Below, one piece after another: positions 1 through 51,718 of a stretch of 51,718 bases of DNA (positions are counted from its first letter, which is position 1; each line of letters starts with the position of its first letter). The notes beneath the pieces were generated by a model. That model had not been told where the DNA came from, searched no databases, and worked only from the letters and a program-made list of their open reading frames with translations. The position numbers and the translations under genes were made by a program. Source of the stretch: an uncultured Bacteroidia bacterium (GTDB lineage: Bacteria > Bacteroidota > Bacteroidia > Bacteroidales > F082); the NCBI GenBank assembly GCA_902791165.1, contig CADAVB010000006.1, positions 1 through 51,718 on the forward strand, in the 5' to 3' direction.

Positions 1-75
1 GAAACGGGCTTGTCGAACTTGACTGAAGAGATGATGAAGAATTTGGTTAACCGCTATTTGCTGCCGAAAGCCTAA
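1..75 (+). CDS. 3' end of an unidentified gene
   Basis: An open frame runs from the window edge to a TAA at 73-75. It encodes the last 24 residues of a protein, ending in NRYLLPKA. The peptide is too short to assign to a family. The gene converges on the minus-strand lipoprotein gene, with two bases between their stop codons. Confidence 0.5.
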   Translation, partial: ETGLSNLTEEMMKNLVNRYLLPKA

Positions 76-77
76 CC

Positions 78-1283
78 TCACTTCACCCGAATCTCAAACC
101 CCGACCAGTCCTCGGCTTCCTTCAGCAGGTCGTAGTAATGGCAGATATTCTCCTCCGTGATTCTCTCGCCGTTCACCGAAACGATTTGGTCGCCAACTTT
201 GAACTTCTCGTTGCCGTCGATGCGGCGGTTGAGGATTTTCAGCGTGCCGTCAGAAGTTGAAATCCCATAGCGAGCCTTGGGCATCTTCATCGTGTCGGAA
301 ACATGAGGCCTGGCATACACAAAGTGACTCTCTTCTTCAGTGCTTGGATTATACCGATGGTCAATAATCCAGTCAAACCTCTTGATATATTGGAGGCCGA
401 CATTATTGAAGGCCAGATCTCCTTCGATATACATCACAGGAATCGCTTCCGCCTGCCCAGCAAACTCTACCGTGTTTTCAGGAGCAATCACAAAACGCTG
501 CATATCCGTTACACCGCCGATGGCCTTTCCGTATGAACCTTCGTACAATTTATCAACGTTACTATGACTTTCAACTCTTTGCGCATCCTGAATCAAGATC
601 CCTCCACTATTGCCCGTATCGAAAATACACTCATACTCAACGCCATTAATAACGAGATAAACAAACATTTGGGTCGTGTAAATCGTATTTTCAACCCTGC
701 ACTTGACGGGGACGTATTCCGCAGTGTCAATCAGCGACTTGTCACCAATACGATACATCTGGTTACGGGTAAAGTCAATGGCGTATGGCGATACGTCAAG
801 CCCAGGGAAGCCGATGACAGTATAGTCGGAAATGCTTGGTTCGTTGTCGCACGAATGGCTTTCTGGCACAAGCATGGCGTTTCCCAAATGCTCCACCACA
901 CACATTGGTGTCTTGACTTGCACGGGAATCATGGTCAGACGGGCTTTTGTGGTCTTGTCGGCACCCGTGATTGGAACCCGATAGAACTTCATTCCCTTGG
1001 GTTGAGTTTTGTCCGTATAAAACTGAAACACAGCGGAAGCCGCTCCCGAATCGTACAAAACGGTGTCCTCCACTCCGTTCACCTCGGCCTTCATCAGCAT
1101 TTGATTCCGCGCCTTGCTGATGACAAAACGGATGGTGTCGTCCTCGACTTCGTCATTGACATTATAGCTACGCATGTGGTTGTCAATTTTCATCGCATGA
1201 ATCGCATAGCCGATCCTGCCATTGCACGAAGTCATGGCCACTGCCACAACCAAAAACATGAGTTTTTTAAGTAAATTTTTCAT
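78..1283 (-). CDS. Retropepsin-like aspartic protease lipoprotein with C-terminal PDZ domain
   Basis: A 401-residue predicted lipoprotein. The N-terminus is a short hydrophobic signal ending in a lipobox (VAMTSC, Cys20), so it is probably anchored in the envelope facing the periplasm. Two retropepsin-type active-site motifs are visible: YDSGAAS around residue 78 and FDTGNSGG around residue 219. This is the two-lobed arrangement of bacterial aspartyl-protease families. The last ~90 residues look like a PDZ domain (FKVGDQIVSVNGERI), which usually binds substrate C-termini. I chose the ATG at 1283 because the in-frame upstream TTG at 1289 is a weak start. It lies 12 bases downstream of the ancestral stop of the PgpH gene, so the two were probably one operon. 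Substrate unknown. Confidence 0.75.
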   Translation of the reverse strand: MKNLLKKLMFLVVAVAMTSCNGRIGYAIHAMKIDNHMRSYNVNDEVEDDTIRFVISKARNQMLMKAEVNGVEDTVLYDSGAASAVFQFYTDKTQPKGMKFYRVPITGADKTTKARLTMIPVQVKTPMCVVEHLGNAMLVPESHSCDNEPSISDYTVIGFPGLDVSPYAIDFTRNQMYRIGDKSLIDTAEYVPVKCRVENTIYTTQMFVYLVINGVEYECIFDTGNSGGILIQDAQRVESHSNVDKLYEGSYGKAIGGVTDMQRFVIAPENTVEFAGQAEAIPVMYIEGDLAFNNVGLQYIKRFDWIIDHRYNPSTEEESHFVYARPHVSDTMKMPKARYGISTSDGTLKILNRRIDGNEKFKVGDQIVSVNGERITEENICHYYDLLKEAEDWSGFEIRVK

Positions 1284-1295
1284 ATTCAATAGGTT

Positions 1296-1430
1296 TTACT
1301 TCTCCGGATAAGCAATCCTGACGTGATAAATGTTCATCAACTTCTTTTTCAGCACTTTACGACAGGTTTCGATGTCGCGCATGGTCAAGTCGGTGTTGAG
1401 GAACTGCCCTGCATCCATCTGCTTGTTAAT
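1296..1430 (-). pseudogene. Out-of-frame C-terminal tail of PgpH
   Basis: Read in a different frame from the upstream part, this stretch encodes INKQMDAGQF and, at its end, MNIYHVRIAYPEK before a TAA at 1296-1298. That is the usual end of 7TM-HD phosphodiesterases. Compared with the family, roughly 25-30 codons are absent between FSRETAVL and INKQMDAGQ, and the frame changes at the join. The join sits at the perfect inverted repeat CTTGTTA-A-TAACAAG (1422-1436). Confidence 0.8.
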
Positions 1431-3274
1431 AACAAGACGGCGGTCTCGCGCGAGAACGGCGCGGGACCGTGATAAGTGAACGGCGCGGGGTCGATTTCCT
1501 CGCCGGTATGCGCCTTCTGCTCGTTGATGAAGAAATACTCGGTGCGGCGTGTGCCGTGGTGGGTACGAATGAAGTCGATGATGCGCTCGGGGACGTGATT
1601 TTTGTGTGCCAGCTCGATGCCGTCGGTCACATGCGAAATGATGATTTCGGCACTTTCGAGATTGGAGAGGTCGTTGTGCGGGCTATAGGCTCCGTGCTGG
1701 TTTTCAGTGAAATACATCGGATTGTTGATTTTTCCGACATCGTGATACAAGGCACCCGTGCGCGCCAAGAGCGAATTGCCCCCGATTTCGTAGAGCACTT
1801 CCTCGCAAAGATTGGCCACTTGGATGGAATGTTGGAAGGTGCCCGGAGCCGTGGTAGCCAACTGCCTGAGCAAAGGGCTGTTGGTGTTGCTCAACTCCAA
1901 AAGCGACAATGAGGTCGTGAACCCGAAAACGCGCTCAAACATCAATATGATGGGCTGGGCCAAAAGGATGAGCATGGCGTTCAGCGTGAGCAGCACCATC
2001 CCGTTCCAACCTATCTCGGTGCCCGAAAGGAAGGTAAAGGCAAGATACACAAACAAATAACCTATCAGCACGAAGATGGCCGTTTGGATGAACCGGTGGT
2101 GGACCCGCGTGTTCGACATGGTGAAAGTGGTCAGGATGGTGGCCACCAGCTGCATGAAAATGAACTGGAACGGATTGGGCACAGCCAGCGAAATCAGCAT
2201 GACGGCGAACACCTGCACGGCAAAGGCCAAGCGCAGGTTGAAAAACGCGCTGACCATGATGGCGAGGATGCTCACGGGCATGATCAAAATGAGGCCGGGG
2301 TTGTACTTGCAGATCCAATAGGACGGGATGACGACCAAAAGCACCAGCACGAGCAAAAACACCACATTGCGCAACTCGGAGAAGATTTTCTTATGCAACT
2401 TACTGACATACAAACCCATAAGCGTAAAAATCAAGGCTACGAGGAAAAGTTGTGTGAGCAAGATGCGCAGGGTTTCCTCGCGCGACATGGAGCGGTAGTT
2501 GAACTCGCGTTGCAGCGAATCCAATATATTATAGGTGTGCTCGTCCACCAACTCGCCTTCCGAAACGATGATTTCGTCCTTTTGCACCATGCCGTAGGTC
2601 AGCGAAACGGCGTTCAAGGCCTTGTCGGTGGCCTGTTTGGTGAGGTCGGCGTTGTAGAAAACGTTTTGCCGCAAAGTCCCTTCGAGCAGTTCGCAGACGA
2701 GGTTGCGGTCCACACGCGGGTCGGAGGTCGTTTTTAGTGCGGTGATGGCTTCGGTGGCGGTCGTCATGCTGTAAAAATCGCCGTAATGCACGGTGCGCAT
2801 CACTTGATTGCGGACCAAACTCACCTCCGTCACGGGGTCCAAGCCATCGACGGCCTTGTCGTAAGCCACAATTCCTTGATTTTCAATAGAATCATACACT
2901 TTCAGCAAGAAATCGAGGCTCAAGTCCTTGTCGAAGTGGCTGTTTTCGCGCCATGCCGACTCGAAAGAGGTCATCACCGTGTTGAGTGCCTGTTGGGTTT
3001 GCGCGTCGTCGAAGACGAAAATGGGCAGCACTTTCTGCATAGCGGCCTCGTTTTCAGCCCTTAAGGTCGCATCGTCCTTGTATATCGGGAAGTCGAAAGG
3101 CGCGTAAAGCGTTTCGTGCGGCCAAGGCTTCGAGAGCTGGTATTCGTACTTGAACTTGGCGGCGCGCGGCATTTGCCAACACACCAAAACAATCGCGACC
3201 ACGAAAGCCAGCACCTTGGCGATGCCGTAGTAATTATGCCTTATCTTGTTAAAACAATCTTTTATAAAACTCAT
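1385..3274 (-). CDS. pgpH: 7TM-HD cyclic-di-AMP phosphodiesterase PgpH, C-terminus broken
   Basis: Family knowledge: PgpH has an N-terminal extracytoplasmic 7TMR-HDED domain, seven membrane helices and a cytoplasmic HD domain that hydrolyses c-di-AMP. Here one membrane segment lies near residues 20-35, the extracytoplasmic domain spans about 45-265, a block of helices spans about 270-450, and the HD domain starts near 470 (HD pair at His511-Asp512, THHG at 571-574). The frame leaves the family pattern just after FSRETAVL (about residue 614) and stops 15 codons later. The segment that should follow, which holds the conserved Asp of the ADAVEAA-type motif, is missing. The normal C-terminal tail is still present downstream in another frame. 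The encoded protein is therefore probably inactive, unless the break is an assembly error. Confidence 0.85.
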   Translation of the reverse strand: MSFIKDCFNKIRHNYYGIAKVLAFVVAIVLVCWQMPRAAKFKYEYQLSKPWPHETLYAPFDFPIYKDDATLRAENEAAMQKVLPIFVFDDAQTQQALNTVMTSFESAWRENSHFDKDLSLDFLLKVYDSIENQGIVAYDKAVDGLDPVTEVSLVRNQVMRTVHYGDFYSMTTATEAITALKTTSDPRVDRNLVCELLEGTLRQNVFYNADLTKQATDKALNAVSLTYGMVQKDEIIVSEGELVDEHTYNILDSLQREFNYRSMSREETLRILLTQLFLVALIFTLMGLYVSKLHKKIFSELRNVVFLLVLVLLVVIPSYWICKYNPGLILIMPVSILAIMVSAFFNLRLAFAVQVFAVMLISLAVPNPFQFIFMQLVATILTTFTMSNTRVHHRFIQTAIFVLIGYLFVYLAFTFLSGTEIGWNGMVLLTLNAMLILLAQPIILMFERVFGFTTSLSLLELSNTNSPLLRQLATTAPGTFQHSIQVANLCEEVLYEIGGNSLLARTGALYHDVGKINNPMYFTENQHGAYSPHNDLSNLESAEIIISHVTDGIELAHKNHVPERIIDFIRTHHGTRRTEYFFINEQKAHTGEEIDPAPFTYHGPAPFSRETAVLLLTSRWMQGSSSTPT

Positions 3275-3394
3275 AATCAGCAGTTTGTGTATTTTTTTGG
3301 AATGAAATCCAGGGCTAAATTATGAAATAAACTCCAACCAACAAAAAAAGAATCGAAAAATGCACTATTTTAGCGGTCTGAAAACACGTGAAAA

Positions 3395-4114
3395 ATGACC
3401 TACGGCATCTGCAAACTCTCCGCCATCGCCTTGCGCAAGGAAGACCGTCACGCCTCCGAAATGGTGAGCCAACTGCTTTATAATGAAACCTATACGGTTT
3501 TGGACAGAACCCAGGAATGGCTGCTCGTCCAGACCCATTTCGACCATTACGAGGGCTGGATTCAAGCGAAACAGTTCTGCGAAATCGGAGAGGAAGCCCT
3601 TTTCGCCATGAAAAACAAAACGGCATACCTTATTAATAAAGCCGTTTCGGAGCATGACGGCAAGTTGCTGACCTTGTCCTCTCCCCTTTTCGAGCCACAT
3701 CCCGACGCGGTGGAAATGCCTGCCACATTCCAACCCGAACTTTTGGTTGAAAACGCCAAGAAGTTGCTCAATGCGCCCTATCTTTGGGGCGGTCGCACGG
3801 CATTTGGCATCGACTGCTCGGGCTTGGTGCAAGTGTGTGCACGTTTGGCCGGGCTGCTCCTTCCCCGCGACGCCTCGCAACAGATAGAGTGCGGCGAGTT
3901 GGTGTATTTCCTGCAAGAAACCCGTCCTGGCGACTTGGCTTTCTTTGGCGAGGATGGCGGCCCCATCACCCATGTAGGCATCGTCATGGGCGACGAGCGC
4001 ATCATCCACGCATCGGGACAAGTCCGCATCGACTTCCTCGACCAGACGGGTATATTCAACAAGGAGCGGAATGAGCACACGCATTTGTTGCAGGCGATTA
4101 AGCGAATGAGATAG
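3395..4114 (+). CDS. NlpC/P60 family cysteine hydrolase with SH3-like N-terminus
   Basis: A 239-residue protein. Residues ~1-75 resemble bacterial SH3 domains, which bind cell wall. Residues ~105-235 form an NlpC/P60 domain with the nucleophile in GIDCSGLVQ, the catalytic His in THVGIVMG and a further polar residue in IIHASG. Family members cut D-Glu to diamino-acid bonds in peptidoglycan stem peptides or muropeptides, often as gamma-D-glutamyl-L-diamino-acid endopeptidases. There is no obvious signal peptide, so a role in cytoplasmic muropeptide recycling (YkfC-like) is possible. The start follows an AT-rich stretch containing TATTTTAG, a poor match to the local promoter motif. The gene is divergent from PgpH. 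Confidence 0.85.
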   Translation: MTYGICKLSAIALRKEDRHASEMVSQLLYNETYTVLDRTQEWLLVQTHFDHYEGWIQAKQFCEIGEEALFAMKNKTAYLINKAVSEHDGKLLTLSSPLFEPHPDAVEMPATFQPELLVENAKKLLNAPYLWGGRTAFGIDCSGLVQVCARLAGLLLPRDASQQIECGELVYFLQETRPGDLAFFGEDGGPITHVGIVMGDERIIHASGQVRIDFLDQTGIFNKERNEHTHLLQAIKRMR

Positions 4115-4115
4115 A

Positions 4116-4148
4116 TTGCGAAATTTTTCGCAACGAAGTTTTTCGCAA
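4116..4148. repeat. Palindrome with an extra half-site
   Basis: TTGCGAAATTTTTCGCAA at 4116-4133 is a perfect 8-bp inverted repeat around TT. A further copy of the right arm, TTTCGCAA, follows at 4141-4148. It starts directly after the NlpC/P60 stop codon and lies 11 bases before the promoter element at 4159. It could be an operator for the next gene or a weak terminator of the previous one. Confidence 0.5.
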
Positions 4149-4158
4149 TGATTTTTAC

Positions 4159-4166
4159 TATATTTG
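4159..4166 (+). promoter_or_regulatory. Bacteroidota -7 promoter element
   Basis: TATATTTG matches the TAnnTTTG element of Bacteroidota promoters and lies 31 bases before the ATG of the following lipoprotein gene. Confidence 0.6.
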
Positions 4167-4197
4167 CAGCGCGATTAACAACTAAAAAACAACGAAA

Positions 4198-5009
4198 ATG
4201 AAAAAGACCTTATTATTCGCACTGGCATTGGCGGCCATCTGCATCATGCCTTCGTGCAAGAAAGACCCTGCTCCAAACAAATCCCTATGGGCAACGACAC
4301 GATTCCTGACGTACCCGTCGCCACCGACAAGTTCTTCTTCGGCGATGCAACGAACATGATTGTTACCACTTACGACACCATCATGGAATTTGACGACAAC
4401 AATCGTCCCTTCATCCTCGATTTGAACAACGATGGATTTGACGACATCAAAATTGTAACCAATTACGATGGTCCTATGGACATAGGAGAACACCAAACGC
4501 TCACCCTATATTGTCTTCACCAGTACATTGAAATCCTTGCCGACACGGTAGTAAAAGAAAGCTACTCTCATCGCGAAACGAGCACCTCGGAAAACAATGG
4601 TTGGGTTATAACCACACGCAAGTATGTTTTATCCACTTGCGAAAAAATTGCCGAAGACGATCCTCTTAACAACACGAAAGTTTTTGAGGTTTTCGCCAAC
4701 GATGCTGATGACGCTTTTGGCATCGACGACCACTTCCAATCCGGTAACGCCGTTTTGTTTAGGGAAAGCTATGCTTATAGCTTGTCCGATCCTAACGTTG
4801 ACAACCAAACCGTTACCACAAACTACACACAATTCATTTACACTTGTTGGAACTTCCCGACCAACGAGGAGAAATACATCGGTTTCAGAATCAACCTACA
4901 CGGAAATCCGCGCTATGGCTGGCTGAAAATCAAACTAGTTCCTTCATCTTGGAGCAGCAAGGTAGTTGATACGAAACTTATCGAAACCGCTATTCAGAAA
5001 CAATCCTAA
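4198..5009 (+). CDS. Putative lipoprotein of unknown function; signal peptide and body in different frames
   Basis: From the ATG at 4198 the frame encodes a lipoprotein signal (MKKTLLFALALAAICIMPSC, followed by KKDPAP) and then hits a stop at 4357. The long body runs in a different frame from about 4254 (a GTG) to 5009. It encodes GNDTIPDVPV and about 235 further residues with an aspartate-rich DLNNDGFDDIKIV segment resembling FG-GAP/EF-hand calcium sites. The two halves belong together, because the signal peptide has no other partner and the body has no other start. The frame change must fall between about 4262 and 4290, around the A- and C-rich stretch CCAAACAAATCCC. Either the gene is mutated or the sequence has a small indel there. 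Function is not recognised. Confidence 0.55.
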
Positions 5010-5010
5010 A

Positions 5011-5045
5011 TATTGAAATCTTAAATCTTCAAATCTTAAATAAAT
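5011..5045. repeat. Degenerate ~7-bp repeat array
   Basis: The gap before pruA is built of ATCTTAA-like units spaced 7 or 8 bases apart (ATCTTAA, ATCTTCA, ATCTTAA). The array fills the whole space between the two genes, leaving no recognisable promoter of the usual TAnnTTTG type. Confidence 0.5.
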
Positions 5046-5049
5046 CATA

Positions 5050-6681
5050 ATGAACAACGCACTGATCACATTTGCGAAGCCGGAGAACGAGCCTGTAAAA
5101 AGCTACAAGCCAGGCAGTCCGGAGAGAATCGAACTCCAGAAGGAACTCGAAAGACAATCCAACGAAATCGTTGAAATCCCCGCCATCATCGGTGGCAAGG
5201 AAGTCCGCACGGGCGACATGGGCGAGGTGGTGATGCCTCACGACCACAAACACGTCATCGCTCGCTACCACAAGGTAGGCGAAAAGGAAGTGCAGATGGC
5301 CATCGACGCCGCCCAAGCCGCCAAGCACGACTGGGAGAACACCCCGTGGGACGAGCGCGCCGCCATCATGGCACGCATCGGCGAGCTGCTGGCCACCAAG
5401 TATCGCGCCCGCATCAACGCCGCCACCATGCTCGGCCAGTCGAAGAACTGCTTCCAGGCCGAAATCGACAGCGCCTGCGAGACCATCGACTTCTTCCGCT
5501 ACAACAACTACTACGCCAGCAAGCTCTACGCCGAACAACCCTCTTCGACCAACGACCAGCTGAACCGCTCGGAATACCGTCCGCTGGAAGGCTTCGTGTT
5601 CGCCATCACGCCTTTCAACTTCACCTCAATCGCCTCCAACCTGAACATGACCCCCGCCCTGATGGGTAACACCACCATCTGGAAGCCCTCGACGACCGCC
5701 CTGCTGTCGAACTACGTCGATATGCGCATCTTCATGGAAGCCGGTCTTCCCGCTGGCGTGGTCAACTTCCTCCCCGGCAAGGGTAGCGTGATCAGCAACG
5801 TGGCCCTGAAGGACAAGAACTTCAACGCCATCCACTTCACCGGTTCGACGGGCACCTTCAAGAGCCTGTGGAAGACCACCGGCCAGAACCTCGACCTCTA
5901 CAAGTCGTATCCGCGCCTCATCGGCGAGACCGGCGGCAAGGACTTCATCTTCGTCCACAACAGCTCCTGCCCGCAAGAGGTGGCCGTGGCCATCGTGCGC
6001 GGTGCCTTCGAATACCAAGGCCAGAAGTGCAGCGCCGCCTCGCGTGTTTACATCCCCGCTTCGATGTGGAATGATGTGAAACAACGCATCGGCGACATGC
6101 TCAGCACCATCAAGATGGGTGACGTGAACGACTTCTCGAACTACGTGAACGCCGTCATCGACGAGGCTTCGTTCGACAACTGCAAGGGCTACATCGACCG
6201 CGCCAAGGCCAGCGCTGATGCCGAAATCGTCTTCGGCGGCAACTGCGACAAGAGCGTGGGTTATTTCGTTGAGCCTACCGTCATCCTCGCCAAGGTGCCG
6301 AACTACGAGAGCATGGTGGAAGAAATCTTCGGACCTATCGTCACCATCTACGTTTACGACGACAACAAGTTTGAGGAAATGCTGGATGTTTGCGACCAAA
6401 GCTCGCCCTACGCCCTCACCGGCGCTTTCTTCGGCAACTGCCTGAAGGCCCAGAAGATTGCCAACGACAAGCTGCGCCATACAGCCGGCAACTACTACGT
6501 GAACGACAAGCCCACGGGAGCCGTGGTCGGAATGCAGCCCTTCGGCGGCGCCCGCGCCAGCGGCACCAACGACAAGGCCGGCGGCTTGTGGAACCTCATC
6601 CGCTGGACCAGCCCGCGTTCCATCAAGAACACCTACGTCCCGGCTGCCGACTACAGGTATCCGTTCCTGGCACAAGACTGA
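5050..6681 (+). CDS. pruA: L-glutamate gamma-semialdehyde (1-pyrroline-5-carboxylate) dehydrogenase
   Basis: A 543-residue aldehyde dehydrogenase of the P5C dehydrogenase type. It oxidises glutamate semialdehyde to glutamate with NAD+, the second step of proline breakdown. Visible signatures are the nucleotide-binding segment FTGSTGTFKSL, the general-base Glu in IGETGGKDF (about residue 294) and the catalytic Cys in GQKCSAASR (about residue 327). The length fits the single-function enzyme (~540 residues) rather than the PutA fusion. No proline dehydrogenase gene is nearby. Codon use is strongly GC-ended compared with neighbours such as the ATPase gene, which suggests high expression. A repeat carrying a terminator follows. 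Confidence 0.93.
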   Translation: MNNALITFAKPENEPVKSYKPGSPERIELQKELERQSNEIVEIPAIIGGKEVRTGDMGEVVMPHDHKHVIARYHKVGEKEVQMAIDAAQAAKHDWENTPWDERAAIMARIGELLATKYRARINAATMLGQSKNCFQAEIDSACETIDFFRYNNYYASKLYAEQPSSTNDQLNRSEYRPLEGFVFAITPFNFTSIASNLNMTPALMGNTTIWKPSTTALLSNYVDMRIFMEAGLPAGVVNFLPGKGSVISNVALKDKNFNAIHFTGSTGTFKSLWKTTGQNLDLYKSYPRLIGETGGKDFIFVHNSSCPQEVAVAIVRGAFEYQGQKCSAASRVYIPASMWNDVKQRIGDMLSTIKMGDVNDFSNYVNAVIDEASFDNCKGYIDRAKASADAEIVFGGNCDKSVGYFVEPTVILAKVPNYESMVEEIFGPIVTIYVYDDNKFEEMLDVCDQSSPYALTGAFFGNCLKAQKIANDKLRHTAGNYYVNDKPTGAVVGMQPFGGARASGTNDKAGGLWNLIRWTSPRSIKNTYVPAADYRYPFLAQD

Positions 6682-6693
6682 CACGAATCAAAA

Positions 6694-6771
6694 ATGTAAA
6701 TGACGATTAATATTAATCACCATTTACATTATTTTGAGAAAAAATGCGTCAAAATGTTTGGCGCATTTTTC
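6694..6771 (+). repeat. Flanking direct repeat, copy A, containing a terminator
   Basis: Bases 6710-6771 match 8172-8233 at 59 of 62 positions. The left part (6694-6729) is an imperfect palindrome: ATGTAAATG and CATTTACAT arms around the core ATTAATATTAAT. The right part is a hairpin, AAAAATGCG and CGCATTTTT arms around a TCAAAATGTTTGG loop, followed by a T-rich run, so it probably terminates pruA transcription. The TTTG at 6757-6760 inside this hairpin is also correctly placed to be the -33 box of the ATPase promoter. Confidence 0.85.
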
Positions 6772-6778
6772 TTTTTTG

Positions 6779-6786
6779 TATTTTTG
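6779..6786 (+). promoter_or_regulatory. Bacteroidota -7 promoter element for the ATPase gene
   Basis: TATTTTTG matches TAnnTTTG. A TTTG box lies 21-22 bases upstream, inside the preceding terminator hairpin. The predicted leader is about 40 bases of AT-rich sequence (ATTTATATAAATAA, then GGTTAATATT). Confidence 0.6.
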
Positions 6787-6831
6787 CGACATAAATATAA
6801 ACGATGATTTATATAAATAACGGTTAATATT

Positions 6832-8145
6832 ATGAAATTCTACGACAGGGAAATGGAACTGGATCTGCTGTTGCAGAGCGAGAAGCAAACCGTGAGGTCG
6901 GCAGTGTTCACCGTGCTGACGGGTCGCCGCCGCGTGGGAAAGACCTCACTGATTAACAAGGCTTTGGAAGGGAAAAACATCGCCTATCTCTTTGTCTCGA
7001 AAGACAATGAGGCCGTGCTTTGCCAAAAGTTCCAACAGAACATCCAAGAGCAGTTGAACATTCAGGTGTATGGCCAAATCAGCCGTTTCCGCGACTTGTT
7101 TGAAGTGATTATGAAAGAGTCGTTGCAGCGTCATTTCACCGTTTTTCTCGATGAGTTCCAGAATCTCCAAAAGGTGAATCCCGCCATCTTCAGCGAGATA
7201 CAAGACCTTTGGGACCGCTATCATCGAGAGTCGCACCTGCACCTGGTGGCCTCGGGCAGCATACAATCATTGATGAAACGCATCTTCGAGGACGAGAACG
7301 AGCCGCTTTATGGCCGCCCGACCTCGAAATTCACGCTTCTCCCCTTCCGCATCGATGTGTTGAAGCAAATCTTCCGCGACCACAGCCCCAACTTCAAAAA
7401 CGAAGACCTGCTTTGCCTCTACATGATTACCGGCGGCGTGGCCAAATACGTGGAGTTGCTGATGGACGCGCAATGCTACACAAAGGAAAAGATGCTCAAC
7501 TATGTGTGCCGCCCCGACTCCTATTTCCTCAGCGAAGGCCGCGACCTAATGAGCCAAGAGTTTGGCGACGAGGGCAACACCTATTTCTCTATACTTCAAC
7601 TCATTGCCGCCGGCATGACCAAGCGCAGCGAAATCGATGGAGCCATGCAAAAGGACATGGGCGTTTATTTGCAGAACTTGGAGAAGAACTTCATGCTCGT
7701 GAAACGTTTGAAACCCATGCTGGCCAAACCCAACAGCAAAATCACGGCATACGAAATTTCAGACCAGTTCTTGCGGTTCTGGTTCCGCTTCATCTGGCCT
7801 TACCAGTCACTAATCGAGCGGCAGCAAATGTCGGCCTTGCGGCAAAACATAGGCAAGTATTACGAGCAGTTTTCGGGAAGGACGCTGGAGCAGTATTTCC
7901 AGGCCAAAGCGATGGAATCGGGCGAGTTCACGATGGCCGGCAACTGGTGGGACCGCAAAGGCGACAACGAAATCGACATGATTGCCCTGAACGAGTTTGA
8001 GAACACGGGCATCGTGGCCGAAATCAAGCGCAACCCCGAGAAAATCAACCCAAAAACGCTTGAAGAAAAGACAAAAGCATTGCCCACAAGTGCTTTCGGG
8101 AAGTATAAACTTTCTCTTCAAGCATTGTCCATCAAAGATATGTAA
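6832..8145 (+). CDS. DUF234-type AAA ATPase with PD-(D/E)XK-like C-terminus
   Basis: A 437-residue protein of the archaeal-ATPase/DUF234 kind. The N-terminal ATPase has the Walker A motif GRRRVGKTS (residues ~31-39) and Walker B in TVFLDEFQNL (~101-110). The C-terminal part contains EISDQFLRFWFRFIWPY and then NEIDMIALNEFENTG followed by VAEIKRN. The acidic residue in EID followed by E-x-K matches a PD-(D/E)XK nuclease core, as proposed for DUF234 domains. Such proteins occur as scattered, often multicopy, single genes in Bacteroidota, and their function is not established. The gene has its own promoter, and its stop codon overlaps the start of flanking repeat copy B. It sits between two housekeeping genes, which suggests insertion as a cassette. 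No transposase is present. Confidence 0.85.
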   Translation: MKFYDREMELDLLLQSEKQTVRSAVFTVLTGRRRVGKTSLINKALEGKNIAYLFVSKDNEAVLCQKFQQNIQEQLNIQVYGQISRFRDLFEVIMKESLQRHFTVFLDEFQNLQKVNPAIFSEIQDLWDRYHRESHLHLVASGSIQSLMKRIFEDENEPLYGRPTSKFTLLPFRIDVLKQIFRDHSPNFKNEDLLCLYMITGGVAKYVELLMDAQCYTKEKMLNYVCRPDSYFLSEGRDLMSQEFGDEGNTYFSILQLIAAGMTKRSEIDGAMQKDMGVYLQNLEKNFMLVKRLKPMLAKPNSKITAYEISDQFLRFWFRFIWPYQSLIERQQMSALRQNIGKYYEQFSGRTLEQYFQAKAMESGEFTMAGNWWDRKGDNEIDMIALNEFENTGIVAEIKRNPEKINPKTLEEKTKALPTSAFGKYKLSLQALSIKDM

Positions 8146-8233
8146 ACGGCAATTTATATTAATGTACATTTATATTAATCACCATTTACATTATTTCATG
8201 AAAAAATGCGTCAAAATGTTTGGCGCATTTTTC
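8139..8233 (+). repeat. Flanking direct repeat, copy B, containing a terminator
   Basis: This copy begins at the ATGTAA that includes the ATPase stop codon. It holds two TTATATTAAT-type AT-rich blocks (copy A has one), then the stretch 8172-8233 that matches copy A with three differences clustered at 8197-8199. The hairpin AAAAATGCG...CGCATTTTT at 8201-8233 should terminate the ATPase transcript ahead of the fba promoter. Confidence 0.85.
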
Positions 8234-8255
8234 GTTTCCCAAAACAAATAATTCC

Positions 8256-8263
8256 TATCTTTG
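8256..8263 (+). promoter_or_regulatory. Bacteroidota -7 promoter element for fba
   Basis: TATCTTTG matches TAnnTTTG and lies 44 bases before the fba ATG. Confidence 0.65.
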
Positions 8264-8306
8264 CCACACTTCAACAATTAAACAAACAACAATTAAACAT
8301 CATAAA

Positions 8307-9314
8307 ATGATTAGCTACAAAGAATTAGGGCTCGTGAACACCCGTAAAATGTTCGCCAAGGCTGTCGATGGCGGCTATGCCATCCCCGCCTTCAATTTCA
8401 ACAATATGGAACAGATGCAGGCCATCATCATGGCGGCAGTCGAGACCAAGTCGCCCGTCATCCTGCAAGTGTCGAAAGGCGCACGCAACTACGCCAACCA
8501 GACCTTGCTGCGCTACATGGCCCAAGGTGCGGTGGAATACGCCAAGGAACTCGGTTGCGCCCATCCTGAAATCGTGCTCCACCTCGACCACGGCGACAGC
8601 TTCGAGACCTGCAAGAGCTGCATCGACATGGGCTTTTCGTCGGTGATGATCGACGGCTCTGCCCTGCCCTACGACGAGAACGTGGCCCTCACGAAGAAAG
8701 TCGTGGACTATGCCCATCAGCACGACGTGACCGTGGAAGGCGAACTCGGCGTGTTGGCCGGCGTGGAAGACGAAGTGGTGGCCGAAGAAAGCCACTACAC
8801 CAAGCCCGAGGAAGTCATCGACTTCGTGACCAAGACCGGCGTGGACAGCTTGGCCATCAGCATCGGCACCTCGCACGGCGCCTACAAATTTACGCCCGAG
8901 CAATGCACCGTCGATCCCGCCACGGGTCGCCTTGTGCCGCCTCCGTTGGCTTTCGACGTGCTCGAAGCCATCGAGAAGAAACTGCCTGGCTTCCCCATCG
9001 TGCTGCATGGCTCGTCGTCGGTGCCGCAAGACGAGGTCGATACCATTAATAAATATGGTGGTGCGCTGAAGGCCGCCGTGGGCATCCCCGAGGAGCAGCT
9101 GAGAAAAGCCTCGAAATCGGCCGTCTGCAAGATCAACATCGACAGCGACAGCCGCTTGGCCATGACTGCAGCCATCCGCAAGGCCTTCGCCGAGAAGCCC
9201 GCCGAGTTCGACCCGCGCAAGTACCTCGGTCCCGCCCGCGACAGCATGAAGAAACTCTACGAACACAAGATTATTAATGTGTTAGGCTCGAATGACAAAC
9301 TGGAAAACGCATAA
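8307..9314 (+). CDS. fba: Class II fructose-bisphosphate aldolase
   Basis: A 335-residue zinc-dependent aldolase. It interconverts fructose 1,6-bisphosphate with glyceraldehyde 3-phosphate and dihydroxyacetone phosphate in glycolysis and gluconeogenesis. Zinc-site and catalytic signatures are visible: HLDHGDSFE, VEGELGVLAG (with the class II Glu), SIGTSHGAYK and VLHGSSSVP. The start is the ATG giving MISYKELGLVNTRKMF, because it follows the promoter at 8256 by a normal leader. The open frame extends further upstream into the terminator repeat but cannot be coding there. The next two genes may be co-transcribed. Confidence 0.95.
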   Translation: MISYKELGLVNTRKMFAKAVDGGYAIPAFNFNNMEQMQAIIMAAVETKSPVILQVSKGARNYANQTLLRYMAQGAVEYAKELGCAHPEIVLHLDHGDSFETCKSCIDMGFSSVMIDGSALPYDENVALTKKVVDYAHQHDVTVEGELGVLAGVEDEVVAEESHYTKPEEVIDFVTKTGVDSLAISIGTSHGAYKFTPEQCTVDPATGRLVPPPLAFDVLEAIEKKLPGFPIVLHGSSSVPQDEVDTINKYGGALKAAVGIPEEQLRKASKSAVCKINIDSDSRLAMTAAIRKAFAEKPAEFDPRKYLGPARDSMKKLYEHKIINVLGSNDKLENA

Positions 9315-9344
9315 ATCTTGAAGATTCAGAACGACTTCACTACC

Positions 9345-9647
9345 ATGTTCAACCGAGGCAAGAAAGGTGTTGCGACATTCATCGCGGGCTTGATTGTTTA
9401 TTCCGTTATCGTTTTCGTTTCGGGACTTATCACCTCGCTATGGGGAAAAACGACATTCGATTGGAAGGCATATTTGCGCGTGATAGCCGTCATGGCCGCC
9501 GTCGTTTCGGTGTTTTATGCCATCACGCGGCTTCTCGCTTTCCGCACCAAGTTGTTCCCGAAAGTTCAGAACCGCGAAGGACTACACGGCGTAAGTTTTA
9601 TCTTTCTGATTGTCCTTGCTATTATTTTGACGTTTGTTATTCTCTAA
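9345..9647 (+). CDS. Small integral membrane protein, unknown function
   Basis: About 100 residues with three strongly hydrophobic segments (FIAGLIVYSVIVFVSGL, VIAVMAAVVSVFYAI and a C-terminal FIFLIVLAIILTFVIL) and a basic N-terminus (MFNRGKKG). A TTG at 9318, three bases after the fba stop, would add nine residues and is an alternative start. It lies between fba and purB on the same strand. No family is recognised. Confidence 0.6.
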   Translation: MFNRGKKGVATFIAGLIVYSVIVFVSGLITSLWGKTTFDWKAYLRVIAVMAAVVSVFYAITRLLAFRTKLFPKVQNREGLHGVSFIFLIVLAIILTFVIL

Positions 9648-9662
9648 AACACATTTAACACC

Positions 9663-11009
9663 ATGAATCTGACTTCTTTATCAGCCATATCGCCCATCGA
9701 CGGGCGCTATCGTTCCAAGACCGCCGAGTTGGACGACTTTTTCTCCGAATTTGCCCTCATCCGCTACCGCGTGATGGTCGAAGTGGAGTATTACATCGCC
9801 TTGTGCGAACTGCCTCTGCCGCAGTTGGAAAACTTTGATGGCGATTATGACGACCTCCGCGCCATCTATGAGGAGTTCCAAACAGAAGACGCTCTGGAAA
9901 TCAAGGAGATAGAAAAAGAGACCAACCACGACGTGAAAGCCGTGGAATACTTCCTGAAACGCCGCTTCGACGAACTCGGCCTCACCGAATTCAAGGAGTT
10001 TCTGCACTTCGGCCTCACCTCGCAGGACATCAACAACACCGCCGTGCCGCTCTCAATGATGGATGCGCACAAACTCGTGGTGAAGCCCGCCTTGGAAGAC
10101 CTTATCGAGAAATTGAAAGGCATGGCCGAGGAATGGCGCGACATCCCGATGCTGGCCAAGACCCACGGTCAGCCCGCCAGCCCCACGCATTTGGGCAAGG
10201 AAATCTACGTCTTCGTGGAGCGCCTCAACGACCAACTGAAGATGCTCAACAACGTGCCTTTCACGGCCAAGTTCGGCGGCGCCACGGGCAACATGAACGC
10301 CCACAAGGTGGCCTACCCCGACATCGACTGGCCCGCCTTTGCGAAAAAGTTTGTGGAGAAGAGCCTGAAACTCAAGCGACAGCAGACCACCACACAGATT
10401 GAGCATTACGACTACATGGCCGCCTACTTCGATGCCCTGCGCCGCGTGAACACCATCTTGATCGACCTCTCGCGCGACATTTGGCTCTATGTGTCGATGG
10501 AATACTTCAAGCAGAAGATCAAGGCGGGCGAAGTCGGCTCGTCGGCGATGCCCCACAAGGTGAACCCCATCGATTTCGAGAACGCCGAAGGCAATCTCGG
10601 CATGGCCAACGCCGTGCTCACTTTCCTCAGTACCAAACTGCCCATCAGCCGCCTCCAGCGCGACCTCACCGACTCCACCGTCACCCGCAACATCGGCGTG
10701 CCGATTGCCCACACGCTTATTGCGCTCAAGTCGCTGATGAAGGGTTTGGACAAGCTCTTGCTCAACGAAGACAAGCTCCGCCAAGACCTGCAACAAAACT
10801 ACGCCGTGGTGGCCGAAGCCATACAGACCATCCTCCGCCGCGAACAGGTGGAAGGTGCCTACGAACTGCTGAAAGGCCTCACCCGAACCAACAAACACAT
10901 CGACAAAGAGGCCATTGACGAGTTCATCAAAGGATTGCCGGTGAGCAAGGAAATCAAGATGGAGCTGATGGCCATTACGCCGGAGAATTATACAGGATAC
11001 AATTATTGA
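9663..11009 (+). CDS. purB: Adenylosuccinate lyase
   Basis: A 448-residue member of the fumarase/aspartase superfamily. It cleaves SAICAR to AICAR and adenylosuccinate to AMP, releasing fumarate, in purine synthesis. The N-terminus LSAISPIDGRYRSK is typical of PurB. The family signature loop with the catalytic Ser is seen as GSSAMPHKVNPIDFENAEGN. The catalytic His region is KTHGQPASPTHLG, and FLHFGLTSQDINNTA is also conserved. Codon use is GC-rich, consistent with a well-expressed housekeeping gene. It is followed after 35 bases by the ABC exporter gene. Confidence 0.95.
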   Translation: MNLTSLSAISPIDGRYRSKTAELDDFFSEFALIRYRVMVEVEYYIALCELPLPQLENFDGDYDDLRAIYEEFQTEDALEIKEIEKETNHDVKAVEYFLKRRFDELGLTEFKEFLHFGLTSQDINNTAVPLSMMDAHKLVVKPALEDLIEKLKGMAEEWRDIPMLAKTHGQPASPTHLGKEIYVFVERLNDQLKMLNNVPFTAKFGGATGNMNAHKVAYPDIDWPAFAKKFVEKSLKLKRQQTTTQIEHYDYMAAYFDALRRVNTILIDLSRDIWLYVSMEYFKQKIKAGEVGSSAMPHKVNPIDFENAEGNLGMANAVLTFLSTKLPISRLQRDLTDSTVTRNIGVPIAHTLIALKSLMKGLDKLLLNEDKLRQDLQQNYAVVAEAIQTILRREQVEGAYELLKGLTRTNKHIDKEAIDEFIKGLPVSKEIKMELMAITPENYTGYNY

Positions 11010-11044
11010 GCGAAAACCGCGTTTGAGATAGCAAACCAAAGCCT

Positions 11045-12877
11045 ATGGCCAAGCAAAAGACTTTTTCCCGCGTCCTAACCTACGTCAAGCCCTATTGGGG
11101 CAGCATCGTCCTGAATTTGGTCTTCAACCTGATCACCATTTTCTTCTCGCTGTTCAGCTTCGCCTTGGTCGGGCCGTTCCTCACCTTGTTATTCAAGGAA
11201 GGCGCGGTGGAAGTTGTGGCCAAACCCGAATTCTCTTTCACCTCAGATTACTTGATGGGCTACCTCAACTGGTTCATGAGCAGCCTCATTACCGAAGGAG
11301 GCAAATACCATGCGTTGGTGTTCATGTGTTTGTTGCTCCTTGCGGCTTTTTTCTTCCGCAATCTGGGCCGATTCTTCGCCTGTTATTTCATGGCTAACGT
11401 GCGCGTGGGGGCAGTCCACGACCTGCGCCGCGACGTGTATAACAAAATCCTCATCCTGCCGCTGTCTTTCTACCACAGCCGCAAGAAAGGCGACACTTTG
11501 GCCCGTATCACAACTGATGTTCAGGAAGTTGAGGTCTCGATTTTGAACTATCTTGAAATGCTTATCAAAGACCCGCTGACCATCTTGTTTTTCTTCCTCT
11601 TCATGGTGACCTTAAGCCCAAAACTGACTCTTTTCGTGCTGATTGTCTTGCCTTTGGCGGGTCTGATTATCGGCAAGGTCGGAAAGATACTGAAAAAGGA
11701 ATCCAAGGAAGGCCAAAACAAGCTGGCTGGCATCATTTCCACTGTGGAGGAAACCATTTCTGGATTGCGTATTATCAAGGCTTTCAACGCTTTGCACTAT
11801 TCAAGCGACAAGTTTGAGGAGCAAAACAGCGACTACACCAAGGTGCTTCGCGGCATCCACCGCAAGCGCGACATGAGTTCGCCGATGAGCGAGTTCCTCT
11901 CGTCGGCGGTGGTGATTCTCGTGCTGTGGTTTGGCGGCAAGCTCATCCTCGGCGGCGACAACCATATCGACGCGGGCAGCTTCATCAGTTATATCGTTGT
12001 GTTTTCGCAGATTATCTCCCCTGCCAAGTCTTTTTCACAAGGCTACTACAATGTACAGAAAGGCATTGCCTCAGCAGAAAGGATTTTTGAGATTTTGGAT
12101 GCCGAAGAGGTGATTACAGAGAAAGAAAACGCACTGGAAATCAAGGATTTCAACGACTGCATCGAATACAAGGATGTGCATTTCAGCTATGGCAAGGACG
12201 AGGTGCTGAAAGGCATTGATTTGAAGATTCCGAAAGGTAAGTTCGTCGCCCTTGTTGGCGAGAGCGGTGGCGGCAAATCCACTATGGCCGACCTTTTGCC
12301 GCGCTTCTATGAAGTCGGCGGAGGCGCGGTTTGCATCGACGGGCGCGACATCCGCGACTACAAAATCAGCGACCTTCGCGGCCTGATGGGCATCGTTTCG
12401 CAAGACACCATCCTCTTCAATGACACCGTATTTAACAATATCGCCTTCGGCATGGAAAACATATCGAAGGAAAAGGTCATTGAGGCGGCCAAAATCGCCA
12501 ATGCGCATGAGTTCATCATGGAGTTGGAGCGTGGCTACGACACCCTCATCGGCGACCGTGGCATGAACCTCAGCGGTGGCCAGCGGCAGCGTTTGAGCAT
12601 CGCCCGCGCCGTGCTGAAAAACCCACCTATATTAATATTGGACGAGGCCACTTCTTCCTTAGACACTGAAAGCGAGCGACTGGTGCAAGATGCCTTGTCA
12701 AAGGTGATGAGCCAGCGCACTTCCATTGTCATCGCCCACCGCCTGTCCACCATCCAATATGCCGACGAAATCGTGGTGCTGCAAAAAGGCCAAATCATCG
12801 AGCGCGGAAAGCACGACGAGTTGATTGCCTTGGGCGGCGTTTACAAGAAACTGTCAGATTTGCAGTCGATTGGATAA
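11045..12877 (+). CDS. MsbA-like ABC exporter (fused membrane and ATPase domains)
   Basis: A 610-residue half-transporter. The N-terminal ~330 residues hold six membrane helices. The C-terminal ATPase has Walker A GESGGGKST (about residue 405), the ABC signature LSGGQRQRLSIARA (about 509), Walker B ILILDEATSSLD (about 530-541) and the H-loop IAHRLST. The layout fits the lipid/multidrug exporter class that includes MsbA, the flippase for lipid A-core. It would act as a homodimer in the inner membrane. A lipid A role is likely in a Gram-negative cell, but a multidrug or peptide exporter cannot be excluded. Confidence 0.85.
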   Translation: MAKQKTFSRVLTYVKPYWGSIVLNLVFNLITIFFSLFSFALVGPFLTLLFKEGAVEVVAKPEFSFTSDYLMGYLNWFMSSLITEGGKYHALVFMCLLLLAAFFFRNLGRFFACYFMANVRVGAVHDLRRDVYNKILILPLSFYHSRKKGDTLARITTDVQEVEVSILNYLEMLIKDPLTILFFFLFMVTLSPKLTLFVLIVLPLAGLIIGKVGKILKKESKEGQNKLAGIISTVEETISGLRIIKAFNALHYSSDKFEEQNSDYTKVLRGIHRKRDMSSPMSEFLSSAVVILVLWFGGKLILGGDNHIDAGSFISYIVVFSQIISPAKSFSQGYYNVQKGIASAERIFEILDAEEVITEKENALEIKDFNDCIEYKDVHFSYGKDEVLKGIDLKIPKGKFVALVGESGGGKSTMADLLPRFYEVGGGAVCIDGRDIRDYKISDLRGLMGIVSQDTILFNDTVFNNIAFGMENISKEKVIEAAKIANAHEFIMELERGYDTLIGDRGMNLSGGQRQRLSIARAVLKNPPILILDEATSSLDTESERLVQDALSKVMSQRTSIVIAHRLSTIQYADEIVVLQKGQIIERGKHDELIALGGVYKKLSDLQSIG

Positions 12878-12973
12878 GCGGGCAAAAATAGCCGCATTTT
12901 TCACGCGGAATCAAAAAAATCCGTATTTTAGCCGATTGAAACAATTGAATCATCAACAATAAAAGCACAAATT

Positions 12974-14443
12974 ATGAGCACTATCAAAGACTTGGAACCG
13001 AATGGCGTGTGGAAAAATTTCTACAGCTTGACGCAAATTCCGCGCCCATCGAAGAAAGAAGCAAAGGTCATCGCCTTCATGAAACAATGGGGCGCCGACC
13101 ACGGATTAGAAACCATCGTTGAGGAGTGTGGCAACGTCATCATGCGCAAGCCCGCCACACCCGGCATGGAAAACCGCAAGGGTGTCATCCTGCAAGCCCA
13201 CTTAGACATGGTGCCGCAGAAGAACGCCGACAAGGTGCACGACTTCGAGAACGACCCGATTGAAACCCAAATCGTGGACGGCTGGGTGAAGGCCAACGGC
13301 ACCACCCTCGGCGCCGACAACGGCATCGGAGCCGCTGCAGCGATGGCCGTATTAGAAGCCACTGATTTACAGCACGGTCCGATTGAGGCCCTCTTCACCA
13401 TCGACGAGGAAACCGGCATGACGGGTGCCAACAAACTACAACCCGGACTGCTGCAAGGCGACATCCTCATGAACATGGACTCCGAGACCGAAGGCGAACT
13501 CTACGTGGGTTGCGCCGGCGGCATCGACAACATCGGAACGTGGACACCTAAGTTTGAAAACGTTCCCGCTGACATGACGGCTTATCGACTGTTTGTCAAG
13601 GGATTGAAGGGCGGTCACTCGGGCATGGACATCAACTTAGGTCGCGGCAACGCCAACAAGGTGCTGAACGCCATGCTGCTGATGGCAGCCGAGAAATACG
13701 GCCTGCGCTTGGCCACCATCGACGGAGGCAGTCTGCGCAACGCCATCCCGAGAGAAGCCGAAGCCATCGTGGTCGTCCCGACCGCAAAGAAAGAAGAGTT
13801 TGAGAAGTTCGCCGCTGAATATGAAGCCATTGCGAAGGAAGAATTTGCCCAAACCGAACCCGAGTTGGCCATCCTCTGCGAAGCCGCCGAGATGCCCAAA
13901 CAAGTCATCGACGTGAAAACCCAGGACAATATGTTCACCGCCATCGCCCGCTACCCCAACGGCGTGATTGCCATGTCGGAAGACTTTGAAGGCACCACCG
14001 AGACCTCCAGCAACCTTGCCACCATCAAGATGGAAAATGGCAAGATTGTGAGCGCCTCGCTGACCCGCAGCCTCGCCGACGCGGCCAAGGAAAAACTCGC
14101 CGAACAGATTCGCAAGAACCTCACCGACAACGGCGCTGAAGCCTATTCCACAGGCGATTACCCAGGCTGGAAACCCAACATCAACTCGCCCATCCTCAAC
14201 CTGATGAAGGAAACCTACAAGGCCAAGTTCGGCAAAGAGCCTAAGGTGATGGTCATCCACGCCGGCTTGGAGTGCGGCATCCTCGGCTCGAAGTACCCGC
14301 ATTGGGACATGGTGAGCTTTGGCCCGACCTTGGTGCACCCGCACTCGCCCGACGAAGCCCTTTTCATCGAGAGCGTACAGCCCTTCTGGGACTTCGTGGT
14401 CGAAACCTTGAAGAACATTCCCGAAAAGGAAGTTATTGCGTAA
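12974..14443 (+). CDS. pepD: Aminoacyl-histidine dipeptidase (M20 family)
   Basis: A 489-residue M20C peptidase, PepD-like (Xaa-His dipeptidase/carnosinase type), a di-zinc enzyme that cleaves dipeptides in the cytoplasm. Metal-site motifs are visible: QAHLDMVPQKN, GADNGIGAAAAMAVLE, TIDEETGMTGANKL and, near the C-terminus, HAGLECGILGSKYP with a late VHPHSPDE His. There is no signal peptide. The length fits the family (~485 residues). A strong terminator follows at 14466. Confidence 0.93.
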   Translation: MSTIKDLEPNGVWKNFYSLTQIPRPSKKEAKVIAFMKQWGADHGLETIVEECGNVIMRKPATPGMENRKGVILQAHLDMVPQKNADKVHDFENDPIETQIVDGWVKANGTTLGADNGIGAAAAMAVLEATDLQHGPIEALFTIDEETGMTGANKLQPGLLQGDILMNMDSETEGELYVGCAGGIDNIGTWTPKFENVPADMTAYRLFVKGLKGGHSGMDINLGRGNANKVLNAMLLMAAEKYGLRLATIDGGSLRNAIPREAEAIVVVPTAKKEEFEKFAAEYEAIAKEEFAQTEPELAILCEAAEMPKQVIDVKTQDNMFTAIARYPNGVIAMSEDFEGTTETSSNLATIKMENGKIVSASLTRSLADAAKEKLAEQIRKNLTDNGAEAYSTGDYPGWKPNINSPILNLMKETYKAKFGKEPKVMVIHAGLECGILGSKYPHWDMVSFGPTLVHPHSPDEALFIESVQPFWDFVVETLKNIPEKEVIA

Positions 14444-14465
14444 ATAATTCATAATCAATAAATTG

Positions 14466-14500
14466 AAAAAGACGGAATCCATAGGGGTTTCGTCTTTTTT
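14466..14500 (+). terminator. Rho-independent terminator after pepD
   Basis: AAAAAGACG and CGTCTTTTTT arms enclose a short loop, followed by a T-rich run (TTTTTTATTTTTTT). Confidence 0.8.
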
Positions 14501-14541
14501 ATTTTTTTCAAGAAAAAAGTTGGAGCTATTGAAAAAATGCG

Positions 14542-14549
14542 TACTTTTG
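14542..14549 (+). promoter_or_regulatory. Bacteroidota -7 promoter element for rpmH
   Basis: TACTTTTG matches TAnnTTTG. A TTG at 14519 is a possible -33 box. The leader is about 50 bases. Confidence 0.7.
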
Positions 14550-14601
14550 CAGTCCCAAAATAAGGGATTTTATAGAGAAATAACAACAAACAGATACAGA
14601 G

Positions 14602-14748
14602 ATGAAGCGCACTTATCAACCTTCGAACAGAAAACGTAGAAACAAACACGGTTTCAGAGAAAGAATGTCAACGGCTAACGGCCGCAAGGTTTTGGCCCGC
14701 AGAAGAGCCAAAGGCAGAAAGAAACTTACCGTCTCTGACGAGTATTAA
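14602..14748 (+). CDS. rpmH: 50S ribosomal protein L34
   Basis: A 48-residue very basic protein starting [18 protein letters not shown] and continuing [20 protein letters not shown], which is the L34 pattern. It is a structural component of the large ribosomal subunit. It stands alone with its own promoter. The usual neighbours rnpA and dnaA are absent, which is common in Bacteroidota. Confidence 0.97.
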
Positions 14749-14752
14749 ACTC

Positions 14753-14831
14753 ATTCCGTGAAAACGGAATCAGAAGCCGTTATATTTCTTTTTAAGGTAA
14801 CGAAGGCGACCCACTTGGGAATCGCCTTTTG
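14753..14831 (+). terminator. Hairpins and terminator after rpmH
   Basis: Four bases after the rpmH stop is a perfect hairpin with a GAAA tetraloop (ATTCCGT-GAAA-ACGGAAT, 14753-14770) and no T run. It is followed by a second hairpin with AAGGCGA and TCGCCTT arms (14803-14828) and a short T run. The second is the likelier termination site. The first may protect the mRNA 3' end. Confidence 0.65.
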
Positions 14832-14839
14832 TTGTTTAT

Positions 14840-14919
14840 GTCATTGCGAGCGAAGCGAAGCAATCCAAAAAAAACATAATTACTCTCTGGATTGCTTCGT
14901 CATTTTTCCTCGCAATGAC
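14840..14919. repeat. Long inverted repeat of the GTCATTGCGAG...AAGCAATCC type
   Basis: The left arm (14840-14866) begins GTCATTGCGAG and ends CGAAGCAATCC. The right arm (14889-14919) is its inverse, with a 5-base insertion of different sequence in the middle. The ~22-base spacer is A-rich. Sequences of this kind are widespread interspersed palindromes in many bacterial genomes. It lies between convergent rpmH and the methyltransferase gene. Confidence 0.75.
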
Positions 14920-14931
14920 GTATCCGAATGA

Positions 14932-15699
14932 CTATTTGCTAACAACATAAATAATCTCCTCTCCCCTGCGCGCCAACTGCATCCGCTCGCGCTGTTGGTC
15001 AGAAATCTCATAGAAAATCCTGTCTTCCGTCACTTGGAAACCTGCCCTGCGCAGCACCTCGGCATAGTCGCGGCCAAACTGGCGCACATGGTCGTATTGT
15101 CCAAACAAGCGCTCGCGTTCTTTCGGGTCGGTGATACTCGGGGCTTCAAAAGTATCCACATCAGGATTGATAGGTACGAGGAGAATCGCCCAACCGCCAG
15201 GCTTCAAGATGCGTTTGATTTCCGAAAAAGCCTTGTTTACATCATTGACGTGCTCCAAAACATGGTTGCAAATGACCATGTCGTAGGTATCGCTCGGCTG
15301 GTCGATGGCCGAAACATCAAGATGCAGGTCAGCAATGGGCGAATCAAGGTCGGCGGTGGTGTAATCAAGGTTTTTCAAGGCACGGAAACGCTTCAAAAAC
15401 GGCTGCTCGGGCGCAAAATGCAGCACTTTCAGTGGCGCGGTGAAAAAATCCGTTTTCTCGTTCAGATAAAGCCAAAGCAAACGATGACGTTCCAACGACA
15501 AACATTTGGGGCACAGACGGTTATCCATCGCCTTGCCATAGCCGTAGGGCAAAAACTTGCGGAAATGACCGCCGCAAATGGGACATTCCACCTTGTTTCC
15601 GATATAAAACGGCCGCACTAAAAGGCTAAACAAATAACTCAGTTTGATGAGCCATTGGCGGGGGAAGATTTTGGTAAAGAGGGAAATTAACTTCTTCAT
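14932..15699 (-). CDS. SAM-dependent methyltransferase with N-terminal zinc ribbon
   Basis: A 255-residue protein. Residues ~38-65 carry two CxxC knuckles (CPICGGH and LCPKCLSLERHR), a likely zinc ribbon. The rest is a class I methyltransferase of the Methyltransf_11 type, with VLHFAPEQ as a modified motif I, a TTADLD segment, DMVICNHVLEHV and LKPGGWAILLVP. Family members often modify sugars or lipids of surface glycans. It is the last gene of the minus-strand heptose operon, 15 bases after the glycosyltransferase, so O-methylation of the heptose-containing glycan is a reasonable inference. The substrate is not shown by the sequence. Confidence 0.8.
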   Translation of the reverse strand: MKKLISLFTKIFPRQWLIKLSYLFSLLVRPFYIGNKVECPICGGHFRKFLPYGYGKAMDNRLCPKCLSLERHRLLWLYLNEKTDFFTAPLKVLHFAPEQPFLKRFRALKNLDYTTADLDSPIADLHLDVSAIDQPSDTYDMVICNHVLEHVNDVNKAFSEIKRILKPGGWAILLVPINPDVDTFEAPSITDPKERERLFGQYDHVRQFGRDYAEVLRRAGFQVTEDRIFYEISDQQRERMQLARRGEEIIYVVSK

Positions 15700-15714
15700 T
15701 ATTACTTTGTTATC

Positions 15715-16848
15715 TTATTTTACAACAGCTTCGATGGTTTCCACCATGCGTTTCCAAGAATACTTTTTCTTTTCGGCAGCCATGTTTTTCTCGAATTCAC
15801 TGGCACGCGAGTTTTCGTAGAAATCGACCAAAGCGTCGGCAATGGCCGTGGGATTGGGTTGGGTCACATAGCCCACCACCCCGTTGGGAACAATCTCTTT
15901 CAGCCCGCCCACATCAGTCACCAGCATCGGCTTCTCGAAATGGTAAGCTATTTGGGTCACACCACTTTGCGTGGCTGATTTGTAAGGCTGCACCACGATG
16001 TCGGCCACGTTGAAATAATACCTCACCTCACTGTCAGGCACAAATTGGCTTCGCCAAACCAACTGGTCGGAAATCCCTAATTGTTGCTCCAATTCATGAT
16101 ACTGCTCACCGTTGTTGTAAAACTCACCAGCGACAATCAGCTTCACCTTCATCTGTTTAAGCCTTTCATCGCTCATGGCCTTCAACAACAAATCCAGGCC
16201 CTTGTAGTCACGTATAATGCCGAAAAACAGCATATAACGAGTGTCGGCCTCAAGATGGAAAAAGCGCAACGCCTCTTCCCTGCCCACCTTCTCACCAAAA
16301 TTGTCGTACAATGGATGAGGACAAAACAGAACTTTTTCCTCTACATCAAAGCTTTTGGCATCTTCAAGCACCGACTTCGACATGGTTACTCCACCGTCAA
16401 TCGATTTAAGGAAGTACGACGCAAGCAGCCTGTCCGCAAAGCCCTTCTCGTGAGGAATGATATTGTCGAGAATGCTTACCACCCTCGTCTTCTTGTTTTT
16501 TCGGGCCAGTCGGGACACAACGCCATGCGAAGGTGCCATGTAGGGAATCCAAAAGCGCATCACTACAATGTCGGCTTGTGCCTTTCGAAGTCTGCGTCCC
16601 ACCTTCAGCCAGTTGAAAGGGTTCACCGAATTCAACTCGCGCCGAATGACAAGTCCTTGGGGTGCTGGCTCAGTAGAAAACTGAGTCTTGCCTGGAAACA
16701 GGAAATTGGGATACTGAACCGTAAACGTCCAAATCTCAACCTCATAGCCATTTTCTTGGAAACTTTTGGCCAAATGTTCATTATACACAGCCAATCCCCC
16801 ACGAAAAGGATGCGCCGTACCTACCAATATCATTTTCTTTTTGTCCAT
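15715..16848 (-). CDS. Glycosyltransferase, GT4-like
   Basis: A 377-residue GT-B fold glycosyltransferase. The N-terminal half begins MILVGTAHPFRGGLAVYNEHLA, the acceptor-side glycine-rich loop. The C-terminal nucleotide-sugar half contains YMLFFGIIRDYKGLDLLLKA, IVAGEFYNNGE and the E-x7-E-like region QSGVTQIAYHFEKPMLVTDVG. There is no signal peptide, so it acts at the cytoplasmic face of the inner membrane. It overlaps the gmhB-hddC gene by 19 bases. Transfer of heptose from GDP-heptose is plausible from position but not proven. Confidence 0.85.
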   Translation of the reverse strand: MDKKKMILVGTAHPFRGGLAVYNEHLAKSFQENGYEVEIWTFTVQYPNFLFPGKTQFSTEPAPQGLVIRRELNSVNPFNWLKVGRRLRKAQADIVVMRFWIPYMAPSHGVVSRLARKNKKTRVVSILDNIIPHEKGFADRLLASYFLKSIDGGVTMSKSVLEDAKSFDVEEKVLFCPHPLYDNFGEKVGREEALRFFHLEADTRYMLFFGIIRDYKGLDLLLKAMSDERLKQMKVKLIVAGEFYNNGEQYHELEQQLGISDQLVWRSQFVPDSEVRYYFNVADIVVQPYKSATQSGVTQIAYHFEKPMLVTDVGGLKEIVPNGVVGYVTQPNPTAIADALVDFYENSRASEFEKNMAAEKKKYSWKRMVETIEAVVK

Positions 16849-18062
16849 GTCCCAAAATCTTTGAAATCCTCATTAGCTCTTGCATAATCCTCGGGTACGC
16901 CAATATCTATGAAATAACCGTCGCTGATATAGCCTTGGATTCGTCCTTCTACAACTTTGGGCTGAAGAAACTCCGTCTCAAACGAAAACCTTTCTGGCAT
17001 GTCCTTCAGCAAGGTTCTATCACTTACCATATATACCCCAGCGTTGATATACCCGTCCTCACAGAACCGTTTCTCGTTAAAGCCTGTCACAATACCACGC
17101 TTATCAAAGGACACTGTTCCATACCTATCGAAGTCCTTAAGATGTTTAACAGCCATGGTCAGGAGTTGGCCTTTTTTTTCGTGAGCCTTTTTCATCTGTT
17201 CCAAATCGACATCGAAAAAGGTGTCGCCATTCATTATGCAAACAGCATCCGAAGTGCATTTTTCCATGGCGAGTCGAATGCCTCCCCCAGTACCAAGAGG
17301 TGTCGCTTCAACCGCAAAGTCAATCTCACACGGGAATTCTCGCCTGTGCTCTTGCACCCAGTCCATGATACATTCTCGCTTATAGCCAACAGAAAGCACC
17401 ACTTTCCCAACGGGATACTGCGACAATGCCGACAACAGATAATACAGAAACGGCTTTCCATTGACAGGTGCCATACACTTGGGCACTTCGCTCACCACTG
17501 AGCGGAGCCGTGTACCCAATCCTCCAGCCAAAATAATCACTTCCATATCATTGGCTTTTACCCATTTATAGATTCCTTTTTCTTTCTTCATTGAATCCAC
17601 CTTGCAAAATGCGATACCGCAGTTGCGGGCGAATTCCTTATCCACATCCCCGTCGCCAACCATGAGGGTTCGTTCCGCCACAACTTCGGGATAATCCCGC
17701 AGTATGTCTTCCCACATGCCACGACCTGGTTTGCGTCGCACATCTTCGTCGGATAGTGCGGTGCAGTAGTATATGCCGTCAATTCGTCCTCCAGCCTTTT
17801 CAATCTCCTCCACCATGCGTTTGTGGATGTTAGCCAAATCGGCCTCAATCATAACACCTTTCCCAACTCCACGCTGGTTGGTGACAATAAAAATATGCTT
17901 AAAATGCCGTGCCAACTTTGGCATGGCTTCAAGCACGCCTGGTATGAACTCGAAATCTGCCCACCGTTTTACATAGTCATCCAACAAATGCACGTTGATG
18001 GTGCCGTCACGATCGAGCAGCAACGTGTCGTAAGGACCTATATTGATTTCATCAAGCTTCAC
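16830..18062 (-). CDS. Fused D,D-heptose 1,7-bisphosphate phosphatase (HAD) and heptose-1-phosphate guanylyltransferase
   Basis: A 410-residue two-domain protein. Residues 1-~165 are a HAD-IIIA phosphatase like GmhB, with the nucleophile motif LLLDRDGTIN, motif II FIVTNQRG and the acidic motif MVGDGDVD. Residues ~173-410 are a nucleotidyltransferase like HddC (IILAGGLGTRLRSVV, then PKCMAPVNGKPFL). Together the halves would perform the third and fourth steps of GDP-D-glycero-alpha-D-manno-heptose synthesis. The zinc-binding Cys/His loop of classical GmhB is absent: only YYCTALSDEDVRRKPGRGM is there. An internal Met at residue 173 could start a separate guanylyltransferase. It overlaps gmhA by four bases. 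Confidence 0.85.
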   Translation of the reverse strand: MKLDEINIGPYDTLLLDRDGTINVHLLDDYVKRWADFEFIPGVLEAMPKLARHFKHIFIVTNQRGVGKGVMIEADLANIHKRMVEEIEKAGGRIDGIYYCTALSDEDVRRKPGRGMWEDILRDYPEVVAERTLMVGDGDVDKEFARNCGIAFCKVDSMKKEKGIYKWVKANDMEVIILAGGLGTRLRSVVSEVPKCMAPVNGKPFLYYLLSALSQYPVGKVVLSVGYKRECIMDWVQEHRREFPCEIDFAVEATPLGTGGGIRLAMEKCTSDAVCIMNGDTFFDVDLEQMKKAHEKKGQLLTMAVKHLKDFDRYGTVSFDKRGIVTGFNEKRFCEDGYINAGVYMVSDRTLLKDMPERFSFETEFLQPKVVEGRIQGYISDGYFIDIGVPEDYARANEDFKDFGTWTKRK

Positions 18063-18706
18063 TTTTCACCAAAGAACTTTTCTTCCAACATCAGACATAG
18101 ACAGTGATACACAGGCAGATGCAGTTCCTGAATCTTGTATGTTTCTGCTTCGGGAACACGGATGCAAACATCAGAATACTTCATCAGTTTGCTCTCCTTA
18201 CAACCAGTAAGCCCTATCACTTTCAACCCTTTAGCCTTTGCATTGACCGCGGCATAAAGAACATTCATACTATTGCCGGAGGTGGATATTCCCAAAAACA
18301 CATCCCCTTCTTTACCATATCCGTTTACCTGTTGGGCAAACACCAACTCTGGTACCACATCGTTCATGAATGCCGTCTGCAAAGACGAATGTGCGGTCAG
18401 CGAAATGGCAGGCAATGCACCTTGAAGATTGTCTGCAAGCACTTGTCCCAGTTCCGGGTCTATCTCTTTCAAGGCTGTTGCGTGGTCGCCATACACTTTT
18501 CTTTTAAGTTTAAACTCCTTCATCAATTCACCCACAATGTGTTCCGAATCAGAAGCGGAGCCGCCATTCCCGCACACCAAAAGTTTTCCTCCTTTTCGAT
18601 AGGCTGTTTCTATCAGCTCGTATGCTTTCTTGATATCCTCTTTGCAAACCGTCAGTTTGGGATACCTTTCTATTAATAATTGAAGTTGCTCCTCCATAAC
18701 AATCAA
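18059..18706 (-). CDS. gmhA: Sedoheptulose-7-phosphate isomerase (SIS domain)
   Basis: A 215-residue single SIS-domain protein of the GmhA type. GmhA converts sedoheptulose 7-phosphate to D-glycero-D-manno-heptose 7-phosphate. Visible motifs are LLVCGNGGSASDSEHIVGELMKEF, LGISTSGNSMNVLYAA and a C-terminal His-containing helix IQELHLPVYHCLCLMLEE. It overlaps both neighbours by four bases (stop/start overlaps), which indicates translational coupling. With hddA upstream and the fused gmhB-hddC downstream, the GDP-heptose rather than the ADP-heptose branch is indicated. Confidence 0.92.
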   Translation of the reverse strand: MIVMEEQLQLLIERYPKLTVCKEDIKKAYELIETAYRKGGKLLVCGNGGSASDSEHIVGELMKEFKLKRKVYGDHATALKEIDPELGQVLADNLQGALPAISLTAHSSLQTAFMNDVVPELVFAQQVNGYGKEGDVFLGISTSGNSMNVLYAAVNAKAKGLKVIGLTGCKESKLMKYSDVCIRVPEAETYKIQELHLPVYHCLCLMLEEKFFGEK

Positions 18707-19758
18707 TGCTTCAGAGTTTCTATTCTATCTGTTTCGTATATCTTCCAACCATGCGCTCCGCCATCGGTAAAGTTGAAATGCAGTGTGAAACCGTCCAATT
18801 TGCCGAGCGCATCTATTACCGCTTTTTTCTTGGTAGGCTCCACTATGAACATAATGAAGCCACCACCGCCGGCACCACTAACCTTTCCCGCCAAGGCCCC
18901 AGCATCGATAGCCACTGCAAAAGCTTCCTCAATCACAGGGTTGGTGATGGCTCCTGCCATTTTCTTCTTGTCTTCCCAACCTTGTCCGATAATCCGAGCA
19001 AGCGCTTGCATATCGCCTTTCAGCACAGCGAGTTTCATATCCACCGCGCTCTGCTTGATACGATGCATCGCTTCAATGGACATGGTATTGCCCGATGAGA
19101 TATTCTTCCTCTGCTCGTCAATGATGGCAGCAGAGCTTCGCGATCGACCCGTGAAATAAAGCACAATACTGGACTCCATCTCGTCGACTATCCAACGCTT
19201 CACTTTCAGCGGGTTGATTATTACCATGTCGTCATTCAGGAACTCCATATAATTGAACCCGCCAAACGCAGCTGCATACTGGTCTTGCTTGCCACCCGAC
19301 AAATTGAGATCCTTACGCTCAATCTCGTAGGCCAGACGGGCTATCTCATAGTCGCCCAACGGCAGACTGTGCCATTCAACAAACGCTTTTAGTATGGCTA
19401 CCACCATAGTCGAAGAAGTACCTAATCCTGACCCCGCAGGCGCGTCGTTATAGGTAGTTATCTTGCATGATTTCAACGGAATACTGTAATCGCGCATCAC
19501 CCGATTGTAGCAACCTTTCAAAAGCGAAGCCTTGCCGTCTATCTCCAATTTGCGGCTAAGGGGATAGCACTCAAAACATTCATCGTCGTAACTCTCAATG
19601 GTCACGAAATCGTCATCCGTTTCCTCTATCGTACAATAAGCATAGAGATTGATGGTCGCATTCAGAATAATGCCGCCATAAATGTCGCTATAAGGGCTAA
19701 CATCACTTCCTCCTCCCGCAAGTCCAATACGCAACGGTGCTTTACTCCTGACAATCAT
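18703..19758 (-). CDS. hddA: D-glycero-alpha-D-manno-heptose-7-phosphate kinase (GHMP family)
   Basis: A 351-residue GHMP kinase. The N-terminus IVRSKAPLRIGLAGGGSDVSPY is typical of HddA and related sugar kinases. The ATP-binding motif is PAGSGLGTSSTMVVAIL, and the C-terminal motif is GKVSGAGGGGFIMF. It would phosphorylate heptose 7-phosphate at the anomeric position. It is the first gene of the heptose operon, with its own promoter at 19807. L-fucose kinase-like enzymes are the nearest alternative, but gmhA next door settles the assignment. Confidence 0.9.
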   Translation of the reverse strand: MIVRSKAPLRIGLAGGGSDVSPYSDIYGGIILNATINLYAYCTIEETDDDFVTIESYDDECFECYPLSRKLEIDGKASLLKGCYNRVMRDYSIPLKSCKITTYNDAPAGSGLGTSSTMVVAILKAFVEWHSLPLGDYEIARLAYEIERKDLNLSGGKQDQYAAAFGGFNYMEFLNDDMVIINPLKVKRWIVDEMESSIVLYFTGRSRSSAAIIDEQRKNISSGNTMSIEAMHRIKQSAVDMKLAVLKGDMQALARIIGQGWEDKKKMAGAITNPVIEEAFAVAIDAGALAGKVSGAGGGGFIMFIVEPTKKKAVIDALGKLDGFTLHFNFTDGGAHGWKIYETDRIETLKH

Positions 19759-19806
19759 AATTATCTATTTTGAGACAATTCTATTATTTCAAAAAAGTTC
19801 ATTTTG

Positions 19807-19814
19807 CAAAAATA
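19807..19814 (-). promoter_or_regulatory. Bacteroidota -7 promoter element for the heptose operon
   Basis: On the minus strand this reads TATTTTTG, matching TAnnTTTG. A TTG lies 19 bases further upstream. It is 49 bases ahead of the hddA start. Confidence 0.65.
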
Positions 19815-19904
19815 TCAATTTTTCATAAAACAAGAATTAAACAACAGAAAAATCCGAAAGAAACAATTATTTTCGTAAATTCGCAGCCTAAAACAACACA
19901 CCAA

Positions 19905-22409
19905 ATGAAAGATTTTTTTCAAAAAAACAAGAAAACATTCGGCATTTTAGCCTGCATACTTGGCTTCGCTTTAATCACGTTGGTCTATTTCAGTCCCATC
20001 TTTGAAGGCAAACGCATCAAGCAACATGACATAGAAATGTTTCAAGGCATGTCTCATGAAATCAGCGAATACCGAAATGCCACCGGCGAGCAACCTTTAT
20101 GGACCAATTCAATGTTTAGTGGAATGCCTGCTTGGAACATCTCCACCCCCATCAAGAAGAATTTATTTCTTTTCGTCGACCGAGAATTATCTCTTCATCT
20201 ACCAATGCCCATCGGAAGTGTTTTCATCGGCATGTTGGGTTTCTTTATTCTCTTGTTGATACTGGATGTAGGGGTATGGACCAGTGCCATTGGAGCCATT
20301 GCCTATGGGCTTACCTCCTATATGTTCATCATTATCGGTGCGGGACACAATTCAAAGGCTTATGCCATGGCCTACATGGCACCCGTACTTGCAGGCATTA
20401 TTTTGACCTACAAGGGGAAGTATCTTTGGGGAAGTCTTCTTACCACTATCGCACTTGCGTTACAATTAAGATCAAACCACTTGCAAATCACCTATTATTT
20501 AGCGCTTACCATAGCCGTCTTCGTTATTGCAGAATTCATCTGCGACATTAGGAATAAGCGTTTGGGGCATTTTTTTAAAGCTTCTTCCCTCCTCATTGTA
20601 GCTGCTGTTTTCAGCGTGCTAACCTTTTCAACAGTGCTTTATTCAAATTATGAGTTCAGCAAGGACACCACTCGCGGCAAACCCGTGCTGACCGAAGCAG
20701 GCGGCAACCAAACCAAGGGCCTCGACCGCGACTACATCACGCAATGGAGCTACGGCATCGGCGAAACATGGAGCTTGCTAATTCCCAACGCCAAAGGTGG
20801 CGCGTCGGCATATATCGGCAGCCAAAACCCCGCCTTGGAAAAAGCCGACCCGCGCTTCAGGCAAAACATTGCGCAAAGCAATGCCTACTGGGGCGACCAA
20901 CCTGGCACCAGCGGTCCAGTTTATGTTGGCGCTATCGTTGTGTTCCTTTTCTTACTAGGTGCCCTCACCGTAAAAGGCAGCATGAAATGGGCCTTGCTCA
21001 TCGCCACGCTGCTATCCATCCTGCTCAGTTGGGGCAAAAATTTCATGGGGTTCACCGACTTTTTCATCGATTACATTCCTGGCTACAACAAGTTCCGTGC
21101 AGTTTCCATGACTTTGGTCATCGCCGAAGTCACCATGCCACTATTAGGCTTCTTAGGCTTGGCTGAAATCACTAATAATCCTGAATATTTCAAGCAGAAC
21201 AAGAAAAAGTTCTATATCGCGTTGGGCATTACGGCCGGATTCTGCCTGCTGTTTTACCTCGCTCCGAAGGCTTTCTTCTCTTTCCTGAGCCAAGGCGAGG
21301 CCGAACAGTTTGCCCAACTCGGATCGGGCGCCGACGGAGCTGTCTATCAAGCCTTTGCCAGCAGCCTTGAGGACGTGCGCGTGGCCATTTTCCGCAAAGA
21401 TGCCATCCGTAGCTTCCTGTTCATCCTTTTGGCGGCCATCCCGATTTTCCTCTACGGGAAGGGCAAGCTGAAAGCCGTTCCCACTTTCGCCATCCTTGGC
21501 GCATTGATCCTGTTTGACATGTACCCCATCGACAAACGTTATCTCAATAACGACAATTTTGTTTCGAAACAGCAGTACGAGAAACCCTTCACGGAAAGCG
21601 CTGCCGACAGGTTTATCCTCGCCGACAACACGCTCGACTTTAGGGTGCTGAATCTTACTCGCGATGTGTTCAACGATGCCAGTACATCCTATTTCCACAA
21701 GTCGGTGGGAGGCTACCATGGTGCCAAGCTCCGTCGTTACCAAGATCTCATCTCACGCTATCTTAACCCCGAGATTCAAAAGTTTGGTACCATCTTCAAG
21801 AGCATAAGCACCGATGCCGATTTTGCTCCACAGATGGAACAACAGAAGATTTTGAATATGTTGAACACCAAATACATCATTTATAATCCTGAAGCAGCAC
21901 CTTTGGAAAACCCCTGCGCATTCGGCAATGCCTGGATTGTAAATGACATCGTATGGGCAGCAACGCCTAACGAAGAGTTTGACGCTTTGGCCGATACCGA
22001 CTTGCGGCACACCGCAATCCTTCATCAGGAATTCAAGGATCAACTCGCCAGCTATCAACCTTCTGGCGAAATTGAAGGAAACATCAAATTGACCGAATAC
22101 CGTCCCAATCAGGTTACTTATAGTTTCAACGCCGCTGAAGATAAGTTGGTGGTCTTTTCCGAGATCTGGACCAGCAAGGGCTGGACGATGAAAGTTGATG
22201 GAACAGAACATCCCATCCTCCGTTCCAACTACCTCCTCCGGGCTGCTTTGATTCCAGCCGGACAACATGAAATTGTGATGCGCTATGAACCAAGAATCTG
22301 GAAAGTGGGCAACACCATTTGCTTCGTCAGTTCACTGCTAATCCTACTGGTCTTTGCTGTTACTGTTGTGTATTCCATTTTCGGGAAAAAGAAGGCCCAA
22401 CAATCATGA
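19905..22409 (+). CDS. YfhO-family multi-spanning membrane protein
   Basis: An 834-residue protein with about a dozen hydrophobic segments and a large C-terminal soluble part. Early features are LITLVYFSPIFEGKRIKQHDI and the WTNSMFSGMPAW loop, and the late part holds FSEIWTSKGWTMKVDGTEH. These are typical of the YfhO family, GT-C-fold proteins thought to move sugars onto envelope polymers using lipid-linked donors. The start at MKDFFQKNKKTFG is preferred because the longer open frame upstream overlaps the promoter region. A weak promoter-like TAAATTCG lies at 19876-19883. It overlaps the next glycosyltransferase gene by four bases, so the two are coupled. Confidence 0.82.
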   Translation: MKDFFQKNKKTFGILACILGFALITLVYFSPIFEGKRIKQHDIEMFQGMSHEISEYRNATGEQPLWTNSMFSGMPAWNISTPIKKNLFLFVDRELSLHLPMPIGSVFIGMLGFFILLLILDVGVWTSAIGAIAYGLTSYMFIIIGAGHNSKAYAMAYMAPVLAGIILTYKGKYLWGSLLTTIALALQLRSNHLQITYYLALTIAVFVIAEFICDIRNKRLGHFFKASSLLIVAAVFSVLTFSTVLYSNYEFSKDTTRGKPVLTEAGGNQTKGLDRDYITQWSYGIGETWSLLIPNAKGGASAYIGSQNPALEKADPRFRQNIAQSNAYWGDQPGTSGPVYVGAIVVFLFLLGALTVKGSMKWALLIATLLSILLSWGKNFMGFTDFFIDYIPGYNKFRAVSMTLVIAEVTMPLLGFLGLAEITNNPEYFKQNKKKFYIALGITAGFCLLFYLAPKAFFSFLSQGEAEQFAQLGSGADGAVYQAFASSLEDVRVAIFRKDAIRSFLFILLAAIPIFLYGKGKLKAVPTFAILGALILFDMYPIDKRYLNNDNFVSKQQYEKPFTESAADRFILADNTLDFRVLNLTRDVFNDASTSYFHKSVGGYHGAKLRRYQDLISRYLNPEIQKFGTIFKSISTDADFAPQMEQQKILNMLNTKYIIYNPEAAPLENPCAFGNAWIVNDIVWAATPNEEFDALADTDLRHTAILHQEFKDQLASYQPSGEIEGNIKLTEYRPNQVTYSFNAAEDKLVVFSEIWTSKGWTMKVDGTEHPILRSNYLLRAALIPAGQHEIVMRYEPRIWKVGNTICFVSSLLILLVFAVTVVYSIFGKKKAQQS

Positions 22410-23494
22410 AAGTCCTTTTCATAAGATACAAAAAGTCGAAAGACATCTTCGAAGGTGGTGAGCAAGTCAGCCAGAAAAACTTCGATGCCATCGCACAAAT
22501 AGCAGGGGAAGAAAATGTCACAACATGGTATATCCATGACGAAACCCTACGAAAAACAATTGTGGATTACGCCAAGGGTGCATTTTTTATCCCCTTCAAC
22601 TACTTTTTCGGCCTTAACCCATCAAACGTCAAGAGAATCGTGGATGAGGCAAAGAACTACGATGTGGTATGGATTGATAGAAGCGTATTCGGTATCGTGG
22701 CAAAAAAATTGAAAGAGCAAGGTTACGAAGGGAAAATCATCACTTTCTTCCATAATGTAGAAGTGCCTTACTTCGAAGCTAAATTAGGAAAAAAAATTGG
22801 GAGAAAGTTTTTGTTAAGATGTGTCGATAGGAACGACTATTATTCATGCCATTATTCCGATAAGATTGTCGCCCTGAATCCGCGCGACGAGAAAGAGTTG
22901 TCCAAACGGTATGGTCGCCAAGCAGACGTATTAATTCCAGTGGCTTTTAAGGACAAATACCTCAAAGACCATTATCCGCAAGAATCCACTTCTATTCAGC
23001 CCTTGTGTTTGTTCCTCGGAGCATACTTTCCTCCAAACAACGAAGGCATTCTATGGTTCGTGAAGAATGTCCTACCGCAAGTAAACATCCATTTGAGAGT
23101 GGTGGGCAAAGGCATGGCTAGACTGAAGGCAGAAGAGCCAATGTTGAAAGACATTGACGTGGTGAGCGACGCGCCCAATCTACTCCCCTACTTCGAAGAA
23201 GCCGACATCATGATTCTGCCTATCTTCAAAGGTAGTGGCATGAAGGTAAAAACCTGCGAAAGCCTCATGTACGGCAAAAACATCATCGCCACCGACGAGG
23301 CCTTTATGGGGTACGAGGTTGACTACGATGTTATTGGAGGAAAGTGCAACACTGCTGACGAGTTCATAACATGCATCAAAGGGTTTGAGAGCAAGCCTCG
23401 TCCGCGTTTCAACGCCTACTCGCGACAGATGTTTTTGGAAAAATATTCCGAAGAGGCTGTCATTGGCAAGTTCAGGGAGGTTCTTGACGTATAA
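22406..23494 (+). CDS. Glycosyltransferase, GT-B/GT4-like
   Basis: A 362-residue protein beginning MKVLFIRYKKSKDIFEGGEQ. Features are an N-terminal Rossmann-like half with FFHNVEVPYFEAKLGKK and a C-terminal half with LCLFLGAYFPPNNEGILWFV, VVGKGMARL and ILPIFKGSGMKVKTCESLMYG, the donor-binding region of GT4 enzymes. The ATG at 22406 overlaps the YfhO stop codon (ATGA), so that start is preferred. It converges with the phosphotransferase gene after 11 bases. Donor and acceptor are unknown. Confidence 0.82.
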   Translation: MKVLFIRYKKSKDIFEGGEQVSQKNFDAIAQIAGEENVTTWYIHDETLRKTIVDYAKGAFFIPFNYFFGLNPSNVKRIVDEAKNYDVVWIDRSVFGIVAKKLKEQGYEGKIITFFHNVEVPYFEAKLGKKIGRKFLLRCVDRNDYYSCHYSDKIVALNPRDEKELSKRYGRQADVLIPVAFKDKYLKDHYPQESTSIQPLCLFLGAYFPPNNEGILWFVKNVLPQVNIHLRVVGKGMARLKAEEPMLKDIDVVSDAPNLLPYFEEADIMILPIFKGSGMKVKTCESLMYGKNIIATDEAFMGYEVDYDVIGGKCNTADEFITCIKGFESKPRPRFNAYSRQMFLEKYSEEAVIGKFREVLDV

Positions 23495-23505
23495 TTGGCC
23501 AAACC

Positions 23506-24813
23506 TTAACTGTTGATTACCGTTTCCAAAACTTTCAGAATCTTTTGTGAAGGCAGTATGCCGTCTTTCGGCTTCAGATAGTCTTCAAAAATCTGGTCCC
23601 TGGCAAGCATCAACGGGTCTTTACCTTCAATCACCACCTCCTGCAAAAAACGCTCGATATCTTCTCTGGTTCTGCCATGATAGTGACAATTGAAAGAATG
23701 GATTCCGAACTCGTTGAACTTACCAGTCATATCGGTTTCACCGCAGAGATACATCACCGGTTTCCTTACAAACAAATATTCCGTAGTGAACGAACCGCAT
23801 TCGTGAATCATGGCATCTGAGGTCAAAAACAAATCCACATAGCCGTCGCTGACTAATTGGGCATTCTCTAATGCATCCCATTTATTATAATACGCTTCCG
23901 TTTTTTCAACGCCCCACAACTGCTGGAGTTTGAACATTAACATCTGGTGCGGCTTAAAAACAAATTGAATCGCATCGTTATATTTCTCAGCCATCTCCAG
24001 CATCACGTCACACACTTCGAGAAACAACGACGTATACTCCTTTTGATCAATGGTGTGATGTGGGGCGAAAATCACTTTTTTCTTAACTTTGGGCTGTGGT
24101 TTCCACAAATTCTTAGGCACATAATCGTCACTAAGAAACACCTCAGTAGCTGGATAGCCAGTGACCACCGTATTCTCTGCTTTATTTCGGGAGTGTTCCG
24201 CCGCCATCTTTCGATGTAGTTCCGTCTCCACGAAATGCAAACCCACAAGATTGATAAAAAACGAATCGTAGTTTTTGCGATATAAGCTTAAAGAGCTGAA
24301 GCCGTATGGCAAATAACAGGTAAGAATATCTTTGAAATGGTCAACGTAATACTTGGGGTATGAGTCTTTGTAAGGATTGGTGAATACAATGACATCTGGT
24401 TTTGCCACACCTCTAATATCAAGCCACTTATGCCTTTTTTCATCGTATGGAATTACATATTCAAAGCCTTTCTTCTCCATGAATTCCTTAGTGCGTTCGA
24501 TGGTACGCTGTTCTTCCTCTGGATTAAATTCTTTGTAAACAGCAAAAGGATAAATCACCGCATAAGGATGATAGCGGGGGTGTTTCAACATCGCTTTAAA
24601 CACTTCGTCTGCTTTCCACATCCCAGGAATGGTAAGGAAAAAAGCCACTTCCAGACAATTTTTGTCTCTCAGTTTCTTCGCCGCCTCCATTTGGGAACGA
24701 CGAAACGCCTTGAAATACCATTTCGAAACAGGCTTGAAATGATTGCGCAGAAGATCCTTATATGCAATCAACACACGCAATTGAGTAACAATAGAATTTT
24801 TTGGACCGTCCAT
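23506..24813 (-). CDS. CDP-glycerol/CDP-ribitol phosphotransferase-like protein
   Basis: A 435-residue protein related to the CDP-glycerol:poly(glycerophosphate) glycerophosphotransferase family (Glyphos_transf), known from teichoic acid and phosphate-containing capsule synthesis. Visible pieces are VVTGYPATEVFL, KKKVIFAPHHTID, FVFKPHQM and the region DLFLTSDAMIHECGSFTTEY, whose Asp/Ser-Asp and His positions match the catalytic area of TagF-like enzymes. There is no signal peptide, so a cytoplasmic-face enzyme is expected. The gene upstream on the same strand is a CDP-ribitol synthase-like fusion, which makes ribitol phosphate the likelier group transferred. The gap to it is 139 bases with nothing recognisable. 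Confidence 0.75.
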   Translation of the reverse strand: MDGPKNSIVTQLRVLIAYKDLLRNHFKPVSKWYFKAFRRSQMEAAKKLRDKNCLEVAFFLTIPGMWKADEVFKAMLKHPRYHPYAVIYPFAVYKEFNPEEEQRTIERTKEFMEKKGFEYVIPYDEKRHKWLDIRGVAKPDVIVFTNPYKDSYPKYYVDHFKDILTCYLPYGFSSLSLYRKNYDSFFINLVGLHFVETELHRKMAAEHSRNKAENTVVTGYPATEVFLSDDYVPKNLWKPQPKVKKKVIFAPHHTIDQKEYTSLFLEVCDVMLEMAEKYNDAIQFVFKPHQMLMFKLQQLWGVEKTEAYYNKWDALENAQLVSDGYVDLFLTSDAMIHECGSFTTEYLFVRKPVMYLCGETDMTGKFNEFGIHSFNCHYHGRTREDIERFLQEVVIEGKDPLMLARDQIFEDYLKPKDGILPSQKILKVLETVINS

Positions 24814-24952
24814 TACTTAAAAACGTTTCTAAAAGTTCATACATTTTGCTAGCAACTATCCGTCATCCAGTTCTCGTGGTCTGAATTTTTGATTTGGATA
24901 GACTTATCGTACAACTTGAAGTGAAAAAAGCGTCAAAATCTTTCATTGCCAG

Positions 24953-26347
24953 CTATTCTTTTAAGATTTTTACATCAATCACCTCACCTGTCGTATTGGA
25001 AATCAAGGTTCTTAACGATGCCTCGGCCACCTCACAAGCTTTCAGCAAAGTATCTTCCGGCTCTATCCCAAAATTCTTAGTTCTCATCGGCGTATTGGTC
25101 CTTTCCGGATTGATGACATTGACCCGAATGCCCTCGGGCTCCCACTCTTGAGCAATGGCCTGCATGAAATTCACGACGGCGGCTTTGGTTGAAGAATAAA
25201 GGCTGTAGAAAGCGCGGCCACGGGTGTATGAACTTGAAGTAAACAACAACAACTGCCCATGCGAGGCTTTCAGGTAAGGATAGGCAGCCATAGCCACATT
25301 CACCATGCCATTGTAATTGGTGGTGATAACTGCGCTAATCAGGCTCCTTTCCATGGTCATCAGCGGCTCTTTTGACAAGATTGCGGCACTATTCACCACA
25401 TAATCAATGCGTCCTGTCTGTTCCGAAACCTTCGCCAACGCCGATTCCACCTGTTCAAAATCGGCTATGTCCGTACCCGTCATGGAACGCGAGAACGAAA
25501 ACACTCTCGCCCTATGTTCAGAGGCCATCCTGACCACCTCAGCACCTATGCCCGAATTGCCTCCAAACACCACCAAAACCTTGTCTTTCAGCATGTCTAA
25601 ACTATCTATTCGAGGGGTTTCGAAAGTGCGGAGTTGGAAAAGCTTGTCCAACAAGAACACGTCTTCTTTATAAGTCAGTTTCATGTTCGACTCATCGCCC
25701 TGCACCACATACACCCGCTCGTCGGGCAGGTATTTCACCACCGTTCCGCAATCGTCGGTGCTTTTGAACTGAGGGTCTTTGAGCGCCAATTCATAAGCCC
25801 TTTTGATTGTGGCCAAACGAAAGGCTTGAGGTGTCTGTCCTCGTCGAAGCAAGTTCCTGTCAGGGATATGGGCAATGCACTTCCCTTTGTCGTCCACTTG
25901 AATGATGGTATCCGTTGCAGCCACGGCCACATCAACGGCATTATATTTTTCCAGCGCGGCAATCACATCGTCAATAATTTGATGGGTGACCAAAGGGCGC
26001 ACAGCGTCATGGAAAATCAGATTCACCTCCGAATCAGAATCATAAGCCCGTATGGCTGAAAGCGAAGAATGGTATCTCTCGGCTCCACCTTTCAGTATTT
26101 TCTTCACTTTGCTCCAATGGTTCTTCAAGACCATCTCCTCCATCTTATCCATGTAATCTGGATGAACCACGATGGCTATTTCATCAATACTACGGTGATG
26201 TTCAAAAACATCGATGGTATGCTCTATCACCATCTTTCCAGCGACTTTGAAGAACTGTTTAGGGGTGGAGGCACCAAGTCTGCTGCCCGTACCACCCGCC
26301 AGTATGACGGCGACATTTTTGCAACGGTTTCCAGAATCTTTCAGCAT
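24953..26347 (-). CDS. Bifunctional cytidylyltransferase/SDR reductase (CDP-ribitol synthase-like)
   Basis: A 464-residue fusion. Residues ~10-235 are an IspD/TarI-type cytidylyltransferase (VILAGGTGSRLGASTPKQF, FHDAVRPLV, TDTIIQVDD, RRGQTPQAFR). Residues ~245-464 are a short-chain dehydrogenase (VLVVFGGNSGIGAEVV, NSAAILS, then YSSTKAA with the YxxxK pair). This domain pair is that of Haemophilus influenzae Acs1/Bcs1, which reduces ribulose 5-phosphate to ribitol 5-phosphate and couples it to CTP, giving CDP-ribitol. An isoprenoid IspD role is unlikely because of the fusion. A good promoter lies at 26377 and the phosphotransferase follows. Confidence 0.8.
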   Translation of the reverse strand: MLKDSGNRCKNVAVILAGGTGSRLGASTPKQFFKVAGKMVIEHTIDVFEHHRSIDEIAIVVHPDYMDKMEEMVLKNHWSKVKKILKGGAERYHSSLSAIRAYDSDSEVNLIFHDAVRPLVTHQIIDDVIAALEKYNAVDVAVAATDTIIQVDDKGKCIAHIPDRNLLRRGQTPQAFRLATIKRAYELALKDPQFKSTDDCGTVVKYLPDERVYVVQGDESNMKLTYKEDVFLLDKLFQLRTFETPRIDSLDMLKDKVLVVFGGNSGIGAEVVRMASEHRARVFSFSRSMTGTDIADFEQVESALAKVSEQTGRIDYVVNSAAILSKEPLMTMERSLISAVITTNYNGMVNVAMAAYPYLKASHGQLLLFTSSSYTRGRAFYSLYSSTKAAVVNFMQAIAQEWEPEGIRVNVINPERTNTPMRTKNFGIEPEDTLLKACEVAEASLRTLISNTTGEVIDVKILKE

Positions 26348-26376
26348 TTTTCCCGTAAAGCTTAATTTCGAATTTG

Positions 26377-26384
26377 CAAAGATA
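26377..26384 (-). promoter_or_regulatory. Bacteroidota -7 promoter element for the CDP-ribitol gene
   Basis: The minus strand reads TATCTTTG, matching TAnnTTTG, 30 bases ahead of the start codon. Confidence 0.65.
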
Positions 26385-26497
26385 ATACAATTCTTTTTTT
26401 CGGCCTCTATACGGACATTTTTTTCTCAAACATCCCTGTCAATAAAACCTCTCAAAAGCCTTCATGACCACTTTTGTTTCTGCATCCATCCGTATAT

Positions 26498-26537
26498 AAA
26501 AAAAAAGCCTCAACTCTGGTTTCCAGTGAGTTAAGAC
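26498..26537 (-). terminator. Terminator of the tRNA-Leu transcript
   Basis: On the minus strand, CTTAACTC pairs with GAGTTGAG around an inner CTGG-AAA-CCAG hairpin. A run of nine T follows. It lies 11 bases after the end of the second tRNA. Confidence 0.75.
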
Positions 26538-26547
26538 TGATTTTGCG

Positions 26548-26629
26548 TGCCCCGAACAGGAGTCGAACCTGCACACCTCTCGATATACGCACCTGAAACG
26601 TACGCGTCTACCAATTCCGCCATCGGGGC
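26548..26629 (-). tRNA. tRNA-Leu (anticodon CAG)
   Basis: A full cloverleaf with a long variable arm is visible on the minus strand. The acceptor arms are GCCCCGA and TCGGGGC with discriminator A. The anticodon loop is TTCAGGT, and the T arm contains GGTTCGACTCC. The CCA end is not encoded (ACGC follows). It is the second of two tandem leucine tRNAs. Confidence 0.95.
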
Positions 26630-26636
26630 TTGGTGT

Positions 26637-26723
26637 TGGTGCCCAGGACAAGAGTCGAACTTGCACGCCGCAATCGGCACTACCCCCTCAAAGTAGCGTG
26701 TCTACCAATTTCACCACCTGGGC
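26637..26723 (-). tRNA. tRNA-Leu (anticodon GAG)
   Basis: The cloverleaf on the minus strand has acceptor arms GCCCAGG and CCTGGGC, discriminator A, anticodon loop TTGAGGG and a long variable arm. Unlike its neighbour, the CCA end is encoded (26637-26639). It is the first tRNA of the pair, directly after the promoter at 26736. Confidence 0.95.
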
Positions 26724-26735
26724 TTTAAGTGGCTG

Positions 26736-26743
26736 CAAAAGTA
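26736..26743 (-). promoter_or_regulatory. Bacteroidota -7 promoter element for the tRNA-Leu pair
   Basis: The minus strand reads TACTTTTG, with a TTG 21 bases upstream. It lies 12 bases before the first base of tRNA-Leu(GAG), a good distance for a stable-RNA promoter. Confidence 0.75.
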
Positions 26744-26817
26744 CAACATTTTTCGTTACCGCAAGCATTTTTTCAGAAAAAAAATCAAGTTTTTTTTCAT
26801 CGTATCTCATAATTTCC

Positions 26818-26825
26818 TATTTTTG
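26818..26825 (+). promoter_or_regulatory. Bacteroidota -7 promoter element for the DUF4301 gene
   Basis: TATTTTTG matches TAnnTTTG. It overlaps an in-frame TTG at 26823, which therefore cannot be the translation start of the downstream gene. Confidence 0.6.
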
Positions 26826-26846
26826 AAGCGTTTAAAATCCATGGTT

Positions 26847-28367
26847 ATGTTTACAGAAAAAGACCTCAAACAACTTTCGGAGCGAAATATCGCTGAAAAT
26901 CAAGTCGTACAACAAGTCGCGCAACTCAAAAGAGGCACAAAATATGTCGAATTGATGCGCCCTGCCACGCTTGGCAACGGCATCCTGCGCATGGACGAAG
27001 AGCAAGTCGGCATGATGAACGCCGTTTTCGAGGCCGACAAGGAGTTTTACCAATTCACGAAGTTCGTCCCCGCCTCGGGCGCGGCCTCGCGAATGTTCAA
27101 GGACTTGTTCGCCTTCGCGGAAAGCGGCAAGGAAACATCGTTTACAGACATCTTCTTTGCTCATATACAGAGTTTTGCGTTCTTCAGCGACCTCAACGAA
27201 GCGACAAAAGAACAGTACGGTTCCGACCTCGCTGCAATGCTTCAACAAGGGCGAAAAACCGAAATCGTGAAAGCCTTGCTCGAACCCGAAGGGCTGGCTT
27301 ACGGCAAACTGCCCAAAGCCCTGCTAAAATTCCACCATTACGCTGATTTCGACCGACTTGCACTGGAAGAACATCTGTTTGAGGCCGCCCAATACGCCAC
27401 CGACAACAACGGCACGGCCAAACTCCACTTCACCGTTTCGCCCGAACACGAAACCATGTTCAAGGAAACCGTTAATGCACTGATAGACAGTTATGAAAAG
27501 AAGTATCATGTGCGTTACGGCATCACTTTTTCCTGCCAAAAACCCTCCACCGACACCGTAGCCATCGACGGCGACGGCAACCTTTTCCGCGAAGCCGACG
27601 GCAGTCTGCTGTTCCGTCCAGGCGGTCATGGCGCGCTTATCGAAAACCTCAACGACCTCGCCGAGGAAATCGTTTTCGTCAAAAACATCGACAACATCGT
27701 GCCGGAAAACAAGGCCGAAACGACGATTATATATAAAAAGGTGTTGGCTGGCCTCCTACTCCACCTGCAACAGCGCACTTTCGAGTATCTTGAAATGCTT
27801 GACGAAGGCTTCGTGACCGAAGAGGAGTTGCAAGAAGTCACCGACTTCGCCAAGGAAGCGCTGATGATTGAGATTCCCGACTTCGTGAACAACTACAACG
27901 ACATCGAAAAGATTGATTATCTGTACAATAAGCTCAACCGTCCGATGCGCGTTTGCGGCATGGTGAAGAACGAGGGCGAACCCGGCGGCGGTCCGTTCTG
28001 GGTGAAGAACGACGATGACGAGGTCTCTCTGCAAATCATAGAATCGTCGCAAATCAATCACAAAAATACGACGCAAGAGGCCGTATTCCAAGCTTCTACG
28101 CATTTCAATCCTGTCGATTTGGTGTGTGGCTGCTGGAACTACAAGGGCGAGGCCTTCAACCTGAAGGACTTCGTGGATGCCAATACTGGCTTTATCTCCA
28201 ACAAATCAAAGGATGGCCGCGAGCTGAAAGCCCTCGAACTGCCCGGACTTTGGAACGGGGCCATGGCCGACTGGATCACCGTTTTCGTGGAAGTGCCCAT
28301 CACGACTTTCAACCCCGTGAAGACGGTGAACGACCTGCTGAAGCCTATGCACAATGTCCTTCCTTGA
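26847..28367 (+). CDS. DUF4301 family protein
   Basis: About 506 residues, matching the Bacteroidota DUF4301 family as I recall it: FVPASGAASRMFKDLF near the N-terminus, KALLKFHHYAD, and VCGMVKNEGEPGGGPFW. The PASGAASRMFK loop recalls the glycine-rich phosphate-binding loop of nucleotidyltransferases, so a sugar-nucleotide transferase fold is possible, but no function is established. Starts at 26841 and 26847 are both possible. I prefer 26847 (MFTEKDLKQLSE) because it gives the more usual leader length. Its 3' end overlaps the convergent transketolase-LOG gene by 23 bases. Confidence 0.75.
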   Translation: MFTEKDLKQLSERNIAENQVVQQVAQLKRGTKYVELMRPATLGNGILRMDEEQVGMMNAVFEADKEFYQFTKFVPASGAASRMFKDLFAFAESGKETSFTDIFFAHIQSFAFFSDLNEATKEQYGSDLAAMLQQGRKTEIVKALLEPEGLAYGKLPKALLKFHHYADFDRLALEEHLFEAAQYATDNNGTAKLHFTVSPEHETMFKETVNALIDSYEKKYHVRYGITFSCQKPSTDTVAIDGDGNLFREADGSLLFRPGGHGALIENLNDLAEEIVFVKNIDNIVPENKAETTIIYKKVLAGLLLHLQQRTFEYLEMLDEGFVTEEELQEVTDFAKEALMIEIPDFVNNYNDIEKIDYLYNKLNRPMRVCGMVKNEGEPGGGPFWVKNDDDEVSLQIIESSQINHKNTTQEAVFQASTHFNPVDLVCGCWNYKGEAFNLKDFVDANTGFISNKSKDGRELKALELPGLWNGAMADWITVFVEVPITTFNPVKTVNDLLKPMHNVLP

Positions 28368-30231
28368 ACCGCACTATCGCGTCAATAATTTCGTCGTTGT
28401 CGTCTGAAATCGTGAGCATCATATTCTTGAACAAGCCTCTGTCGCTCAAATCTTTGAGCAATGTGTAGGCGGGCATGCAGTTCGTGTAGTAGTCCTTGCC
28501 CATGAAGATCATCGGGCTGGCGTAGCCCACGCTTTCGTAGTGGTTTTGTCCAGCGTCTTGGAAGATTTCCTGCATGGTGCCAGCGCTGCCCGGCGTGTAG
28601 ATGATGCCGCCCTTGGCGATGGTAACGATACCGTCTTCGCGCACACTATTGTCGAAATACTTGGCGATGTCGGTGGCGAAAGGCGCGGTCGGCTCGTGGC
28701 CATAGTACCATGTCGGGATGGCAAGGCTACGGTAGTCGCTGTGCAGCGGGAAACGTTCCATCACCTCAAAGCTGCGGCGTAGCCAGCCTTCGTCACGGAA
28801 CGTCGGCGAAGCGATGAGCATATCAATGGCTTCGTTGGTTTCGGCCTCGCTCCTACCTGCCATCCACGAGCCGAGGTGCGTGGCCTCCATAGCTCCCGGG
28901 CCACCGCCCGTAACCATCAGTTTCCCCATTTCGGTGAGTTTTTTACTCAAAAACACGATTTGGCGGTACTGCGGGTCGTCGCGGCGCTTGGCATGGCCGC
29001 CCATAATGCCGATGACGTCCTTCTCGTCGTAATGGTGCAGCATTTTGTAGAGCGCGTGGGTGATGAAATGGTCGTGAAGCGAGCGCGCCAAGGTTTCACG
29101 CACCTCGTGGCCTTGTTTGCCTTGATCAATGTAGTGCTTGTAAACCTTTGAGTCATAGCATGTTGGGAAAGTCGATTCGTTGTGAAAATCGTAGCCTTCG
29201 TAAAGTATCTTGCTGGTATATAAGCCTTTGGGATAAGTCGAGAAGGGTTTGTCCATTTTGGGTATGAACACGCTGAGGTCGTCTTTGGCCACTTCCTCAA
29301 GCACACGATTGACGATTCCGGCAGCGTCGAGGCCATATTTGTGCATCAGCGCGGAAGCCTGTCCCGACTCGCCGAAGCGGTCGTTGATACCGATACGAAA
29401 CACGCGAATTGGGTGGTTTTCAGACAGATATTCCGATACCGCGCCGCCTAGTCCGCCCACCGTTTGGTGTTCCTCGACGGTGAAAATCATCCGCGTTTCG
29501 TCGGCGGCCTTTTTCAGGATTTCGCCATCCAACGGCTTGATGGTATGCATATTGACAACCCGAGCCGAAATGCCAACTTTTTCCAGCATGTCGGCAGCCT
29601 CAAGCGACTCCCAAACCTCGTGGCCCGTGGCAACCAGCGTTACGTCACTTCCCTCGCGCATCAGTTGGGCCTTTCCTATTTCAAATTCCTGGTTTTCATC
29701 GGTAAAATCGGGCATCGGTTCACGACCGAAACGGATGTAAACGGGACCGTTACAGTCCAAGATGGCCTTTTCGGTGGCGATTTTGGCCTGGGTCGCGTCG
29801 CAAGGCGAAATCACCGTCATGTTAGGCATCACGCGCATGGCAGCAATGTCTTCCAAAGCTTGGTGCGTGGCACCGTCAGGCCCGACCGAAACGCCTGCGT
29901 GTGCACCGCCAATTATGGCATGTACATTATTGTAGCACAACGAAATACGTATTTGGTCATTGGCTCGGTGTGCCGCAAACACGCCGTAGGTGCTGAACAC
30001 GGGGATTTTGCCGCTCAAGGCCAATCCGGCGGCGGTGGCCACGGCATCCTGCTCGGCGATGCCCATGGAAAAAAACCGCTCGGGAAAGGCCTCCGCAAAG
30101 AGGTTCATGCCAACAGAGTTGGTGATGTCGGCACCCAAGCCGACCATGTCGCGATTCTTTTGTGCCGCAGCGAGAACGCCCTCGCCGAAACCGGTTTTCG
30201 TGGGTTTGTTTCCTTTATTAATATAGTTCAT
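28345..30231 (-). CDS. Transketolase C-terminal subunit fused to a LOG-family domain
   Basis: A 628-residue fusion. Residues 1-~317 are a complete split-type transketolase C-terminal subunit: a pyrimidine-binding domain (FFSMGIAEQDAVATAAGLA, GAHAGVSVGPDGATHQ) and the C-terminal domain (GINDRFGESGQASALMHKYG). It would pair with the N-terminal subunit encoded upstream to move two-carbon units in the pentose phosphate pathway. Residues ~326-628 are a LOG-family (lysine decarboxylase-like) Rossmann domain with GIMGGHAKRRDD, MVTGGGPGAMEATHLG and the PGGxGTxxE-type motif TPGSAGTMQE (second glycine of the motif replaced by Ser). The linker is only about eight residues, and an internal Met at 326 (ATG at 29254-29256) could start a stand-alone LOG protein. 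Family members include cytokinin-riboside monophosphate phosphoribohydrolases. Confidence 0.85.
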   Translation of the reverse strand: MNYINKGNKPTKTGFGEGVLAAAQKNRDMVGLGADITNSVGMNLFAEAFPERFFSMGIAEQDAVATAAGLALSGKIPVFSTYGVFAAHRANDQIRISLCYNNVHAIIGGAHAGVSVGPDGATHQALEDIAAMRVMPNMTVISPCDATQAKIATEKAILDCNGPVYIRFGREPMPDFTDENQEFEIGKAQLMREGSDVTLVATGHEVWESLEAADMLEKVGISARVVNMHTIKPLDGEILKKAADETRMIFTVEEHQTVGGLGGAVSEYLSENHPIRVFRIGINDRFGESGQASALMHKYGLDAAGIVNRVLEEVAKDDLSVFIPKMDKPFSTYPKGLYTSKILYEGYDFHNESTFPTCYDSKVYKHYIDQGKQGHEVRETLARSLHDHFITHALYKMLHHYDEKDVIGIMGGHAKRRDDPQYRQIVFLSKKLTEMGKLMVTGGGPGAMEATHLGSWMAGRSEAETNEAIDMLIASPTFRDEGWLRRSFEVMERFPLHSDYRSLAIPTWYYGHEPTAPFATDIAKYFDNSVREDGIVTIAKGGIIYTPGSAGTMQEIFQDAGQNHYESVGYASPMIFMGKDYYTNCMPAYTLLKDLSDRGLFKNMMLTISDDNDEIIDAIVRFKEGHCA

Positions 30232-30234
30232 TTC

Positions 30235-30276
30235 AGTTGAGAGTTGAGAGTTGAAAGTTGAAAGTTATCAGTTGTT
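30235..30276. repeat. Heptanucleotide repeat array
   Basis: Six consecutive 7-base units beginning AGTT (AGTTGAG twice, AGTTGAA twice, AGTTATC, AGTTGTT). The array fills the space between the two transketolase subunit genes and runs into the last codons of the upstream gene (stop at 30268-30270). Confidence 0.75.
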
Positions 30277-31086
30277 AAGTTCTGAGAGGAATTGGGGTAA
30301 TTGTTCTTTGGTAGGGACTTTGCCATGCCATTGGTAATCGTTTTCGATGCTTTTCACGCCTTTTCCCATGATGGTGTCGGCGATGATGACCGTTGGCTTA
30401 TCTTGCTCTTTGTCAGCCATTTCCAAAGCCATTTGTATTTGACTGAAGTCGTGGCCGTCAATTTCGATGGCGTGCCAGCCGAAGGCTGTCCATTTGTCGC
30501 GCAGCGGGTCGATGGCCATCACTTTTTCAGTGCTGCCGTCGATTTGGAGGCGGTTGCGGTCGATGATGGCGCAGAGGTTACTCAAATTATGGTGCGCTGC
30601 TGCCATCGCCGATTCCCAAACGCTTCCCTCCTGCTGTTCTCCGTCGCCCATGATGCAGAAAATGCGGTTCGGCTTACCGTCAATCTTGGCGGCAAGAGCC
30701 ATGCCGAGTGCCACTCCAAGCCCTTGACCTAAGCTGCCCGAGCAGGTTTCAACGCCCGGCAAGCGGAACTCATAACTGGGATGCCCCTGCAATCGACTGC
30801 CCAACTTCCGCAAGGTTAGCATCTCGTCTTCAAGGAAATAGCCCGCAGCGGCCAAAGTCGCATACAGCACTGGTGCTGTGTGCCCGATGGAGAGCACCAC
30901 TTTGTCGCGGTCGGTCCAAAGGGGATTTTGGGGATTATGGCGCAAATGATTGAAATACAGAACTGTAAAAACATCAACCAAATCAAGAGAGCCGCCCGTA
31001 TGTCCCGAGCCAGCCTCTGCCAAAGCGGTCAGAATCAACTTGCGAATGTGCTTCGCTTTTCCTTCCAAACCTTTCAAACTTATCAT
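30268..31086 (-). CDS. Transketolase N-terminal subunit
   Basis: A 272-residue thiamine diphosphate-binding half of split transketolase: SGHTGGSLDLVDVFTVLYF, CSGSLGQGLGVALGMALAAK and the TPP motif GDGEQQEGSVWESAMAAA followed by LCAIIDRN. It works with the C-terminal half encoded next in the operon, interconverting pentose, triose, tetrose and hexose phosphates. It also makes or uses sedoheptulose 7-phosphate, the precursor for the heptose operon at 15-20 kb. Its start overlaps the DUF456 gene stop (ATGA). Confidence 0.93.
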   Translation of the reverse strand: MISLKGLEGKAKHIRKLILTALAEAGSGHTGGSLDLVDVFTVLYFNHLRHNPQNPLWTDRDKVVLSIGHTAPVLYATLAAAGYFLEDEMLTLRKLGSRLQGHPSYEFRLPGVETCSGSLGQGLGVALGMALAAKIDGKPNRIFCIMGDGEQQEGSVWESAMAAAHHNLSNLCAIIDRNRLQIDGSTEKVMAIDPLRDKWTAFGWHAIEIDGHDFSQIQMALEMADKEQDKPTVIIADTIMGKGVKSIENDYQWHGKVPTKEQLPQFLSELNN

Positions 31087-31583
31087 ATTAATCCAATTAA
31101 ATCCTTAACAATGAAATAGATACAAACGCTGGCATAAATCACTTTCAGTCCCGTCCCGACGATAAATCCAACAAAGGAGCCGAATGCCGAGCGCCAGGCC
31201 TTATGGTCGTCAGTGCCCGCATTTTTCTCGCCGATATACGCCCCGATGAAGGGTCCGAGAAGCACTGCTATGAAACCGATGGGGAACAACAGCGTGACCA
31301 ACAGGCCCAAAATCAGACCTATCGTGCTGCCGCGCACGCCCGCTTTGGTGCCGCCAAATTTCTTGGTACCCCACACAGGAACCACATAATCCAAAGCAAA
31401 AACCACGGTAGCAATTACGCCCATAATAACCAGAAATTCAGTAGAATAACTAATTCCATCGACAAAAGAAACGGCCAGCAATCCAAGAAAGCTAAAGGGC
31501 GGACCAGCGATGCCTGGAACGATGGCACCGACCAATCCAATCAGCACCAAAATGACCGCCACGATGATAAGAAAGATATTCAT
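31083..31583 (-). CDS. DUF456 family membrane protein
   Basis: A 166-residue protein with four to five hydrophobic segments and glycine-rich stretches. Near the N-terminus it has VGAIVPGIAGPPFSFLGLL, the DUF456 signature. The ATG giving MNIFLIIVAVILVLIG is preferred over an upstream Met because it begins the membrane segment. The function of DUF456 is unknown. It overlaps tktN by four bases and is the first gene of that operon. Confidence 0.8.
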   Translation of the reverse strand: MNIFLIIVAVILVLIGLVGAIVPGIAGPPFSFLGLLAVSFVDGISYSTEFLVIMGVIATVVFALDYVVPVWGTKKFGGTKAGVRGSTIGLILGLLVTLLFPIGFIAVLLGPFIGAYIGEKNAGTDDHKAWRSAFGSFVGFIVGTGLKVIYASVCIYFIVKDLIGLI

Positions 31584-31662
31584 TGCCTTAGTTTTGAGAG
31601 TGCGAAAATAAGAAAAAACGAGCATTTCAAGGCAAAAACTTTGATTTTTTGAAAAACACCCT

Positions 31663-31670
31663 TATTTTTG
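31663..31670 (+). promoter_or_regulatory. Bacteroidota -7 promoter element
   Basis: TATTTTTG with a TTTG about 22 bases upstream (31640-31643), 20 bases before the ATG of the outer-membrane protein gene. Confidence 0.7.
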
Positions 31671-31689
31671 CAGCACTAATTGAATCCTT

Positions 31690-32520
31690 ATGAAGAAAAT
31701 TCTACTTACTGTCATCCTATATCTTTCATTATCAAATGCTTTTGCATACGACATATTACAACCCGTTGGCGGACGCGCTGCGGCTATGGGCGGAACTGCT
31801 GTGGCCTCGCGCGGACTATGGGCCTTGCAAAACAACCCAGCGGGCATGGCTAATTTAGACCAATTCTCTTTCGGGCTGTATTATGAAAACCATTGGATGT
31901 TAAAGGAAACCGCCTTTAAGAGCGCCGCGATTGCCGTTCCTGTCAAGTTCGGGTGTTTGGGCGTGAGTTTCAACCAGTTCGGCTCGTCGAAATACAGCGA
32001 AAACAAGTTTGGTCTTGCCTATGCAAAAGACTTCGGCCCATACCTGCAAATTGGGCTTCAATTAGACTATTTGATGCTGAGCATTGGTAACGACTACGAC
32101 AAGCAAAGCGCGGTAACCTTTGAATTGGGAATCCAATCGCAAGTTACTGAAAAACTGCGACTTGGAACATATATTTTCAATCCTGTGCACATCGCGCTGC
32201 AACAAAGCATCAACCAAGAAAAGCTGCCAATTGTGTTCCGTTTTGGGGCAGCCTACCAATTCACAAAGGATTTCGTCGGGCAATGCGAAATAGAGAAAAA
32301 CACCGATTATGAGGGTGTTAGCTTACGCGGAGGTTTGGAATACGAGGCGTTGAAAGACTTCTATCTCCGTGCCGGCGTGCAAACCAACCCTGGACTGCTC
32401 TCCTTTGGTCTAGGCTACGAAATCCGTTTCGCCCGTATCGATGTGGCCGCCCAACTTCATGAAATTCTCGGAAACACCATCCAAGTCGGCATGGTCTTCA
32501 GCATAGGAAAACAAAAATGA
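31690..32520 (+). CDS. PorV/PorQ-like outer-membrane beta-barrel protein
   Basis: A 276-residue protein with a cleavable signal (MKKILLTVILYLSLSNAFA). The mature N-terminus, followed by GGRAAAMGGTAVASRG and LQNNPAGMANL, is the hallmark of the UPF0164/PorV-PorQ family of FadL-like barrels in Bacteroidota. The rest is alternating strands ending in an aromatic-poor GMVFSIGKQK. PorV and PorQ are type IX secretion components, but this one is shorter than PorV (~390 residues), so its exact role is open. It overlaps the next gene by four bases, so the two proteins probably act together in the outer membrane. Confidence 0.7.
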   Translation: MKKILLTVILYLSLSNAFAYDILQPVGGRAAAMGGTAVASRGLWALQNNPAGMANLDQFSFGLYYENHWMLKETAFKSAAIAVPVKFGCLGVSFNQFGSSKYSENKFGLAYAKDFGPYLQIGLQLDYLMLSIGNDYDKQSAVTFELGIQSQVTEKLRLGTYIFNPVHIALQQSINQEKLPIVFRFGAAYQFTKDFVGQCEIEKNTDYEGVSLRGGLEYEALKDFYLRAGVQTNPGLLSFGLGYEIRFARIDVAAQLHEILGNTIQVGMVFSIGKQK

Positions 32521-34679
32521 AACGACTGATTTTCACTATAGTAGCCTTAGGATTTTGCCTTTTTGCGAAGGCACAGATTGCCCTCGACGCCATCAGCACC
32601 GAGGCCTTGAACGAGTTGCTCATCGAGCAAGTGGAGCGTTTGGCCGAAGACGGCGACGAAGATGCTGATTATGAAGAACTTTTGGAAAATTACATCTTCT
32701 TCAGCGAGAACCCCATCAACCTCAACAGCGACGAGATAAACCAATTATTGCAATTGCGCCTCATCAACGTGTTCCAATACGAGGAACTGAAAAAATACCG
32801 TCGCTTTTACGGTGATTTCCTGTTTCTTGAGGAATTGGAGATGGTTGAGGGCTTCGACGAGCAGACCATCGCCATCATCGCGCCCATCGTGTGCATCGGG
32901 CAAGACGACAGCAAGGACAAACTGACTTTCAACAAGTTGGCTCGTTATGGCAAACACCAAATTGTGGGGCGCTACGAGCAAATCCTTGAACACCAACAGG
33001 GTTACGACCCCGTCAGCGACTCGGCTCTGCTGGCCAAACCCAACTCCCGTTTCCTCGGCAGTCCGCAGCGCTATCAATTGAAATACACCTATAATTATAG
33101 GAATAGGGTTCGCGCGGGATTCGTGTTGGAGAAAGACCCAGGCGAAATGTTTTTCACCGACCAAGTGAGCGACACCATCAAATCGCTGTTGGGCGACAAG
33201 TATCGGCGCGGCTTCGACTTTGTCGGTTTTCACCTCTACGCCAAGGACTTAGGCATCGTGAAGGCCGCTATCTTGGGCGACTATCAATTGGCTTGGGGTC
33301 AAGGACTTACGATGTGGTCGGGAATGAGTTTCGGCAAGGCTGGAGCGGGCAGTTCGGTGATGAAACAAGGCCGTGGCATCACGCCAAAAGGCTCGGCCAG
33401 CGAAATTTCCTATATGCGCGGTGCAGCGGTTACACTCGGCGGCGGGCCGTTCAGAGGCACCCTGTTCTATTCCAACCGTTTGATTGATGCCAACATCACC
33501 GAAACCGACACTTTGAACGAGGCCGAATTTGTGAGCAGTCTGCAAGAAACTGGCTATCACCGCACCATCGGCGAGTTGCTCGACCGTCACGCCATCCGTC
33601 AGCAGGTAGTTGGCGGCCATCTGGCTTATGCCGTTTCGCATTTTGAGGTAGGTTACTCCCTGCACCACACATGGCTCAACGCAGCATTGCAACTCAAACC
33701 TTCCAATTACAACCAATACTTCTTCCAAGGCCAAAGCCTAACCAACCAAGGCGTTGATTTCAAGTATGTTAAAGGCAAGTTCGCTTTCTTTGGCGAAGGC
33801 GCAATGAGTCACTGTCCGGACTCGGTCGTTTCGGCAAACGTAACGACCCTTGACCGTATGGCAGGCTTGGTAGGTATGACCGTGAAACCCGCTGGTTACC
33901 TGAACTTTACCGTCATGTATCGCGACTATGGAAAGGCTTACCAAAACCTGTACGGCAACGCTTTCTGCGAAGGCAGCCGCAACCAAGGCCAACGCGGACT
34001 GTATCTCGGCGCAGAGGTGGCACCCGCGCCCTATTGGAATCTCCTCGCCTACGCCGACCACTTCCGTTTCACTTGGCTCAGCTCGATGGTGAACGCGCCC
34101 AGTTGGGGCCACGACTACTATCTGCGCCTCAGCCACAGCTTTAACAAGCGTACCAACGCTTTCCTCCAATTCCGCTCAAAGACCAAGATGAAAAACTCGA
34201 CCGACGCCTTCGTTTTCAGCCACTACCCCATTTTCTACACGAAAAACGCGGTAAAGTTCAATATTAGCTACAACGTGCGCGATGTCCATTTCAGCAACAA
34301 AGCCGAATATGCGCATTACCGCAACGACGACGGCAGCAACAGCCACGGGTTCTTCATCTGCCAAGACGTGGCCTACAAACCTGAAAACAAGCCATTTAGC
34401 CTTACTTTCCGCTATGCCATCTTTGACACCGACGACTACGATTCCCGCGTGTATGCCTACGAGAATGATGTGCTCTATTCTTTCTCCGTGCCCGCGCTTT
34501 ACGGAAAGGGGATGCGCGTGTATCTGTTGGGTAAATGGAAGCCTGTCAGCAACTTAACACTCTACGCCCGTATCGGCAGCACAATTTACAGCGACCGCGA
34601 CGAAATCAGCAGCGGTCTGACGTTGATTGAAGGCAAGCACAAAACCGACCTGAAAGTTGAAGCCATTTGGAAGCTGTAA
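32517..34679 (+). CDS. Helix-hairpin-helix outer-membrane barrel protein
   Basis: A 720-residue protein with a signal peptide (MKRLIFTIVALGFCLFAKAQ). Residues ~55-125 contain helix-hairpin-helix-like repeats of the ComEA kind (NLNSDEINQLLQLRLINVFQ, LEELEMVEGFDEQTIA). The remaining ~580 residues are rich in aromatic and glycine residues with alternating strands (YQLKYTYNYRNRVRAGFVLE), ending in LKVEAIWKL, as expected for a large beta-barrel. Proteins of this design are common in Bacteroidota and their function is unknown. The HhH part could bind DNA or protein at the periplasmic face. It is translationally coupled to the PorV-like gene. Confidence 0.75.
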   Translation: MKRLIFTIVALGFCLFAKAQIALDAISTEALNELLIEQVERLAEDGDEDADYEELLENYIFFSENPINLNSDEINQLLQLRLINVFQYEELKKYRRFYGDFLFLEELEMVEGFDEQTIAIIAPIVCIGQDDSKDKLTFNKLARYGKHQIVGRYEQILEHQQGYDPVSDSALLAKPNSRFLGSPQRYQLKYTYNYRNRVRAGFVLEKDPGEMFFTDQVSDTIKSLLGDKYRRGFDFVGFHLYAKDLGIVKAAILGDYQLAWGQGLTMWSGMSFGKAGAGSSVMKQGRGITPKGSASEISYMRGAAVTLGGGPFRGTLFYSNRLIDANITETDTLNEAEFVSSLQETGYHRTIGELLDRHAIRQQVVGGHLAYAVSHFEVGYSLHHTWLNAALQLKPSNYNQYFFQGQSLTNQGVDFKYVKGKFAFFGEGAMSHCPDSVVSANVTTLDRMAGLVGMTVKPAGYLNFTVMYRDYGKAYQNLYGNAFCEGSRNQGQRGLYLGAEVAPAPYWNLLAYADHFRFTWLSSMVNAPSWGHDYYLRLSHSFNKRTNAFLQFRSKTKMKNSTDAFVFSHYPIFYTKNAVKFNISYNVRDVHFSNKAEYAHYRNDDGSNSHGFFICQDVAYKPENKPFSLTFRYAIFDTDDYDSRVYAYENDVLYSFSVPALYGKGMRVYLLGKWKPVSNLTLYARIGSTIYSDRDEISSGLTLIEGKHKTDLKVEAIWKL

Positions 34680-34708
34680 TCCCAAATCCGAGAAGGATTG
34701 CCAGCGCT

Positions 34709-36862
34709 TCATTCCACCACTACTTTCCGCGTGGTTTCATCTAATTTCACAAACCAAATACCACGGGGCAATTCAATCCTTTCCGTGCCATTGATTTCTT
34801 TGGTTAGTACCGTCTGCCCGAGGAGATTCGTGATGGTCAAACGACCCGTTCCTTCTATTGTGATGCGACCTTGAGCCGGATTGGGGAAAACGCGAAAAAC
34901 GGTTTTTTCGATTTCCTCAACACCTTGATTCACAACAATATTGCCATTCATTAGCTCCAAGCCGCCACCGAAATTACCCACAACCATTTCCAAAGTGCCG
35001 TCGCCATTGAGGTCGGCCAAAGCGGAGGCGCAACGCAGACCGAATCGGTTCTCAAAAGCGCAAACATAGTCGCTCCAACGGCTGGAAATGTCGGTGAAGA
35101 CCGAACCTGGATTTAAGCTCAAATCCTTGAACAAGAACACTTTGCCTTGCTCCGAGCCTACCGCGAGCAAGACATCTCCGCCCACCTTGAAAAAGTTTGG
35201 TACGCTGTAGCCAAAATAGGAAGTCGCGTGGTCGCAAACATCGATTTGTCCCCAAAAGTCAGTGATGAGCTGGAAATGGGTGTTGCTTCCTTGTTTAACG
35301 CCTTGATAATAAGTCAGTTTTCCGCTTGCGTCGCCAACCACCAAATCCAAAGTTCCGTCGCCATCCACATCGAAAAGGCAAGGTGCCGACCAAGCATTTC
35401 CAAAGTGAAGAAAATCGTCGTCCAAAAGACTGAAATCGAGGTCGAAAAGCATGAGATTGCCTTGCGCCGTACCGACAATCATTTCATTTCGTCCATCGTC
35501 GTCCAAATCGCCGAAAGTAGGCACCAACCCCGTTTGTTTCAAAGATTTCAGCGCGCCAAAGTCGTTGTCAAAAAGTTGAAAAACAGGATTTTGTGCCGTA
35601 CCAAGATTCTTGTAGAGATATAGTTGCGCCGTGCGATGGGTTTGCAAGTTGTCATATAAATAGTAGGTGGAGTCGAGATCGCCGACGTTGCCAACCACCA
35701 AATCCGAGAGTCCGTCGCCGTCCGTATCGACGAAAACGGGAAACGCGCCCGTGCCCACGTCAAGCATCTGGTCTTGCAAAAACGACTTGGTATAAAGCTG
35801 AAAATCAGGATTTTTATTTGTCCCGCGATTCAGATACAGCCACACCGAATTCTGTCCTTCGCAGGCCATGGGATTCGGGTCGAAGGGCGAAACGAGAAGG
35901 TCATCGACACCGTCGTTGTCGATGTCGGTGAAAAAAGGCACAGGCATAGAAAACAGCCGAATTGGGTCGTTTTCAGGAAAATGCGTTTCTTGGCTGACCA
36001 TCAGCGCGTTATCGGGTGTGCCGCCGTTTTTCAGGAAAACGAGGTTGGGATAATCGTCATCGGCGAGGAGCAAATCGGGCAGACCATTGCCCGTCAAATC
36101 ACGGACGGCGAAGGTTGCACCACGATGACGAAAATCGTCCTTACTGACAATCAGCGACTTGCCGAACAAACAAGTGTCCAAATACATTTCATTGGTTTCC
36201 TCACTCTCTGCCACGCGACCCCAGCAGTAGTCTGTCTTCTCAAACAGCAAGGAATCCCGTGTGCCATAAAGCTCCACCGACATATTTCTGTGCTTCTCGA
36301 TAAAGGTGCCGAGCACACCGAAGGTCAAGATGTCCAGGTCGCCGTCGCCGTCCAAATCAGTGATGGCGGGATAGTCGGCGTTGGTGGCGATGAGATTCAC
36401 CTCGCCCCCACCCTGCCAAGAAGTGAGATAAGGCGATACAACCAGTTCAAAATCAATTTGTTCCGCAGAGATATTGCGATACACTTTCATTCCCGCCCAG
36501 CCTTGCGAATAGGTGAAGATGTCCTCGCGTCCGTCGCCGTCGTAGTCGGCAAAAACAGCCCAATCGGTGAGTTTCGGGAAGCGTTTGGCGTATTCCGGCG
36601 CATAATTGTATTTGATTTCGCCCGTCGCGCCCTGATTGAGAAACGTCAGCAGGCGGTTGCCGTGGCGGTCGAAGACGAGCAGGTCTTTCCGTCCGTCGCC
36701 GTCCAAGTCCATACGCCCGAATTGGCAGGCGTTCAGTCCGCCAGCCCAAGGGAAAACCAAAGTATTTTCGATTGTTTTTACCTGAATATCAATATTTTGC
36801 TGTGCCTTTCCAACGAGAGAACACAGCAAGAAAAACGCCATTATGCCAAAACGGAGCTTCAT
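34709..36862 (-). CDS. FG-GAP/VCBS repeat protein with T9SS type A sorting domain
   Basis: A 717-residue secreted protein. It has a signal peptide (MKLRFGIMAFFLLCSLVGKA) and then repeated calcium-binding motifs of the DxDxDGxxD type (MDLDGDGRKDLLVFD, YDGDGREDIFTY, LDGDGDLDILTFG, DTDGDGLSDLVVG, VDGDGTLDLVVGD), giving a probable beta-propeller. The last ~75 residues (FRVFPNPAQGRITIEG, then LGQTV and WFVKLDETTRKVVVE) are a type IX secretion C-terminal sorting domain, so the protein should be exported to the cell surface. The start is chosen at the signal peptide. It overlaps the upstream FGE-like gene by four bases. Confidence 0.88.
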   Translation of the reverse strand: MKLRFGIMAFFLLCSLVGKAQQNIDIQVKTIENTLVFPWAGGLNACQFGRMDLDGDGRKDLLVFDRHGNRLLTFLNQGATGEIKYNYAPEYAKRFPKLTDWAVFADYDGDGREDIFTYSQGWAGMKVYRNISAEQIDFELVVSPYLTSWQGGGEVNLIATNADYPAITDLDGDGDLDILTFGVLGTFIEKHRNMSVELYGTRDSLLFEKTDYCWGRVAESEETNEMYLDTCLFGKSLIVSKDDFRHRGATFAVRDLTGNGLPDLLLADDDYPNLVFLKNGGTPDNALMVSQETHFPENDPIRLFSMPVPFFTDIDNDGVDDLLVSPFDPNPMACEGQNSVWLYLNRGTNKNPDFQLYTKSFLQDQMLDVGTGAFPVFVDTDGDGLSDLVVGNVGDLDSTYYLYDNLQTHRTAQLYLYKNLGTAQNPVFQLFDNDFGALKSLKQTGLVPTFGDLDDDGRNEMIVGTAQGNLMLFDLDFSLLDDDFLHFGNAWSAPCLFDVDGDGTLDLVVGDASGKLTYYQGVKQGSNTHFQLITDFWGQIDVCDHATSYFGYSVPNFFKVGGDVLLAVGSEQGKVFLFKDLSLNPGSVFTDISSRWSDYVCAFENRFGLRCASALADLNGDGTLEMVVGNFGGGLELMNGNIVVNQGVEEIEKTVFRVFPNPAQGRITIEGTGRLTITNLLGQTVLTKEINGTERIELPRGIWFVKLDETTRKVVVE

Positions 36863-37689
36863 CGCGCTTCGGTTTCGGGCGTTTCCTCTTTCACGTATTG
36901 GGCATCTAAGCAAAGGCGGAATCCGCCGAAGGAGTTTTGCAGGTTGGGCAGTCGCTTGCCGCGCCAGGCCACTCGACACGAGGTTTCGGGCAGTTGCCAT
37001 GCGCCGCCGCGAATGATTTGCATTTCGCCGTCTTTGCCGAGGCGGGCGTTGCGTTCTTTGTCATAGAAACGATAAGTCGTTGAACACCATTCCCATACGT
37101 TTCCCGACATATCATAAATGCCCAATTCGTTGGGTCGTTTTTTGCCGCATTTGCGCAGTCGGCGCGTGTTGCCGTCGTGCCAGGCGATTTTCTTCGTTTC
37201 GTTGCCGCCGCTATATACATAGCCTTTCGATAGGTTGCCGCCACGAGCCGCAAACTCCCATTCCTCCTCGGTGGGCAGGCGGAAGTGCATCCCCGTGAGG
37301 CTGTCCAAAAGCCGTATAAACTCCTGGACTTCAACGTATGACACATTTGTAACGGGCTTTTTGCAACATTTTTTCTTGCTCGGGTTGTAGCCCATTACGG
37401 CTTTCCAAAGCTTCTGCGACACTTCGGTTTGCCCGATGTAGAAGTCCTCGTGGATGTTCACATGATGCACTGGCACCTCGTCGATTTGCGATTGGCGGTC
37501 GTAGTTGAACTCAAGTGTGTCGGCGTGTTGTGCGCCCATCCAGAATCCGCCTTTCTCGACGCGCACCATCTTGAATGTTACCTTATTGACGGTGTAGGAA
37601 GTGGGCGCGGGAATGGAATCTTGGGCGCGGACTGCCACTGTGAGCAGCAGGAAAAAACTGAAAATCAATTTTTTATTATTCATAAGCAT
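36859..37689 (-). CDS. Secreted FGE-sulfatase (SUMF1) domain protein
   Basis: About 274-276 residues: a signal peptide (NKKLIFSFFLLLTVAVRAQ) and then a formylglycine-generating-enzyme-type domain. Its motifs are VEKGGFWMGAQ, DFYIGQTEVSQKLWKAVMG, FRLPTEEEWEFAARGG, MSGNVWEWCS, IRGGAWQLPETSCRVAWRG and a final FGGFRLC. Only one Cys is seen in the TSCR segment, and the paired-cysteine copper site of true FGE is not apparent. It is therefore more likely a structural or ligand-binding relative, such as the GldJ/GldK group, than an active FGE. Translation may begin at 37689 or 37683. It is coupled to the FG-GAP surface protein gene, suggesting a joint function. Confidence 0.8.
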   Translation of the reverse strand: MLMNNKKLIFSFFLLLTVAVRAQDSIPAPTSYTVNKVTFKMVRVEKGGFWMGAQHADTLEFNYDRQSQIDEVPVHHVNIHEDFYIGQTEVSQKLWKAVMGYNPSKKKCCKKPVTNVSYVEVQEFIRLLDSLTGMHFRLPTEEEWEFAARGGNLSKGYVYSGGNETKKIAWHDGNTRRLRKCGKKRPNELGIYDMSGNVWEWCSTTYRFYDKERNARLGKDGEMQIIRGGAWQLPETSCRVAWRGKRLPNLQNSFGGFRLCLDAQYVKEETPETEAR

Positions 37690-37707
37690 AATGTTTTAAA
37701 CCAAGTA

Positions 37708-39639
37708 TTAAGGATTGGCCTTCACAATACGTTTAGTAATCCTATCCGTACCATTATCGGCCGAAATAAAATAAGTGCCCTCAGGAAGAGAAGTTAAATC
37801 AAGCGTTCCATCTGATGAAATCATTTTTTGCAAGATTTTGATTCCCAATAAATTATATACACATACCGTATAGGGATGCTCTATTCCCGTTGTAACAGTA
37901 ATTATGCCAGTCGAAGGATTGGGCGTGACAGACAAGCTGAATCTTTCCGCTGAGAGATGTTCCTGAAGTCCAGTAGTGTTGAAATCGATATACAAATCGT
38001 CAATGAGCATGTATTTGTTAGGGCTTGGACTGGTTCCTTTTCCGCTACCCTCAAATCGGATTCTTGCCTGAACATACTCACATCCAATATAGTCGTTCAA
38101 GGACACGGAAACATCCCGCCATTGCCCCATATTGACGCTAACTTGCTCGACTTTATGCCACGTCTTCCTATCCGTAGTGACCTCCACAAACACATTCACA
38201 TTGTAATTCCAAATTCCCCAAGTATTCTTATAAATCTTAAATCCGAGAGTAATGTCCCCAATGTTTTCTGGAATGGAGAACCATTGTAAATCAGCAATTT
38301 GCAAAATGTTATCAAACATAATTGTCGAGGCTCTTAAACACTTTCGTTGGTTCCATTGGCCAAAGTGCCAGTTGTCGTTATTCAGATGCAGACCTTCCGC
38401 CGAACCATCCTCAAAGTCATAAAAGACTGGGATTTGGAGCGGTTCTCTTGATAAGACCGAATCCATGTTAGACGCGGCACTTTCCACGCCTTCCAAGTTC
38501 ACGCCTTTGACATAATACTTGTGCCATTCGCCGTCAACGAAATCCTCGTCAATGAAAGATGTTTCCGCTGTTTCCAAAAGCAATTCGTTGTCTTTAAACA
38601 ATTTATATGACTCTGTTTCGGGTGCTTCATCCCAACTGAGCAACACCTTTCCGTTTTCGACCACCGCGCTGAAATCCTGGGGGGGCAGCCAGCCGTCAGC
38701 GAGTTCGGCAGCAGCAGCCACAACCGCTTTCACGAAACCGTTGGCCAATGCGAAACAATTCACGCCCGCGCCGATGGTGTCGGAAGGGTGATGGTAATGG
38801 ATGTTTTGAGCATGATATTCAATGTCTCCGATATACAGCGCTGGATACTCGTAGATGTTAAAGCACATGTGATCGCCGCCGTAGGAATCCTTGGCTGTAA
38901 AACGGTAAGTCGACATTTCAGGAATGTAAAGGTTGGCCACCTTTTGATAATAGTCGAACAGGCGTTCCGAGATGTATGAACAGCCTGAATACATGGTGAC
39001 ATCACCGTATTCCTCACCAGGCCAGAACCCTATCATGTCGAAATCAAAAACGCCAAGGATATTCATGTCCTCGCGGGCGCATTTCTGCACAAAGGGGTAG
39101 CTGCCGACCATCCAACGCTCCTCGCCGTTGAAAGGGATGTAAAGAATGGTTCTCTTGAACGAGTATTGGCTCAAAATCCGTGCGCATTCAATCACGCCAG
39201 AGGTTCCCGAAGCATTGTCATCGGCTCCAGGGCCGTCGGGGTGGTCGTAGTGGGATGCGATGATGATGTACTCATCAGGGAATTCGGTGCCCGGTTGGAC
39301 GGCAATGACATTGCCAGCCTCAAGAGTGTCGGTTCCGCCGATGGTTGCGGTGTGGTGGTGGATATAAGTCTCCAAACCAATCTCCTCAAACCGGTCAAGT
39401 AGGTAATTCTGGACAATCAGTGCCTCCGGTTTTGTTGCGTCGCGAATGTATTGCTGCATCCAGGCGATAGTGTTGTACAGGTTCACCGTATCGACTTGGT
39501 TGACCATCTCAACAATAGTCGGATTGGTCTCGGTGACCATCGGATAGGTTTGGTTGCGATTACCTTTGTGGTCAATCATTTGGGCTTCAAGGGCATTCGC
39601 AACTAGCAGAACCATAATGAGTAACAAATGTCTTTTCAT
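37708..39639 (-). CDS. Secreted M28 zinc metallopeptidase with T9SS sorting domain
   Basis: A 643-residue secreted peptidase: signal peptide (MKRHLLLIMVLLVANALEAQ), then an M28 aminopeptidase-like domain with the expected metal and catalytic residues (ASHYDHPDG, GADDNASGTSG, NGEERWMVGS, FDFDMIGFWPG, HYHHPSDT). A fibronectin type III-like module follows at about 335-400 (LLSWDEAPETESYKLFKD). Next comes a jelly-roll-like region, and finally a T9SS type A domain (FSLSVTPNPSTGIITVTTG). It would be exported to the surface and digest peptides outside the cell. The start is set at the signal peptide rather than the Met eight residues upstream. Confidence 0.9.
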   Translation of the reverse strand: MKRHLLLIMVLLVANALEAQMIDHKGNRNQTYPMVTETNPTIVEMVNQVDTVNLYNTIAWMQQYIRDATKPEALIVQNYLLDRFEEIGLETYIHHHTATIGGTDTLEAGNVIAVQPGTEFPDEYIIIASHYDHPDGPGADDNASGTSGVIECARILSQYSFKRTILYIPFNGEERWMVGSYPFVQKCAREDMNILGVFDFDMIGFWPGEEYGDVTMYSGCSYISERLFDYYQKVANLYIPEMSTYRFTAKDSYGGDHMCFNIYEYPALYIGDIEYHAQNIHYHHPSDTIGAGVNCFALANGFVKAVVAAAAELADGWLPPQDFSAVVENGKVLLSWDEAPETESYKLFKDNELLLETAETSFIDEDFVDGEWHKYYVKGVNLEGVESAASNMDSVLSREPLQIPVFYDFEDGSAEGLHLNNDNWHFGQWNQRKCLRASTIMFDNILQIADLQWFSIPENIGDITLGFKIYKNTWGIWNYNVNVFVEVTTDRKTWHKVEQVSVNMGQWRDVSVSLNDYIGCEYVQARIRFEGSGKGTSPSPNKYMLIDDLYIDFNTTGLQEHLSAERFSLSVTPNPSTGIITVTTGIEHPYTVCVYNLLGIKILQKMISSDGTLDLTSLPEGTYFISADNGTDRITKRIVKANP

Positions 39640-39759
39640 TGCAAAGCTATTTTTTGAGTTCAACTTGAATGATTCTTTTGTCTTCTATGCCGCAAATATA
39701 CATATTATTATTGTATCAACATTTGCAAAGCGGAAAACCTTGCAAATTGATAAAATTAT

Positions 39760-39767
39760 TATCTTTG
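39760..39767 (+). promoter_or_regulatory. Bacteroidota -7 promoter element for the NtrC-type regulator
   Basis: TATCTTTG with a TTG box starting 20 bases upstream (39740), 17 bases before the ATG. Confidence 0.75.
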
Positions 39768-39783
39768 CGCAAAATTATAAACA

Positions 39784-40944
39784 ATGCCCAGAATACTCAT
39801 CATCGACGACGAGGCCCCGATTCGCCGCGTGCTGCGCGACATCCTCGAAAACGAAAGCTATCAGGTGGAAGACGCCGCCACGGGAATGGATGCCCTTCAA
39901 CTCATTAAAGACCAAGACTATGACGCCGTCTTTTGCGACATCAAGATGCCCGAAATGGACGGCATCGAGACCCTTGAGGCCATCCGCAAGGAGTCGGACG
40001 TACCCGTCATCATGCTCTCGGGTCACGGCACGATTGAAACCGCCGTGGAGGCCATCAAGAAAGGCGCTTTCGACTTCATCCCCAAGCCTCCCGACTTGAA
40101 CCGGCTGCTCATCACCCTGCGCAACGCCTTGGAAAAGAAGAATTTAACCACTGAAAACAAGGTTCTGAAAAAAGCCGTGAAGCTCCAAAGCCAGATGATC
40201 GGCGAGTCGGAACCCATGCTTGCAGTGAAAGACATGATTGAGAAAGTGGCACCCACCAACGCGAGGGTGCTCATCACGGGCGAAAACGGCACGGGCAAGG
40301 AACTCGTGGCCCGACAGTTGCACGAGTTCAGTCCCAGAAATCGCAGCCCGTTCATTGAGGTGAACTGCGCCGCCATTCCTTCCGAACTCATTGAAAGCCA
40401 ATTATTTGGCCATGAAAAAGGCGCTTTCACTTCCGCCATCAAGCAGCGCAAGGGCGACTTCGAGCTGGCCGACGGCGGCACCCTTTTCTTGGACGAAATT
40501 GGCGACATGAGCCTTTCAGCGCAGGCGAAAGTGCTTCGTGCCTTGCAGGAAAACAAAATCACCCGCGTAGGCGGCGAGAAGGAAATCCCCGTGGATGTGC
40601 GCATCCTGGCCGCCACCAACAAGAACCTGAAGGCTGAAATTGAGAAGGGCAACTTCCGCGAGGACCTTTACCACCGCTTGAGCGTCATCGTCATCCAGGT
40701 GCCACCGCTGCGCGAACGAAAGGACGACATCCCGCTGCTGGTAGAGAGCTTTGCCGCCACCATCGCCCAAAACATGGGCAAGGCCACTCCCACCTTCTCT
40801 CCCGAGGCCGTGGAAGCGTTGAAAGACTTCCAATGGACGGGCAACATCCGCGAGCTGCACAACATCGTGGAACGCTTGATCATCCTTTGCGAAAACACCA
40901 TCGAGAAAGATGACGTCAATCGCTTTGGCATTCCATTAAACTGA
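39784..40944 (+). CDS. NtrC-type response regulator lacking the DNA-binding domain
   Basis: A 386-residue protein. The receiver domain (residues 1-~120) has the phospho-acceptor Asp52 in AVFCDIKMP and the conserved Lys in FIPKPP. The sigma-54-activator AAA+ domain (~135-375) has Walker A GENGTGKE (166-173), GAFTSA in place of the GAFTGA sigma-54 contact loop (213-218), and Walker B GGTLFLDEIG. The protein ends NRFGIPLN directly after the AAA+ lid, with no Fis-type helix-turn-helix and no room for one before the next gene. It may activate sigma-54 promoters from solution or work by another route. No cognate histidine kinase is adjacent. Confidence 0.88.
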   Translation: MPRILIIDDEAPIRRVLRDILENESYQVEDAATGMDALQLIKDQDYDAVFCDIKMPEMDGIETLEAIRKESDVPVIMLSGHGTIETAVEAIKKGAFDFIPKPPDLNRLLITLRNALEKKNLTTENKVLKKAVKLQSQMIGESEPMLAVKDMIEKVAPTNARVLITGENGTGKELVARQLHEFSPRNRSPFIEVNCAAIPSELIESQLFGHEKGAFTSAIKQRKGDFELADGGTLFLDEIGDMSLSAQAKVLRALQENKITRVGGEKEIPVDVRILAATNKNLKAEIEKGNFREDLYHRLSVIVIQVPPLRERKDDIPLLVESFAATIAQNMGKATPTFSPEAVEALKDFQWTGNIRELHNIVERLIILCENTIEKDDVNRFGIPLN

Positions 40945-40967
40945 AAGGCAAGGCTTTAACCACCTCT

Positions 40968-41525
40968 TTATTTCTTCACTTCCTCGAACTTGGCTTTGGC
41001 CTTTTGCAAGTTTTCCCTCAAACGGCTATTGCCATCGAACATGACTCTTTTTTCGCTGTAACGGTCGATGACGATAAACCATTCCGTTTGCCGGTTTTTG
41101 GTGCGATAGCCGATTTGGAACCCGTCGCTCGTGCGATAACAGTTCTCGAAATAGTCCTTCCTTTGGCTTCTCTCCTTGAGTTCTTCGGCCACCATAGCCT
41201 CAAAAACCTTTTGGATTTCCTCAAAATCCTCGAAAGCCACCAAAGCCTCTGCCGAGGGCTCTTCCTTCATCTCTTTTTGGTAGATGCGGTAGAAATAGCG
41301 TTCGCTGCCGTTCACCTCGACACAGCGCACCGAAGTTTCCAAGTCATGGAAATACAAGCCATACAACATCGGCAAGTTGTAGTCCTGAATGCGGCATTGC
41401 ACGCCATTCTGGCGAGTCAGTTGCTCATACTTTGTCTGCTGGTCAGCCATTTTGACATAAGAAACTTGAGCCATGGAAAGACCGCTTGCCAGCAGCAAAA
41501 GACCTAAAAACAAAAGCTTTTTCAT
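40968..41525 (-). CDS. Secreted protein of unknown function
   Basis: A 185-residue protein with a clear signal peptide (MKKLLFLGLLLLASGLSMAQ) and a mature part rich in charged and aromatic residues (FYRIYQKEMKEE, FENCYRTSDGFQIGYRTKN), ending in a lysine-rich helix. No family is recognised. It converges on the NtrC-type regulator gene, with 23 bases between. The start is at the signal peptide; an upstream in-frame ATG would add eight polar residues. Confidence 0.65.
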   Translation of the reverse strand: MKKLLFLGLLLLASGLSMAQVSYVKMADQQTKYEQLTRQNGVQCRIQDYNLPMLYGLYFHDLETSVRCVEVNGSERYFYRIYQKEMKEEPSAEALVAFEDFEEIQKVFEAMVAEELKERSQRKDYFENCYRTSDGFQIGYRTKNRQTEWFIVIDRYSEKRVMFDGNSRLRENLQKAKAKFEEVKK

Positions 41526-41642
41526 ACGATTGCGTTTTTGATTGCACACAGATTAGGTTATGTTTCAACCCGCAAAGGTAAGAAAATGCTGCATAAGACA
41601 AGTTTTTTTCTTTCCTTCTTGCTGGGTTTCGAAAAATAGTCG

Positions 41643-41650
41643 TACCTTTG
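41643..41650 (+). promoter_or_regulatory. Bacteroidota -7 promoter element for tmRNA
   Basis: TACCTTTG matches TAnnTTTG and lies 16 bases ahead of the mature tmRNA 5' end. Confidence 0.7.
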
Positions 41651-41665
41651 CCGTCGGTTCTTTGA

Positions 41666-42064
41666 GGGGATGTATGGTTTTGACAGCAAGATGAATTGTC
41701 ATGCAAGCATGCCGAGCCTCGCAGTGACGCTCGCAAATCTTGACTGCAAAAAAATAATTGGCGAAAACAACTACGCTCTCGCTGCCTGATTGAAGTACAG
41801 TAGATCACTGGCTTAATCCGCACACAAGGTGAGCGGACGAGACATCTCGCAGGTGGAGATTCCTGATTCCGGCCTGAGCACGAGGTGCTAATCAATTTCG
41901 GGATAGCCTTGTCGGCGCTCCGACAGCAAGGCGAAACTTTAGGAGATAAGGCCGTGTTTAGGGCGTTCGCTCCCTTGCTCGGCACGAAAACCAACAGCGG
42001 AATAAGCATGTAGAAACCATGGGGGTTCCTTGTTTGGACGAGGGTTCGACTCCCTCCATCTCCA
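41666..42064 (+). ncRNA. ssrA: Transfer-messenger RNA (tmRNA)
   Basis: The 5' end GGGGATG pairs with CATCTCC near the 3' end to form the acceptor stem. The T arm reads GAGGGTTCGACTCCCTC. The internal reading frame at 41760-41789 encodes GENNYALAA and a stop, the proteolysis tag added to proteins from stalled ribosomes. The tag ends in the protease-recognised ALAA. The CCA end is not fully encoded (ACCT). With SmpB this RNA rescues stalled ribosomes. Confidence 0.96.
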
Positions 42065-42071
42065 CCTTTCC

Positions 42072-42143
42072 GGACCCGTAGTTTAATGGATAAAATAAAG
42101 GATTCCGGTTCCTTAGCTCAGGGTTCGATTCCCTGCGGGTTCT
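42072..42143 (+). tRNA. tRNA-Arg (anticodon CCG)
   Basis: The acceptor arms are GGACCCG and CGGGTTC (one G-U pair), the D arm is AT-rich (GTTT and AAAT), the anticodon loop is TTCCGGT and the T arm is CAGGGTTCGATTCCCTG. The base after the acceptor stem is T and no CCA is encoded. It lies eight bases after tmRNA, so the two may share a transcript. Confidence 0.93.
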
Positions 42144-42167
42144 CTTCCGAAGCAAACACATCCGGCC

Positions 42168-42845
42168 ATGAAAATCCTTGTCATAGAGGACGACAACAGC
42201 CTTAGAGAGCTGATGCACAAGGCTTTGACAGACGATAACCACGTCGTTGAAACCGCCGCCAACGCCAAAACCGCCATGATGAAAGCAGAAGTCTATGACT
42301 ACGACTGCATCCTTCTCGACATCATGCTGCCCGACGGCAACGGCCTCGACGTGTTGCGCCAGCTGAAGGCCACACGCAAAGAGGCCGGTGTCATCATCGT
42401 TTCGGCCAAAGATTCCATCGACGACAAGGTGGCAGGCCTCGACCTCGGTGCCGACGACTATCTCACCAAGCCTTTCCACATCGCCGAGCTCTCGGCACGG
42501 GTGAAAAGCGTGTTCCGCCGCAAGCAGCAACACGGCGAGCATTTCATCGAACTCGGCAACGTGAGAATGTGGCCCGAAACGCGACAAGTAACGATAAATG
42601 GGCAACCCGTCGAGCTGCTGAAAAAGGAGTTCGACATCCTCCATTTCTTCATGACCCGCCCCGACCGCGCCGTCAGCAAAGGCACGTTGGCCGAGGCCGT
42701 TTGGGGCGACTACATCGACCAAGCTGACAACTACGACTTCATTTACGCGCAGATGAAAAACCTGCGCAAGCGCCTCGCCGAAGCGCAGGCCGACATCGAA
42801 ATCAAGACCGTGCACGGCTACGGATACAAACTGGAACGGCAATGA
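42168..42845 (+). CDS. OmpR-family response regulator
   Basis: A 225-residue protein: a receiver domain with the acidic pair EDD (8-10), phospho-acceptor Asp51 in CILLDIMLP and Lys in YLTKPF, then a winged-helix DNA-binding domain (LLKKEFDILHFFM, VSKGTLAEAVWG, LRKRLAE, VHGYGYKLE). It would be phosphorylated by the histidine kinase encoded four bases overlapping downstream. The PepSY-like genes that follow are a plausible regulated set. Confidence 0.93.
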   Translation: MKILVIEDDNSLRELMHKALTDDNHVVETAANAKTAMMKAEVYDYDCILLDIMLPDGNGLDVLRQLKATRKEAGVIIVSAKDSIDDKVAGLDLGADDYLTKPFHIAELSARVKSVFRRKQQHGEHFIELGNVRMWPETRQVTINGQPVELLKKEFDILHFFMTRPDRAVSKGTLAEAVWGDYIDQADNYDFIYAQMKNLRKRLAEAQADIEIKTVHGYGYKLERQ

Positions 42846-44119
42846 AGCTCTCGCGCCGCATCATATTGTCCGTTTCCATAGCCTTGGTCGCCCTGTTTGC
42901 ACTGTGGGCACTCGTATTCTACCAAAGCAGCAAGCGGCGCATCTACAGCCGTATCGACAAGGTGCTGGTCGAGCAATCCGACAAAATCATAGGCCGTTTC
43001 GTGGACAACGACAGCCTCCCCAACTCCATCTCGGGAATGTCGGGAACGGTGGAGTTTTTCATCGAGAAGGTCAGCCCAGAATATGCCCAAAACCACCAAA
43101 ACCTGTTTTTCCAAACCCACGAAGACTACATCGATGCCATCCAAGACGAGGAAACCGTCAGGGAACTGAACCGCGTGTTCGAAAAGCAAGGCATCGACTA
43201 TGAAATCGTGCTGACCACCCAAGTCTTCGCATGGAACGACACCTTGGACTTCGCCGTTTTCAGCATCTTCACCCTTGCCTTCGCCCTGCTTTTGGCCATC
43301 ATCCTCATCGTCAGCATCATCATCCTCAACAACATGAAGCCAGTTTACCGGCTCACCGAATGGCTCCGCAACCGCAAGGCCCTTGACGCCATCCCTGAAC
43401 CCGACAAGCGCATCAAGATACAGGAATTCAAGGAGATAGAAACCGCTGTATTGGAGGCTTCCGAAAAATCACGTCAGGTTTACGAAGAGCAGAAACGCTT
43501 CATCGGGAACGCCTCGCACGAAATCCAGACCCCCATTGCCGTGTGCCGTAACCGACTTGAACTTTTGGTGGACGAAACCCAGTTGGACGAGCACCAACTC
43601 TGCGAAATCGAGAAAACATTAGACACGTTAGGCTACATTTCGCGGCTCAACAAGTCGCTGCTGCTGCTATCGAAAATCGACAACCACCAATTCAAGGAAG
43701 AAGCCGAAACCAGCATAAACCAACTTGTAAACCAAACACTTGAAAGCCTTTCGGAGATTTATGGCACGATGCAAATCCGCGTCTCGGTGGACGACCGTCA
43801 ATCTGTGACCGCCACGATGGACCCGACCTTGGCCTCGTCGCTTGTCGGCAACCTGCTGAAAAACGCCTTCGTGCACAACAAACAAGGCGGAAGTATTGAC
43901 ATTATATTGAAAGACAATGCTTTGCACATCGGAAATTCGGGCACGGAAGAACCCCTTGATGCCGCAGCCGCATTCCAAACTTTCTACAAAAAAGGCGAGA
44001 ACACCCATTCAAGCGGCTTAGGATTGGCCATAGTAAAAGCGATCTGCAACGAATACGGCTATAAAATCGAATACCAATTCTCTGAAAACCAGCACGTTTT
44101 TAGCGTCATGTTCAAATAA
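42842..44119 (+). CDS. Sensor histidine kinase
   Basis: A 425-residue membrane kinase. It has a membrane helix at ~5-28, a periplasmic sensor domain of about 105 residues, a second helix at ~137-165 (FTLAFALLLAIILIVSIIIL), a dimerisation domain with the phospho-acceptor His226 in NASHEIQTP, and an ATPase domain (LVGNLLKNAFVHNKQGG, then a G box SGLGLAIVKAI). The ATPase domain is short and lacks an obvious DNGxGI box: IGNSGTEEP occupies that place. The kinase overlaps the regulator gene by four bases. Confidence 0.92.
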   Translation: MKLSRRIILSVSIALVALFALWALVFYQSSKRRIYSRIDKVLVEQSDKIIGRFVDNDSLPNSISGMSGTVEFFIEKVSPEYAQNHQNLFFQTHEDYIDAIQDEETVRELNRVFEKQGIDYEIVLTTQVFAWNDTLDFAVFSIFTLAFALLLAIILIVSIIILNNMKPVYRLTEWLRNRKALDAIPEPDKRIKIQEFKEIETAVLEASEKSRQVYEEQKRFIGNASHEIQTPIAVCRNRLELLVDETQLDEHQLCEIEKTLDTLGYISRLNKSLLLLSKIDNHQFKEEAETSINQLVNQTLESLSEIYGTMQIRVSVDDRQSVTATMDPTLASSLVGNLLKNAFVHNKQGGSIDIILKDNALHIGNSGTEEPLDAAAAFQTFYKKGENTHSSGLGLAIVKAICNEYGYKIEYQFSENQHVFSVMFK

Positions 44120-44164
44120 TTGAAAAAAAGTTTCGCATTTCAGATTTATTTCAGAAACACTTCG

Positions 44165-44172
44165 TACTTTTG
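44165..44172 (+). promoter_or_regulatory. Bacteroidota -7 promoter element for the PepSY-like cluster
   Basis: TACTTTTG matches TAnnTTTG, 22 bases before the ATG at 44194. The PepSY-like genes therefore have their own promoter, separate from the kinase pair. Confidence 0.7.
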
Positions 44173-44193
44173 CCGCAGAAATCAATCTGAAAA

Positions 44194-44634
44194 ATGAAAA
44201 AAGCATTTACGACATTACTCACCTTATTAATATTAGGGCTTTCTCTTCACGCCGAAAGCAGCCATCGCATCATCCGTTTCGAGGAGCTTCCCGTAAAGGC
44301 GCAGGAATTTGTTTCCACCTATTTCGGTGGCCTGAGCATCAGGTTCGTGAGGATGGAAATCGAGGTGACGAAGACCGAATACACCGTGCGTTTCGACAAC
44401 GGCATGGAAATCGAGTTCAACAGCAACGGCGACTGGGACGAGGTGGAGAGCCATTCGGAGTGCCTGCCCTCGGGATTCTTGCTTGAACCCATCCTCGACT
44501 TCCTGAGCCGCAACCACCCCAACGCCTGCCTCCACGAAATCGCGCGAAGCCGCCACAAAATCGAGGTGGAATTAGCCAGCGGACTGGAAATCATCTTCAA
44601 CAAAAACGGCGAGTTTCTCCGTTACGACGACTAA
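44194..44634 (+). CDS. PepSY-like exported protein
   Basis: A 146-residue protein with a signal peptide (MKKAFTTLLTLLILGLSLHA). The mature part has two PepSY-like halves. Each starts with a helix ending in a Y/F-x-G or HP motif (AQEFVSTYFGG; ILDFLSRNHPNA) followed by a strand pair such as YTVRFDNGMEIEFNSNGDW and IEVELASGLEIIFNKNGEF. This is the BLIP-like PepSY family often found next to two-component systems in Bacteroidota. Family members are thought to bind or inhibit envelope proteins, but the role is not established. Confidence 0.82.
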   Translation: MKKAFTTLLTLLILGLSLHAESSHRIIRFEELPVKAQEFVSTYFGGLSIRFVRMEIEVTKTEYTVRFDNGMEIEFNSNGDWDEVESHSECLPSGFLLEPILDFLSRNHPNACLHEIARSRHKIEVELASGLEIIFNKNGEFLRYDD

Positions 44635-44679
44635 AAACTTCTTCATAACACATTTATAATCAATCAAAAACAAAACAAA

Positions 44680-45228
44680 ATGAAAAAGCACTTGATCATC
44701 GCCACATTTGCGGCATTGGCCCTCATCGCGACGGCCTGTGGCAAGGAAAATGGAGCCGCAACCAACGAAAGTGCCGACGAAAGAGCCACTTCCGCTTCGT
44801 ATCAATACGAAGCCATGGAAGCAGGCGTTGCCGTCAGCCTCAGCGACATCAACCCCGAGATCATGCAGTTTGTGGAAACCCATTTCCCGCAAACCAGCAT
44901 CTTCAACTGCCACCAAACGCAGTACTACTACAAGGTGAAGCTCGACGACGGAACCAAACTGAGATTCACGCACTCGTTTGACTGGGTCGATGTGGACTGC
45001 GAGCATTCGACGATTTACACCTTTGTGCCCGCAAGCCTCGTGCCCGAGCAAATCACGGCCTACGTGACCGCCAACTTCCCAACCAACCAAATCGAGCAAA
45101 TCGAGAAGGAAAACTTCGGATGGGAAATTGAACTCGACAACGACCGCGACATCAAGTTCGACCACGACTTCAACGTCATCAACAACGGCGGCGGCACACC
45201 TTCGTGGCTACCCACTTCCCTCAAGTGA
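44680..45228 (+). CDS. PepSY-like lipoprotein, N-terminal part of a frame-broken repeat protein
   Basis: A 182-residue product with a lipoprotein signal (MKKHLIIATFAALALIATAC), a spacer and one PepSY-like module (IMQFVETHFPQTSIFN, VDVDCEHSTIYTFVPASLVP, then QIEKENFGWEIELDNDRDIK and FDHDFNVI). After the glycine linker INNGGGTP the frame reads through a short unrelated peptide and stops. The next module continues at once in another frame. The intact ancestor would have had three modules ending at 45923. Confidence 0.8.
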   Translation: MKKHLIIATFAALALIATACGKENGAATNESADERATSASYQYEAMEAGVAVSLSDINPEIMQFVETHFPQTSIFNCHQTQYYYKVKLDDGTKLRFTHSFDWVDVDCEHSTIYTFVPASLVPEQITAYVTANFPTNQIEQIEKENFGWEIELDNDRDIKFDHDFNVINNGGGTPSWLPTSLK

Positions 45229-45923
45229 GCATCCGTAGCGCCCGCCAAGACGGCAACGAAATCGAGGTGAAACTCACCGATAACACCGAGCTTGACTTCT
45301 ACCTCAATTACGACTGGAAGAACATCGACTGCGACGAAAGCACGGTGTATGGCATCGTTCCCGCCGAACTCGTTCCGACACAAATCACCGACTATGTGAC
45401 GGCCAATTTCCCCGCCAACCACATCGACCAAATCGAGAAGGAAAACTACGGCTGGGATATCGAACTCGACAACAACCGAGAGATCAAGTTCGACCACAAC
45501 TTCAATGTCATCAGCGGTGGCAACAACGGTGGCGGAAACGGTGGAAACACTGGAGGAAACACCTCTAACTATCCTGAAATCAACACCTTTGTTGAAACCT
45601 ACTTCCCCCTGACCACCATCAAGACCGTGAAACTCGAAGGCAACGAAATCGAAGTGAAACTCAACGACAAGACCGAGATCGACTTTTACATCAACTTTGA
45701 CTGGAAGAGCATCGACTGCGAAAAAGGCACGGTTTACGGCTGCGTTCCCGCCGAGCTTGTGCCCGCCCAAATCACGGCTTACGTCGCCGCCAACTTTGCC
45801 GGCAAAACCATCGAAAGCATCGAGAAAAAGAACAACGGAGGCTGGGAAATCGAGCTGAGCAACGGCTTGGAAATCACCTTCGACGCCAACTTCAACGTAA
45901 CTGAAATCGACGACAAAAAATAA
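45204..45923 (+). CDS. PepSY-like repeat protein, C-terminal part, frame-shifted from its start
   Basis: About 239 residues from a GTG, without a signal peptide of its own. It holds two PepSY-like modules closely similar to the one upstream (VATHFPQVSIRS, then IDCDESTVYGIVPAELVP, then FDHNFNVI; and VETYFPLTTIK, then IDCEKGTVYGCVPAELVP, then FDANFNV). The modules are joined by a Gly/Asn linker (GGNNGGGNGGNTGGNTSN). It only makes sense as a continuation of the gene starting at 44680. At the junction the motif expected from the other modules (PEINTFV) is shortened to P-FV, consistent with loss of a few codons plus one base. Confidence 0.8.
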   Translation: MATHFPQVSIRSARQDGNEIEVKLTDNTELDFYLNYDWKNIDCDESTVYGIVPAELVPTQITDYVTANFPANHIDQIEKENYGWDIELDNNREIKFDHNFNVISGGNNGGGNGGNTGGNTSNYPEINTFVETYFPLTTIKTVKLEGNEIEVKLNDKTEIDFYINFDWKSIDCEKGTVYGCVPAELVPAQITAYVAANFAGKTIESIEKKNNGGWEIELSNGLEITFDANFNVTEIDDKK

Positions 45924-45929
45924 GCAAAA

Positions 45930-46367
45930 ATGAAAAAATTCCTCATCTTGGCCCTCTTTATCGGGCTTGGCTTCAACGCCACATCATGCAGCAAAGAGCC
46001 GACAACCAATGTGCAAAACATCATCGAAGAGTTCGTGAAGACCCACTTCCCCAACGAGACGGTGCTGGCCATCATCAGGGACGGCTACGACTACGACGTA
46101 ACGCTGAGCGACTACACCCAAATCGACTTTGACGGCAGCATGTTCAGCAAACCCACCTGGGACGAGGTGGACTGCCGCCGCTCCACGGCTCACACCGCAG
46201 TACCGGCCACCTTGGTCCCCACCGAGATTGCCGACTATGTGAACCGCGTCTATCCCGGCCAATCCATCGTGAAAATCGCGAAGGACCGCCGCGAATGGGA
46301 CATCGAGCTGGGCAACGGCATCGAAATCGAGTTCAACAGCAAATTCGTCGTCATCGAAATGGACTGA
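45930..46367 (+). CDS. PepSY-like lipoprotein
   Basis: A 145-residue lipoprotein (signal MKKFLILALFIGLGFNATSC) with one two-part PepSY-like module: IIEEFVKTHFPNETVLA, DYDVTLSDYTQIDFDG, VDCRRSTAHTAVPATLVP, and REWDIELGNGIEIEFNSKF. It begins six bases after the previous stop, so it is in the same operon. It is the last member of the cluster and is followed by a strong terminator. Confidence 0.82.
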   Translation: MKKFLILALFIGLGFNATSCSKEPTTNVQNIIEEFVKTHFPNETVLAIIRDGYDYDVTLSDYTQIDFDGSMFSKPTWDEVDCRRSTAHTAVPATLVPTEIADYVNRVYPGQSIVKIAKDRREWDIELGNGIEIEFNSKFVVIEMD

Positions 46368-46391
46368 TTGACATTCCTTCCCAAAAACGGA

Positions 46392-46431
46392 AAACGCGGC
46401 TCGAAGTAATTTCGGGCCGCGCGTTTTTTTT
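46392..46431. terminator. Bidirectional-type terminator between convergent genes
   Basis: CGCGGC and GCCGCG arms with an extended TCGAA/TTTCG inner stem, flanked by AAAA on the left and eight T on the right. It lies between the PepSY cluster and the convergent DUF2027-Smr gene and could serve both. Confidence 0.8.
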
Positions 46432-46446
46432 GTCATCTCGTGGCAA

Positions 46447-47562
46447 TCATTGTGCTTTCTCTGTAATCATCACGTCAATCGCACCCACGCCGAACTTGGC
46501 AATGCTCGCCATGCGGTTTTCGGTGTTTTGGTAATTCTTAAGTTCCTCAATGATAGCGTTTTTCAGCACGCCGTTGCCCACGCCGTGAATGAATGTAACC
46601 TTGTTGTAGTCGGCGGCAATGGCGCTTTCGAGCATCTTTTTGAAATAGTCCGTCTGAATCTTGAACATATCGTGGCTTGAAAGTCCAAGGATGTTATCGA
46701 CCAGCTCGCCGATGTGCAAATCCACAACGGCCTCGCCCGGTGCAACCTTGTGCTTGTCGATGGGTGCTTCCTGTTTCACCAAGGTTTTGGCAGCGGTTTG
46801 AGAACCAACGCCTTCCTTCATGATTTTGCTAAAATCGCCATCGCCGTGCTTCAGTGCAATGAGTTCGGAGAGGCAAATCATCACCGACTTCTCGCCGAGG
46901 ATTCCCGAAGGCACATAACTGCCCTCTTTGAAAAAGCGTCCAGGACGCAACGAGAACGGCGCATTAAGCGGAAGCAGCACACAATCAGAGGTTTCCGTCG
47001 TCAGTATGGCCTGCACCACGCCGTTGAGCCAATATTCGAGGTCGTCGCGCGAGATGGTCTCGATGACGATTTTCTCGTATTTGTCCACTTGCCCGAAATC
47101 CACATTCACGAACTGCGTTTCCTCTTTGATTGTGAAGGTGTAGAGCATCTCGTAAGGCGTGTGGTTCACCAAAACCACGTCGAGCGGTCCCGTGAGGAGC
47201 CACTGTTGCTCGTGCGGCACGAAAGCCATGTAAATGCCTTCTTTTTCAGCTTCTTTTGCAAAGCGGCGCAAACCGCTTTTGCGTGCGGCCTCGGCCTGTT
47301 CCTGTGCCAAAAGTTGCTGTCCTTGAACCTCTTTTTGCACCTTATCGACCGCTTGTTGTTGTTTCGACGGAGTGGGCTGCGAGCGGTAGTCGAGTACCAA
47401 GTCCGAGATGAGCGTGGGGATTTCGAAGCCGCCTTCGATTTCCACCATCACCATGCGCGAGTCTATGATTTTCGTGACCTTTCCGCCACCCGTGGTGCTC
47501 AGGAAATTCACTTTGTCGCCTATTTTGAAATGCGGAACATTCAACGAAGTTAATTCTGCCAT
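46447..47562 (-). CDS. DUF2027 and Smr domain protein
   Basis: A 371-residue cytoplasmic protein. The N-terminus (MAELTSLNVPHFKIGDKVNFL, SH3-like, as in MutS2 C-terminal regions) is followed by a charged glutamine-rich coiled coil (~85-125) and the DUF2027 region. The C-terminus is an Smr domain with VVDLHIGELVD and the HGxG motif IHGVGNGVLKNAI. Smr domains are often RNA or DNA nickases in ribosome rescue or recombination control. The in-frame extension upstream of 47562 lies in the intergenic region and is not needed. It is divergent from the MbnP-like gene. Confidence 0.85.
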   Translation of the reverse strand: MAELTSLNVPHFKIGDKVNFLSTTGGGKVTKIIDSRMVMVEIEGGFEIPTLISDLVLDYRSQPTPSKQQQAVDKVQKEVQGQQLLAQEQAEAARKSGLRRFAKEAEKEGIYMAFVPHEQQWLLTGPLDVVLVNHTPYEMLYTFTIKEETQFVNVDFGQVDKYEKIVIETISRDDLEYWLNGVVQAILTTETSDCVLLPLNAPFSLRPGRFFKEGSYVPSGILGEKSVMICLSELIALKHGDGDFSKIMKEGVGSQTAAKTLVKQEAPIDKHKVAPGEAVVDLHIGELVDNILGLSSHDMFKIQTDYFKKMLESAIAADYNKVTFIHGVGNGVLKNAIIEELKNYQNTENRMASIAKFGVGAIDVMITEKAQ

Positions 47563-47662
47563 GAAAATTTGTTTTCTGCCCGCAAAAATAATCAATTCCA
47601 TGGACTTAACATGCTCCATTTGGCAAAATATTTGTATCATTGCAGCGCGAATTGGAAGTATC

Positions 47663-48568
47663 ATGAGAAGAGCCTGCCTTTTAATCGGTTTTCTGGCCGT
47701 CCTTTTGGCCTCCTGCACCAAACCTGCGGGAAACGGTAATCTTTGCGTCAATATCGATTATTCCATCAACGGCAAATCGCTGATTACCGATAGTTTATGC
47801 TATACCAACGAGGCCGGCAACACGTTCTTGATTACTGAAATTCAATGGTTCATTTCCAAAGTCGAACTTCAAAATGAGCGCGGCGAATGGGTTGCTTTAG
47901 ATTCTCGTTATTTCTACATCGACACCAATATCCCTGAAAGCCAGCGACTTAATTCGACAGCAATTCCTATCGGAAAGTACAAGACACTGCGTTTTGTTTT
48001 CGGTTTAGACGAGGAAGACAACCAAAGCGGCCTCTTTAGCAATCCGCCCGAGGCGAATATGTTTTGGCCCGAACCGCTTGGTGGTGGCTACCACTACATA
48101 AAGCTCAACGGAAAGTATCTCAATGAAAACGAGCAACTTGCGCCTCTGAACATCCATTTGGGCATCGGGCAGAACGCCGACCACACCCAATTTTACCAAA
48201 ATTATTTCACCGTTACGCTTCCCATCGGCTTTACCATCGCGGAAAATGCTGAAAATCAGCTCGATTTAATCATGATTGTCGATAATTGGTTCCGCAACCC
48301 GAACCTTTACGATTTCAACGAATACGGCAGCGCCATCATGCAAAATCAAGCCGCGCAACAAGCCTTGAAGGAAAACGGAAACGATGTGTTTGTTACGCAA
48401 AACAATAAAAATCAAAACAATATGAACATTTTGAAAAATGACATTTTGAAAGGCTTCAACGGGTTCATGCAAAAAGCCGCCCCAAAACCACATTTTTGGA
48501 CATGGAAAAGCGTTAAGGGAAGAATGGGGAGTCCCGTAGGGACGACGGAAAATAGGCAGGCGGTGTAA
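47663..48568 (+). CDS. MbnP-like copper-binding lipoprotein
   Basis: A 301-residue lipoprotein (lipobox FLAVLLASC) resembling the MbnP family of periplasmic copper-binding beta-sandwich proteins. Family-like features are LCVNIDYSINGKSL, TEIQWFISKVELQNERGEW, LRFVFGLDEEDN, the MFWPEPLGGGYHYIKLNGKY block and ENGNDVF near the expected end. The di-haem enzyme encoded 24 bases downstream supports the assignment. In characterised systems the partner MbnH oxidises a Trp of MbnP to kynurenine, which helps bind copper. The last ~55 residues after ENGNDVF look like read-through of non-coding sequence, including the palindromic repeat at 48531. Confidence 0.75.
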   Translation: MRRACLLIGFLAVLLASCTKPAGNGNLCVNIDYSINGKSLITDSLCYTNEAGNTFLITEIQWFISKVELQNERGEWVALDSRYFYIDTNIPESQRLNSTAIPIGKYKTLRFVFGLDEEDNQSGLFSNPPEANMFWPEPLGGGYHYIKLNGKYLNENEQLAPLNIHLGIGQNADHTQFYQNYFTVTLPIGFTIAENAENQLDLIMIVDNWFRNPNLYDFNEYGSAIMQNQAAQQALKENGNDVFVTQNNKNQNNMNILKNDILKGFNGFMQKAAPKPHFWTWKSVKGRMGSPVGTTENRQAV

Positions 48569-48577
48569 ACCCCTGCC
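48531..48577. repeat. Palindromic repeat-like element overlapping the mbnP-like 3' end
   Basis: GTCCC-GTA-GGGAC (48531-48543) is a perfect inverted repeat. It is followed by a second hairpin, GGCAGG and CCTGCC arms with inner GGT/ACC pairs (48555-48577), whose loop holds the gene's stop codon. It resembles an interspersed extragenic palindrome more than coding sequence. Confidence 0.5.
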
Positions 48578-48592
48578 AACAAAAATTCAATA

Positions 48593-49645
48593 ATGAGAAT
48601 AAAACCGGTCATATTCATAATTTGTTCGTTTTTGATTGTTTTGGCATCATGCAAGTCAGAACAAGAAAAACCCTATCAACCAACGCCTTACGAGCTCCAA
48701 AAACCTGCCTATTTCCCCAATGTCACCAACATTCCCGCCGACAATCCCATGACCGAGGAAGGCGTGGCATTGGGTCGAAAGTTGTTCTACGATCCACGGC
48801 TTTCGGGTCGCGACGGCACCGACGGCATCCGCAGTTGCGCCTCGTGCCACCATCAGGAGAAAAATTTCGATTTCGGTGGCTCGGCAGGGCTTCACCATTC
48901 CGTCATGCCTTTGATCAATCTGGCTTGGAACACGACTGGTTTGGGTTGGAATGGCGGCGTGACCACCCTTGAAGACATGGTCTTGGCGGCGGTCACAAGC
49001 CCAGTGGAAATCAATGCAGATACCAATCAGGTAGTCAGATATTTACAGAAAACCGACGACTATCCCGAACTGTTCGAGAAAGCCTTCGGCAGTTGCGACA
49101 TCACCTTTCTTAATATACAACGCGCCATCGCGCAATTCGTGCGGAGTTTGGTTTCCGCCGACAGCAAATTCGACCGCTACCTACGCGGCGAGGAGCAACT
49201 CACGCAGGACGAATTGGAAGGCTACCTGCTCTTCGTCACCGAAGACGGTGCTGACTGCTTCCACTGCCACGGCGGTGGAGGCAACGCCTTGATGACCAGC
49301 AACTTGTTCTACAACAACGGTTTGGACGACGAGTTCAACGACCCCGAAGACCGCGCTGCCATCACGGGAAACCCGCGAGACAAAGGCGCCTACAAAGCCC
49401 CTACCCTGCGCAATATCGCCGTTTCGGCTCCCTACATGCACGACGGGCGTTTCCAAACTTTGGACGAAGTGATTGATTTCTACTCTGATAGCGTCAAAAA
49501 CTCTGCCACCATCAGTCCGCTCATGCACCATGTCATGCAAGGCGGAGTGCGTCTCACAGCGCAGGAAAAGTCGCAGTTGAAGGCGTTTTTGAACACTTTG
49601 ACGGACGAAGCATTTTTGAATAACCCCAAGCACGCCGCACCATGA
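48593..49645 (+). CDS. Di-haem cytochrome c peroxidase family lipoprotein (MbnH/MauG-like)
   Basis: A 350-residue lipoprotein (lipobox LIVLASC) with two c-type haem sites: RSCASCHH (first) and DCFHCHGGGG (second). Other family motifs are VALGRKLFYDPRLSGR, FDFGGSAGLHHS, MPLINLAWN, KAPTLRNIAVSAPYMHDGR and a late DEVIDFYSDS. Bacterial di-haem peroxidases reduce H2O2, while MauG and MbnH use the high-valent haems to modify a partner protein. The MbnP-like gene directly upstream favours the MbnH role. It overlaps the radical SAM gene by four bases. Confidence 0.9.
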   Translation: MRIKPVIFIICSFLIVLASCKSEQEKPYQPTPYELQKPAYFPNVTNIPADNPMTEEGVALGRKLFYDPRLSGRDGTDGIRSCASCHHQEKNFDFGGSAGLHHSVMPLINLAWNTTGLGWNGGVTTLEDMVLAAVTSPVEINADTNQVVRYLQKTDDYPELFEKAFGSCDITFLNIQRAIAQFVRSLVSADSKFDRYLRGEEQLTQDELEGYLLFVTEDGADCFHCHGGGGNALMTSNLFYNNGLDDEFNDPEDRAAITGNPRDKGAYKAPTLRNIAVSAPYMHDGRFQTLDEVIDFYSDSVKNSATISPLMHHVMQGGVRLTAQEKSQLKAFLNTLTDEAFLNNPKHAAP

Positions 49646-50589
49646 GCTATCCTTGGGGTGATAACAGACGTTTCAACAGCTACAGCAACTACTTCACGAA
49701 GCAGTTTGGCGGTCGCGTGCAGAAAATCAGCATCGACGCGGGCTTCAGCTGTCCCAACCGCGATGGGAGAATCAGCACGGGAGGTTGCAGTTTTTGCAGC
49801 AATGCGGCTTTCAATCCTTCCTACTGCCAACCTGAGAAAAGCATCAGACAACAGATCGAGGAAGGCATTAAGTTCCACCAAAGGCGCTATCGAAGGGCGA
49901 ACCAGTATCTCGCTTATTTTCAGCCATTTTCAAACACCTACAAGCCATTGGCGGAGCTAAAAAGGATTTATTCAGAGGCTTTGGAAGTGCCCTCAATCCT
50001 GGGCATTGTCATCGGCACGCGCCCCGATTTGATTGATGAGGCTATCTTGCAGCACCTCAACGAGATACAGAAAACGCATTACGTCATGCTAGAATACGGT
50101 GTGGAGAGCGTTTACGACGAAACCCTTCGCTGCGTCAATCGCGGCCACAATTTCGCCACAGCGGAACGCGCCATCCGCATGACCGCCGACTACAGCATCC
50201 CCTGTGGCGCGCACTTCATTTTCGGTCTGCCCGGCGAAACCAAAGCCATGATGCTTGATGCCGCCGAAATTATTTCGAAATTGCCTTTGACCACAGTCAA
50301 GTTCCACCAGCTACAAATCTTCAAAGGAACGAAGATGGCAGAGGAATACCAGCAGCATCCCGAAGCGTTTCATCTCTTTGACTTAGATGAATATATCGAT
50401 TTCGTCATCGACTTTGTCGAACGACTAAACCCCACCATCGTCATTGAGCGCTTTGCGGGCGAAGTGCCACCGCGCTACCTCGTCAGCGAGCCTTGGATGA
50501 AGCTGCGCTACGACGCTGTTTTGAGCCGCATCGAGAAGCGGATGGAAGAACGCGGGAGTTGGCAGGGACGGTTGTATCTCGAGAAATGA
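49642..50589 (+). CDS. TIGR01212 (YhcC-like) radical SAM protein
   Basis: A 315-residue radical SAM protein. The iron-sulfur cysteines are in the N-terminal segment DAGFSCPNRDG followed by TGGCSFCSN, the spaced CPNR...CxFC pattern of the YhcC/TIGR01212 group rather than a simple CxxxCxxC. Also present are MLEYGVESVYDETLRCVNRGH, CGAHFIFGLPGE and FHQLQIFKGTKMAEEY. Its substrate is not firmly established. It is translationally coupled to the di-haem gene but is a widespread stand-alone protein, so a role in copper maturation is not implied. Confidence 0.88.
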   Translation: MSYPWGDNRRFNSYSNYFTKQFGGRVQKISIDAGFSCPNRDGRISTGGCSFCSNAAFNPSYCQPEKSIRQQIEEGIKFHQRRYRRANQYLAYFQPFSNTYKPLAELKRIYSEALEVPSILGIVIGTRPDLIDEAILQHLNEIQKTHYVMLEYGVESVYDETLRCVNRGHNFATAERAIRMTADYSIPCGAHFIFGLPGETKAMMLDAAEIISKLPLTTVKFHQLQIFKGTKMAEEYQQHPEAFHLFDLDEYIDFVIDFVERLNPTIVIERFAGEVPPRYLVSEPWMKLRYDAVLSRIEKRMEERGSWQGRLYLEK

Positions 50590-50590
50590 C

Positions 50591-50598
50591 TATCTTTG
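50591..50598 (+). promoter_or_regulatory. Bacteroidota -7 promoter element for the TrmH-family gene
   Basis: TATCTTTG starts two bases after the radical SAM stop codon, 17 bases before the next ATG. Confidence 0.65.
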
Positions 50599-50614
50599 CA
50601 GCCAAAATCCGACC

Positions 50615-51139
50615 ATGAGTTACCTGAAATCAAACGACCTGTTTGCGCACACTGAGCCTGAAAGCCTTTACAGTCGCATCCCGCGCCCGATGGTCATTGC
50701 CGACCACCTGATGACGCCCGACAACATCGGCGCGATGATTCGTTTGGCCGACAATATCGGAGCCACGGAGGTTTGTTTCTTGGGCAACGAGGACGAACAC
50801 AGCCTCGGCAAGGTGCGCCGTGCCGCCGCTTCAAGCCGCGACAACATCCATTGGTATTTCACGGAAGAAACTGATTTACACAAGATTGTACCAGAAGGAA
50901 AAACCATTGTCGCCATCGAAACCGCCGACAACGCCACTTGCATCTACGACACGCAACTGCCAGAAAACGTGGCTTTTGTGGTGGGAAGCGAGCGTTTTGG
51001 CATCAGCGAAGAGGTTTTGGCGCAATGCGACAAAGTGGTTTACATCCCCGTGCCCGGCCCGACGCGCTCACTCAACGTGAGCCATGCCGCCGCCGTCGCG
51101 CTGTTTGAGTGGCAACGACAAATGAGAGGTAGGAAGTAA
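50615..51139 (+). CDS. TrmH/SpoU-family RNA 2'-O-methyltransferase
   Basis: A 174-residue SPOUT-fold methyltransferase with the three family motifs: ADHLMTPDNIGAMIRLADNIG (motif 1, shared Asn and Arg), AFVVGSERFGISEEV (motif 2) and IPVPGPTRSLNVSHAAAVALFEW (motif 3). It methylates the ribose 2'-OH of tRNA or rRNA using SAM. There is no N-terminal substrate-binding extension, as in short TrmL/TrmH-like members, so the target cannot be named. The last codons (RGRK and stop) lie in a heptanucleotide array. Confidence 0.88.
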   Translation: MSYLKSNDLFAHTEPESLYSRIPRPMVIADHLMTPDNIGAMIRLADNIGATEVCFLGNEDEHSLGKVRRAAASSRDNIHWYFTEETDLHKIVPEGKTIVAIETADNATCIYDTQLPENVAFVVGSERFGISEEVLAQCDKVVYIPVPGPTRSLNVSHAAAVALFEWQRQMRGRK

Positions 51140-51170
51140 GAAGTAGGAGGTTTGAAGTATGAAGTTGGGT
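51129..51170. repeat. Heptanucleotide repeat array at a gene junction
   Basis: Six 7-base units: GTAGGAA, GTAAGAA, GTAGGAG, GTTTGAA, GTATGAA, GTTGGGT. The array supplies the TrmH-gene stop codon (51137-51139), an AGGAGG at 51145-51150 and the ATG of the HAD gene at 51159, eight bases after that Shine-Dalgarno-like sequence. Confidence 0.75.
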
Positions 51171-51503
51171 TATAAACATCTTTTTTTCGATCTAGATAGA
51201 ACTTTGTGGGACTTTGACGCTGCGGCGGAGGTTGCCTTCGAGCGCATTTACGACAAGTACCACTTGAAAGGCCTCGGCATTCCAAGCGCGCATGAGTTCC
51301 ACGAAGTGTATCATCCTTTGAATGAGCGACTTTGGGAGCTTTACCGCGAAGAAAAAATCACCAAAGACGAGCTGAACCGCACCCGTTTCATGAAACCTTT
51401 GGAGCATTACGGCATCCATGACATTGAATTGGCCGACCACTTGAGCGAAGATTACGTCTATTGGTCGCCGCGCATCGTGAGGAAGTGCAAGACACCAAAT
51501 TGA
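51159..51503 (+). CDS. HAD hydrolase (YjjG-type), N-terminal part before an internal deletion
   Basis: About 105 residues fit the YjjG-like 5'-nucleotidase group of HAD phosphatases: HLFFDLDRTLWDFDAAAE carries the nucleophile DxD motif, followed by the helical cap (ERLWELYREEKITKDELNR, LADHLSEDYVYWSPRIV). After IV the frame reads RKCKTPN and stops. The expected ~30 residues containing motif II (the S/T-NG loop) are missing. The C-terminal part continues in another frame. The product as encoded cannot be an active phosphatase. Confidence 0.82.
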   Translation: MKLGYKHLFFDLDRTLWDFDAAAEVAFERIYDKYHLKGLGIPSAHEFHEVYHPLNERLWELYREEKITKDELNRTRFMKPLEHYGIHDIELADHLSEDYVYWSPRIVRKCKTPN

Positions 51504-51718
51504 GCCTTTCGGGAATGAAACCCTATTTTGAGACCCTGACCGTTTCAGAAGAGGTAGGCGTGAAGAAACCCAACCCCGAGATTTTCCATTACGCCTTGCG
51601 CAAAGCCAATGCCACCGCCGAGGAAAGCCTGATGATTGGTGACGAGATGGCCGTCGATATTGACGGAGCGCGCGCCGCCGGCATCGACCAAATTTTCTTC
51701 AATCCTAACGGAAAAGAG
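51479..51718 (+). pseudogene. HAD hydrolase, out-of-frame C-terminal part (runs off the window)
   Basis: The shifted frame encodes EEVQDTKLSLSGMKPYFETL, then VGVKKPNPEIFHYAL (motif III Lys) and LMIGDEMAVDIDGARAAG (motif IV acidic pair). These are the second half of the same YjjG-like enzyme, and the frame is open to the window end. Relative to the family, the core strand with motif II between the two parts is deleted. Confidence 0.82.

Follow-up and report, generated by a model that had tools for sequence, protein, structure and literature searches.

In this study, we analysed a stretch of DNA of 51,718 nucleotides (the window) and found that a single ATPase-nuclease gene in it, together with the palindromes around it, appears to belong to a large family of one-gene cassettes. 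The reading that we favour, with slightly better than even confidence, is that each protein of this family binds its own palindromes, which would serve both in regulation and as the ends of a mobile unit; the binding, cutting and self-mobilisation are what we infer from the comparisons below. The promoter palindrome was present in the closest relatives of the window gene, both unit ends carried it in 9 of 10 loci, units had changed places, and homology between them tended to end at the palindromes. In a sister subfamily, different proteins have different palindromes, and this is true of paralogues as well.

The window gene lies between the genes for L-glutamate gamma-semialdehyde dehydrogenase (pruA) and class II fructose-bisphosphate aldolase (fba), and the features of the locus are:

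6694–6729, no strand: palindrome A, operator-like, ATGTAAATGACGATTAATATTAATCACCATTTACAT; self-complementary at 32 of 36 positions; matches the clade consensus at 35 of 36, four of the 36 being free
6740–6771, + strand: terminator-like hairpin A; 32 of 32 bases identical to terminator B
6757–6760, within hairpin A: TTTG, possibly the −33 box of the ATPase promoter
6779–6786, + strand: TATTTTTG, which we take to be a putative Bacteroidetes −7 box
6795–6832, no strand: palindrome array P, in the 5' leader between promoter and ATG; matches the consensus at 28 of 36 positions, four of them free; spacing of half-sites about 16 bp
6832–8145, + strand: ATPase_2-DUF234 gene, 437 amino acids; Walker A GRRRVGKT, Walker B DEF, and the nuclease-like residues E353, EID and ExK
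8140–8191, no strand: palindrome array B, 52 bp; 42 of 52 positions self-complementary; overlaps the stop codon
8202–8233, + strand: terminator-like hairpin B; identical to hairpin A in the window

Elsewhere in the window, 41666–42144 holds a tmRNA gene with a tRNA-Arg immediately after it; Rfam at its gathering thresholds found only the tmRNA and tRNAs.

An earlier note on this DNA had described a 62-base direct repeat around the gene, and this repeat is real: 6710–6771 and 8172–8233 agree at 59 of 62 bases, against at most 38 for the best 62-mer match among 270 placements at gene-sized spacing in the same window, sampled at every sixth downstream offset. A repeat search lengthened the pair to 82 nt at 88% identity (6694–6775 and 8156–8237). 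Two distinct elements make up the repeat, an AT palindrome of 36 bp and then a hairpin of the terminator type, in the order that had been described, but the left part of palindrome A falls outside the 62 bases. The stop codon, which had been placed inside the second copy (8172–8233), is at 8143–8145, within the first unit of array B. This array is one 16-bp unit longer than palindrome A, with sites at 8140 and 8156, and the "inverse blocks" seen upstream of the ATG proved to be a weaker copy of the palindrome, array P. With the 36-position consensus, built from the window clade and therefore fitting that clade by construction, the only sites in the 51.7 kb scoring at least 26 of 36 were those at 6694, 6795, 8140 and 8156; the background that serves as control reached a maximum of 23 among 302 other stretches of the window. 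The genome search that had been suggested for the repeat found the block confined to this locus: the 86-base block gave seven matches in the genome assembly, namely both places in the window, copy A paired with its own inverse, and four short, weak ones (E 0.009–0.7), so it is not dispersed in its own genome.

The protein, an AAA+-type ATPase with DUF234 as its C-terminal domain, scored above the curated Pfam cut-offs for ATPase_2 (E 6e-15, 56.1 bits, cut-off 33.2) and DUF234 (E 8e-12, 45.9 bits, cut-off 22.5). It had been noted as the one gene between the repeats, with Walker A and B motifs and an EID...ExK segment, and these residues are conserved: an alignment of 24 homologues showed no exception at G31 to R34, G36, K37, D107, E108, E353, E380, D382, E397 and K399. 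All 31 sister-subfamily members examined have D393, E407 and K409; only 13 of these 31 matched DUF234 even at E 0.1. Sequence profiles matched two solved relatives, SSO1545 (2fna) and the Walker-type ATPase 2qen, and the 2qen match extended well beyond the ATPase part, to position 296 of the profiles. These two relatives are probably without the nuclease part, because their chains, of 357 and 350 residues, are matched only to about position 290. Helix-turn-helix matches were weak and occurred in several family members; the region behind the ATPase is probably a winged helix, which agrees with these weak matches and with those to 2fna and 2qen. The sister-subfamily profile also matched TnsC weakly (E 0.0018), within the ATPase part. 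Domain searches of the unit returned ATPase, DUF234-type and weak other matches and no known transposase or recombinase domain, nor a Y1 transposase in the window protein. This protein had no match in PHROGs at E 0.01 and only eight weak matches in phage records, at no more than 28% identity; 127 plasmid records matched a sister protein, each below 60% identity. Thus, no close phage or plasmid carrier was seen in these records.

Of 99 genomes of the genus, 23 encode a homologue that the window protein matches with an E value of 1e-140 or better. Motif scoring covered 22 loci, of which ten, the window included, encode proteins of at least 91% identity (L186, cut by a contig end, was left out). 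Palindrome A occurred in nine of these ten, L104 being the one without it, and palindrome B in all ten, with scores of 31–36 of 36, although the neighbouring genes vary among the ten loci. Wherever protein identity was at least 66% (13 scored loci; L106 and L186 were left out), array P scored 27–32 at the same place. Three of them, L105, L187 and L188 (83, 82 and 66% identity), have P and lack A and B, which indicates that the outer copies are not needed for every insertion. The window-clade motif was absent from the nine scored homologues of at most 54% identity. Many homologues in that range carry other arrays at the same promoter place when their sequences are read directly, for example AATTTAATGRCGTTAAATTAA or GTAAYNNCNRTTAC, and L002, L123 and L124 have outer copies of their own different arrays as well. 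The earlier note held that the cassette idea would fail if other copies of the ATPase lacked flanking repeats; among the scored window-type homologues of at most 83% identity such repeats are indeed lacking, except in L002 and a few relatives.

The interval behind pruA allows occupied and unoccupied sites to be compared. We inspected 21 of 30 fetched pruA loci, the window included; the window-type gene lies directly 3' of pruA in five and is absent there in 16 (in G018 it is found further on). A single repeat copy had been predicted for sites without the gene, and the terminator half of this prediction stood: nine of the 16 have one hairpin of the aaatccg...cggattt type, six another hairpin and one none. 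The AT palindrome was found in none of the 16. Thus, the palindromes are part of the unit, and the terminators are partly those of the site.

Ten ATPase_2-type genes, itself included, were found in the window's own genome with the window protein, besides further genes of the AAA_14/DUF4143 type. The 400 bases upstream and downstream were compared for 33 ATPase-type genes and 236 control genes, with genes at stretch ends dropped. Eight of the ten ATPase_2-type genes, the window gene among them, were bracketed: seven scored at least 62, and the eighth, C41:39334, scored 142 with a corrected start codon, while the genes on C12 and at C14:30784 stayed below 62. No control gene reached 62, and the control maximum of 56 came from one gene beside an ATPase gene. 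Most of the 23 AAA_14/DUF4143-type genes, two of which fall below the Pfam cut-off, are unbracketed; two scored at least 62, and one of these matches is coding-like. Thus, the expectation of flanked paralogues held for the ATPase_2 type and failed for most of the other type, of which a minority, among the DUF4143 genes, may have the same bracketed layout. The palindromes differ from locus to locus within this genome. On contig C41 of G000, a DUF4143-type ATPase gene (18554–19855, in L077) adjoins the bracketed ATPase_2 gene at 20012–21433 and is flanked by a separate pair of palindromes, AAAACTCTG...CAGAGTTTT, which resemble one found outside L292.

The sister subfamily, which is the larger one, was found at E 1e-130 or better in 52 of 99 genomes of the genus, with up to 14 matches each. 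We read 95 loci (30 returned by the search, 59 picked by hand from the matches listed and six from the window's own genome) and scored 94 genes, two loci having no parsable gene and one having two; the genes fall into 32 clusters at 70% identity. The flank score was at least 59 in 83 of the 94 genes, and in 79 the matching pair stood in the canonical place (by medians, −121 to −37 relative to the ATG on the 5' side and +4 to +96 relative to the stop codon on the 3' side). Most of this repeat material is palindromic, in that an inverted repeat scoring at least 12 was found upstream of 87% and downstream of 72% of them. The 5' and 3' copies of the same gene matched each other with a median score of 99. 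When the 5' copy of one gene was compared with the 3' copy of another whose protein is at most 62% identical, the medians per bin were 15–16 and 0–1.1% of the comparisons reached 40 (5728 comparisons); above 70% identity the medians were 64 to 100, and no pairs fell from 62 to 70%. Similarity of protein and of palindrome were correlated with a Mantel r of 0.84, against at most 0.10 in 1000 permutations. This correlation is in part expected from common descent, and the sharp difference among paralogues of the same genome is the telling part. Own 5' and 3' copies were more alike than orthologous copies at the same position in 98 of 118 pairs, which points to homogenisation.

Beyond the genus, a scan of named genomes, whose bins may be mislabelled and some of whose loci repeat genus members, kept at least 80 loci that by their record titles are mainly from gut and rumen Bacteroidales; the matches listed also include Lachnospiraceae, Kiritimatiellae, Spirochaetales and Succinatimonas labels, among others. 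A promoter-side palindrome (score at least 12) was found at 69% of 77 listed loci, compared with 5% of the 236 own-genome controls, and a downstream palindrome at 25% compared with 11%. Among the matches listed, 22 of 77 scorable loci had a flanking pair, and several of these pairs look like target duplications, not palindromes. Across the listed taxa the promoter palindrome is thus the general element, and the downstream copy belongs mainly to this genus. In the upstream regions of L316–L391, many promoter palindromes of these other taxa follow a common loose plan: TATAA lies outermost, the inner arms read AAATC or GCGGAA, and the spacer is AT-rich.

The unit has also changed places. Among 176 pairs of at least 80% identity, the neighbours differed on both sides in 60, upstream only in 47, downstream only in 20 and on neither side in 49. 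Where neighbours differed, homology ended close to the outer edge of the palindrome, with median offsets of +2 bp in 107 pairs and of +1 bp in 80; some 69% of the offsets were within 15 bp, and 10% were beyond 35 bp upstream and 63 bp downstream. These pairs were drawn from few clusters and are not independent. The 67 pairs with a one-sided change fit rearrangement as well as transposition. Such one-sided changes break near a palindrome, and the palindromes may be general rearrangement points. None of 180 sampled same-genome pairs reached 70% identity (top 60%), compared with 232 of 4191 between-genome pairs, so there is no sign of recent copy-and-paste within genomes. L118 and L195, which had seemed to be two copies in one genome, have identical flanks and were taken for a duplicated contig and set aside.

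In G021, the final 36 bases of a host gene occur on both sides of the L105 gene, whose product is 83% identical to the window protein. The same place in G083 is empty with one copy; the overlap is 33 bases, giving a duplication of about 33–36 bp. This pair has the form that insertion with target duplication takes when judged from the two sequences, and the single-copy site of G083 could also come from a deletion between two copies. The occupied and empty site expected of an insertion sequence was thus seen for the L105 homologue; the window site itself is outside that pair. Units also lie beside duplicated gene ends at L220 (65 bases), L307 (44) and L392 (about 70), here with no empty counterpart. 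A constant short target duplication was not found, since the size was about 33–36 bp with an empty site, and 44, 65, about 70 and 118 bp for candidates without one. Repeats outside the unit scored above 40 in six of the 94 sister genes, L311 among them; the score of 63 at L307 falls between the 99% point (29) and the maximum (75) of mismatched pairs. L220 and L276 are one site. Two further candidates were set aside: the outside repeat of L273 reflects two similar neighbouring genes, and that of L292 resembles a neighbour's palindrome. Four genomes carry a unit behind a putative prolyl oligopeptidase gene, and G085 has none there, but we rejected the vacant site as ancestral, because TTCA is common to the left palindrome and the right flank and a later deletion fits better.

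A second site, behind lpxH, gave a mixed picture. This gene was matched in 58 of 99 genomes of the genus and 14 loci were fetched. In G022, the sister-subfamily unit L307 stands behind lpxH; at 12 other lpxH ends (G000 gave no match), an L307-type half-site was present in two, G081 and G048, and absent from ten. Thus, the predicted solo copy in relatives without the gene was found here in two of 12. Neither has a Walker motif or an ATPase frame in the next 1.5 kb, and the G048 copy is decayed. In L410 and L415, the solo palindrome without ATPase comes just after lpxH, and the lpxH frame of L410 extends at its end into the palindrome. In G058 (L416, 588–1850), the lpxH end is present twice, on either side of an unrelated gene of 282 amino acids that is preceded by a GTTAC...GTAAC palindrome. 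It shows that duplicated gene ends are not particular to the ATPase family, which lowers the odds of self-mobilisation, and other one-gene units may use the same sites. A similar GTTAC...GTAAC-like palindrome lies behind lpxH and ahead of other genes in L412 and L414. In G022 (C138:48500–52000, L307), two ATPases, one of each subfamily, are convergent neighbours behind lpxH, and such sites may therefore take repeated insertions.

Our favoured reading can be put as a series of steps. The middle, winged-helix-like region of the protein would bind its own palindromes; such binding seems likely. At the promoter copy P it would repress expression of the gene itself, and at the outer copies it would mark the unit ends. 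There, the nuclease might cut, or host recombination might act, and the unit or its neighbourhood would be re-joined. The surrounding terminators would be ordinary ones, partly the host's. The earlier proposal of a mobile cassette is retained in that a compact one-gene unit has changed places with the palindromes as part of it, and is altered in that the repeat is not simply a duplicated terminator.

The most serious alternative, which we regard as possible though on the doubtful side, is that the gene is an autoregulated phage-defence or stress gene and a passive passenger, spread by horizontal transfer and by recombination of the homologous or illegitimate kind. Its palindromes would then be operators only, and the 3' copy would serve DNA looping or stop antisense or read-through transcription. 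The proteins match the PADLOC PDC-S27 models (E 3.4e-42 for the window protein and E 1.7e-198 for the sister protein L196), with membership judged by E value and not by PADLOC's own cut-offs. The survey passages used here describe PDC-S27 as a one-gene system in which an ATPase is fused to a PD-(D/E)XK nuclease. They class it among the defence candidates, most PDCs still awaiting validation, count 3503 systems in archaea and 4562 in bacteria, and make no mention of palindromes or unit boundaries (PMC12988326). Passive carriage agrees with the promoter palindrome being the most general feature, with the lack of near copies inside one genome and with the unrelated gene between duplicated lpxH ends. 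It accounts less well for homology that stops near the outer palindrome edges in unrelated neighbourhoods, and for a 3' copy kept in 79 of 94 sister genes. Our favoured reading takes in both the operator and the unit ends, and operators at a gene's own promoter have known parallels. Autoregulated toxin-antitoxin and restriction controller genes have a palindromic operator at their own promoter, as the operator-like site here; they differ in that here there is a single protein with extra palindromes at both unit ends.

A stronger form of our reading, which we put forward tentatively and consider rather unlikely, is a new class of autonomous mobile element, in which an AAA+/winged-helix/PD-(D/E)XK protein would recognise private palindromes as operator and as cut ends. 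The unit had been called transposase-less; this is not established, because the ATPase-nuclease is itself a candidate mobilising protein. In REP/RAYT elements, the TnpA-REP gene is flanked by palindromes, and the likeness is that palindromes enclose a gene and seem to vary along with its protein. However, the window unit encodes an ATPase-nuclease, not a Y1 transposase, and its palindrome block occurs only at its own locus. Insertion sequences have one gene, defined ends and a target duplication; one gene, defined ends and a duplication at an occupied and empty site are seen here too, but the palindromic ends are unrelated between paralogues, the duplications vary and there are no near copies per genome.

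It is far less probable that the unit lacks a transposase of its own and was moved in trans or by chance, with the repeat as a duplicated terminator. The same hairpin does end both copies in the window, as had been noted, and L104 has a 51-base duplication that spans terminator and promoter, while gene ends are duplicated at L105, L220, L307 and L392. As read from the sequences, the terminator A hairpin is the same in six of the ten loci with proteins at least 91% identical; two or more kinds of gene precede it (pruA in some), and terminator B is unlike A, to varying degrees, in all nine besides the window. The conserved element is the palindrome, and the nuclease is the sole gene of the unit; the identical terminators of the window are probably due to later homogenisation or duplication. 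Almost nothing is left in favour of intrinsic terminators or chance similarity as the whole explanation of the repeats: some sister palindromes are hairpins with T runs after them, but several have no T run, the window palindrome has an AT-only core and is present in the 5' leader too, and none of the 236 control genes scored 62 or more.

To our knowledge, no settled function has been assigned to the abundant ATPase_2/DUF234 family. The protein family is known as PDC-S27, and the flanking palindromic ends may be of a kind not described in the open literature, where, among the papers listed, titles and the beginnings of abstracts gave no description of palindromes at PDC-S27/ATPase_2 genes. If the autonomous element is true, paralogues in the same cell would be kept orthogonal by their different palindromes, and loss of a unit can leave a solo palindrome. 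The palindromes give each protein a predicted DNA target, so that binding, autoregulation and cutting become directly testable. The natural pairs of protein and target, 94 genes in 32 clusters, would form a specificity code to be read.
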